A DNA stretch of 64,000 nt from an uncultured Paracoccaceae bacterium. GTDB taxonomy: Bacteria > Pseudomonadota > Alphaproteobacteria > Rhodobacterales > Rhodobacteraceae. Shown one piece after another: positions 1 through 64,000 of the stretch. Within the stretch, counting starts at the first letter, position 1; the number at the start of each line of letters is the position of its first letter. Where the stretch lies: contig CANMKS010000001.1 of the NCBI GenBank assembly GCA_947498645.1, positions 3,138,032 to 3,202,031 on the forward strand, written 5' to 3'. The notes below the pieces were generated by a model. That model was not told the DNA's origin, did no database searches, and worked only from the letters and a program-made list of their open reading frames with translations. A program made the position numbers and the translations under genes.

Positions 1-630
1 ATGCGACCCAATCGAGGCGGTCCGCGGGAACCTGCGCGCCCAGGACGGGTTCACCGCGTTGGTGTGGTAATGTGTCGCCCCACCGGTCAGCGCGCGTGGC
101 GCACCATCAATCAGGATGCGTGCCACTTTGCCGACCCGTTCCCACGAGCGTGGCTCAGCAATTGTCTCGGCACGGCCATCACAGGTGTAGGTGAATTGGC
201 AGGCATACCGCCGACCCGTCCCCTGATTGATCACGCCGCACAGCGTGTCAGGATAGGCATCACTATCGACGCGGTTCAAAATAACCTCGCCCACGGCAAA
301 CATGCCGCGCACGGTTTCGCCGCGTGCCTCAAAATAAAGCGCCTCAGCCAGGCATTCCCATTGCTCACCGCCGGACGCAGCAGGCTGGTCTGCCAGAAAA
401 TCGCGATCATAGATCAGGCGATTGGTCGTATCGACACCACGTTCATTGGCTGGCGGCAGGCTTGTCAGCAGGCTTAGTCGGGCATCAGGAACAACCGAGA
501 GCGCCTGACGCTCCTGCCCCAAAATCGCACCCAAACGGCTTGCGAGTAGTTCATCGGCAGTTGCAGCAGTGGCTGCAAAACTTATTGCGGCCGCAGAAAT
601 CGCGGCAAAAATCGTCCTTACAATCAACAT
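1..630 (-). CDS. SleB/CwlJ-type cell wall hydrolase, C-terminus cut off by window edge
   Basis: The reverse strand reads open from an ATG at 630 to base 1 (210 codons), so the C-terminus lies outside. The N-terminus is a signal peptide (hydrophobic residues 2-24, ending ATAATA). A hydrolase_2 (SleB/CwlJ) domain starts near residue 92. It carries [10 protein letters not shown], whose first Glu in EARGE (residue 101) is the catalytic acid in SleB, then the ILNRV and ATHYH motifs typical of this family. Such enzymes cleave the glycan strand of peptidoglycan; in non-sporulating alphaproteobacteria they are exported wall-remodelling enzymes. It is downstream of the PPDK-like gene on the same strand, with a gap of about 190 bases. 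The family call is firm; substrate and exact role are inferred. Confidence 0.9.
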
Positions 631-792
631 TTTTCCCACCCAGGAAACACGCGGAAATGCCCCGCGCTAGCGCCGTGGTCTCTAGCGGAAGGTGACGTTT
701 GCGTCTACCCCCTGCCCCGGACTGTTGGCAAAGCAGCAACACAACCTGTGATGATAAAGGACTATTTCGTAGAAATAGGCCAATCTGCGACC

Positions 793-816
793 AAAAAGAC
801 ACAACATCTAGTGTTG
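793..816 (-). terminator. possible weak intrinsic terminator after ppdK
   Basis: On the minus strand, just after the ppdK stop, CAACA and TGTTG form a short 5-bp hairpin (802-816). It is followed, after four bases, by a run of five T. The stem is short, so this is tentative. Confidence 0.3.
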
Positions 817-824
817 CGTCGTCG

Positions 825-3374
825 TCATACCCGTTCTGCGAGGGCCAACTGGGCGGCGGTGAGTCGCGCAACCGGCACACGAAACGGTGAACAGGAGACA
901 TAATCGAACTTATGCTGCCGACAAAAGTCGATGGCCGGACGTGTGCCGCCATGCTCACCACAAATCGCCAAAACCACATCAGGGCGCCCCAGACGCCCGC
1001 GCGCTGCGCCCAGCGAGATCAATTCGCCCACCCCTTCGATATCGAGGGTGTGAAACGGGTCTTCTGCATAAACGCCCTGCTGGACGTAGGACGACATAAA
1101 GCGACCCGCATCATCGCGCGACAACCCATAGGTCATCTGGGTCAGATCGTTGGTGCCAAAGGACAGAAATTGCGCGTGTTCCGCGATGTCCTGCGCACGC
1201 AATGCCCCGCGCGGCGTTTCGACCATGACACCAAGGCGGTACTCGGCCTGTGTCTTGGTGCGCGCCCAAACAGCATTGGCCACCCCGTCGATGCGGGCCT
1301 TCATCAGCTCGACCTCGCGCATGGCGCTGACAAGGGGGATCATGATCTCGACCTTGATCGTGATGCCTTTCTTGCCGACAGCCACCATCGCCTCGAAAAT
1401 GGCGCGGGCCTGCATGTCGTAGATTTCAGGGATGGCGATCCCCAGACGCACGCCGCGCATCCCCAGCATGGGGTTATATTCGGTCAGCGCGTTTACCCGT
1501 TCGGCCACCTCCGACAAAGGCAGGGCCACCTGCTCGGCCAGATCGCGCAAACCCGCCTTATCCGATGGCAAAAATTCATGCAGCGGCGGATCAAAAAGGC
1601 GAACGCAGACGGTCTTGCCCGCCATAATCTCGAACAAGGCCTGAAAATCGGCCCGTTGCATCGGCAACAGACGGTCCAGAACCGCACGGCGATCATCGCT
1701 TTCCTCGGCAAAGATCATCTCGCGCATGACACCCAGACGGTCGCCCTCAAAGAACATATGTTCGGTCCGGCATAGCCCGATGCCTTCGGCAGCAAAGTTG
1801 CGGGCCGTCTGCGCGTCAGCAGGGGTGTCGGCATTGGCGCGCACGCCAATGTCGCGGAATTCATCAGCCCATTCCAGAAGCGTGCCGAAGGCACCGTCAA
1901 GTGCGGCCTCCAACATGGGCGGCTCGCCCGCAAGGATCTGGCCGGTGGTGCCATCCACGGTGATCTGATCGCCTGTATGGAATTCGCGCCCATCCGGGCA
2001 GACAATCTTGCCATTCTTGAGGTCAATCGCCAGATCAGAGGCACCCACAACACACGGCAGCCCCAACCCGCGGCCGATCACGGCGGCATGGCTGGTCACA
2101 CCACCGCGCATCGTCAGGACAGCCTGTGCGGCATGCATACCGCGGATATCCTCGGGCGTGGTTTCGCGGCGCACCAACACGCAGGCCTCGCCCCGCGCGG
2201 CACTGGCCTGGGCATCCTGTGCGGTCAGAACGATGCGGCCGGTCGCAGCACCGGGGCTGGCCCCGATACCACTGACGATCACATCACGATCGGCGTCCGT
2301 GTCCACCTGACGGTGCAGCAATTCTGACAGGGCCGCAGGCTCCACACGCATCACAGCCTCTTCGCGCGGGATCACCTCATCCTTGGCCAAGGCCACAGCG
2401 ATTGCGACCGAAGCACGCGAAGACCGCTGCACCCGGATCGCGTCCAAAATCTGGACCACACCGTCATGCAGCGTGAATTTCACTTCCATCTCTTCGCGCA
2501 GTTTGCGGCGACAGATATCACCGTAAGACACCAGTTGCGCATATTGCGCCGGGCAAAGATCTTCGAGCGAGGGACCGCGTGGATCGCGCGTCAGGTAAAT
2601 TGCCCCTTCAGCATCAGGGGCCACATCGCGGCCCCTGATCTGGCCTTCGCTGACATAGCGGCCAATAATCTTGTGCTCGCCCGAGGTGCTATCGACAAAC
2701 TGAATAACGCCCTGCCCGCTTTCGTCTTCGCCCATGCCGATGGCCATGGCCTGCACGACCAAACCAAGGCCGGCATCAACCGGCGCGCCCTTGGCCTCGC
2801 GCAGCAAGCGCGCAGTTGTCCCGTCCCAGGCCCGCGCCATAGAGCGCAGCACCTCGGCCAATTGCACAGAAACGTCCTGCGGAAACGGCGTGTCGGTTTC
2901 AAACTCAAAGGTATTCAGCATCGCCTTGAGGCTAGAGGCATCAGCGACATCAGGCAGATAGAATTCATCGGGGTCCAGACGGGCGACGTGGATCGCGTAG
3001 GACTGGATGAAACGCAGATACATCTTGGTGGCGGCCTCTGCCCCCATCCGATCTGACAGGATGGCGTGGCATGTATCGTTCATGCCGACGTTCAGAATCG
3101 CACTTGGTCCGCCCCAATCAGGGTTCAGGCTGGAAGGGCGTACCGACAACAACGGGTCTGTGCCAAATGGCGCGAGCAGTTGATCCATATCAGGCAGGTT
3201 GCCCAATGCCGCCTCATGCACCGCATCAAAGGACAGCGCGACCGTCACCGGCACGGGCATATCCAGACGGATCAGCCGTTGCAGGCATTTCGCCCGCCCA
3301 CCGTGTACCTCCGCCGACATGGGTGCTGTCGTCGTGATCAGGGTCAGCGGACCATATGTTGTCTGTTGCTGCAC
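825..3374 (-). CDS. ppdK: pyruvate phosphate dikinase-like PEP-utilising enzyme with altered ATP-grasp half
   Basis: 849 aa, slightly shorter than usual PPDK (about 880). PPDK interconverts pyruvate and PEP using ATP and phosphate. The swivelling phosphohistidine domain is intact (GGVTSHA, His429). So is the C-terminal PEP/pyruvate barrel: GLCRTEHMFF near 533, RLFDPPLHE near 592, FGTNDLTQMTYG near 739, CGEHGG with Cys805. The N-terminal ATP-grasp half departs from the family: the usual RSGA..SMPGMMDT stretch reads RPSSLNPDWGG from residue 79, and the usual LQTRNGKRT reads LDAIRVQRS at 310-318, so the Gln and Arg expected there are Asp311 and Ile313. It may be an enzyme with changed nucleotide use, or only a PEP-binding homologue. 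The start is GTG, preceded by AGGTGG; a later Met19 is possible. Confidence 0.85.
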   Translation of the reverse strand: MQQQTTYGPLTLITTTAPMSAEVHGGRAKCLQRLIRLDMPVPVTVALSFDAVHEAALGNLPDMDQLLAPFGTDPLLSVRPSSLNPDWGGPSAILNVGMNDTCHAILSDRMGAEAATKMYLRFIQSYAIHVARLDPDEFYLPDVADASSLKAMLNTFEFETDTPFPQDVSVQLAEVLRSMARAWDGTTARLLREAKGAPVDAGLGLVVQAMAIGMGEDESGQGVIQFVDSTSGEHKIIGRYVSEGQIRGRDVAPDAEGAIYLTRDPRGPSLEDLCPAQYAQLVSYGDICRRKLREEMEVKFTLHDGVVQILDAIRVQRSSRASVAIAVALAKDEVIPREEAVMRVEPAALSELLHRQVDTDADRDVIVSGIGASPGAATGRIVLTAQDAQASAARGEACVLVRRETTPEDIRGMHAAQAVLTMRGGVTSHAAVIGRGLGLPCVVGASDLAIDLKNGKIVCPDGREFHTGDQITVDGTTGQILAGEPPMLEAALDGAFGTLLEWADEFRDIGVRANADTPADAQTARNFAAEGIGLCRTEHMFFEGDRLGVMREMIFAEESDDRRAVLDRLLPMQRADFQALFEIMAGKTVCVRLFDPPLHEFLPSDKAGLRDLAEQVALPLSEVAERVNALTEYNPMLGMRGVRLGIAIPEIYDMQARAIFEAMVAVGKKGITIKVEIMIPLVSAMREVELMKARIDGVANAVWARTKTQAEYRLGVMVETPRGALRAQDIAEHAQFLSFGTNDLTQMTYGLSRDDAGRFMSSYVQQGVYAEDPFHTLDIEGVGELISLGAARGRLGRPDVVLAICGEHGGTRPAIDFCRQHKFDYVSCSPFRVPVARLTAAQLALAERV

Positions 3375-3445
3375 TGCGGCACCACCTATTGTTCAGGTGC
3401 AGCATAGGGGAGAAACCCTGCCAGTGTATAGCAATGTTTACAGTT

Positions 3446-5722
3446 TTATGACGTGCCTTCGATCTTGGTCAGATCAGCGACGGACAGGCAGATATTTCTG
3501 ATACGTGACAGCAGGTTAAGGCGGTTGCGGCGCAAAACCTGACTGTCGGCGTTTACCTGCACATCGGTGAAAAAGCCATCAATCGGCCCGCGCAGAGCCG
3601 CCATGGCCGTCATTGCAGTGCTGAAATCTTCCGCTTCCATCGCCGGGGCGATCTTTGCGTCCGCAGCGTCAAGAGCGGCGAAAAGCGCCTTTTCGGCGTC
3701 ATGCTCGGCGAATTTGATATCGGCGCCATAGGAGTATTCCACGCCATCCTTTTCTTCGGCTTGGCTCAGGATGTTGTTGGCGCGCTTGAAGCCTTGCAAC
3801 AGGTTTTCACCGTCGTCAGTGGCGAGGGTCGCGGCGAGGGCTTCGGCTCGTTTGACGAGGAGGGTCAGGTCGTCGTTGGCGGGCGTCACGCCCCCTGGCG
3901 CGCCTTGAATAGGACTGATGCAGGCGTCGATGATGTCGTGGCGGATGCCCTTGTCACGCAGGAAGACTTTGAGGCGATCGTGGAAGAACGAGACCAAATC
4001 AGAAGCTCTAGCCATTCCAAACTTGATGTCGGCGCGATCCTTGGTTGCCGGTTCATCAAGCCCTCTCCTCTCACGGACAGCTTTATCAGCCTGCTCGGCA
4101 AATGCGGCCACCAGTTCAGCGGGCAAGTTCTCGGCAAGTACATCAAAGGCTCTAGCTAATTCGCCAAAGTCCTCGTCTGCCGCAATGTGTCCAACATGGG
4201 AGGCAGAAGCCATGAACATCCGCTCAAATAGCCTGAGTGTCAGCCCATTCTCCAAAACCAACCGAATAACCCCCAGCGCAGCCCTACGCAGCGCAAACGG
4301 GTCTTTGCTCCCGGTTGGTTTCTCATCTATCGCCCAGAACCCTGTCAGCGTGTCGATCTTGTCGGCCAGCGCCACGGCAACGGAAACAGGTGCTGTCGGC
4401 ACATCGTCTGACGGCCCCAGTGGGGAATAATGCTCTTCACAGGCTGCTGCCACATCCGCAGGCAGGTCCGCCGCTTCCGCGTAATACCGGCCCATCAGCC
4501 CCTGCAATTCAGGGAATTCATAGACCATTTCAGATGACAGATCGGCCTTGGCGACCCGTGCCGCCTGCGCAGCCAGATCAGGATCAGCGCCGACGCTTAG
4601 CGCGATCTCGCGCGCCAGTGCGGCGATCCGTTCGATCCGGTCTTTCTGGCTGCCCAGTTTGTTGTGAAAGGTCACATTGGACAGGCTGTCCAACCAAGGT
4701 TCCATCCCCTCCTTGGCCACGCGCAGATCATTTTCCCAAAAGAATTTCGCATCCGCCAGCCGCGCCGCCAGCACCTTTTGGTTGCCTGCAAGGATCGTCG
4801 CACCATTGTCCGCGGTTTCCATGTTGGCCACGGTCACGAAGCGTTCGATGCGGCCCGTTTTGGGGTTGCGCACGGAAAAGAATTTCTGGTGCTCTTTCAT
4901 CGAGGTTTGCAGCACCTCGGGCGGCAGGCCAAGGAAGTCATCATCGATCTTCCCAAGCAACACAACAGGCCATTCAACCAGCCCTGCGACCTCGGTCAGC
5001 AATCCGCGATCTTCGACCACCTCAAGTCCCAGCGCAAAGGCCTGTGTTGTCGCCTCGTTCCAGATCGCCTCGGCCCGTTCGTCAGCGCGCAGAACCACAT
5101 TTGCGCGCTTCAATTTCGCCTCGTAATCATCGAAAGACACAACAGAAAAGGCATCCGACGCAAGGAAACGATGCCCGCGCGTAGTGTTGCCAGAGGCGAT
5201 TCCGTCGACATCAAGCGGCACGACTTCGGTCCCGGCTTCATCCGACAGGATGCACAGGATGGAATGCAGCGGGCGCACCCATTTCAGGTTCCCGGTGCCC
5301 CAGCGCATCGACTTGGGCCAGGGGAAGTTGCGCACGGATTTTTCCAGCACCTCGGCGATAATATCAGCGGCGATGCGGCCCGGCTTTTCGATGACGGCAA
5401 AATAGACCTGCCCTTTTTTGTCATCGCGCACTTCAAGGTCTTCGCGCGCCACACCGGCCCCGCGCAGGAACCCTTCGATGGCTTTGTCGGGCGCGCCGAC
5501 CTTGGGGCCTTTACGCTCTTCGCGCACGGGTTTGCTTTCTGCGGTCAGCCCATCAATCGACAATGCCAGACGGCGCGGCGTCGAAAACGCCGCAGCGCCC
5601 GCATAGGTCAGCCCTGCCTCAACCAGACCATCGGTCACCAGCTTGCGCAGATCATCCGCTGCGCGGGTCTGCATCCGTGCGGGGATTTCTTCGGAGAAAA
5701 GTTCAATCAGAAGATCAGGCAT
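3446..5722 (-). CDS. glyS: glycyl-tRNA synthetase beta subunit
   Basis: 758 aa. Begins MPDLLIELFSEEIPAR, the classic start of bacterial GlyS. It is the tRNA-binding subunit of the alpha2beta2 glycyl-tRNA synthetase and works with GlyQ, encoded two genes upstream. A C-terminal anticodon-binding (DALR-like) domain is expected in the last 200 residues. ATG at 5722 shares one base with the stop of the preceding DUF6446 gene (TGATG), which points to translational coupling. Oddity: the stretch around 3900-4280 uses codons rare in the neighbours (AGA, TTA, CTA), for example in the part coding ELARAFDVL, as if this tract had a different history. Confidence 0.97.
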   Translation of the reverse strand: MPDLLIELFSEEIPARMQTRAADDLRKLVTDGLVEAGLTYAGAAAFSTPRRLALSIDGLTAESKPVREERKGPKVGAPDKAIEGFLRGAGVAREDLEVRDDKKGQVYFAVIEKPGRIAADIIAEVLEKSVRNFPWPKSMRWGTGNLKWVRPLHSILCILSDEAGTEVVPLDVDGIASGNTTRGHRFLASDAFSVVSFDDYEAKLKRANVVLRADERAEAIWNEATTQAFALGLEVVEDRGLLTEVAGLVEWPVVLLGKIDDDFLGLPPEVLQTSMKEHQKFFSVRNPKTGRIERFVTVANMETADNGATILAGNQKVLAARLADAKFFWENDLRVAKEGMEPWLDSLSNVTFHNKLGSQKDRIERIAALAREIALSVGADPDLAAQAARVAKADLSSEMVYEFPELQGLMGRYYAEAADLPADVAAACEEHYSPLGPSDDVPTAPVSVAVALADKIDTLTGFWAIDEKPTGSKDPFALRRAALGVIRLVLENGLTLRLFERMFMASASHVGHIAADEDFGELARAFDVLAENLPAELVAAFAEQADKAVRERRGLDEPATKDRADIKFGMARASDLVSFFHDRLKVFLRDKGIRHDIIDACISPIQGAPGGVTPANDDLTLLVKRAEALAATLATDDGENLLQGFKRANNILSQAEEKDGVEYSYGADIKFAEHDAEKALFAALDAADAKIAPAMEAEDFSTAMTAMAALRGPIDGFFTDVQVNADSQVLRRNRLNLLSRIRNICLSVADLTKIEGTS

Positions 5723-6237
5723 CAATTCTGGCTTTCAGGAAGGGGTGGGCAGTTTTCAGGGGGGCGGTTGCCGTCGAACACGACTTCGCCGCAGGCGTTG
5801 ATCTGGTGCCAGGCATAGCCGCGCCCATCAGGGTAGACGGCGATGATCCGGTCGATCCCATAGACGATGTTTTCCGTGCCCAGAAAGGCGATAGCATCCG
5901 TTTGCAGATCAGCCCCGATCTGTCCTGCATCAAAGCAGTCAAACCAAGGCGGTGCCACACGTGGTTCGGCCGCGTCCACAATCACAAAGGTTTCAGTCAG
6001 CGTTGCCTGGCTGAGCGGCACCTGGAAACAGGCGCGGTAGCGCAGCGGGCTGCTATCCGCATCAACCCCCGTAAACGCTGTCACAACAACCGGTTCAGGC
6101 GCGCCGGTGGCAACAGAGGTCAGCATCACCGTCTCTGCCTGCACCTCTTCGTAATAGGCATAGACCTGTTGATAATAGAGCAGGCCACCCGCAGCGGCCC
6201 CCATCAGAAGCATGATCACGATGATTACCCTCGCCAT
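5722..6237 (-). CDS. DUF6446 family membrane-anchored protein
   Basis: 171 aa. One N-terminal membrane segment (about residues 3-21, VIIVIMLLMGAAAGGLLYY) is followed by a domain of about 145 residues, probably periplasmic, with conserved-looking Cys at about 70, 100, 149 and 162. No catalytic motif is recognised. It lies between glyQ and glyS and overlaps each by one base (TGATG at both junctions), so the three are translated together. From memory this arrangement is common in Rhodobacterales and the family is called DUF6446; its function is unknown. A role in tRNA charging is not implied by an exported domain, and co-expression may be incidental. Confidence 0.8.
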   Translation of the reverse strand: MARVIIVIMLLMGAAAGGLLYYQQVYAYYEEVQAETVMLTSVATGAPEPVVVTAFTGVDADSSPLRYRACFQVPLSQATLTETFVIVDAAEPRVAPPWFDCFDAGQIGADLQTDAIAFLGTENIVYGIDRIIAVYPDGRGYAWHQINACGEVVFDGNRPPENCPPLPESQN

Positions 6238-7157
6238 CAGGCCGCGGCCCCGCCGGCCTCTGTCTGGACAAAGGCATCTGCGCAGGCCTTGGCCAGCGCC
6301 CGCACCCGCCCGATATAGGCCTGCCGTTCGGTAACAGAGATCACGCCGCGTGCGTCCAGCAAGTTAAAGACATGGGACGCCTTGATGCATTGGTCATAGG
6401 CCGGATGGACCATGATGATTTTCTTGCCCGTCTTGGGATCGTCGGCTGGCGCATCCAGAATGCGCTGGCACTCTGCCTCTGCATCCAGAAAATGCTGAAG
6501 CAACTTGTCGGTGTCAGCAACGTCGAAGTTCCAGCGTGAATATTCCCGTTCGGCCTGTTGGAACACGTCCCCATAGCTAAGCGGGATGGGTGCCTGTGGA
6601 TCGTTGAAGGGCATGTCCATCACGTGATCAACGCCAAGCACGTACATCGCCAGACGCTCCAACCCATAGGTCAACTCGCCCGAAATCGGTTTGCAATCAT
6701 GCCCGCCGACCTGCTGGAAATAGGTGAACTGGCTGACTTCCATTCCATCGCACCAGACCTCCCAGCCCAGCCCCCACGCGCCGAGTGTCGGGCTTTCCCA
6801 ATCATCCTCGACAAAGCGGATATCGTGTTTGTCGGCGTCGATGCCGATCTCGGAGAGTGACCCCAGATACAGTTCCTGAAAATCGGGGGGCGAGGGTTTG
6901 ATCAGCACTTGATACTGGTAGAAATGTTGCAAACGGTTGGGGTTTTCACCGTAGCGCCCATCCGTTGGCCGCCGCGATGGCTGTACATAGGCTGCTGCCC
7001 AATGGTTGCTGCCCAGCGCGCGCAGGGTTGTCGCGGGATGGAATGTCCCTGCCCCCACCTCCATGTCATAGGGTTGCAGGATCGCGCAGCCCTTGGACGC
7101 CCAATAGGTCTGAAGCCGCAGGATGATTTCCTGAAAACTGCGTGGTTTATCTGCCAT
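6237..7157 (-). CDS. glyQ: glycyl-tRNA synthetase alpha subunit
   Basis: 306 aa when started at ATG 7157 ([13 protein letters not shown]), which has GAGG six bases upstream; upstream in-frame codons are less likely starts. GlyQ is the catalytic class II subunit making glycyl-adenylate and Gly-tRNA(Gly). The family core is clear: [20 protein letters not shown] near residue 23, [20 protein letters not shown] near 56, and the motif [10 protein letters not shown] near 180. First gene of a glyQ-DUF6446-glyS operon. The 170-base gap to the divergent gene at 7332 must hold its promoter, but no clear one was seen. Confidence 0.97.
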
Positions 7158-7331
7158 CATGGCCCTCATGTGCTTTGCCCCTGCAATAGGGTGCTGCGCG
7201 GCAAGGGTCAATTAGGCAACGGGTGCAGATTTAATGCGGTCAAATGGGCGCCAGACGTGCGGTTGGGCTTGCGTCCGCGCGCAGACAGCGCCACTCACCC
7301 TAGCAGAGTTCGATTTGCTGCCGAGGTTTCC

Positions 7332-9047
7332 ATGTTCAGAACGCTTGCCACCGTTCTTGTCTTTCTTGTCCTGCCGCTTGCCGCCAAAGCGCAAGATACA
7401 TTCTGGGTTCAGATTGAGGCGCGCCAGACGCTCGCCCAGGCGCAGGAACGCGCCCGCATTTATGCCCGTCAGTTTGATGACGTTGAGGGGTATTATCTGG
7501 GCCGTGGGTTTTATGGCATCGTGCTTGGCCCCTATTCCGAAGCCATCGCACGGCAGGAATTGTCGCGGCTGCTGGCCACGCGCCAAATCCCCTCTGACAG
7601 CTATCTGCAAAATGGTCGACGGTTCGAACAGCAGTTCTGGCCCATTGGCGGCAGCGCCCCACGGGTGGCCGAGGTGCCGGTCGAACCCGTCCGCCCCGCC
7701 GTGAACCCGATCACCACACCGCAGGAAACTTTGCGCGAGGCACGGTCCTCTGAGGCTGCACTCACACGCGAGGAACGTCAGGAGTTGCAAAAGGCGCTTG
7801 CTTGGGGTGGATACTACACGGCCGCTATCGACGGATCATTCGGCCGCGGCACACGTGCGTCAATGGAGGCCTGGCAGCTTGACAATCTGCAACAGGCGAC
7901 GGGTGTTTTGACCACCAGTCAGCGCGCGTTGCTTCTTGAACAGTATAATGCGGTTTTGTCCGAAGTGGACATGCAGATGATCCGCGATGATGCCGCCGGA
8001 ATTGCGCTGGAGGTGCCAACTGCCGCGGTGTCGTTTGCCAGATATCAGCCACCCTTCGCGCAGTATGATGCGACAGGCGCAATTCCAAAGGCCCGCCTGC
8101 TGCTGATTTCGCAGCGCGGCGATGCGGGCAAGATGCGCGGTCTTTATGAAGTCATGCAGACGCTTGAGGTCATCCCGTTTGAGGGAGAGCGATCGTTCCG
8201 TACCAACGGCTTTTTCATCGAAGGGGTCGATGACGACATTCATTCTTTCACCTCCGTGTCCTTGCAGGACGGCGATATCAAAGGTTTTACCCTTGTCTGG
8301 CCCACAGGTGACGAAAACCGCCGCCGCCGCATTGTCGAGGAAATGCGTAGCAGCTTTGCCCGGCTGGACGGCGTGTTGAACCCCAACATGGGTCAGCAGC
8401 CTGACGTGCAATCCATTGATATGGTGTCCGGGCTAAACATCCGGCAGCCGCGCCTGTCACGCACCGGTTTTTTTGCCTCGGACACCGGGCATGTGGTGAC
8501 AACACCGGATGCCATTCAGAATTGCGACCGCATCACATTGGATCGCGAGCAAGAGGCAGCCGTTGTCGTCAGCGACGCCGCACTTGGTATTTCACTGTTG
8601 CGCCCGCTTGAGGATCTTGCCCCGCTCGGCATTGCCACACTGCAAATTGAAACGCCGCGCCTGCAAGATCGCGTTGCCATTGCCGGATACCCCTTTGGCG
8701 GTGTTCTGGGTGCCCCGACCCTGACCTTTGGCAATATTGTCGATATTCGCGGATTGGCTGGGGAAGAGACGATCAAGCGTCTTTCCGTGACGTCTTCGGA
8801 TGGCGACGCGGGGGGGCCGGTGCTGGATGCATCGGGCACCGTTCTGGGTATGCTGTTGCCCCGTAGCAACCGCAATGGGCAAAGCTTGCCTGCGGATGTG
8901 CAATTCGCAGTGAAGGCCGGTCAGATTGCGACGCTTCTGGCGACCCAGGGTATTGATCCGACGACAAGCGGCCCTCAGCCCGCGATCAGCCCTGTTGCCC
9001 TGACCGCGCGTGCCGCAGATATCGCCGTCTTGGTTAGCTGCTGGTAA
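7332..9047 (+). CDS. secreted SPOR-like / peptidoglycan-binding / trypsin-fold pseudoprotease
   Basis: 571 aa, started at ATG 7332, which opens a clear signal peptide (residues 1-20, ending AAKA). Order: SPOR-like repeat region (about 22-100), PG_binding_1 domain (about 145-205, AIDGSFGRGTRASMEAWQ), an unassigned domain (about 250-350), and a trypsin-like fold (about 380-540). The last has the usual scaffold but no catalytic triad. The Ser site reads GDAGGP (Ala493 for Ser), the His site reads VVTTPDAI (around 393, no His), and the Asp site reads LGISLLRP (Gly419). It therefore cannot be a standard serine protease; a wall-binding scaffold or sensor is more likely. It is monocistronic, divergent from glyQ, and its 3' end overlaps the convergent ThDP enzyme gene by 14 bases. 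Confidence 0.85.
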   Translation: MFRTLATVLVFLVLPLAAKAQDTFWVQIEARQTLAQAQERARIYARQFDDVEGYYLGRGFYGIVLGPYSEAIARQELSRLLATRQIPSDSYLQNGRRFEQQFWPIGGSAPRVAEVPVEPVRPAVNPITTPQETLREARSSEAALTREERQELQKALAWGGYYTAAIDGSFGRGTRASMEAWQLDNLQQATGVLTTSQRALLLEQYNAVLSEVDMQMIRDDAAGIALEVPTAAVSFARYQPPFAQYDATGAIPKARLLLISQRGDAGKMRGLYEVMQTLEVIPFEGERSFRTNGFFIEGVDDDIHSFTSVSLQDGDIKGFTLVWPTGDENRRRRIVEEMRSSFARLDGVLNPNMGQQPDVQSIDMVSGLNIRQPRLSRTGFFASDTGHVVTTPDAIQNCDRITLDREQEAAVVVSDAALGISLLRPLEDLAPLGIATLQIETPRLQDRVAIAGYPFGGVLGAPTLTFGNIVDIRGLAGEETIKRLSVTSSDGDAGGPVLDASGTVLGMLLPRSNRNGQSLPADVQFAVKAGQIATLLATQGIDPTTSGPQPAISPVALTARAADIAVLVSCW

Positions 9048-10647
9048 GGGCGATATCAGAGATCACACGGATCACCGTGGGGCCTTTGGTTTGCAATGCC
9101 GTCTGCACCGCCTGCTTGAATTCCGCTAGGGTCGTGGGCTGGGTCGCTGCGGCACCGTAGGCTTCGGCCAGTTTGAGGAAATCAGGGTTGCGCTGGATCA
9201 CGGCATTGGGGGCGATCTGGGCGCGGACCATGCTATCTTCGATCTCACCCAGCTTGCCATTGTCCCAGATGATGATGGGCAGGGTGAGTTCCAGTTCCAC
9301 TGCGACTGCCAGTTCCTGCACGGTGTATTGAAATCCATAGTCCCCGGCGATGGCGATCACAGGTTTTTCGCCCACTCCGACCTTACCGCCGATGGCGGCA
9401 GGCAGCGCATAGCCCAACGTACCAAAGCCGTAAGGGTGGTGCCAATGGCCGGGACGGTCCATCGGATAGACCTCTTTGGCCGCATAGGCGAATTGGGTCA
9501 TGTCGGAATAGATCATTGTGTTGGATGGCAGCGCCGCTTTGAGGGCGTCGGCGACAGGCAGGATACCGGGGCGTTCAGCGTCTATTTCAGCGCGCCACTT
9601 TGTGATGTCCTGCCGAACATCATTCTCGGACCAACCTGTACTGACGATGTGACCAGCTAACTCATCTAATACTGCCTCAAAACATGGGGATGCATCACAT
9701 AGAAAGGAATCTGTCTGGCTTTGCGTGACCGCAGCCAGGTTTTCTGCATCAATATCGACGCGAATAGATCTACAGTCATGGCCGAGTTCTTCTCTCCACA
9801 AATCTACTTCCGATAAGGATGATCCAATCGTCAGAACCAAATCGGCCTTCGCAAAAACACTCTGTGATTGCGGCCGCGCAAGCATTGACCCGTAGTTCAG
9901 CGGATAGCTGTCATCGACAAGCCCTCTTGCGGCGTAGGTCATAAACGTCACCGCCCCAATGGCCCGCGCAAGCTTTGTGGAAAGCTCCCTCCCCATGCCG
10001 ACGGCCCCGCCACCAAACACGATTACGGGGTAAGACGCCTTTTCGAGCGCCGAAGCGATAACTGTTACAGCATTTTCGTCACGCTGGGATTTGTAAGCAG
10101 GTCGCCTGTCAAAGCTGGTCATAAACGGCGAGGGTTCAGAATCGGCCTCCAGTCTTTGGATAGGGACACAAACATGCTTGGGGCGAGGGCGTTGTGTATC
10201 AAATTCAGTGAACGCTCGATCAATCAACGTATAAGCCGCCTCCGCCGTCCTTGCTGTCACCGACCAATCGCACACGGTGGCCGCCGCCCCTTCCTGATCC
10301 TTCATCTGATGCAGTTGCCCGCGTGTGGCCTCTGTCTCATCCAACACCGACGAAATCACCAGCATCGGCACGCTATCGGAATAGGCCTGCCCCATCGGCG
10401 TCATGATGTTGCACAACCCCGGCCCCGAAATCACATAGGCCACGCCTGGCTTACCCGTCGCGCGGGCATAGCCGTCGGCCATGAACCCTGCCCCCTGTTC
10501 GTGCCGTGCCAGCACATGAGTGATCCCCGCCTCTTCGATCCCGCGATACATTTCCTGATTATGCACACCGGGAATGCCAAAGATTACATCGACCCCGCGA
10601 TCTTTCAGCATATGCGAGATTTGGGCGCCAAGCGGGCGGGTCGTCAT
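9034..10647 (-). CDS. ThDP-dependent enzyme, AruI-like (5-guanidino-2-oxopentanoate decarboxylase family)
   Basis: 537 aa, acetolactate synthase superfamily. The N-terminal Pyr domain has the activating Glu50 in RHEQGAGFMADGYAR. The central Rossmann-like domain spans about 190-330. The C-terminal PP domain binds ThDP-Mg with GDY at 433-435 and Asn461, a variant of the GDG...N motif. The N-terminal sequence (FGIPGVH, ISGPGLCN) closely recalls AruI of the arginine transaminase pathway, which decarboxylates 2-ketoarginine; the substrate here is inferred. Its start lies one base after the trkH stop, so the two are co-transcribed. Codons in about 9650-10200 are unusual (AGA, TTA, GTA, TCT) compared with the flanks. 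Confidence 0.8.
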   Translation of the reverse strand: MTTRPLGAQISHMLKDRGVDVIFGIPGVHNQEMYRGIEEAGITHVLARHEQGAGFMADGYARATGKPGVAYVISGPGLCNIMTPMGQAYSDSVPMLVISSVLDETEATRGQLHQMKDQEGAAATVCDWSVTARTAEAAYTLIDRAFTEFDTQRPRPKHVCVPIQRLEADSEPSPFMTSFDRRPAYKSQRDENAVTVIASALEKASYPVIVFGGGAVGMGRELSTKLARAIGAVTFMTYAARGLVDDSYPLNYGSMLARPQSQSVFAKADLVLTIGSSLSEVDLWREELGHDCRSIRVDIDAENLAAVTQSQTDSFLCDASPCFEAVLDELAGHIVSTGWSENDVRQDITKWRAEIDAERPGILPVADALKAALPSNTMIYSDMTQFAYAAKEVYPMDRPGHWHHPYGFGTLGYALPAAIGGKVGVGEKPVIAIAGDYGFQYTVQELAVAVELELTLPIIIWDNGKLGEIEDSMVRAQIAPNAVIQRNPDFLKLAEAYGAAATQPTTLAEFKQAVQTALQTKGPTVIRVISDIALTSS

Positions 10648-10648
10648 A

Positions 10649-12097
10649 TCAGTTTCTCCAGAATTTGATGGAAACGATGGTCAACACCACCATGATTTCG
10701 AGCCGGCCAACGAACATCGCGATAGAGAGAATCCATTTCGCGGTGTCGTTGATGTTGGCATAATTGCCTGCCGGGCCAATCTCCAACCCCAGACCGGGGC
10801 CGATATTGGCCAAAGCAGCACTTGCGCCGGACACGGATGTGATGAAGTCGAGGCCAGTCAGCCCCAAGAGTACCGCCGTCGCGCCCAGCGACAGAAAGAA
10901 TGCGACCAGAAAGGCCATGACCGAGTTCAGAACGTCATCCCCAATCGGCCGCCCGTCATAGCGCGGGGTAAAGACGCCATGCGGCGAATGAATTTGCCGG
11001 ATCTGGCTTTTGATCGCTGCGAACACCAACTGATAGCGAAACACCTTGACCGAACAGGAGGTCGAGCCCGCACACCCTCCGATCAGCCCGATGAAAAAGA
11101 ACATTGCAACGGGAAACGTACCCCAACCCATATAGTCAGCGCTTGAATAGCCGGTGCCGGAGATGATCGATATGACGTTGAACAACGCCTCGCGGAAGGC
11201 ATATTCGCTGATCACACCGTCCCGCCCCCAGACCCATGACGCGATGAGCATGACGCAGAATCCGATGATCATGAAAAATACGTGGATTTGCGGGTCGCGC
11301 CACAGCGGCTGTGCTGTTCCCGCCAGAAGCTGCACGTAGCGGACAAAAGGCAAGGCCGCGAGGACCATGAACGCAGAACCGATGTAGTGGATCGCCGCAC
11401 CATAGGCCGCAAAGGACAGGTCCGTATTGGCCATGCCGCCGGTCGAAACAGTTGTCATGGCATGGACCATCGCATCAAAGGGCAACATCCCCGCCGCCAG
11501 ATAGGACAGTGCGCACGCAATGCTGAGACCGAAGTAGACCACAAAGATCTGGCGGGCAATCTCACCGGCGCGCGGCAGGATTTTCCCCATGGTATCAAAG
11601 GCTTCTGATCGGAAAATCTGCATACCGCCAACCCGCAGCTCGGGCAGGAACACCATTGCCACAACAATGATACCCACACCACCCAGCCATTGCAGCATAC
11701 CACGCCAGAGCTTGATGCCTTCGGGCAGCGCATCAATTCCGCTCAGGACCGTCGCCCCGGTGGTTGTCAGGCCCGACATGGCCTCAAAGAAGGCATCTGT
11801 AAAATTGGCTTCGGGCGCCCCCAAGACAAAGGGGATCGCCCCGAAAACCGGCAGCATCAGCCAGACAAGCGAGGTCAGCAGAAAGGTCTGGCGCAGGGTC
11901 AACCCCTCGGTCACGCCGTTGGAACAGGCCAAGGCGATCAGACCACCAGTCAACACGGTCACAATGGCGCTTTCGAAAAAGACAAACCAATGCCCGTTGC
12001 CTGCAATCAGGTCAGCGACAAGCGGTGCCAGCATCGTCAGCCCAAGCGACGCTACCAGCAGACCAATCACATATCCCACAGGGCGCAAGTCAAACAT
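10649..12097 (-). CDS. trkH: TrkH-family potassium uptake membrane protein
   Basis: 482 aa, about ten hydrophobic segments in the M1-P-M2 fourfold plan of TrkH/KtrB. Pore-loop selectivity motifs can be seen in order: LTTTGATVL, VSTGGMANTD, AGCAGSTSCSVK, ALANIGPGLG. TrkH forms the K+ channel of the inner membrane and normally works with the cytosolic NAD-binding regulator TrkA, which is not in this window. Followed by the AruI-like gene after a one-base gap. Family assignment is firm. Confidence 0.95.
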   Translation of the reverse strand: MFDLRPVGYVIGLLVASLGLTMLAPLVADLIAGNGHWFVFFESAIVTVLTGGLIALACSNGVTEGLTLRQTFLLTSLVWLMLPVFGAIPFVLGAPEANFTDAFFEAMSGLTTTGATVLSGIDALPEGIKLWRGMLQWLGGVGIIVVAMVFLPELRVGGMQIFRSEAFDTMGKILPRAGEIARQIFVVYFGLSIACALSYLAAGMLPFDAMVHAMTTVSTGGMANTDLSFAAYGAAIHYIGSAFMVLAALPFVRYVQLLAGTAQPLWRDPQIHVFFMIIGFCVMLIASWVWGRDGVISEYAFREALFNVISIISGTGYSSADYMGWGTFPVAMFFFIGLIGGCAGSTSCSVKVFRYQLVFAAIKSQIRQIHSPHGVFTPRYDGRPIGDDVLNSVMAFLVAFFLSLGATAVLLGLTGLDFITSVSGASAALANIGPGLGLEIGPAGNYANINDTAKWILSIAMFVGRLEIMVVLTIVSIKFWRN

Positions 12098-12254
12098 ATC
12101 GCAGCGTTGGCGCGGCGGCGCGCCAGTGTCAAGAACAGCGCATCCAAAAGGTCGCGCCTGAAACGGCGAAAGCGCGCTTTAGGGTCAGGCCTTAGCTGGC
12201 AATGCATAATGGAAGTCACACAGGGATGGTTCGGCACATTTCGGCACAGCTTGC

Positions 12255-12950
12255 TTAGCCCTGCCCCGCAAGCCATGTCTTGTAGTCACTGACCAACAGA
12301 TGTGTTGGCGCTGTGTCCTCTTCTATATTGGCAAAGCGACCGATGGGTTCGCGGAAGATATTGTCGGTCTCGTCATCATTGACGGTAGAAACCTCGCCGA
12401 TCAGCACATCGCCGCCCTCACCCCAGAATGCGTGCCAATCGCCGGGCATCAGCGTCACACTTTCGCCGGGGGCGAATTTGAGCCTTTCACCGGGTCGGAA
12501 TGGCCGCCTGATGCCATCACACATCACAACGCCTCCGGCGGTTTCATCGAAATTGCCATCCGGATCAGAGCCGTAAAGTTCAATCACCATCGTCGCACCG
12601 CCGCGGTTGATGATATCTTCGGCCTTGATCACGTGGGTGTGCATCGGTGACAACTGATCCTGTCTGGAGATCAACAGTTTTTCAGCATAGCACATGCCGC
12701 CGCCGCGTTGCAGATCCGCCAGGCGGCCATTGCGCAATGTGAACAGGAACAGCCCCATTTCATCATAGCGGCCCGCACCGTAGTCTGTGATGTCCCAGCC
12801 GCAGCGTGCGTCGATTACCGCTTGCGCCTGCGCCGCGCGAGATTTGAACTCTTCGGGCGTCCAATAGGCCCATGGGGGTAAGACAAACCCGTAGGATCGG
12901 ATCATCTCATCCGCTTGCGCCATGATGTCATTGATGCGGGATCGCTGCAT
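12255..12950 (-). CDS. D-lyxose ketol-isomerase family protein
   Basis: 231 aa, cupin fold. Matches the D-lyxose isomerase family (E. coli YdaE/EcSI-like), which interconverts D-lyxose and D-xylulose or D-mannose and D-fructose with a divalent metal. The metal site is visible: PMHTH at about 119, a downstream Glu in VIELYGSDPDG, and PGDWHAFWGEGG near 180 with a further His. The ATG at 12950 is the natural start. It is a single gene after trkH with no transporter or kinase beside it, so the physiological sugar cannot be read from context. Confidence 0.85.
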   Translation of the reverse strand: MQRSRINDIMAQADEMIRSYGFVLPPWAYWTPEEFKSRAAQAQAVIDARCGWDITDYGAGRYDEMGLFLFTLRNGRLADLQRGGGMCYAEKLLISRQDQLSPMHTHVIKAEDIINRGGATMVIELYGSDPDGNFDETAGGVVMCDGIRRPFRPGERLKFAPGESVTLMPGDWHAFWGEGGDVLIGEVSTVNDDETDNIFREPIGRFANIEEDTAPTHLLVSDYKTWLAGQG

Positions 12951-13022
12951 AACCCAAATCCGTAAACGATTACGGGGATGCTGGTTGCTTTCGCCAGCAT
13001 TTGCAACTGAAAACGGACAGGT

Positions 13023-13790
13023 TTAGCCGGCCTTGCGTAACGCACCCGCCGCCCAGGCGCGGCATGCCTCGCCAAATGCAGTAAAGAGCGGGCGCGACAC
13101 CGGGTCATCCTGCGCATTCCATTCAGGATGCCATTGCACCGACATGGTGAAACCGGGCGCGTCCTTGATGTAAATCGCCTCTGGCGTGCCATCTGGTGCG
13201 TAGCCGTCGATCACGACGCGCGGGCCGGGCACCTTGATCCCCTGCCCATGCAATGTATTGGTCATGACCCTGGATGCGCCAAAAAGCTGATGGAACGGGC
13301 CACCCTCGGTCAGTGCGACCTCATGGCGCAGAGCGAATTTCTCTTCCAGCGTGCCGTCAGGTGGCATACGATGATTGTCGCGGCCCGGTAAATCGCGGAT
13401 TTCAGGGTAGAGTGACCCACCCATTGCCACGTTGACCTCTTGAAACCCAAGGCACACGCCCAGAATGGGCTGTCCGCGGGTCACACAAGCCCGGATCAGT
13501 GGTAACGTGATACGGTCGCGATTGCGTTCATATGTGCCATGCGCCTCAGTGAATTGCTCGCCGTATTCCTCTGGATGGACGTTGGGCCGCCCGCCGGGAA
13601 AGAAAAACCCGTCAAAGGTGTTCATCAGCTCGTCGACGCTGACCTTTTCGGGATCAACCGGAACGATCAAAGGCAATGTGCCGGATACATCCGACAGGGC
13701 CTGCACGTTCAAGGCACCGGCACCATAGACGTGATAGTCATCATTGATCATATGGCTGTTTGAAATGATGCCGACGACAGGGCGGGACAT
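13023..13790 (-). CDS. gamma-glutamyl-gamma-aminobutyrate hydrolase family protein (peptidase C26)
   Basis: 255 aa, class I glutamine amidotransferase fold. The nucleophile elbow reads GVCLGFQEVN with Cys113, and the catalytic His221/Glu223 sit in QWHPEWN. This matches PuuD-like enzymes that hydrolyse gamma-glutamyl-GABA in the putrescine (puu) pathway. No other puu genes are nearby; the closest genes encode lyxose isomerase (73 bases downstream) and GlcG. The substrate may be another gamma-glutamyl compound. Confidence 0.88.
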   Translation of the reverse strand: MSRPVVGIISNSHMINDDYHVYGAGALNVQALSDVSGTLPLIVPVDPEKVSVDELMNTFDGFFFPGGRPNVHPEEYGEQFTEAHGTYERNRDRITLPLIRACVTRGQPILGVCLGFQEVNVAMGGSLYPEIRDLPGRDNHRMPPDGTLEEKFALRHEVALTEGGPFHQLFGASRVMTNTLHGQGIKVPGPRVVIDGYAPDGTPEAIYIKDAPGFTMSVQWHPEWNAQDDPVSRPLFTAFGEACRAWAAGALRKAG

Positions 13791-13926
13791 GGATTCTCCT
13801 TTTGCGATTGTCCTTGTCTAGCGTCAAATGCGGTGCAGGCAAAGGGATCACGCGCGCACAGCCGATCAGCCCTGATGCACAGGGTATCTCTGCCGGGTGA
13901 CAATGACGGATCGGGCTTGCGCTAAA

Positions 13927-14355
13927 CTAGGCCTCTCCGGTCAGGCCCGCAGCTTCGATCCCGGCCATGGCAGCGATCACATCGTTGTCGGACGTGTCAC
14001 CAGTGACACCAACGGCACCAATCACCTTGCCCCGCTTGTCATGCACCAGCACGCCACCGGGCACAGGCACAACCTGACCACCATAAACGCCATTCACAGC
14101 AGCCATAAAATAGGCCTGCTGTTCGGCACGCGCCATCTGCGCGGTGCCTGCCATGCCCAACATGACAGCGCCGTAGGCCTTGCCATGGGCAATCGCGAAC
14201 CGGCCGGGTGCGGCACCATCAGCGCGTTCAAAGGCCTTCACATGGCCACCCGCATCAAGCACAACAACCGAGAGCGGTTTGAACCCCATCTCGCTCCCTT
14301 TGGAGAGCGCTTTGCGGATTATTGTCCGCGCCTTGTTGGATGAAATCTCGGCCAT
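13927..14355 (-). CDS. glcG: GlcG/HbpS heme-degrading-like domain protein
   Basis: 142 aa, no signal peptide. The whole protein is one GlcG/HbpS domain (Pfam Haem_degrading), with VVVLDAGGHVKAFERADGA near 30 and PVPGGVLVHDKRGKVIGAVG near 97. It follows malate synthase G with a gap of 13 bases, an arrangement resembling the E. coli glc operon, where glcG lies beside glcB. Its biochemical role remains unsettled in the literature; the genomic link to glyoxylate use is the best clue. Confidence 0.9.
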   Translation of the reverse strand: MAEISSNKARTIIRKALSKGSEMGFKPLSVVVLDAGGHVKAFERADGAAPGRFAIAHGKAYGAVMLGMAGTAQMARAEQQAYFMAAVNGVYGGQVVPVPGGVLVHDKRGKVIGAVGVTGDTSDNDVIAAMAGIEAAGLTGEA

Positions 14356-14368
14356 AGGTTCTTTTCCT

Positions 14369-16516
14369 TTAATGGTTGCGCTGCGCCTTGAGCTCTAACC
14401 GACGCTGGTGCAACACAGGTTCGGTGTAGCCGGACGGCTGGATCCGGCCCTTGAACACCAGATCACATGCCGCCTGAAAAGCAATGCCGTCAAATTCCGG
14501 CGCCATCGGGCGATAGGCCGGATCATCCGCGTTCTGGCCATCAACAACAGCAGCCATCTTGCGCATCGCCTCCATGACCTGCGCCTGTGTGACGATGTCG
14601 TGGTGCAGCCAATTGGCCAGGGCCTGACTGGAAATCCGGCAGGTTGCCCGATCTTCCATCAGACCGACATCATTGATATCAGGCACTTTCGAACACCCGA
14701 CCCCCTGATCAATCCAGCGGACGACATACCCCAGAATACCTTGGGCGTTGTTCTCGATTTCCTTGATCTTCTGCGCATCCGACCAGCGCTGATATTGCGC
14801 CAGCGGGATATCCAGAATCGAGGACACATAGGCCCGCCGCCCGCCTTTGCGCAGTTTCGCCTGTACGGCCATCACATCCACCTTGTGATAGTGCAGTGCA
14901 TGCAAGGTCGCCGCTGTCGGGCTTGGCACCCACGCGCAGTTTGCCCCCGATTGCGGATGCCCGATCTTTTGTTCCAGCATCGCGGCCATCATGTCAGGCA
15001 TCGCCCACATGCCTTTGCCGATCTGGGCCTTGCCGGAAAAACCACACTCCAGACCGATATCGACGTTCTGATCCTCATAAGCGCCAATCCATTGTTTGCG
15101 CTTGATAAAGTCCTTGCGGCTAAACGGCCCTGCCTCCATCGAGGTATGGATTTCATCGCCGGTCCGGTCCAGAAAACCGGTGTTGATAAAGGCCACCCGC
15201 GACTTGGCAGCACGGATACATTCCTTGAGATTAACGGTTGTGCGCCGCTCTTCGTCCATGATCCCGATCTTGACGGTATCGCGGGGCAGGCCCAGCGCAT
15301 CTTCGACCTTGCTGAATATGTCATTGGTCAGTGCGACCTCTTCCGGCCCATGCATCTTGGGCTTGACCACATAGGCCGAACCAAGCGCAGAGTTGCCGCC
15401 TTCGCGCCTGAGATCATGCAGGGCGATCATCACGGTGACCATCGCATCCATGAGCCCCTCAAACACCTCATCCCCATTGCCATCCAGAATGGCCGGGTTT
15501 GTCATCAGATGGCCCACGTTGCGGATCCACAGCAGCGCGCGGCCTTTCAACGTCACCGCCGACCCGTCAGGGGCAGTATATACCTGATCATCATTCAGGC
15601 GGCGGGTCATTGTCTTGCCCCCTTTCTGGAAAGACGCGGTCAGATCACCCCGCATCAGGCCAAGCCAGTTGTCGTAGGCCTCCACCTTGTCCTCGGCATC
15701 CACGCAGGCCACACTGTCTTCGCAGTCCATGATGGCTGATACAGCACTTTCCAGACGGACATCGGCCAACAGTGCCTGATCACGGCTGCCGATGGGATGC
15801 GCGCGGTCAAAGACCAGTTCAACGTGCAAGCCGTTGTTGCAAAGCAGCACCGCATCAGGGGCTTTGGGATTGCCGCGGTAGCCTACGAATTTTTCGGGCT
15901 GGCGCAGGGGCTGATCATCAATCAGCAGGGCGCCATCATGCACGTAGTAGCGCGACACATCCGCGTGGCTGGCGCCCGCGATCGGAAACGCCTCGTCCAA
16001 AAACACCCGCGCCCGCGCCACGACGCGAGACCCGTGCCCGCGATCATAGGCACCTTTGGGGGGCTGAACGCCCATCGCATCAGTTCCATAAAATGCATCA
16101 TACAGACTGCCCCAGCGGGCATTGGCTGCGTTCAGCGCAAAACGCGCATTGGTGATGGGCACAACCAGTTGCGGGCCGGGAACGGTTGCAATTTCGGGGT
16201 CTACATTCTTGGTTTCAATCGTAAAATCAGGGCCTTCGTCAACAAGATAGCCGATCTCTTTGAGGAAGTTTTCATAGGCTGTGCGGTCAAGTGCTTGCCC
16301 CGCCCGTTCCACATGCCAGGCGTCGATCCTGGCCTGAATATCATCGCGGGTCTTGAGGATGGCGCGGTTGCGCGGGGTCATCTCTGCAACCAGATCGGCA
16401 AAGCCTTTCCAGAAGGTATCACTGTCAATCCCGGTGCCATCAATCGCTTTGGTGTCGATGAATTCAGCCAGTTCTGTGGCTACCTGAAGCCCGTGTTTCT
16501 CGGTCCGTTCTGACAT
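14369..16516 (-). CDS. glcB: malate synthase G
   Basis: 715 aa, the usual length for the monomeric G isoform. It condenses glyoxylate with acetyl-CoA to malate. Family blocks are clear: [15 protein letters not shown] near 263, [14 protein letters not shown] near 325, [11 protein letters not shown] near 385, [15 protein letters not shown] near 420 (acid/base region), [20 protein letters not shown] near 445, and [11 protein letters not shown] near 615. Followed by glcG. No isocitrate lyase or glycolate oxidase gene is in the window, so whether it serves glycolate, purine or acetate metabolism is not shown here. Confidence 0.97.
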
Positions 16517-16627
16517 GGTGTCTTCCTTCTTGCCTTCGTTGTATGCCGCGGCACACTGTCGCTTGCGCCAGACCTAGTGCGAAAGTTTCCTTTAGGCAAC
16601 AAATGCAGGTGGCATTTTTCGAAGGTC

Positions 16628-16783
16628 TTAGCCGTCAGCGGCTTTGCGCCGGGATTTGCAGCGGCCCGAGCAATAACGCACGTCGCTCCAGACTTTCGCC
16701 CACTTCCTGCGCCACGCAAACGGCCGCCCACAGGTGGCACAGGTTTTCAGGGGCAGGTCAGATTTGCGGCGCATCTTGGGCAT
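16628..16783 (-). CDS. DUF2256 small zinc-ribbon-like protein
   Basis: 51 aa, found by reading the strand directly. Begins MPKMRRKSDLPLKTC and carries CATCGRPFAWRRKW and VRYCSGRCKSRRK, that is, two CxxC-type pairs set in a very basic chain. This is the DUF2256 signature, a tiny probable metal-binding protein often found near cryptochrome/photolyase genes; none is present here. Function unknown. Stop TAA at 16628-16630. It is divergent from pepN, with a palindromic element between them. Confidence 0.85.
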   Translation of the reverse strand: MPKMRRKSDLPLKTCATCGRPFAWRRKWAKVWSDVRYCSGRCKSRRKAADG

Positions 16784-16798
16784 GGCGCTGAACCTAAG

Positions 16799-16861
16799 GC
16801 ACCGACAAAGTTTTTCAAAAACTTTGCCCCAAAATCTGGGACAGATTTTGCGACCCGGTGC
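16799..16861. repeat. three-stem palindromic element (possible dispersed repeat)
   Basis: An outer 6-bp stem, GCACCG (16799-16804) with CGGTGC (16856-16861), encloses two perfect hairpins. One has arms CAAAGTTTTT/AAAAACTTTG around one base (16806-16826); the other has arms AAAATCTG/CAGATTTT around GGA (16831-16849). Together they would fold as a three-way junction in RNA or single-stranded DNA. It lies between the divergent DUF2256 and pepN genes. Confidence 0.6.
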
Positions 16862-16918
16862 TGGCGTATCGCCCCGACCCGCCCTACCCTGTCAACAACC
16901 GCTGCCAAGGATGACCTA

Positions 16919-19471
16919 ATGAAAGACGCCGCCCCTCAGACGATCTATCTGCGTGATTACACGCCGCCCGCCTATCTGGTCGACAGCGTGCATCTGACCT
17001 TCAAGCTCCATGCAACTGCCACCCGTGTGACCTCGCGCATTGCGTTTCGCCCCAACCCTGACGCGGACGCCGGCGACTTTGTCTTGCAGGGCGAAGACAT
17101 GACCCTGATCAGCGCCAGGATCGACGGCAAATCCATCAGGCCCGACCTTTCGCAATCAGAGCTGCGCTGCGATGTGCCTGACGCGCCATTCATATTTGAG
17201 GCCGAGGTCGAGATCAGCCCAAGCACCAACACCGCCCTGGAGGGGCTATACATGTCGGGCGGCATGTATTGCACCCAATGCGAGGCCGAGGGGTTTCGAA
17301 AGATCACCTATTATCCGGACCGCCCCGATGTAATGGCTGTGTTTACCGTGCGGATCGAGGGTCACCTGCCCGTGCTGCTGTCCAACGGCAATCAGACCGG
17401 TGCGGGTGATGGTTGGGCCGAATGGCACGATCCATGGCCCAAACCTGCCTATCTTTTTGCCCTCGTGGCGGGTGATCTTGTGGCCCATGCCGATCAATTC
17501 ACCACCAAATCCGGCAGGCATGTCGCGCTGAACATCTATGTCCGCCCCGGCGGGGATGAGGCGAAATGCGCCTTTGGCATGGAGGCGCTCAAGAAATCAA
17601 TGGTGTGGGATGAACAGGTCTATGGCCGCGAATACGATCTGGATATCTTCAACATCGTGGCGGTGGATGACTTCAATGCGGGGGCGATGGAGAACAAGGG
17701 ACTGAACATCTTCAATGCCTCCGCCGTGCTTGCCTCACCCGAGACCGCGACCGATGCCGATTTTGAGCGTATTGAGGCGATCATCGCCCATGAATACTTT
17801 CACAACTGGACCGGCAACCGCATCACCTGTCGCGACTGGTTTCAGCTTTGCCTCAAGGAAGGGTTGACCGTGTTTCGCGACCAGCAGTTCACTGGCGATA
17901 TGCGCAGCCATGCGGTCAAACGGATTGATGATGCTTTGGTGATGCGCGCGTATCAGTTTCGCGAAGACAACGGCCCGTTGGCCCACCCGGTACGGCCTGA
18001 CAGCTTTGTCGAGATCAACAATTTCTACACCGCAACTGTCTACGAAAAAGGGGCCGAGATTATCGGTATGCTCAAGCGTCTGGTGGGCGATGCGGCTTAT
18101 GCCAAGGCGCTTGATCTGTACTTTGACCGCCACGACGGCGATGCGGCCACGATCGAAGACTGGTTGCAGGTGTTTGAGGATACCACCGGCCGCGATCTGC
18201 GCCAGTTTGCCCTTTGGTATGCCCAAGCGGGCACACCGCGCATCACGGTGACGGATGACTACGTCGACGGGACATACCGCTTGCATCTGAGCCAGGAAAC
18301 GCCGCCTACACCTGGCCAAGCAGATAAAGCGCCTTTGGTGATCCCTGTTGCTGTTGGATTGCTCAATGACAATGGTGATGAGGTGCTTCCCACACAGGTT
18401 CTGGAAATGACGCAAAGCCAGCAGAGTTTCACCTTTGACGGGCTGGCGGGCAAGCCGATCCCCTCTTTGCTGCGGGGGTTCTCGGCGCCGGTGATCCTGC
18501 GCCATGACAAATCCAATGCAGAGCGCGCCTTTCTGCTCGCACATGACACCGACCCCTTTAACAAATGGGATGCAGGACGGGTGCTGGCGCAGGATGTGTT
18601 GATCGGCATGATCCGGGATGATGCCGTCCCAGAGGGTGCCTACCTAGATGGTCTGGCCGCCGTTCTGCGTGATGACCACCTTGATCCGGCCTTTCGCGCG
18701 CTGGTGCTTTCGCTGCCCAGCGAAGAAGATACTGCGCAGGTGCTCTTTGATGCCGGACACACACCCGACCCTTCGGCGATCAACCGCGGGCATGAGGCGC
18801 TGAAATTGCATATCGCACAACATCTGCAAGACATGTTGCCCCGTATCTACGCCGACATGACCGTGACCGGCCCCTATACGCCCGATGCAGGGCCCGCCGG
18901 GCAACGGGCGCTTGGCAATGCGGTTCTGTCCTTGATGAGCCGTATCGACGGCGGACGTCAGGCCACCCAACAATTCGCCGCCGCTGACAACATGACCCAA
19001 CAACTGGGCGCATTGCGCGCCTTGCTGCAAATCGCCAAAGGCGAGGCCGCGCTTGCGGCCTTTGCCAGCCAGTGGCAGCACGACCGCCTTGTCATGGACA
19101 AATGGTTTGCCTTGCAAGTCAGCCTTGCAGCACCACAGATGGCGGCAAGCACCGCAGAAAGGCTGACCCGCCACCCTGATTTTGAGATCAGAAACCCCAA
19201 TCGCTTTCGGTCTGTCTTTGGCGGGCTCAAGGCCAACACAGCCGGGTTTCATGCGCCCGATGGTGGCGCTTATGACTTGATGGCTGACTGGTTGATCAAA
19301 CTCGATCCGATCAATCCGCAAACAACCGCACGGATGACGACGGCCTTTGATACCTGGCGCCGCTATGATGCAGACCGGCAGGACAAGATGCGCGCAGCAC
19401 TGCGCCGCATCGCGCAAACGCCCAATTTGTCGCGCGACACAACCGAGATGGTCACACGTATTCTGGGCTAA
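16919..19471 (+). CDS. pepN: aminopeptidase N (M1 family)
   Basis: 850 aa, started at ATG 16919 with AAGGA eight bases before it; the frame is open further upstream but that stretch overlaps a palindromic element and the opposite-strand DUF2256 gene. The zinc metallopeptidase removes N-terminal residues in the cytoplasm. Seen: substrate-binding GAMEN (255-259), zinc site HEYFH (291-295) with the third ligand Glu314 in LKEGLTVF, and the C-terminal helical DUF3458 domains of the E. coli-like subgroup. Length fits PepN (about 870). Followed by an acyltransferase gene in the same direction. Confidence 0.96.
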   Translation: MKDAAPQTIYLRDYTPPAYLVDSVHLTFKLHATATRVTSRIAFRPNPDADAGDFVLQGEDMTLISARIDGKSIRPDLSQSELRCDVPDAPFIFEAEVEISPSTNTALEGLYMSGGMYCTQCEAEGFRKITYYPDRPDVMAVFTVRIEGHLPVLLSNGNQTGAGDGWAEWHDPWPKPAYLFALVAGDLVAHADQFTTKSGRHVALNIYVRPGGDEAKCAFGMEALKKSMVWDEQVYGREYDLDIFNIVAVDDFNAGAMENKGLNIFNASAVLASPETATDADFERIEAIIAHEYFHNWTGNRITCRDWFQLCLKEGLTVFRDQQFTGDMRSHAVKRIDDALVMRAYQFREDNGPLAHPVRPDSFVEINNFYTATVYEKGAEIIGMLKRLVGDAAYAKALDLYFDRHDGDAATIEDWLQVFEDTTGRDLRQFALWYAQAGTPRITVTDDYVDGTYRLHLSQETPPTPGQADKAPLVIPVAVGLLNDNGDEVLPTQVLEMTQSQQSFTFDGLAGKPIPSLLRGFSAPVILRHDKSNAERAFLLAHDTDPFNKWDAGRVLAQDVLIGMIRDDAVPEGAYLDGLAAVLRDDHLDPAFRALVLSLPSEEDTAQVLFDAGHTPDPSAINRGHEALKLHIAQHLQDMLPRIYADMTVTGPYTPDAGPAGQRALGNAVLSLMSRIDGGRQATQQFAAADNMTQQLGALRALLQIAKGEAALAAFASQWQHDRLVMDKWFALQVSLAAPQMAASTAERLTRHPDFEIRNPNRFRSVFGGLKANTAGFHAPDGGAYDLMADWLIKLDPINPQTTARMTTAFDTWRRYDADRQDKMRAALRRIAQTPNLSRDTTEMVTRILG

Positions 19472-19573
19472 GCCTTGCCGATCATTTGCGCGCGAACCTG
19501 CAACATTTTGCCGTTGCAGGACTGTCATGCATTTGTCGTGGAACCGTTACGCCTGCCTGCGCATTCATGGCTT

Positions 19574-20431
19574 ATGGAACATCGCATTGACCCGTTGATC
19601 GCTGAACGCGCACCGTGGCTATACAGTGATCGCCCCGGCACCCGCATTGCCCGCCGTTGCCTGCACCGCATGTTGGGCTATGACCAAACGATTGCCATTG
19701 CCAAATCGCTGGAAGATGCCGGGCCAGCCCAGATCATGCGCGCCATGGCCGACCGGCTTGCCAAAATGGTCGAGGCCCGCGGCTTTGATCAGATACCGGC
19801 CCATGGCCCGGCATTGATTGTCGCCAACCACCCCACCGGGATCGCGGATGGGATCATCCTCAACAGCCTGATCGCACAACGGCGCCCGGATGCGTATTTC
19901 TTTGCCAATCGCGATATTTTGCGGGTCTTTCCGCAAATGGAAAGCATGATTGCTCCGGTGGAATGGCGCATCGAACGGCGCAGCCATGCCAAAACCCGCG
20001 AGACGATGCGCTATATCCATGCGGCGACCAATCAGGGACGGCTTGGCGTGATTTTCCCGTCTGGTCGCCTGGCCAAGCGGCGCGGTTTGCGCCTGCATGA
20101 GCGCCCCTGGATGGCCTCGGCTGCGATGTTGGCGCGCAAGTTCGATCTACCAGTGATCCCGGTGAATATTCAGGCGCGCAATTCCGCGCTTTTCTACCTT
20201 TTCGACCTGATCCACCCGACGCTGCGCGATATCACGCTGTTTCACGAGACGCTCAATAAGGACCACCAGCCTTACAAGATCACCGTGGGGGAACCGATTT
20301 CGGCGGCCGCTATCCCTGCCAATTCCGATGACGGGATTGCCATGCTGCGCCGCGCCACGCTGGCCCTTGGGGGCAAGGATGCACCAGCCATCAACCTGAT
20401 CGCTACAACACGGCCCATCCTGCCGCGCTGA
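19574..20431 (+). CDS. lysophospholipid acyltransferase family protein (PlsC-like)
   Basis: 285 aa from ATG 19574 (MEHRIDPLIAERAPW); GTG at 19538 is an alternative and no convincing ribosome site distinguishes them. The LPLAT domain has NHPTGIADG (motif I, here NHx5D with Asp as last ligand) near residue 85, ANRDILRVFP near 112, and IFPSGRLAKRRG near 160, the place of the EGxR-like substrate motif. Family members move an acyl chain to lysophospholipid or a related acceptor at the inner membrane. Acceptor unknown. It follows pepN on the same strand. Confidence 0.8.
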   Translation: MEHRIDPLIAERAPWLYSDRPGTRIARRCLHRMLGYDQTIAIAKSLEDAGPAQIMRAMADRLAKMVEARGFDQIPAHGPALIVANHPTGIADGIILNSLIAQRRPDAYFFANRDILRVFPQMESMIAPVEWRIERRSHAKTRETMRYIHAATNQGRLGVIFPSGRLAKRRGLRLHERPWMASAAMLARKFDLPVIPVNIQARNSALFYLFDLIHPTLRDITLFHETLNKDHQPYKITVGEPISAAAIPANSDDGIAMLRRATLALGGKDAPAINLIATTRPILPR

Positions 20432-20512
20432 TCTGATCACGCTTGTTCTCTTGAAGCTGGCTGCGCGTTCTTTTACACCCCGGAACGACAGCTGCCCAAA
20501 GGACGTGAGCAC

Positions 20513-22024
20513 ATGCTTGATCTGACCTATACTGCCCCTGCCCCCAAAACCATCGCCGGTGCCACCAGCGACTGGGAATTGGTCATCGGTCTTGAGGTCC
20601 ACGCGCAGGTTGCAACCAGTGCCAAACTGTTCTCTGGCGCTTCGACCCAATTCGGCGCAGAGCCCAACAGCAACGTGGCTTTTGTGGATGCGGGTATGCC
20701 GGGCATGTTGCCTGTGATCAACGAAGGATGCGTCGCGCAAGCAGTGAAAACCGGGCTGGGGCTGAATGCGCAGATCAACCTGTTCTCGGCCTTTGACCGC
20801 AAGAACTATTTCTACCCTGACCTGCCGCAGGGCTATCAGATTTCGCAGCTGTATCACCCGATCGTGGGCGAAGGCGAAGTGCTGGTCGAGATGGGCAATG
20901 GTGAAGCACGCAATGTGCGCATTGAACGCATCCACCTTGAACAGGATGCAGGCAAATCCATCCATGACATGGACCCAACCATGTCTTTCGTCGACCTGAA
21001 CCGCACCGGCGTAGCACTGATGGAAATCGTCAGCCGCCCCGACATTCGTGGACCGGAAGAAGCAGCCGCCTATGTGCTGAAGCTGCGCCAGATCCTGCGT
21101 TACCTGGGCACCTGCGACGGCAACATGCAGAACGGCAACTTGCGGGCGGATGTGAACGTGTCGGTCTGCAAGCCCGGTGCCTATGAAAAATACTGGGAAA
21201 CACAAGATTTCAGCCACCTTGGCACCCGCTGCGAGATAAAGAACATGAACTCCATGCGCTTTATCCAGATGGCGATTGACTACGAGGCGCGGCGCCAGAT
21301 CGCCCTGATCGAGGATGGGCAAGAGGTTGTGCAGGAAACACGGCTCTATGATCCCGACAAGAATGAAACACGTTCAATGCGGTCAAAGGAAGAGGCGCAT
21401 GATTACCGCTACTTCCCTGATCCCGATCTGTTGCCTTTGGAGATTGAACAGGATTGGGTGGATGATATCAAAGCGTCCTTGCCCGAACTGCCAGACCAGA
21501 AAAAAGCGCGCTTTATCAACAACTTTGGCTTGTCTGACTACGATGCCTCTGTGCTGACAGCAGAAGTTGTGAACGCCGAATACTTTGAGAAAGTCGCCGA
21601 AGGCCGTGACGGCAAGCTGGCCGCAAACTGGGTGATCAACGAACTGTTTGGCCGTCTGAAGAAAGAAGACCACAGCATCGAAGACAGCCCTGTGTCAGCC
21701 GCCCAATTGGGCGAGCTGATCGGGTTGATCAAGGCAGGCGACATCAACGGCAAAATCGCCAAGGACATCTTTGAAATCTGTTACACCACCGGTCGCGACC
21801 CAGCCGAGATTGTCGAAACCGAAGGCATGAAACAGGTCACTGACACGGGCGCGATTGAGGCGGCGGTTGATGACATTATCGCGGCCAACCCTGCACAGGT
21901 GGAAAAGGCGCAGGCCAACCCCAAACTGGTGGGCTGGTTTGTCGGGCAGGTGATGAAAGCCACAGGCGGCAAGGCCAACCCGGCGGCGGTCAATCAGATT
22001 GTTGCTGGCAAACTTGGCCTGTAA
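20513..22024 (+). CDS. gatB: Asp-tRNA(Asn)/Glu-tRNA(Gln) amidotransferase subunit B
   Basis: 503 aa, full length. Starts with [11 protein letters not shown] near residue 23, then [27 protein letters not shown] near 103, and the C-terminal YqeY-like tRNA-binding tail (from about 350). GatB activates the tRNA-bound Glu or Asp with ATP, and GatA/GatC supply ammonia; those genes are not in this window. Here it is an isolated gene, followed after 87 bases by a DUF4177 gene on the same strand. Confidence 0.97.
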
Positions 22025-22111
22025 CGCCGGCCATAACGGCACCAAGGCATTACCAATAGCCTAATCGCGCGCGATTTGATAAAAGCCTGCGGGTAAAACA
22101 GGGATGACACG

Positions 22112-22528
22112 ATGTCATATGAATACAAGGTCATACCGGCACCAACGCGCGGCTTGAAGGCGAAGGGCGTCAAGACGTCTGAGGATCGCTTTGCCAATGC
22201 GCTTGAAACCGAGATCAACACGCTGGCCGCCAAGGGCTGGGAATATGTGCGCGCTGACACCCTGCCCTGCGAGCAGCGCGAAGGTCTGATGAGCAAGACA
22301 ACCGTTTACCAGAACATGCTCGTGTTCCGCCGGGCCAAAGCTGCGAAAGAGACCGCGCCGATTTTTTCCGCACCAAAGGTAAGTGCAACACCACCCAAGA
22401 CCGGCGAGGAACGTCTGGCAGAGAAACAGGCGCTGGCCCAACCCAAGCCGGTGTCATCGCCCAAGCCTCCGAAGGTCGAACCTGCGGTGACAGACAAGCC
22501 ATCTGACAAAGACGTCGCCGCCGAATAG
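22112..22528 (+). CDS. DUF4177 domain-containing protein
   Basis: 138 aa. The N-terminal 75 residues are a DUF4177 unit (MSYEYKVIPAPTRG at the start, GWEYVRADTLP near 47, MLVFRR near 69). The remaining 65 residues are a low-complexity tail rich in Pro, Lys and Ala, probably disordered. No enzymatic motif. Function unknown. Confidence 0.8.
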   Translation: MSYEYKVIPAPTRGLKAKGVKTSEDRFANALETEINTLAAKGWEYVRADTLPCEQREGLMSKTTVYQNMLVFRRAKAAKETAPIFSAPKVSATPPKTGEERLAEKQALAQPKPVSSPKPPKVEPAVTDKPSDKDVAAE

Positions 22529-22631
22529 CTTTGGCGTTTCGCCTTTGACTTGGGACATCGCGCGTCGCCAACTGCGTTTGGGTCGCAGGTAAGGGGCGGC
22601 GATTGGCGGAACAGATATCCGTCAAACTGGC

Positions 22632-22883
22632 CTAAGCAATATCAATTGCGAGCGCGTGGATGCGTCCGATAATGTCCTTGCCAAGTGCCGCATGGATGGC
22701 CCGATGACGCGCGATGCGCGACATTTTATCAAGGGATGGTGCCTTGATCACGATCCGCCAATGGCTTTCTCCTGACCCATCATCACCCGCATGACCGCTG
22801 TGCAGCGCACTTTCGTTGATCACCTCCAGCCGTTCGGGTGCAAGCGCACCGAGAGCATCACGAATTTCCGCTTCAATCGACAT
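22632..22883 (-). CDS. BolA family protein
   Basis: 83 aa from ATG 22883, chosen because AGGAG lies seven bases before it; the longer frame from 22919 lacks such a site. BolA fold with the conserved SESHWRIVIKAPSL-type central block, here ESHWRIVI near 38, and the invariant His in ARHRAIHAAL near 58. BolA proteins partner monothiol glutaredoxins in [2Fe-2S] handling; no glutaredoxin gene is in the window. Divergent from the J-domain gene, sharing an 80-base promoter gap. Confidence 0.9.
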   Translation of the reverse strand: MSIEAEIRDALGALAPERLEVINESALHSGHAGDDGSGESHWRIVIKAPSLDKMSRIARHRAIHAALGKDIIGRIHALAIDIA

Positions 22884-22963
22884 TATTTTGCTCCTGCCCT
22901 CTTCAATCTCTCGCTGCATTGTTTAGTATCTCCTCTCCGAGTCTAAAAGGTGAGACGCGCACC

Positions 22964-23599
22964 ATGAAGAAAGATGATCCATTTGGTTTTGACATGTCTG
23001 TGTCAAGCTCCAAGAAAAAGAACCCGCGTGGACGGCGCGGGATGTCGGGTGCATCCGAAACCTCGACCCGTATTTGTGACCATGAAGGATGCGAAGAGGC
23101 GGGCAAATACCGTGCGCCGAAGTCACCGGACGTCTTGGATGATTTCTTCTGGTTCTGCCAGCAGCACGTGCGCGAGTACAATCTGAAATGGAACTTCTTC
23201 GATAGCACCTCAGAGGCCGAACTGGCCGCACAGATGGACAGTGATCGCGTCTGGGAACGCCCCACCAAGCCTTTCAAGCGCAGCACCGAAGAACGGGCCT
23301 GGGCGCGGCTTGGCGTTGATGATCCGCATCAGGTTTTGGGCGAAAATGCGACGCAGAATCCCGGACGTGGTGCAGCGCGGGGACGCAAATTGCCCCCAAC
23401 CGAACGGCGTGCGATCGAAATCCTGGATGCCAAGGATAACATGTCAAAGCAGGAAATCCGCAAGGCCTACAAAGCCTTGATCAAGGTGCTGCATCCGGAC
23501 ATGAACGGCGGTGACCGAAGTCAGGAAGAGCAACTGTCAGAGGTTGTGTGGGCCTGGGACCAGATCAAGGTCAGCCGAAACTTCCGCGAAAAAGATTAA
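22964..23599 (+). CDS. J-domain protein with N-terminal Cys/His cluster
   Basis: 211 aa from ATG 22964. The C-terminal J domain (about 145-205) keeps the HPD tripeptide in VLHPDMNGGD, so it can stimulate a DnaK-type ATPase. The N-terminal half is not DnaJ-like: it has CDHEGC near 40 and WFCQQHV near 65, a possible CxxxxC/CxxH metal site. There are no Gly/Phe or zinc-finger regions of DnaJ. From memory, this gene commonly lies beside cobS/cobT in Roseobacters, as here, but client and function are unknown. Confidence 0.85.
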   Translation: MKKDDPFGFDMSVSSSKKKNPRGRRGMSGASETSTRICDHEGCEEAGKYRAPKSPDVLDDFFWFCQQHVREYNLKWNFFDSTSEAELAAQMDSDRVWERPTKPFKRSTEERAWARLGVDDPHQVLGENATQNPGRGAARGRKLPPTERRAIEILDAKDNMSKQEIRKAYKALIKVLHPDMNGGDRSQEEQLSEVVWAWDQIKVSRNFREKD

Positions 23600-23648
23600 G
23601 CCGGGCACTGGGCCCGGCTCAACCAACACATCATTGACAGATCACTTG

Positions 23649-24191
23649 TTACTTGCGGTGATAAAGCTGGGCGCGTGACAGCGTGCTCAGCCGCGATGTT
23701 GCAGGGCGATGGCTGGCCGCGCGGCCATATCCAAAGGCGCGCTCTTCGGTGATTGCGATCATCATGTAATGTGCGCCCATCAGAATGGTGAACCACGCAA
23801 CTGCCAACCATGGCTTGGCGATCATTTCCGTCAGGAGAATGACCGGCGCGTAGAATGTTCCATAAAGCGGATAGATCATCGTACCTGCAATCAGCGACGC
23901 GAGGAATGCAACCGCGATTGCACCCACAAGTGCGCGTGCAAAGCCAAGCACCCCGAGGTTGCCCATCCACCCACGTGCGGCGAAGAGTGCGACACCACCA
24001 CCAAGCGCACCGGCGAAGATAACCCAGAAGACGTAAAGCGATGGTTCTGACCCAATGGCAGCGGGTCCATCGACACCTGACATGATCAGGACGCTCATGC
24101 CGGCGGTGGTTGCGATGACCGCCGCATAGGCAAGTACAAACGACTTTTCCCCACGCGTCAGATATAAGGCCTTGAGAAAACGATCCAGCAT
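23649..24191 (-). CDS. integral membrane protein, unknown function
   Basis: 180 aa from ATG 24191 (MLDRFLKALYL); the frame continues upstream to 24260 but the extension is polar and unlike the rest. Four hydrophobic segments: about 18-38 (VLAYAAVIATTAGMSVLIM), 52-72, 83-105 and 122-150. The C-terminus is basic (RAASHRPATSRLSTLSRAQ). I do not recognise the family. It stands alone between convergent J-domain and msrB genes. Confidence 0.65.
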   Translation of the reverse strand: MLDRFLKALYLTRGEKSFVLAYAAVIATTAGMSVLIMSGVDGPAAIGSEPSLYVFWVIFAGALGGGVALFAARGWMGNLGVLGFARALVGAIAVAFLASLIAGTMIYPLYGTFYAPVILLTEMIAKPWLAVAWFTILMGAHYMMIAITEERAFGYGRAASHRPATSRLSTLSRAQLYHRK

Positions 24192-24514
24192 CTTTGATGC
24201 CCCCCAATACTCACTAATTTCACAACGTTTACGCACAAGACTTGCGAGGTTCTGTGTCAAACGTCACAGCAGCAATCAAACTCTTTGGCATAAATTTGCC
24301 ACATTGTTCGGGCCCTCACAAGCAAAAACCGGCGAAAAATCGCCTACACTAAATACAGCGCAATAAATGCTTGTTAAGTATGATCAATTCGCGGGTCGCG
24401 CGGACGGTGCTTTCGCGCTTGGTTCATCACTTTGCGTTGCACGTCGCCAATTGCCCCTTAAAGCGACCCCAAAAGGAATCGCTTTAAGGCATGAATATGG
24501 CCTCTGCGGATGAT
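24192..24514. other. intergenic region with a perfect 11-bp inverted repeat
   Basis: No convincing gene. Around 24290-24390 the sequence is AT-richer. It holds one strong element: CCTTAAAGCGA (24456-24466) and TCGCTTTAAGG (24479-24489) around a 12-base loop. It lies 26 bases beyond the msrB stop, so it may end that transcript, but no T-run follows on either strand. Confidence 0.5.
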
Positions 24515-24976
24515 CTAGGCCGCCCTGAACACGAGGCTGACACCGTTCAGACAGTGCCGCTTACCAGTTGGCTGAGGGCCATCGTCAAAGATATGGCCAA
24601 GGTGACTGCCGCAACGGCGGCAATGTACTTCGGTCCGCACACTCAACAATTTGCGGTCCGGTTTGGTGCCGATCGACCCCGGCAGGCTGTCGTAAAAGCT
24701 GGGCCAACCTGTGCCGCTGTCGTATTTTGTCTCGGACGGATAAAGTGCCAGATCACAGCCGCGGCAGAAATATGTGCCATCGGCATAGTTCTTGTCCAAT
24801 GGCGAACTTCCCGCGCGCTCTGTCCCCTCATCCCGCATCACGCGGTATTGGGCATCGGTCAGCAGCGCACGCCATTCCGCTTCGGTACGGGTGATTTCAA
24901 ACTGCTGGGCTTGCAAGGCGGCAGGGGCTGCGGCACTGGCAAGTGCAGCGAGGGTAAATGTACGGCGGTTCATCAT
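24515..24976 (-). CDS. msrB: exported peptide-methionine (R)-S-oxide reductase
   Basis: 153 aa. The N-terminus MNRRTFTLAALASAAAPA is a signal peptide with a twin-Arg motif (NRRTF), so the enzyme is probably sent folded to the periplasm. The MsrB domain follows: zinc ligands CRGC (71, 74) and CRRC (119, 122), TGWPSFYD near 89, and the catalytic Cys142 in RHCLNGVSL. It reduces methionine-R-sulfoxide in proteins. Single gene, divergent from cobS. RBS AAGGA lies upstream of the first of two tandem ATG codons. Confidence 0.93.
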   Translation of the reverse strand: MMNRRTFTLAALASAAAPAALQAQQFEITRTEAEWRALLTDAQYRVMRDEGTERAGSSPLDKNYADGTYFCRGCDLALYPSETKYDSGTGWPSFYDSLPGSIGTKPDRKLLSVRTEVHCRRCGSHLGHIFDDGPQPTGKRHCLNGVSLVFRAA

Positions 24977-25174
24977 GGGTCATTCCTTTGCATTTGCCCC
25001 GATATACCAGCCCATCCGCATCGCCGCCTAGCGCTGCAGCACAAAACCACGCGCATGTGATCATCTGTCATATCGCGTTAACACACGGCAAATTACGCCC
25101 TTTCCCTTGCAGCCACGAGGTTTATGTTGCATCCCGACGCAAGACGAAACGAGCAAGTGCAAGGGCATTCTAAG

Positions 25175-26161
25175 ATGGCGGACGGTATGACTGACATGCA
25201 AGCGAAACCAACCGAGGATATCTCGGTCCGTGAAGTCTTTGGCATTGATAGTGATATGAAGATCAAGGGGTTTGCCGAACGTGGTGAGCGTGTGCCCGAG
25301 ATCGACAGCACCTACAAGTTCGACCCGGACACGACTTTGGCCATCCTTGCCGGTTTCGGCTACAACCGCCGCGTGATGATCCAAGGCTATCACGGCACCG
25401 GTAAATCGACCCATATCGAACAGGTGGCGGCGCGTTTGAACTGGCCTTGCGTTCGGGTGAACCTGGACAGCCACATCAGCCGGATTGATCTGATCGGTAA
25501 GGATGCGATCAAGCTGCGCGACGGCGTGCAGGTCACCGAATTCCACGAAGGCATCCTGCCATGGGCCCTGCGCAACCCGGTTGCGATTGTCTTTGACGAA
25601 TATGATGCCGGTCGTGCTGACGTGATGTTCGTCATCCAGCGCGTGTTGGAAACCGATGGTAAGCTGACGCTGATGGATCAGAACGAGATCATCACACCAA
25701 ACCCCTACTTCCGCTTGTTTGCTACTGCGAACACGGTTGGTTTGGGTGATACAACGGGCCTTTACCACGGCACGCAGCAGATCAACCAGGCGCAAATGGA
25801 CCGGTGGTCGCTTGTGGCGACGTTGAATTACCTTAGCCACGACGCCGAAACGGCGATTATCCTGTCGAAGTCACCGCATTTCAACACAGAAAAGGGCCGC
25901 AAGACGATCAGCCAAATGGTGACTGTCGCCGACCTGACCCGGACCGCCTTTATGAATGGTGATCTGTCTACGGTGATGTCGCCACGCACCGTTCTGGCCT
26001 GGGCCGAGAATGCACGCATTTTTCAGGATGTGGGCTATGCCTTCCGGCTGTCGTTCCTGAACAAATGCGATGAGCTTGAGCGTCAGACGGTTGCTGAATT
26101 CTACCAGCGCTGTTTCGATGAGGAACTGCCGGAAAGTGCGGCGAGCCTGAGCCTCGGCTAA
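25175..26161 (+). CDS. cobS: cobaltochelatase subunit CobS
   Basis: 328 aa from ATG 25175 ([12 protein letters not shown]), the usual length. AAA+ ATPase of the aerobic cobaltochelatase CobNST, which inserts Co2+ into hydrogenobyrinic acid a,c-diamide for vitamin B12. Walker [10 protein letters not shown] at 71-79, Walker [10 protein letters not shown] near 143, and sensor [10 protein letters not shown] near 184. CobT is encoded 567 bases downstream, with a small unknown gene between. No cobalamin riboswitch was recognised in the 200 bases before it. Confidence 0.96.
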
Positions 26162-26299
26162 TCACGCGCCTACAGTAGTTTTCCTACACAATCGCGCAAA
26201 AAGAATCGCATTGTTCGCGAATATTCCGGCGTTTGCCACATTCCGGTCCGTTTTCTAGTGATGATACCCGCAACCAGAGAGGGAACATCGGAGTCCACC

Positions 26300-26665
26300 A
26301 TGAAAATGAATGTCGCCACGCAACTGCCCGAAGACTACGTCGTCAGCCATCAGGATCTGGCCGAAACCGCCGCCTCGCTGATTGCACATGCCCTGCTGCC
26401 GCTTTTTGCCGAAAACATGAGCGAAGACATCGCAAAGGCAAACGTCGAAGGCATTGTGACAGAACTGGCCTATCTGTTTGACGAAGGCGAGATTACCCTA
26501 GGCGGAAAAAGATATCGGCCGCGCATCGCCTTTGTTGACGAGTCCGGTCAGATATTGCCCGGTGCTGCCGACCTGGTCACCATGCACGAGCTTGTCGGCG
26601 AACCTTTCAATATCTCACCTGATCTGGGGGTCACATTTGAAGCCCCTGAATTGGTCGAAGAATAG
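26300..26665 (+). CDS. small conserved-looking protein between cobS and cobT, unknown
   Basis: 121 aa from ATG 26300 (MKMNVATQLPEDY), with GGAG six bases upstream. Soluble, acidic (C-terminus FEAPELVEE), no signal or membrane segment, no Cys cluster. I do not recognise the family. It lies between cobS and cobT on the same strand, with gaps of 138 and 62 bases, so a link to the chelatase is possible but unproven. Confidence 0.7.
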   Translation: MKMNVATQLPEDYVVSHQDLAETAASLIAHALLPLFAENMSEDIAKANVEGIVTELAYLFDEGEITLGGKRYRPRIAFVDESGQILPGAADLVTMHELVGEPFNISPDLGVTFEAPELVEE

Positions 26666-26727
26666 CCGCCAGCACTGGTCAATACCGTCTGCGGGTTCTA
26701 GTTTGATGGCAAGCAAAGGACGCGCAG

Positions 26728-28608
26728 ATGAGCAAGCCATCAGATAACCCCGCTGACCCGTTCAAAAAGGCCTTGGCGGAGGCAACCAAAGTCATGGCGG
26801 ATGACCCAGAATTGTCCGTCACCTATTCTGTCGATCCTGCGGGGCAGACTGCGGACACCATCCGCCTGCCGCAGGTATCACGCCGCATGACCCGTGATGA
26901 AGTGCTGCTGGCGCGCGGCACTGCGGACGCCTTTGCGCTGCGTCACAAGTTCCATGATCCCAAGGTCTCTGCCCGCTACATGCCACAAGGCCAGATGGCG
27001 CAGGATCTGTATGAGGCGATGGAAACCGCCCGGATCGAGGCCGTGGGCGCCGCATATATGCCCGGCACCGCAGGCAACATTGATGCCAAGATCGGGACCG
27101 AGGCGCTGCGCAAGGGCTATGACCAGATCACGCAGGCCTCTGACGCGCCTTTGGCTGTTGCGGCAGGTTACTTGATCCGCCATCTGGCCACAGGCCGCGA
27201 CCTGCCCAAAGGGGCGGAAAACGTCATGGAGCTGTGGCGCGGGTTCATCGAGGATCACTGCGGTGGCACGCTCGAAAGCCTGGAAGACACGCTGGGTGAC
27301 CAACAGGCGTTCGCGAAATTCGCACGCCAGTTGATCAGCGACATGGGCTATGGTGACCAACTGGGCGATGACCCTGACAGTCTTGACGATGATCAGGAAG
27401 ACGAGGCCGAAGAGGGTAGCGACGACGATCAGGAAGAACCCGACAGCACCGGCGAGGACGACAGCGACGGCGAAGAAGCCGAAGGCGCGCCAGAGCAAAG
27501 CCAGGAAGACAGCCAGGACGCCAGTCAGGCCCAGGTCAGCATGGATGATCAGGCTGACACAGAGATGGGTGAAGAGGCAGAGATGCCCGAAGGCGAAGCC
27601 CCGCTAGAGCCACCTGCCCCACAGCCTGTTTCGGATGCGGACCCGGACTACCGTGTTTTCAGCACCGATTTTGACGAAGAGATTTCTGCCGAGGATCTGG
27701 CCGAGCCGGTTGAGCTGGAACGATTGCGCGCCTACCTCGACCAGCAGCTGGAACCGCTCAAAGGGGCGGTGTCACGACTGGCCAATAAGTTGCAGCGCCG
27801 CCTGCAAGCCCAGCAGAACCGCTCGTGGGAGTTTGACCGCGAAGAGGGTATTCTGGATGCAGGCCGCCTGGCACGGATCGTTGCATCGCCAACGACACCA
27901 CTATCATTCAAGGTCGAGAAGGACACCGATTTCCGCGATACCGTGGTGACGCTGCTGTTGGATAACTCCGGTTCCATGCGCGGACGCCCGATTTCCATTG
28001 CTGCGATTTGTGCGGATGTCATGGCGCGCACATTGGAACGCTGTGATGTGAAGGTCGAGATACTGGGCTTTACCACCAAAGCCTGGAAGGGCGGCCAGTC
28101 GCGCGAGAAATGGCTCGCCGCAGGTCGCGAGGCCACGCCCGGCCGCCTGAATGATCTGCGCCATATCATCTATAAATCCGCCGACGCCCCATGGCGGCGC
28201 ACCCGCCCGAATTTGGGGCTGATGATGAAAGAGGGCCTGCTGAAGGAAAACATCGACGGCGAGGCGCTGGAATGGGCGCACCGCCGCATGGTGGCGCGTC
28301 AGGAACAACGCAAGGTCCTGATGGTGATCTCGGATGGTGCGCCGGTGGATGATTCCACTTTGTCGGTGAACCCTGCCAACTATTTGGAAAAGCACCTGCG
28401 CGATGTGATCGCCATGGTCGAGAAACGTAAAGCGGTGGAGCTGGTCGCGATTGGTATCGGCCATGATGTGACACGGTACTATGAACGCGCTGTGACCATC
28501 ACGGATGTCGAACAGCTGGCCGGTGCGATGACGGAACAACTCGCCAGCCTCTTTGACAATGATCCGCGCAAACGGGCGCGTGTGCTGGGTATGCGCAAGG
28601 CAAGCTAG
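26728..28608 (+). CDS. cobT: cobaltochelatase subunit CobT
   Basis: 626 aa. Co-chaperone of CobS in the CobNST cobaltochelatase. The N-terminal CobT domain (about 1-215) is followed by a long, very acidic linker (about 210-300, rich in Asp/Glu). The C-terminal von Willebrand A domain has the MIDAS motif DNSGSM near 411 and [10 protein letters not shown] near 535. All features match CobT (about 630 aa). The last CobNST subunit, CobN, is not in the window. Confidence 0.96.
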
Positions 28609-28632
28609 ACCTCTGCTTTGCCGCATCTGTTG

Positions 28633-28669
28633 GATGCCTCCGGCGGAAGTTTGATTGGACATAGAAAGT
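28633..28669 (+). repeat. 37-bp dispersed repeat, copy A
   Basis: Bases 28633-28669, beginning GATGCCTCCGGCGG and ending ACATAGAAAGT, are identical to the reverse complement of 47663-47699. This copy sits between the cobT stop and the start of the M24 peptidase, ending 14 bases before its TTG start. Confidence 0.85.
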
Positions 28670-28683
28670 CAGGGAGTTTTCAT

Positions 28684-30465
28684 TTGTTTCAAACGTTTGA
28701 GGCACAATCTTCGCCCGATCAGGGCCCACCACGCCTGAAAGCCCTGCGCGCTGAAATGGCCGCACGCGGTTTTGACGCCTTTCTGGTTCCCCGTGCCGAC
28801 GCGCATCAGGGTGAATATGTCGCCCCGCGCGATGCCCGGCTTGAATGGCTGACGGGTTTTTCCGGTTCGGCCGGGTTCTGTGTTGTTCTGCCCGCGTTGG
28901 CAGGTGTCTTTGTCGATGGACGCTACCGCGTACAGGTCTGTGCAGAAGTAGCAGGTGAGTTCACGCCGGTGCATTGGCCAGAGGTACAGCTGGCAGATTG
29001 GTTGCAAGAGCAGTTATCAGGCGGCGTGGTCGCCTATGATCCGTGGTTGCATACTGTGTCAGAGGTTGCAGGCTTGCGTGAAAAACTCAGTGATTTCACA
29101 CTGACCCCCACAGATAATCTGGTCGATGCGATCTGGCCTGACCAACCAGTACCGCCGGATGCGCCGTTCACGGCACATCCGCTGGAACAGGCGGGCGAAA
29201 GCCATGCCGACAAGCGCGCGCGATTGGCGGATGCGATGGCGGAGGATGCTGTCGTCCTGACCCTGTCGGATAGCATTGCCTGGCTTTTGAACATCCGCGG
29301 CACTGATATTGACCGCAACCCGGTGCCGCAGGCTTTTGCCATTTTGGACAAGACCGGAAAGGTGTCGCTGTTTTGTGGTGAGGGTAAGGCCACCGATGTC
29401 GCCGATCATCTGGGCGAGGATATACGTATACGGGAAATCGGGGCCTTTCTGAACGATCTTCAGGATTTGACAGGAACTGTGCTGGTTGATGCAAAATCCT
29501 GCCCAGATATTGTTGCCACGACTTTGCGCAAGGCGGGTTGTGACATCGTCAAAGGCAAGGATCCCTGCATCCTGCCCAAGGCCTGCAAAAACCCCACCGA
29601 AATCGCAGGTGCCAAAGCCGCCCATGAACGTGACGCTGTGGCCATGGTTCGCTTTCTGACCTGGCTTGATGCCAAAGCGCCGTTGGGTGGGCTGACCGAG
29701 ATTGACGTGGTCAAGGCGCTGGAGGATTTCCGCCGCCAGACCAACGCCCTGCGCGACATCAGTTTTGAGACGATCTGCGGGGCTGGGCCCAATGGGGCCA
29801 TTGTGCACTACAGGGTGAGCGAAAAGACAAACCGCCCTGTCACCCAAGGCGACCTGCTCTTGGTCGATAGTGGCGGCCAATATGTGGATGGCACCACGGA
29901 TATCACCCGCACGATGGCAATCGGCGCCCCCACCGCCGAGCATCGCGCCTGCTACACCCGCGTGTTGCAGGGCATGATCGCGATCAGCCGCATCCGCTTT
30001 CCCAAGGGTGTCGGCGGGCAGCATCTGGATGCGCTGGCCCGCGCGCCACTTTGGCTGGCGGGGCAAGATTACGACCATGGCACAGGCCACGGTGTTGGCA
30101 GCTATCTGAGCGTGCATGAGGGGCCGCAGGGCATTTCCCGACGCGCTGAGGTCGCGCTGCAAACCGGAATGATCCTGTCCAATGAACCGGGTTACTATCG
30201 CGAAGGCGCCTTTGGCATTCGCATCGAAAACCTGATCGTGGTGGTTGACGCGCCTGCCCTGTCCGGCGGTGATGACCGCGAGATGTTGTCGTTTGACACG
30301 CTCACCTATGTGCCCTTTGACCGGCGGCTTATTGATACCGACCTGCTAACACAGGCGGAACGGGACTGGATTGATCGCTATCATGCCGATACATTGGCCC
30401 TTCTTGCGCCGCGATTGGACACAGGGACCAGTAATTGGCTGACCGCAGCCTGCGCGCCGCTTTGA
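28684..30465 (+). CDS. Xaa-Pro aminopeptidase (M24B, creatinase-N type)
   Basis: 593 aa, started at TTG 28684 (MFQTFEAQ), because AGGGAG lies seven bases upstream and no ATG fits better. Two creatinase-N domains (about 20-300) precede the M24 pita-bread domain. Metal ligands can be read: Asp in VDSGGQYVDGTTDITRT near 395, His in GTGHGVGSYLSVHEGP near 465, Glu in NEPGYY near 500 and Glu in IRIENL near 512. Cleaves the residue before proline in the cytoplasm. A 37-bp repeat lies in its leader. Confidence 0.93.
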   Translation: MFQTFEAQSSPDQGPPRLKALRAEMAARGFDAFLVPRADAHQGEYVAPRDARLEWLTGFSGSAGFCVVLPALAGVFVDGRYRVQVCAEVAGEFTPVHWPEVQLADWLQEQLSGGVVAYDPWLHTVSEVAGLREKLSDFTLTPTDNLVDAIWPDQPVPPDAPFTAHPLEQAGESHADKRARLADAMAEDAVVLTLSDSIAWLLNIRGTDIDRNPVPQAFAILDKTGKVSLFCGEGKATDVADHLGEDIRIREIGAFLNDLQDLTGTVLVDAKSCPDIVATTLRKAGCDIVKGKDPCILPKACKNPTEIAGAKAAHERDAVAMVRFLTWLDAKAPLGGLTEIDVVKALEDFRRQTNALRDISFETICGAGPNGAIVHYRVSEKTNRPVTQGDLLLVDSGGQYVDGTTDITRTMAIGAPTAEHRACYTRVLQGMIAISRIRFPKGVGGQHLDALARAPLWLAGQDYDHGTGHGVGSYLSVHEGPQGISRRAEVALQTGMILSNEPGYYREGAFGIRIENLIVVVDAPALSGGDDREMLSFDTLTYVPFDRRLIDTDLLTQAERDWIDRYHADTLALLAPRLDTGTSNWLTAACAPL

Positions 30466-30522
30466 CATAGGGCTGTCAGTGAGAGCGCCCGCGGCATAGC
30501 CGCCAGTGATGAGGAATTGACC

Positions 30523-30864
30523 ATGGCCGACCATATCAAAATTCGCCCGGCGACAGGGACATGGGTTGTCCGTGCCGCAGGCGCTGTGCTGGGCGAAAGC
30601 ACCAATGCGCTGGAACTGACCGAAGGGGATTACCCGCCGGTGATCTATTTCCCCCGCTCTGATCTGGCCATGGCCTTTCTTGAGCCGACCGATACAATCT
30701 CGACCTGCCCTTACAAAGGCGAGGCGAGTTATTTCACGATTGTCGCCAAAAGCGGGCCGCTGGCCAATGCCGCCTGGTCCTACGAACGCCCTTTGGAGGG
30801 CGTTGCCGCGATCAAGGATCATCTTGCATTCTACACTGACAAGGTTGCTGTCGAACAGGTCTGA
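30523..30864 (+). CDS. DUF427 domain-containing protein
   Basis: 113 aa from ATG 30523 (MADHIKIRP), with GAGGA seven bases upstream. Whole protein is one DUF427 domain: the typical YFPRSD near 47 and STCPYKGEASYF near 67 are visible. A small beta-barrel-like cytosolic protein of unknown function. Follows the aminopeptidase gene by 57 bases. Confidence 0.88.
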   Translation: MADHIKIRPATGTWVVRAAGAVLGESTNALELTEGDYPPVIYFPRSDLAMAFLEPTDTISTCPYKGEASYFTIVAKSGPLANAAWSYERPLEGVAAIKDHLAFYTDKVAVEQV

Positions 30865-30867
30865 GCT

Positions 30868-32556
30868 TTAGGAATGTTCTTCTGCTGCTGTCTCTGACAG
30901 CGCCCGGTTCATCGCACGCAGTGCATCAACTTCATACAATGCGCCCAGCAAATCCGCCCCGCTTTCGTCATGGGTGGCGTGAACCACAGGGATCAGTCTT
31001 GGCCTTTCACGCTCAAACAGCGGCATCGCTTGTTCAAGTGATGCGTTGCGGTCCAGACAGATACCTTCGCGGATCAGGGCGCGGCATTCTTCTTCCAGCG
31101 TCGATTGGCGACCGTCGATGGGGTGCATGATCCCGGCAACTTTGATTGTGGCCAGCAGATAGGCCTGTGGACCAGCGGCCAGATGTACGTTTCGCCGTTC
31201 CAACTGTGTCAGGAAGAATGATCTATCCACCAAGCGCGAAGAGATTGCACAGGACAGGGACACGGCCACCATAACGGCCAGACCTGTTTGCCAGTCGCCC
31301 GTCAACTCGAACACAATCAGCGTGGTCGATATCGGCGCGCCCAAGACCGCCGCGGCAACCGCACCCATGCCCGCCAAAGCATAAAGCGTACCTTCACCCG
31401 AGACATTGGGAAAAATCGCCGTAGCGATGATGCCAAAAGCGAGCCCTGTCAGCGCGCCGACCATCAGCGACGGCGAAAACACCCCGCCGCCCATACGCCC
31501 GCCCATGGTGATGGCCACGGCCACCACCTTGAGAACGACAAAGACGATAGCCTCGTGCAGCAGCAACCCACCAGTGAGAGCGGCTGACGTCGTCTCATAT
31601 CCGGCACCGATGATATGCGGCCACCAGATTGCCAGCCCGCCCAGCATTGCGCCTGCGATGGCGGGGCGCAGGAAGCGCGGCATGCCGGTTTCATCCTGGA
31701 CATAAGACCCAAAGTCGTCAGCCAGAAAGATGGCTTTCATCAAGGCAACAGCAACAATGCCACAGACCATGCCAAGGATGATAAACGCAGGCAGCTCAAC
31801 ATAGAATTGCAGGGCGTTCTGCACCGGCAATACAAATTCCGTGACATCGCCAAAGACAAGGCGGTTGATGACCGTGCCCACGGCAGAGGCAATCACGATG
31901 GGCGCAAAGGCATGCACAGCAAAATGGCGCAGCACCACCTCAAGCGCGAATAGCGCGCCGGCAATGGGGGCGTTGAAACTGGCGGAAACCGCCGCCGCAA
32001 CGGCGCACCCCAGCAAATCGCGCCCGGTGATCCCATTGGCGTTGATCCAACGGCACACCGTCGTGGAAATGACCGCGGCAAGGTGGACCACTGGCCCCTC
32101 TCGCCCGCTGGACCCACCCGTGGACAGGGTGATCATTGACGCCAAAGCAGAGGCCAGACCGCGCCGCACCTCGACCCGGCCTTCGGCAAGGGCGGCCCCT
32201 TCGATAACGTCCGCCACCGACCGCACACGCCCGTCATCCGTAAACCGGTCCAGAATGACACCAACAATCAAACCGCCACAGATGGGAATGATCAGGATTT
32301 GATACCAGGCAAGCCCCGCCGCAAAGGAATGCAGGGTCAGAACATCATCCGTCCCGTAAGCGGTTGTCTGCAACAGATAGATGCCAAGGCGAAACAGGAC
32401 GGCAGCAAGGCCCGCGCCGATGCCAATGGCAAGCGCTATGAACCAGAACTGGATTTGGTTGGGACCGTGGGTTTTCATGACCCGAGCGGCGTCTTTGCAA
32501 GCCCTCGTTGCATCAGCAACTCTTTGCTGCAGCAACGCTTTGACTGGCTTACCCAT
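30868..32556 (-). CDS. ClC-family chloride channel/transporter with C-terminal CBS pair
   Basis: 562 aa from ATG 32556 (MGKPVKALLQQ). About ten membrane helices with the ClC anion motifs: GREGPVVH (GSSGREGP near 165), GGRMGGGVFSP near 345 and the late helix GMGAVAAAVLGAPIS near 395. The usual first motif GSGIP is replaced by a divergent stretch (SVADVIEG near 105). Residues after about 450 form two CBS domains, as in many bacterial ClC proteins, which may sense adenine nucleotides. Convergent with DUF427. Channel versus H+ exchanger cannot be told. Confidence 0.9.
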   Translation of the reverse strand: MGKPVKALLQQRVADATRACKDAARVMKTHGPNQIQFWFIALAIGIGAGLAAVLFRLGIYLLQTTAYGTDDVLTLHSFAAGLAWYQILIIPICGGLIVGVILDRFTDDGRVRSVADVIEGAALAEGRVEVRRGLASALASMITLSTGGSSGREGPVVHLAAVISTTVCRWINANGITGRDLLGCAVAAAVSASFNAPIAGALFALEVVLRHFAVHAFAPIVIASAVGTVINRLVFGDVTEFVLPVQNALQFYVELPAFIILGMVCGIVAVALMKAIFLADDFGSYVQDETGMPRFLRPAIAGAMLGGLAIWWPHIIGAGYETTSAALTGGLLLHEAIVFVVLKVVAVAITMGGRMGGGVFSPSLMVGALTGLAFGIIATAIFPNVSGEGTLYALAGMGAVAAAVLGAPISTTLIVFELTGDWQTGLAVMVAVSLSCAISSRLVDRSFFLTQLERRNVHLAAGPQAYLLATIKVAGIMHPIDGRQSTLEEECRALIREGICLDRNASLEQAMPLFERERPRLIPVVHATHDESGADLLGALYEVDALRAMNRALSETAAEEHS

Positions 32557-33009
32557 TCGGTTTGCTTTCCGCCTCGGACACACAAGGCCGCACACCCTGT
32601 CAGATCCGTGCAGCTTGCATCGTCTTTATGGTAAGACGTGGGCGCATCCAAGCCAATACTGCGGCGATCCAATCAAAGCAAACAGCGTTTTGGTTCGTGT
32701 CCAGGCCGTTGAGTTGACGAAAAGCAGGTGAGCATTTGATGGCCAGATTCGCCCAAAAAACAACCCTTGCGCGAATCACCTGACCCGCACCTCCTAAGAA
32801 GAGCAAATTTTGGCTATTTTTTGATCTTTCGTAAGGTCAATGCCAGAATCCGAAAGTGCCGTGGAATAAGGGAGTTAGGATATTTGTCCTGAGTTTTTCA
32901 AATAATTTTGCACCCTTAGCGCGCGGGGTTCATGAACAACTCCTGATAGTTAGGTCAGCATGCGTGACATACTTTGGGACAGGTTGCGAGATTCAGGGCC
33001 AAACTGTTA
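32557..33009. other. long intergenic region, mostly without recognised features
   Basis: No gene-like frame with normal codon use. One interrupted inverted repeat lies near 32727-32792, pairing AGGTGA plus TTCGC with GCGAATCACCT. From about 32810 the sequence becomes AT-rich (runs of T near 32815 and 32895), as expected before a promoter, and it leads into a likely RNA gene. Confidence 0.5.
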
Positions 33010-33224
33010 CGTAGAGGAAGGAGACGGGTATTGTCTCCCATTTCACGAGTATCAAGAGTGATGCGCAAGCAGATCTCGCCGTTACCAAGGTCACTTTAGC
33101 AATAGGGTGGTCTTAAATGAACGATGTATCGAGGAGGTGAGTGGCCGAGATACATAGTAAAGAGTGGGCTGAGTAACCGGTGTAAGTTCAGGGCGTCGCA
33201 ATTGCTGCGACGCCCATTTTCGTT
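33010..33224 (+). ncRNA. candidate structured small RNA ending in an intrinsic terminator
   Basis: No coding frame, but several hairpins in a row. GGAGAC/GTCTCC lies around 7 bases (33020-33038). ATGTATC/GATACAT lies around an 18-base loop (33124-33155) that contains AGGAGGTGA, a full complement to the 16S rRNA 3' end. A 10-bp GC-rich hairpin with ATTTTCGTT after it ends the unit (33191-33224). No annotated RNA family was recognised. The 5' end is a guess. Confidence 0.4.
33191..33224 (+). terminator. intrinsic terminator of the candidate RNA (and perhaps recN)
   Basis: GGGCGTCGCA pairs perfectly with TGCGACGCCC around the loop ATTGC (33191-33215). On the plus strand ATTTTCGTT follows, so it works best for a plus-strand transcript. 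It lies 10 bases past the recN stop and may also end recN. Confidence 0.7.
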
Positions 33225-33225
33225 C

Positions 33226-34875
33226 TCAGGTCTGGATCAGTGCGCGGGCCGCTTCGCGCGCCGCATCGGTCACCTTGTCACCAGACAGCATCCGGGCGAT
33301 CTCATCAATGCGGGCATTCGCATCAAGTGCCACAACAGTTGATATCGTCGATTGAGCATCCTGATGCTTCTCGACGCGCCAGTGATGCCGACCAAGGGCT
33401 GCCACCTGCGGTGAATGGGTCACCACCAGCACCTGCCCGTCTGTCGCCAGTTCTGCCAGGCGCCGCCCAACGGCATCGGCCGTGGCACCCCCTACCCCAC
33501 GATCAATTTCGTCAAAGATCATGGTCAGGCCCAGGCTCGCCTGTGTCAGGCAAACCTTCAGCGCCAAAAGAAAGCGGCTCAACTCGCCGCCCGAGGCAAT
33601 CTTGTTCAGCGGACCAGCGGGCGCGCCGGGGTTTGTGGCCACGGTGAAGGTGACATCGTCGCGACCCTCTGGTCCCGCATCAGCCGCTGTCATCGTCGTG
33701 GCAAAAACGGCGCGCTCCATCTTCAACGGTGCCAACTCACTGGCCATCGCCGCATCCAGCGCTTTGGCAGCCTTGGCCCGCTTCTTGTGAAGATCCGATG
33801 CTGCGGCATCATATGATGTCCGCGCCGCCGATACCGCCTTACGTAAATCATCCAAATCCCGCGCCCCATCGTCGAGCACCGCAAGCCGCCCGCGCAACTC
33901 ATCCGCGAACTGGCGCAGGTCATCGGGCAGCACATTGTGTTTGCGGGCCAAGCCACGGATCGCAAAAAGCCGCTCTTCAACCTCTTCCAACTCGGACGTG
34001 TTGAACGACAGCGCGTCCAGACAATCAGCCACACCGCGCTGCGCCTCATCAAGGGCCAACATCGCCTGTTCAATTGACGTCAGCGGGGCGTCAAGCCGCC
34101 CCTCTGCCTGCTCGGCAACCCCTTGCAACCAGCGCAGCGCATCGTTTGCCATACCTTCGGCACCCCCCATGCCAAGGGCCTCGGCTGCTTTGCCGATATC
34201 TGCACGGATTTTCTCGGCGGCCTGCATCAGACGGCGCTGGGTATCCAGGATGGCCTCTTCCCCAGCCTCGGGGGCCAGCGCGTCAAGCTCTGCCACCGCG
34301 TGCCGCAAAAAGTCTTCTTCGGACTTTGCCTCTGCAATTCTGGCCTCGGTCGCCGCCAGATTACGGCGGGCCGTTGCCATCGCGCGCCAAGCGTCACGGA
34401 CCTGATCCAATTCAGTCTCTAACCCGGCAAAGGTATCCAGCAACTGCCGGTGGCCACGTGGGTTCAACAGACCACGATCATCATGTTGGCCGTGCAATTC
34501 AACAAGCGTCTCTGACAAGTTGCGCAGAACCTCTCCACTGACCCGTCTGTCGTTGACCCAGGCCGTCTTGCGCCCGTCGCGTGCGTTCACGCGGCGCAGG
34601 ATCAATTCATCCTCGACGGCAATGCCAGCCTCTTGCAAAACCGCCATGGCCGGGTGTGAAGCGGGCAGATCGAACCACGCCGTCACCTCGCCCTGATCGG
34701 CCCCTTGGCGCACAAGTTCTGCGCGGCCCCGCCATCCCAGCACAAAACCCAAAGCATCCAGCAAGATGGATTTACCGGCCCCGGTTTCCCCGGTCAGCAC
34801 GTTCAGCCCCGGTTGAAACGCCAGTTCCAGCCGGTCGATAATCAACATGTCGCGGATATCTAAACCACGTAGCAT
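33226..34875 (-). CDS. recN: DNA repair protein RecN
   Basis: 549 aa from ATG 34875 (MLRGLDIRDMLII); the frame extends four codons to a TTG. SMC-like ATPase for double-strand break repair. Walker A GETGAGKSILLDALG near 29, long coiled-coil middle (about 150-370, Ala/Glu/Arg-rich), ABC signature ASGGELSRFLLALK near 435 and Walker B MIFDEIDRGVGG near 460. Follows bamD by 36 bases, so it is probably co-transcribed with it. No LexA box was looked up by alignment. Confidence 0.96.
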   Translation of the reverse strand: MLRGLDIRDMLIIDRLELAFQPGLNVLTGETGAGKSILLDALGFVLGWRGRAELVRQGADQGEVTAWFDLPASHPAMAVLQEAGIAVEDELILRRVNARDGRKTAWVNDRRVSGEVLRNLSETLVELHGQHDDRGLLNPRGHRQLLDTFAGLETELDQVRDAWRAMATARRNLAATEARIAEAKSEEDFLRHAVAELDALAPEAGEEAILDTQRRLMQAAEKIRADIGKAAEALGMGGAEGMANDALRWLQGVAEQAEGRLDAPLTSIEQAMLALDEAQRGVADCLDALSFNTSELEEVEERLFAIRGLARKHNVLPDDLRQFADELRGRLAVLDDGARDLDDLRKAVSAARTSYDAAASDLHKKRAKAAKALDAAMASELAPLKMERAVFATTMTAADAGPEGRDDVTFTVATNPGAPAGPLNKIASGGELSRFLLALKVCLTQASLGLTMIFDEIDRGVGGATADAVGRRLAELATDGQVLVVTHSPQVAALGRHHWRVEKHQDAQSTISTVVALDANARIDEIARMLSGDKVTDAAREAARALIQT

Positions 34876-34911
34876 CGGTTTGCCCAACGGGCGGGGTTGC
34901 CCCCGCGTTGA

Positions 34912-35760
34912 TTACAGCCACTCACCGCGCAGCACCTGCCTATAGATCGACGCCAGCCAGTTATCGCCTGCCGCTTCCGCCGTCAGGCCGCGGCCTGTCA
35001 GCAAGGCAAAGCTGGATTCGTACCATTCGGTCGACTGATAGTTGTAACCAAGGATCGCCCCTGCGGTCTGCGCCTCTTCCACCAATCCCAGCGAAAGATA
35101 GCTTTCAACCAAGCGGTGCAGCGCTTCTGGCGTGTGCGTCGTGGTCTGGAAATCCTCGACCACCGTGCGGAACCGATTGGCAGCGGCAATATAGTTCCCA
35201 CGCTTGAGGTAATAGCGCCCGATTTCCATCTCTTTGGCTGCCAAATGATTGAAAGCCAGATCAAATTTCAGCACCGAGGCGCTGGCATATTCACTATCGG
35301 GATATTGTTCGATCACACGGCGCAAGGCTTGCAAGGCCTGAAATGTCAGTCCCTGGTCGCGGCCAACCTCATCAATCTGATCGTAATAAGACAAGGCCAG
35401 AAGATAGGCCGCATAGGCCGCATCTTCCTGCGTTGGATAGAAATCCAGATAGCGCTGCGCGGAGGCGCGGCTGTTCGGATAATCCTCATCCTTGTGGTAG
35501 GCAAAGGCCTGCATGATCAACGCACGTTGGGCAAATTCGGAGTAAGGATAGAGGCGCTCAATCTCGCCAAAGGTGAAGGCCGCATCGTCAGGGTTACCCT
35601 GTGCAACCTGCCTTTCGCCCCGCTCAAAGATCTGACGTGCTGTCAGATCGTCAAGAGGCTCTCCGCTCCGCTCACCACTACAGGCCGCAAGCACAGCAAG
35701 CGAGATCGCGGCAACACTGCGCAGCACCCAACGGGATTTGGTGACCTTGCTGCCTGACAT
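34912..35760 (-). CDS. bamD: outer membrane assembly lipoprotein BamD
   Basis: 282 aa from ATG 35760 (MSGSKVTKSR), with GAGG nine bases upstream. Lipoprotein signal with lipobox LAAC (Cys at about 27), then a string of TPR-like helix pairs: GERQVAQGNPDDAAFTFGEI, PNSRASAQRYLDFYPT, LQALRRVIEQYPDSEYA. BamD is the essential partner of BamA in inserting beta-barrel proteins in the outer membrane. It sits between lpxC and recN at the end of the dcw region, as in many alphaproteobacteria. Confidence 0.95.
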   Translation of the reverse strand: MSGSKVTKSRWVLRSVAAISLAVLAACSGERSGEPLDDLTARQIFERGERQVAQGNPDDAAFTFGEIERLYPYSEFAQRALIMQAFAYHKDEDYPNSRASAQRYLDFYPTQEDAAYAAYLLALSYYDQIDEVGRDQGLTFQALQALRRVIEQYPDSEYASASVLKFDLAFNHLAAKEMEIGRYYLKRGNYIAAANRFRTVVEDFQTTTHTPEALHRLVESYLSLGLVEEAQTAGAILGYNYQSTEWYESSFALLTGRGLTAEAAGDNWLASIYRQVLRGEWL

Positions 35761-35790
35761 TCTTTGTGACCTCACTCACACTTCTTATGC

Positions 35791-35814
35791 GGACAAGGCG
35801 CCAGGCGCCCGTCC
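35791..35814. other. GC-rich inverted repeat between lpxC and bamD
   Basis: GGAC-AA-GGCGCC-A-GGCGCC-C-GTCC forms a compact two-part hairpin. It lacks a T-run on the minus strand, so it may slow transcription or protect RNA rather than terminate it. Confidence 0.4.
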
Positions 35815-35893
35815 TTCTCGGCTCGGTCTAACATAGAAAAATCGGGGGCAAAATGCCTTTTGACTGCTTCGTGTTCAACTGTCGCTATGTGGA

Positions 35894-36811
35894 TCAGGCA
35901 ACCGCGTCCAGATCGGCCATGCTGATCCCCACGCCGGGCAAGCGGGCGGCGATTTTTGCGTCACAATTTACCCAGCGCCAAGCGTCTGGACGGTCAAAAA
36001 GCGCGCGCAGCAGCTTGTTCGTCAACGCATGACCGGCACGTGTCCCGGTGTAGCGGCCAAGGATCGGCGCGCCGGCGGTGTACAAATCACCCAAAGCATC
36101 CAGCATCTTGTGGCGCACAGCCTCATCCGCGTGCCGCAGCCCGCCCGGTGTCAGGACCTCTGCACCATCGACAACAACCGCATTGTTGATCGTCCCGCCC
36201 AAGGCCAAACCATTTGCACGCATCGCATCCACATCTGCCGAACGGCAGAAGGTGCGGCTGTCGCATAGCTCGCGGACAAAAGCGCCGTTCGCCATGTTCA
36301 ATGTCTTGTGTTGCTGGCCGATGGCTGCATCTGCAAAATCAATCGCAAAGTCAATTTGCAGCGTCGTTGAAGGGCTCAACTGCGCAAAGGCCGGACCGTC
36401 AGAGACCGAAACATCTTCCAGCACCTCGATTGCGCGCAGCGGCGCAGCCAATGGCCGCAATCCGGTTTCCACGATGCCACGCACAAAAGCAGCCGAACTG
36501 CCGTCAAGGATTGGCACCTCGGGCCCGTCGATATCGATCAGCGCATTATGCACGCCACAGCCTGCAAGGGCGGCCATCAGATGTTCGATGGTTGAAACGG
36601 TCACGCCGTCTGCGTTCGTCAGGCGGGTGTTCAACGGCGATACAATCACATCATGCCACAAGGCCGCCAACGCAGGGCGTCCGGTCAAATCTGTCCGCCG
36701 AAACACGATGCCTGCATTGGCAGCCGCAGGATGCACGACCACGCGCACAGGCGACCCGGTATGCAGACCGGTTCCTTCAAAGACGACATCAGATTTCAGC
36801 GTTGTTTGCAC
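35894..36811 (-). CDS. lpxC: UDP-3-O-acyl-N-acetylglucosamine deacetylase
   Basis: 305 aa, full length. Zinc deacetylase for the committed step of lipid A synthesis. Seen: FEGTGLHTG near 13, the zinc His in TIEHLMAAL near 75, GPEVPILDGSSAAFV near 94, and the second zinc site in HKMLDALGDLY (His and Asp) near 233. It lies between the ftsZ terminator and bamD; the gap of 224 bases to ftsZ must hold its own promoter. Confidence 0.97.
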   Translation of the reverse strand: MQTTLKSDVVFEGTGLHTGSPVRVVVHPAAANAGIVFRRTDLTGRPALAALWHDVIVSPLNTRLTNADGVTVSTIEHLMAALAGCGVHNALIDIDGPEVPILDGSSAAFVRGIVETGLRPLAAPLRAIEVLEDVSVSDGPAFAQLSPSTTLQIDFAIDFADAAIGQQHKTLNMANGAFVRELCDSRTFCRSADVDAMRANGLALGGTINNAVVVDGAEVLTPGGLRHADEAVRHKMLDALGDLYTAGAPILGRYTGTRAGHALTNKLLRALFDRPDAWRWVNCDAKIAARLPGVGISMADLDAVA

Positions 36812-36960
36812 GCGGGGCTTTCCGTGGTGTGACGTTGTGTGAGTGTCTCATTCAACTAGGACGTCACTGTCTTGGGCTCAACTCACTCTTTGCAACCGTC
36901 TGAAACATGACATGGCAAGATTGAGGCAGGTATTTCGCAGGCGCAGCAAGCCTTTATGCT

Positions 36961-36993
36961 AAAAGCAAAAAAGGCCGCATCACTGCGGCCTTT
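36961..36993 (-). terminator. intrinsic terminator after ftsZ
   Basis: On the minus strand, AAAGGCCGCA pairs with TGCGGCCTTT around GTGA and is followed by T-rich sequence (TTTTTTGCTTTT). It lies about 40 bases past the ftsZ stop and ends the main dcw transcript. Confidence 0.85.
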
Positions 36994-37035
36994 CGATGTG
37001 ATCTGACGTTGCGTCGCGATCCTGATTGTTTCAGA

Positions 37036-38625
37036 TCAATTCGCTTGCCGGCGCAGAAATGCCGGGATTTCGATCTTTTCCTGGTCTTCGTTCTGCTCTG
37101 GCTCCTGATGCAGCGCTGTCACTTGCGGCTGTGTGCGGGCCGGTTGCTGGGGTGCCCCATCAGCCTGCGCACCGGTCATCCGGTTGATCAAAGAGTTGAT
37201 CCCAAAGCGTGGCTTTTCCGCCTCGACAGGTGCCACTGGCGCTGCCGCCTGTGGTTGCTGTTGGGGTGCCTGATCGCCCCGTGGAACCCGGTTCACAGCA
37301 GCTTGCAGCCGTGCCATCGCCTCGGGCGAAGGTGTACCCGGCGCAGATGCGGCGCGCGGTGCCACAAAGTTGTCTGCTTGTGTCAGATCAGGCTCTGGGC
37401 GTGGCGTATAGGCGGGCGGCGGAAGATCATCCGCCGCGGCTTGTGGTGCGGGCGCTGGTTGCTGATAGGCCGCAACAGCCGGTTGCGCAGGCGTCTCCAT
37501 CTCTTCAAAGAGGGTGGGTTCTTGTGCAACCGGTGCAGGCGCTTCGGTCTGAGCTGCAAAAGCAGGTGCTTCGACTTCGACTTCTTCCGCAACTTCGGCC
37601 ACAGGTGCCAATGGTGCCGCCATAGAGCGGCGTGGTACCGGCGCTTCCATCTCGCGGGTCACGGCATCAATGCCGGTTGCCACGACGGACACGCGCATCT
37701 TGCCGTCCATCGCTGTATCGAGTGTCGAGCCCACGATAATATTCGCGTCGCCATCAACCTTTTCACGGATTTTGTTGGCGGCTTCATCAAGTTCGAACAG
37801 GGTCAGGTCATACCCACCGGTGATGTTGATCAGCACACCCTTGGCACCTTCCAGCGAAATCTCATCCAGGAGCGGGTTGGCAATCGCCTTTTCGGCGGCC
37901 TGAATGGCGCGGTTTTCACCTTCTGCCTCGCCCGTACCCATCATCGCCTTGCCCATCTCGTCCATCACGGCGCGAACGTCGGCAAAGTCGAGGTTAATCA
38001 GGCCAGGACGGACCATCAGGTCAGTTACGCCTTTAACGCCTTGATAAAGAACGTCATCGGCCAATGCGAAGGCTTCGGTAAAAGTTGTGTTTTCATTGGC
38101 CAGACGGAAGAGGTTCTGGTTTGGAATGATGATCAGCGTGTCGACAACTTTCTGAAGCGCTTCAACACCATCCTCGGCTTGCTTCATGCGTTTGGCGCCT
38201 TCGAACTGGAAGGGCTTTGTCACAACGCCGACGGTCAGAACACCCAATTCGCGGGCGGCCTGCGCAATGATCGGCGCGGCCCCTGTCCCGGTGCCACCGC
38301 CCATACCGGCGGTAATAAAACACATGTGCGCGCCAGCAAGGTGGTCTACGATCTGTTCAATGCTCTCTTCTGCGGCGGCAGCACCAACCGTGGCCCGTGC
38401 GCCAGCGCCCAGACCTTCGGTGACTTTCAATCCCATCTGGATTTTGGCACCAGCGCGCGACTGTTGCAGCGCCTGCGCGTCTGTGTTGGCGACCACAAAT
38501 TCGGTGCCGTCAAGCTCTTGCTCGATCATGTTGTTGACAGCGTTGCCGCCTGCGCCACCAACACCAAACACCGTAATACGTGGTTTCAGCTCTTCATGCC
38601 CCGGAAGGGAGAGATTCAAAGTCAT
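37036..38625 (-). CDS. ftsZ: cell division protein FtsZ
   Basis: 529 aa. Tubulin-like GTPase that forms the division ring. The GTPase core is in about residues 14-320: signature [12 protein letters not shown] near 107 and NTDAQALQ near 47. A long linker of about 190 residues, rich in Ala, Pro and Gln, follows; alphaproteobacterial FtsZ often has such extended linkers. The C-terminal peptide [10 protein letters not shown] is the docking site for FtsA and other partners. Preceded by a 178-base gap after ftsA, which may hold a separate ftsZ promoter. Confidence 0.98.
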
Positions 38626-38803
38626 AACTCGATCCGCCTGTTTTTTGAATTGGCCCGTGCCCCCGGGCGTTTACTGCTTATTAGTCAGCACAATAACCAA
38701 GTGATGCCGAAAGGTCACGACAAAAACACAAAATATCTACCAAATCTGGACAAAATCTGTGCGCTTCCCGCCGGATTTCGGCCAGTAGGCAAGATATTGC
38801 GCA

Positions 38804-40138
38804 TTACCAGTTGTCTTTAAACCATTTTACGGCCCGCTTTAGCGATCTGGCGGGGTAACGGTCGGCAGGAATCTCAAAATCCCACCACTCATCCTGCGGG
38901 TTTGCCGCGAAAAGTGTCAGCCCAACAGCGCTGGAAAATGCCGGGCCAATTGCCGCCTGTGGCAGGCCCTGAACGCGCAACGGCCGGCCCAAACGAACCT
39001 GTTGGCCGAGAATCTTGCTCGCCAACCCGTCCAGGCCAGGGATCTGGCTGCCTCCACCCGTCAGGACGATCTGTTGACTGGGCAGATGTTCAAAGCCCGC
39101 AGCATCCAGACGCGCGCGCACTTCTTCGAGAATTTCTTCCACGCGGGGGCGCATGATGCCGATCAACTCTGCCCGGCTGACGGTGCGCCGGTCATGTTCC
39201 CAATCGCCGGTATCACCACCGATTTCGATCATCTCGCGATCGTCCATGCCTGTGGCCATGACGCCGCCGTAAAATGTCTTGATTCGCTCCGCCGTCGCGG
39301 CAGGGATCTGCAAACCCATCGAGATATCCGAGGTGACATGCTCGCCGCCCATGCGCACCGAATCCGCGTAGATCATGTGCTTTTTCATAAAGACGGACAG
39401 CCCGGTCGAGCCGCCCCCCAGATCAATACAGGCCGCGCCCAACTCCTGCTCGTCCTCGACGAGCGTGGACATGCCGGACACATAGGCCGAGGACGCAATC
39501 CCGGCGAGTTCCAGATCGCAGCGCTTGATGCAGTAAAAGATGTTCTGCACCGCCGTCGCATCGACGGTCAGCATATGCATATCGGTGGTCAGCGTATTGC
39601 CGATCTGCCCGCGCGGATCAGCAAGGCCAGAGCGATGATCGAGCGCGAAATTCACCGGCTGTGCGTGCAACACTTCACGATCCATGCCGTAATCAGGCAC
39701 ATCGCAGGATGCCATCACCTGACTGATATCCTGCTCGGACACCAAACCACCGCTGACGTCCAGTGATCCATCCAGCCCATATGACCGGGGCCGTGCGCCT
39801 GACAGGCAGGCAATGACGTGATCAACACGCACATTGGCCATTTTCTGTGCGGCCTGAACGGCGGTCCGAATGGCCCGCTCTGTTTCCTGCATCGCGTCGA
39901 CCTCGCCAAAGCGCACGCCACGCGACCGGGTTGTGGCCGCGCCAATCACGCGGAACTGCGACTGCCCCGCCATAGAGCCGACACCATCGGTGCTGCGGAA
40001 CTGCTCGGGGCCATCAAAACGCAGGATGAGGCAGGCAATCTTGGATGTGCCCACGTCCAGAATAGCGACAACACCCCGCTGCATCGCGGCCTTGCGCATT
40101 TGCCGCATCGTTCTTTGGCTGTCGTATACGTCGCCCAT
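38804..40138 (-). CDS. ftsA: cell division protein FtsA
   Basis: 444 aa, actin-fold ATPase that tethers FtsZ to the membrane. Phosphate-loop motifs: AILDVGTSKIA near 25, the family's SHS2 insert, CIDLGGGSTGLSVF near 235 and VLTGGGSQIPGLD near 355. The C-terminus ends in an amphipathic helix (SLKRAVKWFKDNW), the membrane-targeting sequence. Its ATG shares one base with the ftsQ stop (TGATG). Confidence 0.97.
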   Translation of the reverse strand: MGDVYDSQRTMRQMRKAAMQRGVVAILDVGTSKIACLILRFDGPEQFRSTDGVGSMAGQSQFRVIGAATTRSRGVRFGEVDAMQETERAIRTAVQAAQKMANVRVDHVIACLSGARPRSYGLDGSLDVSGGLVSEQDISQVMASCDVPDYGMDREVLHAQPVNFALDHRSGLADPRGQIGNTLTTDMHMLTVDATAVQNIFYCIKRCDLELAGIASSAYVSGMSTLVEDEQELGAACIDLGGGSTGLSVFMKKHMIYADSVRMGGEHVTSDISMGLQIPAATAERIKTFYGGVMATGMDDREMIEIGGDTGDWEHDRRTVSRAELIGIMRPRVEEILEEVRARLDAAGFEHLPSQQIVLTGGGSQIPGLDGLASKILGQQVRLGRPLRVQGLPQAAIGPAFSSAVGLTLFAANPQDEWWDFEIPADRYPARSLKRAVKWFKDNW

Positions 40139-41043
40139 CAGTTTCTTGCCCCATCATCATTATCAATTTGAACATTCACACGGCGCAGCGCCGCTGCGGC
40201 CTCTTCATTCATGCGTAAAGTCGGGCGGCCCACGTTGCGCATATCCACAACAGCCACGTCCCGGTTCAGCATGTCCTGCGCATCATTCAGCGCGATCACC
40301 CGGTCCAATGCGGCCACCGCTGCATCTGAAGGCAGCAGGATGCGCTGATCGCGGTCCAACACCATATCCCAACGCCGCTCGCCCATGCGAACCAGCCCGC
40401 GCACCCGGTCCAGCAACGGCCCCGCCGCGGCAAAAAGTGCCAGTGCCTCGTCAATATGTTCTTCTGCGCCATCACCGGCGATCAGCGGCAGATCCAGCCG
40501 ATCCGCGCGGAACCCGACAACACCCGACTGTACGCCATCCGGATCAATCAGGCGCAAGACAGCATCATCACGCCAGAGCGCCACCGGCACGCGCGGCGTC
40601 AGCGCAACATCAAGTGCCCCCGCCTGCCCTACCCGGACGCTGGCCGACTGGATCGGATCAAGTGCTTCAATCTGCGCACGGATCGCTTCAAGGTCGAGAT
40701 CGAATGAGGACACTGGAAACTCTGACGGCAACAATGGCGCAACCTGTGCGACAATGGCGTAATCCGCCCCTGAAATATTCATCGTCTGCACCATGAATTG
40801 CGGGCGCTGCTGAAAGCTTTGCTTGGTCTCTTCGATGGTCATGGCAAGCTGTGCCCGATTTGCGGGTTTAGAGTACCAAGACCCGGCAATCGTCAGGATC
40901 AGGATGATCGGGACGCCAATCCGCACACTGGCGCGAAAACCGGGCGTCAGCATCAGCCGCTGATAGCGATAACCCAGCCGCGACGGCGCCGGATCACGTG
41001 GTGCGTTGTCTGTCTTGGGGCGGCGGCGGATCAGCGATCGCAT
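40138..41043 (-). CDS. ftsQ: cell division protein FtsQ
   Basis: 301 aa from ATG 41043 (MRSLIRRRPKTD), picked for GGAGGA six bases upstream; this overlaps the ddl end by 13 bases. Bitopic protein of the FtsQLB complex: a basic cytoplasmic tail, one membrane segment (about 38-58, SVRIGVPIILILTIAG), then the periplasmic POTRA domain (about 75-145, MNISGADYAIVAQVAP) and the FtsQ beta domain. Confidence 0.95.
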   Translation of the reverse strand: MRSLIRRRPKTDNAPRDPAPSRLGYRYQRLMLTPGFRASVRIGVPIILILTIAGSWYSKPANRAQLAMTIEETKQSFQQRPQFMVQTMNISGADYAIVAQVAPLLPSEFPVSSFDLDLEAIRAQIEALDPIQSASVRVGQAGALDVALTPRVPVALWRDDAVLRLIDPDGVQSGVVGFRADRLDLPLIAGDGAEEHIDEALALFAAAGPLLDRVRGLVRMGERRWDMVLDRDQRILLPSDAAVAALDRVIALNDAQDMLNRDVAVVDMRNVGRPTLRMNEEAAAALRRVNVQIDNDDGARN

Positions 41044-41945
41044 GATGCGTCCTCCACCATCCAGCGACACAGTTCAGGGAATGTGACGCCCACATGCGCT
41101 GCCTGTTCAGGGGTCAACGACGTGGGCGTCATACCGGGCTGGGTATTGGTTTCAAGCAGGATCAAGCCATCAAGGCCGCGTGTTTCATCCCAGCGGAAGT
41201 CCGTGCGCGACACGCCGCGACACCCCAGGGCCTGATGCGCACGCAAGGCGTATTCCATACAGGCGTCAAAAATCTCTTGCGGCACGTCGGCAGGCAGTTC
41301 GTGGCGAGAGCCACCCGGCGCATATTTTGCGTGATAATCGTACCAGCCAGCGGTGATGATATCGGTCACAGTCAGGGCGCGGTCACCCATCACCGTGGTG
41401 GTCAATTCGCGCCCAGGCGCGAAAGTTTCGACCATCACCTGTTCCGGCATATCATCGGCCAGCTGCGGCGGGCCGTTTGCATCTTCGTTGACGATGTAGA
41501 TCCCGACGCTGGATCCTTCGTTATAGGGTTTCACCACATAGGGCGGCGGCATCACATGTGCTGCACGCACTGCATCGGCAGAGGCCAGGATGCTTTCCAC
41601 AACAGGCAGACCAACTTTGCGATAAACGTCTTTGGTGCGCTGTTTGTCGAGGGTCAGGGCAGAGGCAAGAATGCCAGAGTGCGTGTAAGGGATCCGAAGC
41701 CATTCGAGCAGGCCCTGAATGGCCCCATCCTCGCCCCAGCGCCCGTGCAGCGCGTTGAAGACAACGTCAGGTGCAATCTCTTGCAGACGCGCAGCAACAT
41801 CGGGGCCTGCATCGACCTCGATCACATCACATGCTGCGTCCCGCAAAGCCGCCGCACATTCGCGGCCCGAGCTGAGCGAGACTTCGCGTTCAGCCGATGG
41901 GCCGCCCATGAGGACAACAACTTTCGGGTTTGTCCTGCTCGACAT
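41031..41945 (-). CDS. ddl: D-alanine--D-alanine ligase
   Basis: 304 aa, ATP-grasp enzyme joining two D-Ala for the pentapeptide stem. Seen: VVVLMGGPSAEREVSLSSG near 10, NALHGRWGEDGAIQGLLE near 63, PYVVKPYNEGSSVGI near 140 and the metal-binding ILLETNTQPGMT near 265. Sits between murB and ftsQ, overlapping ftsQ by 13 bases. Confidence 0.97.
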   Translation of the reverse strand: MSSRTNPKVVVLMGGPSAEREVSLSSGRECAAALRDAACDVIEVDAGPDVAARLQEIAPDVVFNALHGRWGEDGAIQGLLEWLRIPYTHSGILASALTLDKQRTKDVYRKVGLPVVESILASADAVRAAHVMPPPYVVKPYNEGSSVGIYIVNEDANGPPQLADDMPEQVMVETFAPGRELTTTVMGDRALTVTDIITAGWYDYHAKYAPGGSRHELPADVPQEIFDACMEYALRAHQALGCRGVSRTDFRWDETRGLDGLILLETNTQPGMTPTSLTPEQAAHVGVTFPELCRWMVEDASCDR

Positions 41946-42025
41946 ACCCTACCGCCTTATTCGCGGGCCTTTTGCGACCCGTCATTCGTTTTGATCCTTG
42001 CCTTGGATCGTGGCCTTTTGGCCCT

Positions 42026-42976
42026 TTATTCTGCGGTATCTTCGTCCTTTCGGACACCAACCCGCATGATTTCCCATTGTAGCTCAATCCCTTGGGAATC
42101 GTAAACCTTTTTCCGCACCTCTTCGCCCAAATCCTCAAGGTCGGCGGCGGTTGCGCCACCTGCATTCGTCAGGAAGTTCGAATGCATGGTATTCATCACC
42201 GCTCCGCCCTTGGTCGCACCACGCATCCCTGCGTTGTCGATTACCTTCCAGGCTTTGAGGTCATGCACATCATCCGCCCGCCCTGTCGAGGAAAAACCAG
42301 CCGGATTGCGGAACGTCGATCCAGCGGTGCGGTCCTTGGTGGGTTGGGTTTCATCACGTTTGCGCAACTGGTCGTCCATGCGCGCCTTCAGGGTCTCTGG
42401 GTCCGCTTTGGGTGCAACAAATCGCGCCGCGACGATCACCGCCCCTTCGGGCAACTGACTGCTGCGATAGGCTAAATTGAGGTTATCGCGCTCCAGTTCC
42501 GCCACTGTACCATCGCGCAGAACAACCGTTACCGATTGCAGGACGTCGGCAATATAGGTGCCGTAACAGCCCGCGTTCATGCACACCGCCCCCCCGATTG
42601 TGCCGGGGATCGTGCGCAGGAATGTCAGATCAAAACCCGCATCCGCTGCTTTGCGCGCCACATGCGCATCAAGGGCTGCGGCACCAGCGACGACGCCGCC
42701 CTCTTCGACGGAAATCGTATTAAAGCCACGCCCCAGACGGATCACAACGCCGGGAATGCCGCCGTCACGGACAATCAGGTTGCTGCCGACGCCCATGGGA
42801 AACACCGGAACCGCCGGATCAAGTGCTGCCAGAAATGCAGCAAGGTCATCCACATCAGCCGGTTGAAACAGGACTTCAGCCGGGCCACCAACCCGCAGCC
42901 ATGTCAGATCAGCCAGTGCGCGATGCGCGGTCAGTGTGCCGCGCACGGCTGGAAGTTCAGGTAAGTTTTGGTTCAT
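42026..42976 (-). CDS. murB: UDP-N-acetylenolpyruvoylglucosamine reductase
   Basis: 316 aa, FAD enzyme making UDP-MurNAc. FAD-binding motifs: [15 protein letters not shown] near 24, [14 protein letters not shown] near 58, and [17 protein letters not shown] near 121. The proton-donor Ser lies in [11 protein letters not shown] near 223 and a C-terminal [13 protein letters not shown] near 265 carries family residues; this is the type I/II-like short form. Start overlaps the preceding small membrane gene by 20 bases, so the two are expressed together from the operator-covered promoter upstream. Confidence 0.96.
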
Positions 42977-43244
42977 CCCGCTTTGTCCATCCTACGATGC
43001 TGCCAATAAGGCCACCCGCAGCGACAGGGGCGCTGATGCCTATTAGCGCCAGCACATACCCCAAGCCGTCCCACCCGGTCGAGGCCTCAATGCCAAAAAA
43101 CATCCCCCCAGTGAAGACAACCCAGATACCAGCCAACCAGCCAAAGCCTTGGCGGTTTCCTGACTTGCCAAACTTGAAACATGTGAACGCCGCGGCCAAG
43201 AAAACAACCGCAGGCACACCGTAGATCAAAAGATACTCTTCCAT
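42957..43244 (-). CDS. small three-helix membrane protein upstream of murB
   Basis: 95 aa with three hydrophobic helices (about 4-22, 37-54, 61-84). The C-terminus is charged (TKRDEPKLT). I do not recognise the family. Its stop overlaps murB by 20 bases. Directly in front is a strong sigma70-like promoter covered by two palindromes; GGAGAG lies eight bases before the ATG. It is therefore the first gene of a controlled unit murB-ddl-ftsQ. Confidence 0.75.
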
Positions 43245-43260
43245 TGTGATTCTCTCCGTT

Positions 43261-43306
43261 TATGAACATTGTTCATATCTATATGCAATTTATGAACAAT
43301 GTTCAA
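43261..43306 (-). promoter_or_regulatory. sigma70-like promoter overlaid by two TGAACAnTGTTCA operators
   Basis: On the minus strand TTGAAC (43301-43306) and TATAGA (43278-43283) are 17 bases apart. Palindrome 1, TATGAACA-T-TGTTCATA (43261-43277), covers the start region. Palindrome 2, TGAACA-A-TGTTCA (43293-43305), covers the -35. Their centres are 30 bp apart, three helical turns, as expected for paired binding of a dimeric repressor. Confidence 0.75.
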
Positions 43307-43329
43307 GTACCTTCTCTTTCCTTCCCAAA

Positions 43330-43617
43330 TTAGACCATCCGATCGTCCTGCTTGCGCAGCAGCCACCCCAGAAAGGCACCCGCGGCAGAACCCAGCAATG
43401 CCGGCAGAAAGCCAAGCATCGCCAATGTCATCGCAAAGATGGGATCAATCCCGATAGGCCGCCCGCTGGCAAAGATCAGGATCACCAGGGCGGCACCGAT
43501 GATTGACCCTATTGTCAACGCCAGACCTGACTGCCCTGACCGCACCAACTTGGCGAGCAGCGCAAAGGGCACGCCCGCACAAAGCAGCATCCCCCCGATG
43601 ATGATCGCCTGTTCCAC
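43330..43617 (-). CDS. small membrane protein, unknown function
   Basis: 95 aa, three hydrophobic helices (about 4-24, 32-50, 59-88) with a basic C-terminus (LRKQDDRMV). The Gly-rich third helix resembles small glycine-zipper membrane proteins, but I do not recognise the family. It follows DUF2484 after three bases, and ends just before the operator-covered promoter, so it belongs to the upstream transcript. Confidence 0.7.
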   Translation of the reverse strand: MEQAIIIGGMLLCAGVPFALLAKLVRSGQSGLALTIGSIIGAALVILIFASGRPIGIDPIFAMTLAMLGFLPALLGSAAGAFLGWLLRKQDDRMV

Positions 43618-43620
43618 TGC

Positions 43621-43881
43621 CTACCTCGTGCGTTTTCCCTTGATCCGCTGCCAAAGAAAGTAAACCGGCCAGCGCAAAATCGAAACACCTGCAATCAGGC
43701 CAATAGCGCCGTATGTGAAACCATGTTCCCATGTGATCCAGATCAGCAATGGCAACCCGATCACCATCAGGATGTAGGCGCGCCGCCAATGGTTATCGGT
43801 TGATGGAAACGCGGCAAGCACAAAGGCCAGTAGAACCCAAAGCCCAATCAGGATGGCCGGATCAGACAGAAGCGCCAGCAT
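43621..43881 (-). CDS. DUF2484 family membrane protein
   Basis: 86 aa from ATG 43881 (MLALLSDPAILIG). Two to three hydrophobic segments (about 6-26, 38-55, 58-75) and a basic C-terminus (QRIKGKRTR). Size, sequence style and its place after murC match DUF2484, found between murC and murB in Rhodobacterales. Function unknown; the location suggests a cell envelope role. Six bases separate it from the murC stop. Confidence 0.8.
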   Translation of the reverse strand: MLALLSDPAILIGLWVLLAFVLAAFPSTDNHWRRAYILMVIGLPLLIWITWEHGFTYGAIGLIAGVSILRWPVYFLWQRIKGKRTR

Positions 43882-43887
43882 CACAAG

Positions 43888-45285
43888 TTACTTGGTCAGA
43901 CGTGCGGGCAATGCATTGGCCCAGGCGCTGATTGTACCCGCCCCAAGGCAAACAACCATATCACCCGGTTTGGCCTGTTCGCGCACAAGCCGTTCCAGAT
44001 CATCCTCTGATTCAACGGTCCGCGCATGACGATGCCCGTGCCGGATCAACCCCGAGACAAGATCAATATGGCTGGCACCCGCAATCGGTTCCTCTCCTGC
44101 GGCAAAAACCTGGGCAATGCCGATGACATCCGCATCATTGAAGCAAGCGCAAAACTCATCAAAGTGATGTGACAGGCGGGTGTACCGGTGCGGCTGATGA
44201 ACCGCGATGATCCGCCCGTCGGTTGCTTGCCGTGCTGCCTTGAGGACGGCTGCGATTTCAACCGGGTGGTGGCCATAGTCGTCGATGATGGTCACGCCAT
44301 CCACCTCGCCCACCTTGGTAAAGCGGCGGTTAACGCCTTTGAAACCCTTGAGGGCGGCGCGGATTTCGTCCTTTTTCATCCCCAGATGTCGGGCCACAGC
44401 AACAGCCGACAATGCGTTTGAGACGTTATGGTCCCCCGGCATCGGCAGTTCGCACCCTTCGATCACGGCATCCTCGGCCTGCAAGGCAATATCAAAATGC
44501 GCCACACCTGCCTTGTAGGTCAGGTTGGTCGCGCGAATGTCTGCCTGGGCATTGAAACCATAGGTCGTCACGCGCCGATCCGTGATCTTGCCCACCAGCG
44601 ATTGCACGTCCGGATCATCGGTGCAGCAGACAGCCAGCCCGTAAAACGGGATGTTCGACACGAAATCATAAAATCCCTTGTGCAGCGCCTCTTCGGTGCC
44701 CCAATGCTCCATATGTTCGGGGTCAATATTGGTCACAATGGCAATGGTCGCAGGCAAGCGGTTGAAGGTGCCATCGCTTTCGTCCGCCTCGACCACCATC
44801 CATTCGCCCTGCCCCATGCGCGCGTTAGAGCCATAGGCGTGAATGATCCCGCCATTGATCACGGTCGGATCAATGCCGCCTTCGTCCAGCAATGCGGCAA
44901 CCATTGTTGTTGTGGTTGTTTTGCCGTGTGTACCGGCGACAGCGACATTTGATTTCAGACGCATCAGCTCGGCCAGCATCTCGGCCCGGCGCACGACAGC
45001 CAGACCGCGCGCACGCGCCTGGTCCAGCTCAGGGTTGCCGGGTTTGATCGCCGAAGAGATCACGATGACCTCTGCCCCGTCGAGGTTCTCGGCCCGCTGC
45101 CCCTCAAAGATAATCGCGCCAAGTGATTTCAGGCGGTCCGTGATTTTGGATGCCTTCAGGTCAGAGCCCTGCACCGTATAGCCGTGGTTCAAAAGCACCT
45201 CGGCAATGCCCGACATACCAATGCCGCCAATGCCCACAAAATGGATCGGGCCCACATCAAGGGGCAGTTTTGTTGCTGCATTCAT
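43888..45285 (-). CDS. murC: UDP-N-acetylmuramate--L-alanine ligase
   Basis: 465 aa from ATG 45285 (MNAATKLP), the usual Rhodobacterales start; an ATG at 45306 that overlaps the murG stop by ATGA is an alternative. First amino-acid ligase of the stem peptide. [17 protein letters not shown] near 15, ATP loop [11 protein letters not shown] near 113, ADESDGTFN near 167, and the C-terminal domain with [18 protein letters not shown] near 340. Confidence 0.97.
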
Positions 45286-45302
45286 AACCGGGTTCCCATC
45301 CA

Positions 45303-46400
45303 TCATGTCTTGCCTGCCTCTGCCAGATTTTCAACCATCTGCACAAGGCGCGTCGTCGCGTCGGGTACGCCACAGGCCGTTGCGGCAATGGCCATTTGCA
45401 ACATGCCCGCCTCATCCGAAAGCAATGTGGTCAGTTTGACGCGCAATGGCTGCACGTCAAATTCACTCTCCGGCATCAAGACCGCCGCACCCGCCTCGAC
45501 CAGTTGTCGTGCATTCGCTGTCTGCTCATCGCGCACAGCCGCGGCAAAGGGCACCCAGATCGCAGGTCGCCCAATCACACTGACATCGGCCACGGTGGAC
45601 GCACCAGCGCGTGAAATCACAAGCTGCGCATCCGCCATCCGGCGCGGCACATCATCAAAAAATGTCTGCACCTCAGCCTGGATCATCTCGTTTTCGTAAT
45701 ATGCGGTGACCCGCTCCACATCCTCCGGCCGCGCCTGATGGCTCACGCGGATATTGCGGCGAGTGTTTTCGGGTAAGGCTGCAATCGCTGGCGGAACGAC
45801 ATCGGACATGACCCGCGCGCCCTGTGATCCACCCATAACCAGCAACGACATCGGGTAATCACCCGGCGGAATATAGGGGGATCCTGCGTGTTCCAGAATT
45901 GCCGCCCGCACCGGGTTGCCGGTATGCGTGCCCTCCACGCCGCCGGGCAATTCGGTGGGCCACGTACCGCAAGCAATCTGGTCAACACGTTTGGCAAACA
46001 GTTGGTTCACGCGGCCCAGAACGCCGTTTTGTTCATGGATCATGCGCGGCACACGCAGCGCCCAGGCCGCTGTCATCGCCGGGATCGCCGGATAACCGCC
46101 AAATCCCACCACAACTGTTGGACGCTCACGCAGCATCCGCCATTTGGCCGCACCGATGCCACCCAGAATACGAAACGGCACGAGTAGTTTTTGGGCAATC
46201 CCACCGCGGGCAAAGGTGGCGCTTCCGACCACATTCACCTCAACGGCGTCAGGAAAGCCGCCGGTATAGCGTGCGCCACGGGCATCAGTCGACAGACGCA
46301 CGCGCCAGCCCTTTTCCAGCATCGCCTCGGCCAGTGCCTGCGCGGGAAACATATGCCCGCCGGTGCCACCAGCGGCGATGATCAGCAGCGGCGCGCTCAT
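45303..46400 (-). CDS. murG: UDP-N-acetylglucosamine--lipid I N-acetylglucosaminyltransferase
   Basis: 365 aa, GT28 family at the inner leaflet of the cytoplasmic membrane, converting lipid I to lipid II. N-terminal [19 protein letters not shown] near 7, [15 protein letters not shown] near 98, [11 protein letters not shown] near 122, the second Gly-rich loop [13 protein letters not shown] near 190, and [20 protein letters not shown] near 270. Start overlaps the ftsW stop by four bases (ATGA). Confidence 0.97.
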
Positions 46401-47566
46401 CGGTTGGCCCTGCGCAAGAAGATATCGCCGATCTCACCCTGTGGACGTGTGCGTGTGAATGCCAAAAGCAAACCCACGGCAATCCCGCTCGCAATCAGGG
46501 ACGACCCGCCATAGGAAACAAAAGGCAGCGTCATGCCCTTTGCAGGCAGCAGACGCACAGCAACACCCATATTGATCATGGCCTGCACGCCAAAAGCACA
46601 GACAAGCCCGGTGCCCGCTAGGCGAATGAAGATGTCACGCTCTTTCATCAGACGCAGCAAGGACCGCACAACAATCACCGTATAAAGGGCGATAATAACC
46701 AACACGCAGATCAGCCCGTATTCCTCGGCCGCCACAGCAATGATGAAATCCGTATGTGCATCAGGCAGCGACCATTTCACCTGCCCCTCACCCACACCAA
46801 CACCAAAAAACCCACCTTCGCGGATGGCGTTTGTCGCATAACCAAGCTGCGTATTGGGATCGAGGTCGGGGGAAAGAAAGCCATCAATCCGGCGGGCAAA
46901 ATGCTCTGAATTGGAATAGGCGACCGTGCCACCAAGAATGACAAATCCGGCCAGAATGATCAGCAGGGTCATCGGCGCCCCCGCGACGAAATACATCACA
47001 CCCCATGAAAACAGGATCAATGCGGCCTGCCCAAAGTCAGGTTGCATCGCCAGCATCAGCACAATGACCATCGTCAACACAAAGGAATATGTCTTGCCCG
47101 GCGGGCCACCAATCTGCTGGGACGCAGCCAGCAGCCATGCCGTCATAACAACAAAGCCCGGCTTCAAAAACTCTGAAGGTTGCACCGCCGCAAAGCCCAG
47201 CGAGTACCAGCGTGTCGCCCCTTTGCCAAAATCCGTACCCAGCACAGGCAACATGGCCAAGGCCGCAAAAGCACCCAGAAACCCCAACACGGCCAAACGG
47301 CGCACCATCGTAGGCGACATCATGGACACCACAAACATCACAATCATCGCAACACCGCCAAAGATCGCCTGACGTGTCACATAGTGAAACGGCTCCAGCC
47401 CGTTTTTGGCCGCCAAAGGCGGCGAGGACGCAAGACCCAGCAATAACCCGATCCCGAACAACAGCAGGATGCAGGACATTGTCCATTTATCAATTGTGCG
47501 CCACCATCGTGGCAAAACCGGGTCGCCGGATTGCACCGGGACCGTCCCATAGACCATTTCCGTCAT
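46397..47566 (-). CDS. ftsW: septal peptidoglycan glycosyltransferase FtsW
   Basis: 389 aa, SEDS family with about ten membrane helices. Family blocks: [23 protein letters not shown] near 113, [10 protein letters not shown] near 173, [18 protein letters not shown] near 268 and the C-terminal [13 protein letters not shown] near 340. Works with FtsI in septal wall synthesis. First gene on this strand after the inverted flavoprotein gene, with a 175-base divergent gap holding a dispersed repeat. Confidence 0.97.
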
Positions 47567-47662
47567 GGATCACCGCTCACTCTGCCTGTCGCCCGTTTTC
47601 CGGGTCTGTGTGCAGCATAACGCTCTATGCGACACGATTCCACTGAAATCACGGGGCCGCTC

Positions 47663-47699
47663 ACTTTCTATGTCCAATCAAACTTCCGCCGGAGGCATC
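47663..47699 (-). repeat. 37-bp dispersed repeat, copy B (inverted)
   Basis: Reverse complement of 28633-28669 with no mismatch over 37 bp. It lies in the divergent gap between ftsW and the flavoprotein gene, reading towards ftsW, about 97 bases before its start. Confidence 0.85.
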
Positions 47700-47741
47700 G
47701 GACATTTGAAATCCCCCACCACATCCGCCATATGCGCTCCC

Positions 47742-48920
47742 ATGCAGATTGAAACCCTGATCATCGGGGCCGGCGCGGCTGGCATGATGTGCGCAGCACA
47801 TGCAGGGCCCGGCGTGCTGGTCATTGATCACGCAAAAGCACCGGGCGAAAAGATCCGCATTTCCGGCGGCGGCCGCTGCAATTTCACCAATCTGCACAGC
47901 AGCCCGCAGAATTTCATCAGCCGGAACCCGCATTTCTGCAAATCCGCGCTGAAGCGCTACACCCAATGGGATTTCATCGATCTGGTCGGGGCCTACGGGA
48001 TCGCTTGGCACGAAAAGACCCTGGGACAGCTTTTTTGCGATAACACTGCAAAAGACATCATCGCGATGCTGCGCGCAGAGATGGAGAACGCCGGGGCGCA
48101 ACTGTGGCTTCAAACCGCCGTCACGGCGATCTCGCGTGATGGTGCGGGGTTCACCGCGACGCTGATCCGCGATGGGCGCGAAACGCATGTGACCGCCCGG
48201 AACATTGTGGTCGCCTGTGGTGGCAAATCGATCCCCAAGATGGGTGCAACCGGGTTGGGTTATCAGATCGCCCATCAGTTTGACCTGCCCGTCATCACGC
48301 CGCGTCCGGGGCTCGTGCCGCTGACCTTTTCGGATGATCGGTTCAAACCCCTTGCAGGGGTCGCCGCACCGGCCCGTGTTTCGGCTGGCGGTGCGCATTT
48401 TGAAGAGGCGATCCTGTTCACCCATCGCGGCCTTTCAGGCCCCGCGATCCTGCAAGCCTCGTCCTATTGGCAGGAAGGCGAAAGTATTGAGGTGAATCTG
48501 ACACCGCAAGCGGGGCTGTTGGCCGCTCTGCAATCGGCCAGACAAAACGACGGGAAAAAGGCGCTCACGACAGTGTTGGGCCACGTCCTGCCCGCCCGGC
48601 TGGTTGACTACTTACAAGATGAACTGGGGCTGGCCGGCAATATCGCGGACCAAAGCGATGCACGCCTGACAGCACTCTGCGATGCGCTGGCCCATTGGCA
48701 ACTGACACCGGCAGGCACCGAAGGGTACAGAACGGCAGAGGTCACATTGGGCGGGGTTGATACCGATGCGCTGTCATCCAGAACAATGCAGGTCAAAGAG
48801 GTGCCCGGTCTTTATTTCATTGGCGAATGTGTTGATGTCACCGGCTGGCTGGGCGGCTATAACTTCCAATGGGCCTGGTCATCAGGCTGGGCCGCGGGGC
48901 AGGCCATTTCTGCGACGTAA
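47742..48920 (+). CDS. HI0933-like FAD/NAD(P)-dependent flavoprotein
   Basis: 392 aa from ATG 47742 (MQIETLIIGAGAAGMM); the frame stays open upstream into the 37-bp repeat, so a longer start is unlikely. FAD dinucleotide-binding motif GAGAAG near 8, KIRISGGGRCNFTN near 37, the HI0933 block GLVPLTFSD near 195, and the C-terminal FIGECVDVTGWLGGYNFQWA near 355. Family members are poorly characterised reductases. It is the only gene against the direction of the dcw cluster, placed between ftsW and murD, and its stop forms part of a palindrome shared with the murD stop. Confidence 0.9.
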   Translation: MQIETLIIGAGAAGMMCAAHAGPGVLVIDHAKAPGEKIRISGGGRCNFTNLHSSPQNFISRNPHFCKSALKRYTQWDFIDLVGAYGIAWHEKTLGQLFCDNTAKDIIAMLRAEMENAGAQLWLQTAVTAISRDGAGFTATLIRDGRETHVTARNIVVACGGKSIPKMGATGLGYQIAHQFDLPVITPRPGLVPLTFSDDRFKPLAGVAAPARVSAGGAHFEEAILFTHRGLSGPAILQASSYWQEGESIEVNLTPQAGLLAALQSARQNDGKKALTTVLGHVLPARLVDYLQDELGLAGNIADQSDARLTALCDALAHWQLTPAGTEGYRTAEVTLGGVDTDALSSRTMQVKEVPGLYFIGECVDVTGWLGGYNFQWAWSSGWAAGQAISAT

Positions 48921-48941
48921 GGTGGATCTTGATCCACCTTA
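48918..48941. terminator. palindrome spanning both convergent stop codons
   Basis: TAAGGTGGATC-TT-GATCCACCTTA, 11-bp perfect arms. The left TAA is the stop of the flavoprotein gene and the right TTA is the complement of the murD stop. It is a likely two-way RNA 3' end or transcription roadblock, although no T-run follows on either side. Confidence 0.6.
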
Positions 48942-50333
48942 CAGTTTGCGCACCTGCGCCACGAAGTCCTCACCACGTTTTTCAAAACTGTCATACTGGT
49001 CAAAGGACGCCGCCGCCGGGGCAAGCAGGACGACTTCACCCTCCTGCGCATCCTTTGCCGCCTTGGCCACGGCCACATCCATCGTGCCGCAAACCTCTGC
49101 GTCAGCGCCTGTCAACTGACGCGCAAAATCAGCGGCCTCGCGCCCGATCACATAGGCTTTCACAACATGCCCCAGATGCGGCAACAGCCCATCCAGCCCG
49201 CCTTCCTTTTGCAAGCCACCGCAAATCCAGCGGACTTTCGGATAGGCCTGCAAGGCCTTGGCCGCACTATCAATATTGGTGGCCTTGCTGTCGTTGACGA
49301 AGGCGATCCCGTTCTTTTCGGCCACCACCTGACTGCGGTGCGGCAGGCCTGGATAGCTGTGCAGCGCCTGCGCGATGCCCTTGGGGCCCAGCCCCAGACT
49401 GCGGCAGGCCGCATAGGCCGCACAGGCATTTTGATGATTATGCGCGCCGGGCAACCCGGCCACGGCGCGCAGATCAACAGAGGCCACCTGCCGCCCCTTG
49501 CGATGCTCTGACAAAAACCCCTTGCGCGCAAAGACAGCCCATCCGTCCCCGGTCAGCTTTTGCCCGGACGATACGCGGATAATCCGGTCATCCCCCGCCC
49601 CTTCGATCATTTGGTTGGCGATATAGCGCCCTTCGGCCTCATCCACACCAATCACAGCGCGGTCCGGCCCGCCTTCGGCAAACAGCCTGCGCTTGGCCGC
49701 GAAATACCCCCCCAGCCCCGCGTGTCGGTCCAGATGATCGGGGCTGAGATTGGTAAACACGGCCACATCCGGCGTCAGGCTGCGGGCAAGGTCGGTCTGA
49801 TAGGATGACAGTTCCAGCACCACGACTTCGCCGTCATGGGCAGGTTCAATGTCCAGAACACCACGCCCGATGTTCCCCGCCAATTGCGCAGGTCGTCCGT
49901 TTTCGACCAGAATATGGTGGATAAGCGCGGCAGTCGTCGATTTGCCGTTGGAGCCGGTCACAGCAATGACCCTTGGGGTCGTGTCGAAATTGTCCCAGTC
50001 CGGGGTCGCAAAAGACCGAAAGAAAAGCCCGATATCATTGTCCACAGGCACCTGCGCATCCCAGGCCGCTGCAATCACCGGGTGCGGTACGGGATAAAGA
50101 TGCGGAATACCGGGGCTGACGATAAGCGCCGCAACCCCGTCAAATGCGCCCGCCTTCGTCAGATCGCGCACATCCAGCCCGGCCTCATCTGCGGTTTCGC
50201 GTGCCGGGGCGCTGTCATCCCAGACCACTGCCGTCGCACCACCGGCCTGCAAGGCCGCCGCCGCAGCGCGCCCTGTCCGCCCAAGCCCAAGAACGGCAAC
50301 GGTTTGCCCTGCGTAGCCCTGCACTGGAATCAT
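48939..50333 (-). CDS. murD: UDP-N-acetylmuramoylalanine--D-glutamate ligase
   Basis: 464 aa. Adds D-Glu to UDP-MurNAc-L-Ala. [14 protein letters not shown] near 13, ATP loop [14 protein letters not shown] near 122, [16 protein letters not shown] near 195, [15 protein letters not shown] near 345 and the late [19 protein letters not shown] near 435, a MurD-specific tail. Last base triplets share a palindrome with the convergent gene. Confidence 0.97.
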
Positions 50334-50422
50334 CGTTTTACCTTCACGCTGCTCAGCTGCCTCAAAGGGTCATTCCACTAGGTGACATGTTCAGGACCGG
50401 TCATGCAACCGCATTAGCGCAG

Positions 50423-50941
50423 CTACCTGATATGCAAGGCGCGTTTCATATCTGTGATCGCATCAACCTGTGCCGGGCTCAACTCACCCTCGACCAGTGA
50501 GGTCAGCATGGTCTGAAGCTTTTCCCAGGACGCATCCCCGTCAATCTTGAACAGCCGGCGCGCCAAACGCGTGACCGCCGCATCCGGCGATTGGCATTGA
50601 CCAACCAGCCATCGGCCCAGAACTTCCATCTCTTCGGCCTCATCCGCACCGCAGCGCAGCTCGGTGCGCAGCAGGACGGACAACCGTTTGCGCTGATCCA
50701 ATGTGGGCAGTGCGTCCAACTCAATAAATGCCTGCGCGAGGGCACAAACCGCAATCCGGGCGTCATCGACGCCTTCCACGGGATGGGCATTGTGTTGGCG
50801 ACGAAACGCCAGCCTGCGGGGCGCATTTCGTGCGGTCGTGATCGCATCCTGTGCAATATTCACCGCGTCACCGGGGTTCTGGCGCGCCCACCAATACAGC
50901 GCACCACCAAGTGTCGTCAGGATCAAAATGATAAATCCCAT
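50423..50941 (-). CDS. membrane-anchored protein between mraY and murD, unknown
   Basis: 172 aa. N-terminal membrane segment (residues 2-19, GFIILILTTLGGALYWW), a basic stretch (RRLAFRRQHNAHPVEGV), then a helical domain (about 55-170) with the feel of a TerB/DnaJ-adjacent fold (PTLDQRKRLSVLLRTELRC, SPDAAVTRLARRLFKI). I do not assign a family. It is in line with the cluster, 70 bases after mraY and 89 before murD. Confidence 0.7.
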   Translation of the reverse strand: MGFIILILTTLGGALYWWARQNPGDAVNIAQDAITTARNAPRRLAFRRQHNAHPVEGVDDARIAVCALAQAFIELDALPTLDQRKRLSVLLRTELRCGADEAEEMEVLGRWLVGQCQSPDAAVTRLARRLFKIDGDASWEKLQTMLTSLVEGELSPAQVDAITDMKRALHIR

Positions 50942-51011
50942 TATTCAACCTCTTGCTGTGTCCAAGCGAGGGTGCCGCGTAAACGTGGCAGCAATATGAA
51001 AGGCCCCGACC

Positions 51012-52094
51012 CTAGCGCACCTTCAGCGTCGCTAGGCCGATCATCGCCAGAATAAGCGAAATGATCCAGAAACGGATCACGATCTGCGGCTCTGCCCAGC
51101 CCTTTTTCTCATAGTGATGGTGGATCGGCGCCATCAGGAAAACCCGTTTGCCGGTCCGTTTGAAGTAAAGCACCTGAATAATGACCGATAGTGCCTCGAC
51201 CACGAAAAGCCCGCCAACAATCGCCAGCACAATCTCGTGCTTGGTGGCCACCGCAATTGCACCCAGCGCACCGCCAAGGGCCAGCGATCCGGTATCGCCC
51301 ATGAACACCGCAGCGGGTGGCGCATTGTACCACAAGAACCCCAGACCGCCGCCGATCAGACCCATCGTAAAGATCAGGATTTCACCGGTTTGCGGGACGT
51401 AATGCACGTCCAGATATTGGGTAAAGTCGGTTCGGCCGACGGCATAGGCAATCACACCAAATGTACCGGCGGCAATCATCACCGGCATGATCGCCAAACC
51501 GTCCAGCCCATCAGTGAGGTTCACCGCATTCGCCGCCCCCACAATCACGATAATCGCGAAAGGAATGAACAGAATGCCAAGGTTAATCAGCGTGTCCTTG
51601 AAGATCGGCAGCGCCAGTTGGTTGGTCAAATCATCGGGGTGATAGACCGCCGCCCAATAGCCTGCGATGCCTGCGATCAGAATGCCCAGCAGAATACGCA
51701 CCTTGCCCGACACGCCAGCAGTGTTTTGTTTGGATACCTTTGAATAATCATCGGCAAAGCCGATCGCCGCAAAGGACAGTGTTACAAAAAGAACCATCCA
51801 GACAAAGGGGTTGTCCAGCCGCGCCCATAACAGCGTCGAAAAGGTCAATGCACCCACAATCAGCAAGCCACCCATCGTGGGCGTGCCCTGTTTGGCGAAA
51901 TGTCCTTCGGGGCCGTCGTCGCGAATGGGTTGGCCCTTGCCTTGCTTGCGCCGCAGCACGTTGATCAGCGGCGGCCCAAAGATGAACCCAAACAGCAATG
52001 CCGTCATAAAGGCCCCGCCCGCCCGAAAGGTGATGTAGCGAAACAGGTTATAGAAATCGCCACCATCAGAGAGAGCCGTGAGCCAATAAAGCAT
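51012..52094 (-). CDS. mraY: phospho-N-acetylmuramoyl-pentapeptide transferase
   Basis: 360 aa from ATG 52094 ([13 protein letters not shown]), with AAGGA six bases upstream; the usual length. Ten membrane helices; makes lipid I on the inner membrane. Active-site blocks: [13 protein letters not shown] near 66 ([11 protein letters not shown]), [10 protein letters not shown] near 112, [12 protein letters not shown] near 192, [15 protein letters not shown] near 265 and the HHHYEKKGW loop near 325. Confidence 0.97.
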
Positions 52095-52104
52095 TGCGTG
52101 TCCT

Positions 52105-53538
52105 TTAGTCTTCTTGGGGGCGCCGATGCCCCAGTTTGCGAATGGCGTCAACAATCAGGCTGACTTTGCTGCCCTTGGACCCTTTGACCAGCACAACATC
52201 GCCTGCATCAACCAGCCGTGCGGTTTCGGGGATCAGGTCTTTGGCCGTCTCGGCCCAGTGTCCGCGCTGTTCTTCGGGCAGCGCCTGCCAAAGGTGATGC
52301 ATCAACCGCCCTGCACAATGCACCAGATCAAGCGTTTGCAGGTCTGCATTCGCGGCCATGTCGCGGTGCATCTGCACCTCGTCGGGCCCCAATTCAAGCA
52401 TATCCCCAAGGATCGCGATCCGGCGACCTTTGACGATGCGCCCCACGTTATCGGTAGGTTGTGAAGCCGCAAGAACCTCAAGCGAGGCCACAAGAGATGT
52501 CGGATTGGCATTGAATGCATCATCCAGCAGCTCAAGGCTTTCGCCATCATTGGCCATATCGGTCACAATAACCTCGCGCGTCCCGCGCCCCGCTGGCGGC
52601 ACCCATGTGGCAATATCGAGCGAGGCCGCAACCGGGTCCGCACCAAGCGCATCCACCACGGCCAGAACCCCCAAGGCGTTCATCGCGAAATGCCGCCCCG
52701 GCACAGAGAGCTTGAAGAGGTAATCGTCGCCGGCATGGTGGGCATTGATGATCGTCACATCACCGCTTAGCCGCACATTTTGCAGCGTCCAATCGGTCGC
52801 ATTTTCGCCAAAGAACACTTTGGCCACGCCAAGACCCTTGGCGTGATCCCCCAGCACCGCTGTTGTCTCAATATCGCTATTGAGGACCGCCACGCCGCCC
52901 GGCTCCAGCCCATCCATGATGCTGGCCTTTTCCACGGCAATGCCGGCCAGATTGTCAAACGACGCCAGATGCGCCGCGGCTACCGTGGTGATCATCGCCA
53001 CATGCGGGCGTGCCATTTGGGACAGCGGTGTGATTTCACCGGGGTTGCTCATCCCGATTTCGATCACGGCGTAATCGGTGTCCGCAGGCATCCGGGCGAG
53101 CGTCAGCGGCACGCCCCAATGGTTGTTGTAAGAGGCTTCGGCGGCATGGCATTTGCCCTGTCTGGACAAAACCGCACGCAGCATTTCTTTGGTCGAGGTC
53201 TTGCCAACTGACCCGGTGATCGCGGCAATCCTTGCGCCAGTTCGCGCGCGCGCCGCGCGCCCCAGCGCTTCTAACCCCTTTAATACATCGGGGACTAACA
53301 GCAGCGGCGCATCCTCTGCGACACCCGCGGGCCGGTGCGTGACAAGCGCTGCCGCAGCACCTTTATCAAGGGCCTGCGCCACGAACTCATGGCCGTCACG
53401 GATATCTTTCAGGGCAACAAAAAGATCGCCGGGCGCAAGCGTCCGCGTATCAATCGACACCCCTGTTGCCTGCCAATCACCGCTGGTTTGACCACCCGTC
53501 GCAGCAGCGGCATCGGTCGAGGTCCAAAGCACGGTCAT
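52105..53538 (-). CDS. murF: UDP-MurNAc-tripeptide--D-alanyl-D-alanine ligase
   Basis: 477 aa. Adds D-Ala-D-Ala, the product of Ddl, to the UDP-MurNAc-tripeptide. Start overlaps the murE stop by four bases. N-terminal [18 protein letters not shown] near 27, ATP loop [14 protein letters not shown] near 110, [13 protein letters not shown] near 140, [18 protein letters not shown] near 336 and [10 protein letters not shown] near 450. Confidence 0.97.
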
Positions 53539-55022
53539 ATCCGGCCCTCAAGGGCCGCAACAGCGACACTGGCCTGTTCCACATCATCAAAGGGCAGCAC
53601 GGCATCGCCCACAACCTGTCCCGTTTCGTGCCCCTTGCCTGCAATCAACAAGGCATCACCCGCGCCCAGCAGGTCAATCCCCCGCAGGATCGCCTCGGCA
53701 CGATCGCCGAACTCGGAAATACTGTCAGTGCCGCCCGCCGCGACCGCGCCCGCTAAAACAGCCGCGCGGATGCTGGCCGGGTCTTCCGAGCGCGGATTAT
53801 CATCCGTAACAATCACGATATCGGCGTTCTGCGCCGCAGCAGCCCCCATCAAGGGCCGCTTGGCTGTATCTCTGTCGCCGCCTGCGCCAACAATCACAAC
53901 AATCCGGCCCATCACATGCGGGCGCATGGCTTTCAGGGCGGTCTCGACCGCGTCGGGTGTATGGGCGTAGTCCACGAACACGGCCGCACCGCTTTCGCGC
54001 GTGGCGGCCAGTTCCATGCGCCCGCGCACGGTGCTCAGGTGTGATAGCGCGTCAAAGACATCGGCGGGGTCAGCGCCAGCCGCGATCACCAATCCGGCCG
54101 CGAGCAGCACATTCTCGGCCTGAAAGCCGCCAATCAGACCAAGCCGGGTTTGCCGTGCCTTGCCCTGCCATTCAAAGAGCAGATCCTGCCCGGTCGCATC
54201 AAACCGCTGCCCGGTCAGCCGCAGCCGCGCATCAGGGTGGCGGCCCACGCCAATGATCTCTTGCCCGCGTTCGGCGCAAATGACCGCAACCTCGGGCCCT
54301 TTGGGATCATCCAGATTGATCACCGCAACACCGTCGTCAGACAGAACGCGGGTGAACAGCCCCATTTTGGCATCGAAATAGGCCTCAAAGGTTTCGTGGT
54401 AATCAAGGTGGTCCTGCGTGAAATTCGAAAACCCCGCAGCGGCCAGCAACACACCATCCAACCGCCGCTGATCAAGGCCGTGGGACGAGGCCTCCATCGC
54501 GACATGGGTGATCCCCTCTTGCGCGGCTTGGGCCATGACCCTGTGCAAGGTAATCGGTTCTGGTGTTGTATGTTTGAGCGGGTGGGTCCATGCCCCCTCA
54601 ACCCCAGTGGTGCCGAGGTTGACGCCTGCGATCTGCAGTTCTTCCCAGATTTGCTGGCAAAAGGTCGACACGGAGGTTTTTCCGTTGGTTCCGGTGACCG
54701 CAACAACCGTGCCCGGATGCGCCCCAAACCAAAGAGATGCGGTCTGTGCCAGGGCCTGCCGTGGATCCTGCGCCACAACCAGGGCGACATCGCTGTCTGC
54801 AAGCTTATCCGCAGCGATCCGTGCGCCTTCACTGTCTGTCAGGATAGCTCCGGCCTGCATGCGCAGGGCGTATTGGATGAATTCGGCGCCGTGGACCCGC
54901 GCCCCCGGCAAGGCCGCGAAAAGGAACCCCGGCTTGACCTCGCGGCTGTCGACAGCCAGCCCGGTGATCTGCGCCTCACGTCCGCCTTGCGCCCTCAGCC
55001 CCAGTTCCGCCAGTGATTTCAT
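53535..55022 (-). CDS. murE: UDP-MurNAc-L-Ala-D-Glu:meso-diaminopimelate ligase
   Basis: 495 aa. Adds the third residue of the stem peptide. The DNPR motif (TDDNPRSEDP near 405) marks a meso-diaminopimelate ligase, so this organism has DAP-type peptidoglycan. VDSREVKPGFLFAALPG near 25, ATP loop VTGTNGKTSVSTF near 110, EASSHGLDQRRLDGV near 178, FVDYAHTPDAVETAL near 350. Gap of 13 bases after ftsI. Confidence 0.97.
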   Translation of the reverse strand: MKSLAELGLRAQGGREAQITGLAVDSREVKPGFLFAALPGARVHGAEFIQYALRMQAGAILTDSEGARIAADKLADSDVALVVAQDPRQALAQTASLWFGAHPGTVVAVTGTNGKTSVSTFCQQIWEELQIAGVNLGTTGVEGAWTHPLKHTTPEPITLHRVMAQAAQEGITHVAMEASSHGLDQRRLDGVLLAAAGFSNFTQDHLDYHETFEAYFDAKMGLFTRVLSDDGVAVINLDDPKGPEVAVICAERGQEIIGVGRHPDARLRLTGQRFDATGQDLLFEWQGKARQTRLGLIGGFQAENVLLAAGLVIAAGADPADVFDALSHLSTVRGRMELAATRESGAAVFVDYAHTPDAVETALKAMRPHVMGRIVVIVGAGGDRDTAKRPLMGAAAAQNADIVIVTDDNPRSEDPASIRAAVLAGAVAAGGTDSISEFGDRAEAILRGIDLLGAGDALLIAGKGHETGQVVGDAVLPFDDVEQASVAVAALEGRI

Positions 55023-55035
55023 TGCCCGCCCTCGC

Positions 55036-56820
55036 CTAGTTTGAGGTGAGTGTTACACCGACCTGCTGAGGCCTGTCCACTTGTGGTCTGACCCCCAAAA
55101 GAGGGGCGACGCGACGGATCATCTCGGCCGCGATCGGCACGGCCGTCCAACCTGCCGTGCGGCGCGGCTCGGCGCCTGAATTCTCGGAAGGTTCGTCAAG
55201 TGTGACGATCAGGACATATTGCGGATCATTGGCCGGAAAGACCGAAGCAAAGGTCGCGATAACCTTGTCATCATAGTATCCGCCACCCTGCGTGCGCGGC
55301 TTATCCGCTGTTCCGGTTTTCCCGCCAACAGCATAGCCCGGCACATCACCAAAGGACGCGGTCCCTCGAGTGACCACCTGACGCAGCATGTCGCGGGCGC
55401 GGGCGCTGACGGCCTCGCTGACAACACGCGGGCCAACATCCACGTCCGTTTGACGCAGCAAGGTCGGCTCAACCCGCGTGCCGCCGTTCAGCAAGGATGC
55501 GTAGCCCGCTGCCAGATGTACCGGCGAAGAGGATAAGCCATGGCCGTATGATATCGTCATGGTGGAAATCTCGGACCAGTTTGGGGGCAATAGCGGACGC
55601 CCCGTTGGGGCCTCGGCCATCTCCAACCCTGTGGGGGCCAAGAAACCAAGTGAGCCGAGGAATTCCTTTTGCCGTTCTGCACCGATCTGCATCGCAATTC
55701 GCGCTGTGCCGATGTTCGATGATTCCACGATCACATCCGTGGTGCTCAATTCTGGCCCATAGTCATGGAAATCACGAATGCGGAAACGGCCCCATGTCAG
55801 CGGGCCCTGGGTGTCGATCATCGTATTGGGGTTGACCAAGCCAAGTTCCATGGCCTGTGCCACAGCAAAAATCTTGAAAACCGAGCCCAGCTCATAAACG
55901 CCCTGCACAGCACGGTTAAACAAGGGGCTGTCCGATTGATCACCCGAGGTCAGGACCTGAGGGCGGTTGTTCGGATCGAAATCAGGCAAAGAGACCATCG
56001 AGATGATCTCGCCAGTATGAATATCCATCAGAACGGACGCCGCACCCTTGGCATTCATGATCGACATGCCACCCGCCAGCACCTGTTCGGCCGCGGCCTG
56101 CACGGTCAGATCAAGGGACAGCGCCAGCGGCGCGCCTTCGTTGGCCGGATCACGCAGGAAACCGTCAAATTGACGTTCAACCCCGGCCACGCCGATCACC
56201 TCTGCAGAGGCGACACCTTCGCGGCCATAGCTGGCACCACCCAGAATATGCGCGGCAATCGGGCCATTGGGATACAGGCGCATTTCGCGCGGGCCAAACA
56301 GCAAACCGGGAGAGCCGATATCATGTACCGCTTGCATCTGTTCGGGGCTGATCTGGCGGCGAATCCAAAGGAACCGACGGTCACCTGTAAAATCAGTGAG
56401 CAGCTCTTCCTCATCCAGTTCGGGGAAAATCTGAACCAACCCCTTGGCGGCCTGCACCGGGTCAATCATATCCTGCGGATGGGCATAAAGCGAATGGGTG
56501 GCAAGGTTCGTGGCCAGAATGCGTCCGTTTCTGTCAACGATATCAGAGCGTTGCCCAATGATGGGATTGCCCACAGCAGAGGCGCGCGGCTCTTCTGGAA
56601 TGGCTGAGGCCAGTGTCGCCATTCGCATCCCGATCACGCCAAATGCGCAAAAGAACGCAAGGCCCAGCACCAGCAGGCGGCCTTCGGCGCGTTGGCGTTG
56701 CTTGTCGGCCATCGCCTCATGGCGGCGGGCCCGGTTTTCGGCCTCGATGGCGTCAGGATCCTCGCCCTTCGCGCGGGCCTTCAGAACGCGGGCCAAGGGG
56801 CGGAGCGGTGTGCGGATCAT
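55036..56820 (-). CDS. ftsI: septal transpeptidase FtsI (PBP3)
   Basis: 594 aa. Basic cytoplasmic tail (residues 1-47), one membrane anchor (about 48-70, RLLVLGLAFFCAFGVIGM), pedestal domain, then the transpeptidase. Catalytic motifs: SVFK (in YELGSVFKIFA near 306), SSN (VESSNIGTARI near 363) and KTGT (VGGKTGTADK near 500). Crosslinks septal peptidoglycan with FtsW. Starts four bases inside ftsL. Confidence 0.96.
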   Translation of the reverse strand: MIRTPLRPLARVLKARAKGEDPDAIEAENRARRHEAMADKQRQRAEGRLLVLGLAFFCAFGVIGMRMATLASAIPEEPRASAVGNPIIGQRSDIVDRNGRILATNLATHSLYAHPQDMIDPVQAAKGLVQIFPELDEEELLTDFTGDRRFLWIRRQISPEQMQAVHDIGSPGLLFGPREMRLYPNGPIAAHILGGASYGREGVASAEVIGVAGVERQFDGFLRDPANEGAPLALSLDLTVQAAAEQVLAGGMSIMNAKGAASVLMDIHTGEIISMVSLPDFDPNNRPQVLTSGDQSDSPLFNRAVQGVYELGSVFKIFAVAQAMELGLVNPNTMIDTQGPLTWGRFRIRDFHDYGPELSTTDVIVESSNIGTARIAMQIGAERQKEFLGSLGFLAPTGLEMAEAPTGRPLLPPNWSEISTMTISYGHGLSSSPVHLAAGYASLLNGGTRVEPTLLRQTDVDVGPRVVSEAVSARARDMLRQVVTRGTASFGDVPGYAVGGKTGTADKPRTQGGGYYDDKVIATFASVFPANDPQYVLIVTLDEPSENSGAEPRRTAGWTAVPIAAEMIRRVAPLLGVRPQVDRPQQVGVTLTSN

Positions 56821-57176
56821 AGGTCATTCTCCAACGCGCCCATGGCGTCAGAGGACAGCTCAATCGGGTTGGTGATTGGCAGGATTGGCGGGGCGGGATA
56901 GATCACCTGATCAACCGCGCCAAATGCATCTGGCATCAGCGGCAACAGGCCAAGGCGGTCAAAGTTCAGGTCAGCAAGATCAGCCAGACGGTCAGGCCGG
57001 TTCAGATAGGCCCACTCGGCGCGCAACATGCCCAGACGTTCATGCGCCCGCCCGATATCCTGATGCAGATCACGCACCTCGGCGATGGCACCTTGGGTCT
57101 TGTAGTTTTCCTGATAGGCCCAAAACGCCAGCCCCATGACCGACAGAGCGGCCAAAACATAAAACAAACCACGCAT
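56817..57176 (-). CDS. ftsL: cell division protein FtsL
   Basis: 119 aa. One membrane segment at the N-terminus (about 3-19, GLFYVLAALSVMGLAFWAY), followed by a short periplasmic coiled coil (about 25-65, QGAIAEVRDLHQDIGRAHER). Partner of FtsQ and FtsB. Directly follows rsmH with no gap and overlaps ftsI by four bases. Confidence 0.92.
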   Translation of the reverse strand: MRGLFYVLAALSVMGLAFWAYQENYKTQGAIAEVRDLHQDIGRAHERLGMLRAEWAYLNRPDRLADLADLNFDRLGLLPLMPDAFGAVDQVIYPAPPILPITNPIELSSDAMGALENDL

Positions 57177-58160
57177 CTACCTGCCCCCCTTCTTTTGCTT
57201 TTTCATCGGCATACCCAATGTGGCAGGATCAATCGGCTCTGCCGGTGCATCCGTGCGGATGGCGACCCGCAGTTTGGCCGAACGCGACCTTGGGTTTTCG
57301 GCCAGTTCCTGTTCATCGGGTCCAATCGCCTTGCGCTTCTCGATGCGCCAGGCAGGCGTGACCTGCGCGACTTCCGGCGCATAGCGGTTGGCGTTGGCGG
57401 TATTGCCGGAACGGGCCTGCAAGAACCGCTTGACCATCCGGTCCTCAACCGAATGAAAGGTCACAACGGCCAGTTGGCCACCCGGCCGCAATGCCCGTTC
57501 GGCAGCCATCAGCCCATGGGCCAACTCGCCATATTCATTGTTCACGGCAATCCGCAACGCCTGAAAGGTCCGGGTTGCCGGATGGCTCTGACCCGGTTTT
57601 GCACGTGGCAAACAACCCTCGACAATCCTGGCCAGTTGCAGCGTCGTCGTCAGCGGGCGTGCCGCGACAATCGCCTTGGCGATGCGGCGCGAGGCGCGTT
57701 CTTCACCATACAGAAAGATAATATCGGCAAGTTCAGCCTCATCGGCTTCGTTGCAAAGGTCCGCTGCAGAAGGACCATCCTGCGACATACGCATATCAAG
57801 CGGGCCGTCGCGCATGAAGGAAAAACCGCGCTCTGCAAGATCAAGCTGCATAGAGCTGACCCCTAGGTCCAGCACAACGCCGTCCAGATCAGCGCCATAT
57901 TCATCCAGCCTGGAAAACACGCCCGCGACCGTTTCAATCCGGTCGCCGTAGGCGCCGATCCATTCTGCCGCCATCTCAAACGCCAGCGGATCACGATCCA
58001 CACCGATCACCTTATCCGCACCGGCATCCAGCAATTCACGGGTATAGCCGCCATTGCCAAAGGTGCCATCAAGCCAAACCCCAGAAACAGGCGAGACCGC
58101 TGCGATGAGCGGTCGGATCAGGACGGGAATATGCGGGGATGTGTCAGCGGCAGCAATCAT
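57177..58160 (-). CDS. rsmH: 16S rRNA (cytosine1402-N4)-methyltransferase
   Basis: 327 aa, formerly MraW. SAM-binding [16 protein letters not shown] near 29 and [12 protein letters not shown] near 52, the family block [23 protein letters not shown] beginning near 94 (its key residues are DLGVSSMQ), and C-terminal [17 protein letters not shown] [12 protein letters not shown] near 297. Methylates N4 of C1402 in the ribosomal P site. Starts five bases after mraZ. Confidence 0.97.
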
Positions 58161-58165
58161 CGGCG

Positions 58166-58660
58166 CTATGCGTCCAGCAGGATGAGCGGATCAAAACCAT
58201 CCTCCTGTGCGTCCAACCAATCGCCCAGATCATCTGCCACCTCTTGGGCAAATGTCTCGGCTTTCCAGATCTCAAAGTGATCGCCCAAACCGCTGAACGT
58301 CAGCTCACCATCGGTCAGGCCCAGCTTTTGGCGTTGCTTGATAGGCATAACCGTGCGCCCGTCCTTATCGACGTCAAGGCGGATCGATTGGCCAATAATC
58401 AGGCGGGACAGTTTCTTTTTGTTGGCTGACCCGCGCGGCATGGCGTTGATCTGATCCACGACACTGTTGAATTCATCGACAGTATAGCCGTGCAACTGGT
58501 GCTTCAGGTGATCGCCGTAAAGAAGGTACATGCGCGGGAACAGGCCGGGTGTCCAATCGGGATCACCGGCTTCGAGCACACGGCGAAAATCAGCAGGGAT
58601 CGACATGCGCCCCTTGCTGTCCACCTTTTGGGTGTGCTCGCCTGTGAAACTCTGACCCAC
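58166..58660 (-). CDS. mraZ: MraZ transcriptional regulator of the dcw cluster
   Basis: 164 aa, GTG start at 58660 preceded by AAGGGA. Two SpoVT-AbrB-like repeats: the first has [16 protein letters not shown] near 11 and the second [18 protein letters not shown] near 98; each includes the DxxGR core. MraZ forms a ring and binds repeats in its own promoter. First gene of the cluster. Confidence 0.95.
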
Positions 58661-59268
58661 TGTCCCTTGGCCCTTACTCGCCCCCGAAAATCTGCCTTAG
58701 ATGTGAAAACGGCGGATTGCGCTGCTGCCACTGCACAATCCGCCGCCTCGTCCCATCTCTGGGAAGTCCGACTGCGCGTGCCACCTGGGGGGATGTCTGC
58801 TCGCTCACGCGCCGGATCTCATTGGGTAATGGCGAAGCCTGTATGAAACCTGCTTTTGCCGGTTGGGGTTCTTAGTATGCCCCTTTTGAAAGTCTGTTCG
58901 TCATTACCGTGAGACAGTTGTGGCATCACTTACCTCACCAAGCAACACTTTTTTGGGAATTCATGGAACCTTGTGGTGTTTCCAGTGTATATTTTGCACG
59001 GCGTACAGGGCACTGAATGCTGAAACGGCGGCATTTGTGGGGTGATTGAGGAAACACACTACAATATATGGTATACCTCTACGGAATTCGGGCTTGTTCC
59101 AGAATTTCCCAATTTTCTCGAATTTCTTCAACCATCATGCTGCGGAGTCGGAGAAATCGGCCTGCCCTGCGCGAAATACCGTCATGGAAACGCAGTTTCG
59201 ATTCGAATCTCACATCGATTCCATGAATTCCCGGATGTGTGACTCAAATGCCCACCTGCGGCGATGGA
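58661..59268. promoter_or_regulatory. 608-base region before mraZ: dcw leader, mostly unassigned
   Basis: No well-supported gene. It must hold the dcw promoter for minus-strand transcription. From 58860 to 59268 it is AT-richer than the coding flanks. I could not find the typical row of three evenly spaced TGGG MraZ boxes. A terminator-like hairpin lies at 58706-58745. Confidence 0.5.
58706..58745 (-). terminator. terminator-like hairpin in the mraZ leader
   Basis: On the minus strand CGGCGGATTG pairs perfectly with CAATCCGCCG around 16 bases and is followed by TTTT. It is about 46 bases before the mraZ GTG. It may attenuate dcw transcription or end an unknown upstream transcript. Confidence 0.55.
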
Positions 59269-59754
59269 TCAAAGCCGCTTATGCATCACATGCGCATCAA
59301 CCATCCCCTGCCGGGGATGGTCAAACGCATCGGGGATGGTTCCGATGGTCGCAAACCCAAGCCGATGCCAAAGCCCGATTGCCCCAACATTGCTTGCCAG
59401 AACAAAATTGAACTGCATGGCAAGATAACCAAGGCCGCGCGCGGCCTCTTGCGAATGTTCACACATTTGACGCGCTACCCCCTGCCCTTGCGCAGCGGGA
59501 TCAACGACATAACCGCAGTTGCAGATATGGGCACCGCCGCCGGGTTGGTTTGTCTTGATATAATATGTCCCGACAATCCCGGCATCTGTCACGGCAACAT
59601 AGGTCTTGACCGCCTGCGCCATCCAATAGTGATGCGCGGCCTCTTTGCTGATCCGGGGATCAACCGCGTAGGTTTCACTCTGCCGAAAGACATCGCGGAT
59701 GATGGGCCAGATGGCCTCATAATCCGCCTCTTGCGCCTCTCGGATCGTGATCAC
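59269..59754 (-). CDS. GNAT family N-acetyltransferase
   Basis: 161 aa. Single GNAT domain: starts [19 protein letters not shown], has the acetyl-CoA loop [14 protein letters not shown] (variant Q/RxxGxG/A) near 83, and [13 protein letters not shown] near 124. Acceptor unknown. The start overlaps the mrp stop by four bases, so it is co-translated with mrp; there is no known functional link. Confidence 0.9.
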
Positions 59755-60824
59755 GCCATGCCCCCATCTATAAACCGTCGAGCCAACTGCCGATAGGCGT
59801 CGGCCATGGGGCCGTCGCCAGCGGCAATGGGCGTGCCTGCGTCGCCCGCCAGCCGGGTATCAAGATCAATCGGCAGCGCGCCAAGGAATGGGACGTCGAT
59901 CTTTTGCGCCTCGACAACAACGCCGCCATGCCCGAAGATGTGGCTCTCTGTGCCGCATGTGGGGCAAACAAAGCTCGACATGTTTTCAATCATGCCCAAA
60001 ACCGGCGTGCGTAACGAGTTGAACATATCCAGCGCTTTGCGGGCATCAATCAAGGCCACGTCCTGCGGTGTGCTGACGACGACAGCGCCGGTCAGTTCGG
60101 TTTTTTGGCAAAGAGTCAGTTGAACATCGCCGGTGCCGGGGGGCAAATCGACGATCAGCACATCCAATTTGCCCCATTGCACCTGGCCCAGCATCTGCTG
60201 CAAAGCACCCATCAGCATGGGGCCACGCCAAACCACGGCCTTCCCCTCTTCCATCATCAGACCGATGGACATCATGGTTACACCGTGAGCCTGCAAGGGG
60301 ATGATCGTTTTGCCATCTGGGCTGGCGGGGCGTTTGTTCACGCCCATCATCCGGGGCTGCGATGGCCCATAGATATCGGCATCCAACAAACCTACGCGCC
60401 GCCCTTCACGCGCCAGGGCCACAGCAAGGTTTGAGGATACCGTCGATTTACCAACACCGCCCTTGCCCGAACCAATTGCAATAATACGGTCCACACCGGC
60501 CACTTTCGCGGGGCCGGCCTGTGGGGTTGGATGGCGACCCACCTTCAACGATGGCGGCGCAGACGCCTTTGGGGCGGGGCCGTGGGCGGTGAGCACAACA
60601 GATGCGGTCTCGACCCCATCAAGGCTGCGCACCATGTCTTCTGCCGCGCGGCGAATGCCTTCCATCTTGGCGGCCTCACCGGGATCAGCGACTTCGATCA
60701 CAAAGCGAACGCTGCCGCCTTCGATATTCAATGCCCGAACCATGTCACGTGACACAAGATCATCGCCACCGGGCAAAGTGAGTCGCGACAGAGCGCCTAG
60801 AATTTCATCGCGGGTGACGGGCAT
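59751..60824 (-). CDS. Mrp/ApbC-type P-loop iron-sulfur carrier
   Basis: 357 aa from ATG 60824 ([12 protein letters not shown]), with GAGG eight bases upstream; the frame is open for 23 more codons. N-terminal MIP18/FeS_assembly_P domain (about 1-85), deviant Walker [18 protein letters not shown] near 115, [14 protein letters not shown] near 142, and CPTCG (CxxC, bridging a [4Fe-4S] cluster in a dimer) near 290. Loads Fe-S clusters to client proteins in the cytosol. Confidence 0.95.
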
Positions 60825-60952
60825 GAGAGAACCTCGAGTTTCAAAAGTGTCTAAATTCCTACCACCATCTGGCACGTTTTGGGCAAAGCGCAAGGGTTGG
60901 GAAACAGATGCTCAAAAATGCAACAGATTGATGACGTTAGGTCAGCAGAGCT

Positions 60953-60969
60953 TATGCATTTTCTGCATA
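60953..60969. promoter_or_regulatory. inverted repeat TATGCA-N5-TGCATA
   Basis: Perfect 6-bp arms in the divergent gap between mrp and the DUF1127 gene, of the size and form bound by LysR-type regulators. No cognate regulator gene is adjacent. Confidence 0.35.
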
Positions 60970-60990
60970 GCAGCATTGCCAAAACGATCA

Positions 60991-61016
60991 TTGTGCAGTT
61001 GCAGCATAATCATACA
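60991..61016 (+). promoter_or_regulatory. possible RpoH-type promoter of the DUF1127-sRNA unit
   Basis: TTG at 60991 and CATACA at 61011-61016, 17 bases apart, resemble the TTG-N17-(C)xTAxx form used by RpoHI/RpoHII in Rhodobacter. Proposed only because the Rhodobacter counterpart is RpoH-driven. A start about 50 bases before the ATG would follow. Confidence 0.3.
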
Positions 61017-61073
61017 TGTTACCGGCAACAGGATGAAATACATCATCCGACCGACACGAAAAGAGACGAGCAC

Positions 61074-61289
61074 ATGACATATAGTACACACACAGGTTTT
61101 GCAGGTTTCTCACTTGGACAGCGCTTTGCCGCATTCCGGGCTGATCTGGCGGAGAACGCCGCGAAACGCAAAGTCTACCGCACAACGCTTGCCGAGTTGG
61201 AAAGCCTTAGCAATCGCGACCTTGGCGATCTGGGTATTTCCCGCAGCGCGATCAAAGCAATCGCGTTTGAGGCCGCCTACGGCGCTTAA
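61074..61289 (+). CDS. DUF1127 small basic protein (CcaF1-like)
   Basis: 71 aa from ATG 61074. DUF1127 signature in the second half: TLAELESLSNRDLGDLGISR (residues 42-61) followed by an AIKAIAFEAAYG tail. In Rhodobacter sphaeroides a DUF1127 protein, RSP_6037 or CcaF1, is encoded directly upstream of the CcsR small RNAs and binds RNA. Here, too, a run of CCTCCTCCC hairpins starts 13 bases after the stop, so the protein is probably the orthologue or a functional match. Confidence 0.88.
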   Translation: MTYSTHTGFAGFSLGQRFAAFRADLAENAAKRKVYRTTLAELESLSNRDLGDLGISRSAIKAIAFEAAYGA

Positions 61290-61301
61290 ATCTGGAACTT
61301 T

Positions 61302-61334
61302 GGATCTGTCGCCTCCTCCCCCTTAGACAGATCC
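61302..61334 (+). ncRNA. CCUCCUCCC hairpin 1 (CcsR/cuckoo type), single
   Basis: GGATCTGTC pairs with GACAGATCC (9 bp). The loop carries CCTCCTCCC at 61312-61320. It begins 13 bases after the DUF1127 stop and has no obvious hairpin partner of its own, unlike the later ones. Confidence 0.8.
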
Positions 61335-61341
61335 GAACGAC

Positions 61342-61424
61342 GACCCGATACCGCACCTCCTCCCGTGGTTTTGGGTCACCAGAAAGGTGGCGGCATCCAC
61401 CTCCTCCCGGATGCCGCCACTTTT
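61342..61424 (+). ncRNA. CCUCCUCCC double-hairpin RNA, unit A
   Basis: Hairpin 2 (61342-61377) pairs GACCC/GGGTC and ACCGC/GTGGT with the motif at 61356-61364 in the loop. Hairpin 3 (61387-61420) has a perfect 12-bp stem, GTGGCGGCATCC/GGATGCCGCCAC, the motif at 61400-61408 in the loop and TTTT after it, so it also acts as terminator. Two hairpins showing the motif are the hallmark of the cuckoo/CcsR family. Confidence 0.85.
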
Positions 61425-61428
61425 CAAA

Positions 61429-61513
61429 ATCAGTTTCGGGACCGCCCACCTCCTCCCAGGTTGGAACCGATGATACCGCAGGCAAGCGCACCTCCTCCCG
61501 CGCGAGTCCTGCG
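61429..61513 (+). ncRNA. CCUCCUCCC double-hairpin RNA, unit B
   Basis: Hairpin 4 (61429-61474) is weak: short stems ATCA/TGAT, TCGG/CCGA and GACC/GGTT, motif at 61449-61457. Hairpin 5 (61477-61513) pairs CGCAGG/CCTGCG and GCGC/GCGC with the motif at 61491-61499. No T-run follows, so this unit must be released by processing. Confidence 0.75.
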
Positions 61514-61518
61514 AGGAC

Positions 61519-61607
61519 GCGCTTACTCCCCCTCCTCCCTTTAGGAGTAGGCGCCGATCAATAAAGACGGTCATGCCCACCTCCTCCCGGGCATGGCCGT
61601 TTTTTTG
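61519..61607 (+). ncRNA. CCUCCUCCC double-hairpin RNA, unit C
   Basis: Hairpin 6 (61519-61554) has an 11-bp stem, GCGCTTACTCC/GGAGTAGGCGC with one G-U pair, motif at 61531-61539. Hairpin 7 (61567-61600) has a 12-bp stem, motif at 61580-61588, and seven T after it. This closes the whole transcript. Confidence 0.85.
61567..61607 (+). terminator. final strong intrinsic terminator of the DUF1127-sRNA unit
   Basis: ACGGTCATGCCC pairs with GGGCATGGCCGT (one G-T pair), followed by TTTTTTT. It separates this transcript from the convergent nsrR gene. Confidence 0.9.
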
Positions 61608-61623
61608 TTTGTGGGGTTGGATT

Positions 61624-62055
61624 TCAGACCGGTGCGAGCAGCCGCGCAAGTTGGCTGCGCGATGTGGTCACATCCGCCAGCGTGTAACAGTCCAGTGCCG
61701 CAAAGAAGGCCTCTTGCGCCTCTTGCAAGGGCCTGCGCAACCCACAGGCGGGCAAGATGCAGCACGACTGATCACTGCCAAAGCATTCAACAACCGGCGC
61801 ATCAGCCTTGAGCGCGCGGACCACAGCGCCGATGTTGATGGCCTCTGCTGGATGAGCAAGCGTCAGCCCACCCCCGCGCCCTCTTTCGGATTTCACAAAC
61901 CCTTCGCGCACCAGTTGCGATGCGACCTTGGCCAGATGATGCTCTGACAGTTGATACGTCCGTGCAATCGCCGAGGCCGACAACCGTTCCGGCCGCTGGA
62001 CTTCTAGCGCCACCAGAACGCGCAACGCATAGTCTGTGAATTTATCAAGCTGCAT
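61624..62055 (-). CDS. nsrR: Rrf2-family NO-sensing repressor, NsrR type
   Basis: 143 aa. Winged helix (residues 1-80) beginning MQLDKFTDYALR and having the recognition helix LSEHHLAKVASQLV. Cluster-binding Cys91, Cys98 or 99 and Cys104 lie in ECFGSDQSCCILPAC, with the conserved Asp8. The tail FFAALDCYTLADV matches NsrR closely (LDxYTLAD), rather than IscR or RirA. NsrR loses repression when NO hits its Fe-S cluster. It is divergent from a truncated haemoglobin operon. Confidence 0.88.
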   Translation of the reverse strand: MQLDKFTDYALRVLVALEVQRPERLSASAIARTYQLSEHHLAKVASQLVREGFVKSERGRGGGLTLAHPAEAINIGAVVRALKADAPVVECFGSDQSCCILPACGLRRPLQEAQEAFFAALDCYTLADVTTSRSQLARLLAPV

Positions 62056-62087
62056 GACTCAAATTAGCATTTGCAATGCGTAATTAA

Positions 62088-62109
62088 AAGTGTCATTTAA
62101 TACGCATCT
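62088..62109. promoter_or_regulatory. NsrR-type operator between nsrR and the haemoglobin operon
   Basis: On the minus strand AGATGCGTATT then AAATGACACTT, two imperfect 11-bp half-sites like the NsrR consensus (AAGATGCATTT repeated inverted). A second, looser dyad with GCATT/AATGC lies at 62068-62078. Both are in the divergent promoter gap of 80 bases. Confidence 0.65.
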
Positions 62110-62135
62110 AGAATTCCGATTATAAGGAGTGAATC

Positions 62136-62291
62136 ATGTCACTGTCCCAAGCACTGCTCTGGCCCGGCACAAAGATCTGCGAACGCATGGGTGTCGACCC
62201 GGAAGCTGACGCAGGCCTGATCCGGTCAATGTTCAACATGATCTTTTATCTGACCGTCACATTGACCGTCATGTGGCTGATCATGGGATGA
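62136..62291 (+). CDS. small single-span membrane protein in NsrR-controlled operon
   Basis: 51 aa, read directly. Starts MSLSQALLWPGTKICERMG and ends with a hydrophobic helix (about 31-50, MFNMIFYLTVTLTVMWLIMG). AAGGAG lies seven bases upstream of ATG 62136. The stop overlaps the ATG of the truncated haemoglobin gene by four bases, so the two are co-translated. Its function is unknown; an accessory in NO handling or membrane docking of the globin is conceivable. Confidence 0.85.
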   Translation: MSLSQALLWPGTKICERMGVDPEADAGLIRSMFNMIFYLTVTLTVMWLIMG

Positions 62292-62692
62292 GCCTGCCGC
62301 CGCGATTTCCCATCAGCGCGGGCGAAATTGATCGCGTTGTGGCCGCCTTTTACAGCCTGGTGCGCGATGACCCCAGCCTTGGCCCGGTGTTCGCCGCCCA
62401 TGTTGCGGATTGGCCCATCCACGAAGCCAAGATCGCACGGTTCTGGCGCAACGCCATCCTGTTTGAGCGCGGCTATGACGGCAACCCTATGCAGATTCAC
62501 ATGGCAGCAGGCGATGTAAGACCGCCGCAATTTGCGATCTGGCTGGACCTTTTCGATCAGGTCCTGCATGACGAACTCCCCAATGAGACCGCTGATGCAT
62601 GGTCGGCCCTTGCACATCGCATCGGTCGCGGCCTGCGTTATGGTTTGGAAACCTACAACACTGACGAGCCGCCACAGCTGCGAACTGCCTAA
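62288..62692 (+). CDS. group III truncated haemoglobin
   Basis: 134 aa from ATG 62288. TrHb3 features: FYSLVRDDPSLGPVFAAHV near 21, the DWPIHEAKIARFWRNAILF block near 45 that carries the group III B/E-helix Trp and the WxxH-like region, and QIHMAAGDVRPPQFAIWLDLF near 73 holding the proximal His. Binds oxygen or NO; with NsrR and its operator alongside, a role in NO detoxification is likely. Confidence 0.9.
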   Translation: MSLPPRFPISAGEIDRVVAAFYSLVRDDPSLGPVFAAHVADWPIHEAKIARFWRNAILFERGYDGNPMQIHMAAGDVRPPQFAIWLDLFDQVLHDELPNETADAWSALAHRIGRGLRYGLETYNTDEPPQLRTA

Positions 62693-62713
62693 GGCAAAAA
62701 GCGCAGGGTTTAG

Positions 62714-64000
<1,287 letters not shown>

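Follow-up and report, generated by a model that had tools for sequence, protein, structure and literature searches.

A CcaF1-CcsR-type operon with seven hairpins and a conserved promoter box in a marine-type bacterium

Introduction

When hairpins that carry one and the same loop motif line up behind a gene for a small DUF1127 protein, three questions arise: what kind of locus this is, which of its features are ordinary for that kind, and what is likely to control it. In Rhodobacter sphaeroides, as described in the available text of PMC10253847, ccaF1 and CcsR1-4 are co-transcribed from an RpoHI/HII promoter, processed by RNase E and closed by a 3' terminator, and CcaF1 is an RNA-binding protein that influences the maturation of the CcsR RNAs. 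RNAs with three and four CCUCCUCCC hairpins were part of a 2011 description (excerpt of PMC3927594), and in Sinorhizobium meliloti an identical loop motif silences ntrB through pairing, in trans (excerpt of PMC10746234). The locus considered here lies in a 64-kb stretch of DNA, called the window throughout, to whose positions the coordinates refer. It is a real, conserved and clean example of a known operon type in a marine-type bacterium; what is new is its conserved promoter box and the likely regulator of that box, rather than the number of its hairpins.

Anatomy and class of the array

The upstream gene of the operon (61074-61289, + strand) is ccaF1-like, encodes 71 amino acids and matches the DUF1127 family (PF06568) with an E-value of 6.5e-10 and 39 bits. 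Its end is separated from the stem of hairpin 1 by 9 nt. Seven exact copies of CCTCCTCCC follow on the + strand, spaced 44, 44, 49, 42, 40 and 49 nt apart, and the window holds no other exact copy; none of 100 dinucleotide shuffles of the window reached seven (mean 0.45, largest 3). For the interval 61287-61607 the fold energy is -146.2 kcal/mol, where 100 shuffles average -94.35 (sd 5.17; z -10.03), and the fold shows seven hairpins on the + strand: hairpin 1 at 61299-61337 (motif at 61312), hairpin 2 at 61342-61377 (61356), hairpin 3 at 61382-61425 (61400), with the strongest stem and a short TTTT, hairpin 4 at 61429-61474 (61449), with the weakest stem, hairpin 5 at 61477-61513 (61491), hairpin 6 at 61519-61554 (61531) and hairpin 7 at 61563-61604 (61580), with a T-run. 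An earlier sequence-only reading of this DNA had placed a DUF1127 gene before seven such motifs at these positions, 40-49 bases apart, and all of this stands. It had further put the motif in every loop, which holds for six of the seven hairpins in the minimum-energy fold, where open loops contain the motif; in hairpin 4 the motif is partly paired.

That reading had also assigned the locus to the CcsR/cuckoo class and proposed a covariance search with the cuckoo RNA model as a check. The three-hairpin Rfam model ar14 (RF02344, cut-off 58.8 bits) matches twice, over hairpins 1-3 (61295-61424, 67.4 bits) and over hairpins 5-7 (61471-61604, 59.9 bits), and together with the covarying stems described below this bears the assignment out. 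The identification of the locus as a CcaF1-CcsR operon (CIN1, cuckoo, Rfam ar14), a type already known, is thus largely right. Since the two matches leave hairpin 4 between them, a layout of 3+1+3 fits better than the single hairpin plus three pairs that had been suggested; the latter was rejected, as two three-hairpin units flank one extra hairpin.

Set beside its known relatives, the locus shares with ccaF1-CcsR1-4 (CIN1) of R. sphaeroides a 71-aa DUF1127 gene, CCUCCUCCC hairpins behind it on the same strand and a 3' terminator (PMC10253847, in the text available), but differs in having seven hairpins in the 3+1+3 arrangement. With ar14/NfeR1 of S. meliloti it has in common the three hairpins with CCUCCUCCC loops and a TGCA-N6-GCAT promoter site. 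NfeR1, however, is according to the excerpted PMC10746234 a free-standing RNA of 123 nt with a CTTAGAC-N17-CTATAT promoter of its own, whereas here two ar14 units and an extra hairpin would share a predicted transcript with a DUF1127 gene.

A further element, GAGGA, complementary to the loops, is present in the linker between hairpins 5 and 6 (window ~61511-61517) and in 32 of 36 arrays; from its sequence, it is a possible site of internal pairing or cleavage.

Copy number, conservation and covariation

Conservation was assessed in 41 loci, of which five come from named public contigs and the other 36 represent one genome of the genus each, that of this bacterium among them; up to two mismatches were tolerated in building the chains. 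An unbroken chain of exactly seven hairpins was found in 37 of the 41, or in 38 if L021 is counted, in which seven hairpins are joined by a chance eighth match. Of the remaining three, L024 lacks the motif in hairpin 2 although the stem is still there, L026 has preserved stems 4 and 5 under changed loops, and L052 (G001) does not represent the same locus. In the 38 arrays the motif is exact in 24, 31, 35, 37, 36, 9 and 36 cases for hairpins 1 to 7 respectively, TCTCCTCCC taking its place in hairpin 6 in 28 of them. Across the family, 218 of 295 genomes hold pairs of exact motifs 28-56 nt apart; among the 260 of good quality the figure is 200, and single genomes have between 0 and 25 such pairs. 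Thirty loci returned from the 218 matching genomes, each from another genus, have main arrays of 2-26 exact motifs, figures that are lower bounds because array ends may be cut. The largest (L073, G224:C1 from ~334949) has 26 exact copies of CCTCCTCCC, organised as three-hairpin units that recur with spacings of about 42, 47 and 51. Seven copies are therefore ordinary, as both the 38 of 41 loci and the range in other genera indicate, and copy number was rejected as a peculiarity of this locus, although it had earlier been singled out as uneven.

The stems were compared in an alignment (A1) of 36 arrays, the 38 with seven hairpins less two: L041, omitted by choice, and L021, whose chain the chance match had brought to eight. 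Changes on both sides occur in 60 of 92 base pairs, 86.1% of cells can pair, and the sequence-only reading's expectation that compensating changes would preserve the stems is borne out: covariation is 0.303 against 0.187 in shuffled alignments, none of 500 shuffles scores as high, and partners slid along the alignment give at most 0.107, with the caveats that relatedness can beat shuffles in the absence of structure and that taking the structure from a single member favours the unslid version. Parts of hairpin 2 (58.5% of cells) and hairpin 4 (50.3%) are the weakest helices, and hairpins 2 and 6 are poorly aligned in A1. The loop motif is kept while the stems around it vary, and the stems covary.

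Short additional loci with two exact motifs are found away from the main array in four genomes of the genus (L053 in G003, L054 and L055 in G028, L056 in G035 and L059 in G032). The different locus L052 (G001:C81, array strand, ~1600-1700) appears, from reading the sequence, to comprise one CCTCCTCCC hairpin and a terminator-like stem between phasin-like and PhaR-like open reading frames.

Termination

Hairpins 3 and 7 had both been read as intrinsic terminators, and comparison upholds this for hairpin 7 and not for hairpin 3. A T-run of 5-8 follows the motif of hairpin 7 within 34 nt in all 38 arrays, and judged by sequence hairpin 7 is the conserved 3' terminator of the operon. At hairpin 3 the longest T-run is 3 in 27 arrays, 2 in six, 4 in three and 5 in two; the window, with TTTT, is among the five of 38 with a run of at least 4, and hairpin 3 was accordingly rejected as a conserved terminator, its possible role being that of a partial stop or a processing barrier. 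The suggestion of a new mix of termination and processing leaned on a terminator at hairpin 3, which relatives do not preserve in the form of a long T-run. A terminator scan of the + strand reported neither hairpin; it permitted loops of up to 8 nt, and theirs are longer.

A conserved box in the promoter

The DUF1127 gene is linked to the array in 34 of the 36 genus loci, and a divergent mrp gene is likewise found in 34 of 36; the Rrf2 gene of the window recurs in two of 36. A crude text pattern detects DUF1127 genes at 26 of the 30 other-genus arrays.

Alignment of the 200 bases 5' of DUF1127 from 42 loci revealed a conserved block. A 25-nt promoter element, ATGCANNTNCTGCATNGCNGCAWTG, lies at 60954-60978 on the + strand; with at most one mismatch it is present in 55 of 56 genus genomes (the sole exception is G020), and a reversed-pattern control gives 0. 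The last 15 nt (60964-60978) resemble the binding motif of VtlR. In this 15-nt form, TGCATNGCNGCATTG, roughly 100 nt upstream of DUF1127, the box extends beyond the genus: within 700 nt upstream of 30 other-genus arrays it occurs with no mismatch in 14, one in 11, two in two and three to four in three. It is thus found at up to two mismatches in 27 of 30 loci, in all 27 in the orientation of the array, and is missing at that level in three. Control stretches downstream contain it at up to two mismatches in one of 28 (L087, one mismatch), and among 20 shuffles made for each other-genus locus, with single-base content preserved, the closest lies 2-4 mismatches away. A looser search of the bacterium's own genome, at two mismatches, returned 221 places against 29 in the control, too many for use.

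Past the box lies a putative core promoter, TTGTGC-N16-TACATG (60991-61018, + strand), and TTGTGC is found 12-13 nt beyond the box in 26 of 28 loci, the window among them. A promoter scan found no match to the sigma-70 consensus. The form TGCA-N6-GCAT, given for the LsrB site in the NfeR1 promoter (PMC10746234, in excerpt), occurs twice on the + strand of the window, the second instance (60994-61007) overlapping the putative core promoter.

Read as its reverse complement, CAATGCTGCTATGCA, the box shares 13 of 15 positions with CAATGCAGCCATGCA, the motif given for VtlR binding in the available text of PMC12595884. A score of 13 is attained nowhere else in the window, and both differing positions are free positions of the core. 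The placement of this VtlR-like candidate box before a DUF1127 gene recalls the Rhizobiales: VtlR activates three Brucella DUF1127 genes (PMC12595884) and, in Agrobacterium, their ortholog atu1667 (PMC7486931), both statements from partial texts. The position is similar too, the box falling at -61 to -47 relative to a transcription start that we infer near 61025, and the LsrB site in PabcR1 at -61 to -49 (PMC8844928, in the portion available). Against these similarities to the VtlR/LsrB regulon stand the host order, which is Rhodobacterales, the short VtlR/LsrB consensus GCAT-N3-TG-N3-T, which is missed in the window, and a candidate regulator with an overall identity to LsrB of only 40%.

Away from the array locus the 25-nt element occurs at 13 sites in the genus. 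Four precede an open reading frame with a Pfam DUF1127 match (L157, L159, L164, L166), three a similar small open reading frame that Pfam does not match to DUF1127 (L155, L156, L161) and one a small open reading frame with no match (L162); two have nothing clear downstream (L158, L163), one (L160 2046-2149, G031:C1:510545) lies 103 nt before a thiolase gene, and the remaining two are followed, at a distance of about 160 nt, by a DUF1127 match.

A candidate regulator

The genome has 25 LysR-domain hits, 24 of them over the cut-off, and one, L180, is the closest of the 25 to LsrB of A. tumefaciens (PDB 9HH1, so named in the available text of PMC11975290), with 40% identity over 296 residues and 241 bits. 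In the DNA-binding part the identity rises to 77% over 64 residues, and the next hits to LsrB by score reach 134 bits (29%), with 49% in that part. Agrobacterium LsrB is in turn the best solved relative of L180, and among the 120 relatives listed of 8000 identity is 87-100%, many of them being named Yoonia. Calling L180 LsrB-like is a statement of sequence similarity only. An AbcR-like RNA (RF00519), sought as a lead to an adjacent LysR gene, was not found at the cut-off of its model.

Taken with the box, this gene points to an LsrB/VtlR-like LysR protein, acting at 60954-60978, as the probable regulator of the operon. The literature search, within the partial texts that it covers, returned no paper linking CcsR or ccaF1 to LsrB/VtlR; RSP_6037 and LsrB co-occur in the accessible text of PMC12501420, where LsrB is named a single time, among the references. 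LsrB is called unique to Rhizobiales in the excerpted PMC11975290, whose tree includes free-living R. sphaeroides and C. crescentus. A broader proposal, which we advance tentatively and hold to be slightly less than an even chance, is that the DUF1127-cuckoo operons of Rhodobacteraceae form an ancient LsrB/VtlR-type LysR regulon, in which a LysR lineage described as restricted to Rhizobiales would switch on a small protein of RNA-binding type together with an anti-Shine-Dalgarno array, hairpin number (2 to 26) serving as an evolutionary dosage dial.

Alternative explanations

The box could belong to another protein. One candidate is PhaR, which responds to PHB and has TGC-rich sites; the operon would then be the same, and would follow carbon storage rather than an LsrB-like signal. 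The genome encodes phaR, the phaP promoter has ATGCTGCAGYGCAGCAT-like sites, the loose PhaR consensus of B. diazoefficiens, NGCN3GC[GA]N3 (PMC10888616, available text), fits the box exactly on both strands, and one copy of the element stands before the thiolase gene in G031. The stricter S. meliloti core YGCRNYGCR (excerpt of PMC12542648) is, however, not found in 60940-61030, a purine replaces the pyrimidine that this core requires in 27 of 28 array-linked boxes, and two traits of the box, its conserved ATTG end and its tendency to stand before DUF1127 genes, fit VtlR and not PhaR; judged on sequence, PhaR control is unlikely but a serious competitor. A somewhat better case, though still a doubtful one, can be made for RpoHI/RpoHII as the main control, as in R. 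sphaeroides, with the box as an accessory element or the site of another protein. Such a promoter is reported for ccaF1-CcsR (PMC10253847, in part), and for a related DUF1127 gene a -35 TTG and a -12 TAT are reported to suffice (PMC10673084, in part); the TTG at 60991 in the window fits the -35 position, and TTGTGC is conserved past the box. Yet TACATG stands in place of TAT at the -10 position of the window, and conservation of the promoter reaches well 5' of any sigma-factor site. RpoHI/HII control is compatible with the sequence of the promoter region.

A different objection concerns the RNA itself: the hairpins might serve the DUF1127 mRNA alone, through 3' stability, termination or as a landing site for the DUF1127 protein, and lack targets in trans. 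They do sit in the DUF1127 3' UTR, and CcaF1 is an RNA binder with an influence on CcsR maturation (PMC10253847, in the text available). One relative separates the two components. In G007 (L009), a tblastn search of the interval from mrp to the array detects no DUF1127, and the promoter block runs straight into hairpin 1 (G007:C8, 1404-1530), followed by seven motifs, all exact; DUF1127 is matched at two other places in the genome. Because this relative lost the gene and kept promoter and array, the hairpin RNAs seem, from sequence, to be under selection that does not need the DUF1127 protein in cis, and G007 offers a means of separating protein function from RNA function. Given in addition that the loop motif is retained while stems change, and that in S. 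meliloti this motif works in trans (excerpt of PMC10746234), a role confined to the DUF1127 mRNA is very improbable.

A model of operon function

We consider it likely that the locus is a CcaF1-CcsR-type operon in which a single transcript, holding DUF1127 and seven hairpins, is processed into small RNAs that pair with Shine-Dalgarno sequences, under probable LsrB/VtlR-like control. A signal would act through the upstream box (60954-60978) and the adjacent TTG-type core promoter, which might be readable by RpoH or RpoD. From this one promoter a transcript of the small DUF1127 protein and the seven hairpins would be made, ending at hairpin 7. By analogy with R. sphaeroides, this transcript would be a substrate of RNase E, aided by the DUF1127 protein. 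The small RNAs so released would display up to seven anti-Shine-Dalgarno seeds in their loops, imitating the ribosomal sequence that docks mRNAs, and may silence messages by pairing with their Shine-Dalgarno sequences. Many near-identical seeds would confer redundancy and dosage.

In a bacterial family of this size, the conserved box gives a cheap and specific handle on the control of DUF1127-cuckoo operons, and would connect work on CcsR in Rhodobacter with work on LsrB/VtlR in Rhizobiales; the range of 2-26 copies makes the dosage of anti-Shine-Dalgarno seeds testable.

Copies of the loop complement, GGGAGGAGG, were counted as well. The bacterium's own genome has one outside the array against 6 for a reversed-pattern control, and G007 has 22 in all, 7 of them in the array, with a control of 6. 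A general avoidance of GGGAGGAGG was rejected, as several relatives exceed their controls. The only other occurrence of the 9-mer on either strand of the own genome (L060, ~2018-2039; G000:C1:2974328-2974336) reads, on the other strand, as GGGAGGAGG; it lies where a DUF2189 gene starts and overlaps the last part of an amidase-like open reading frame. By its sequence, the start of the DUF2189 gene is a possible perfect target of the array loops.

Downstream of the operon, window positions 62786-63928 match 2-trimethylaminoethylphosphonate dioxygenase TmpA with 594.9 bits (cut-off 400).
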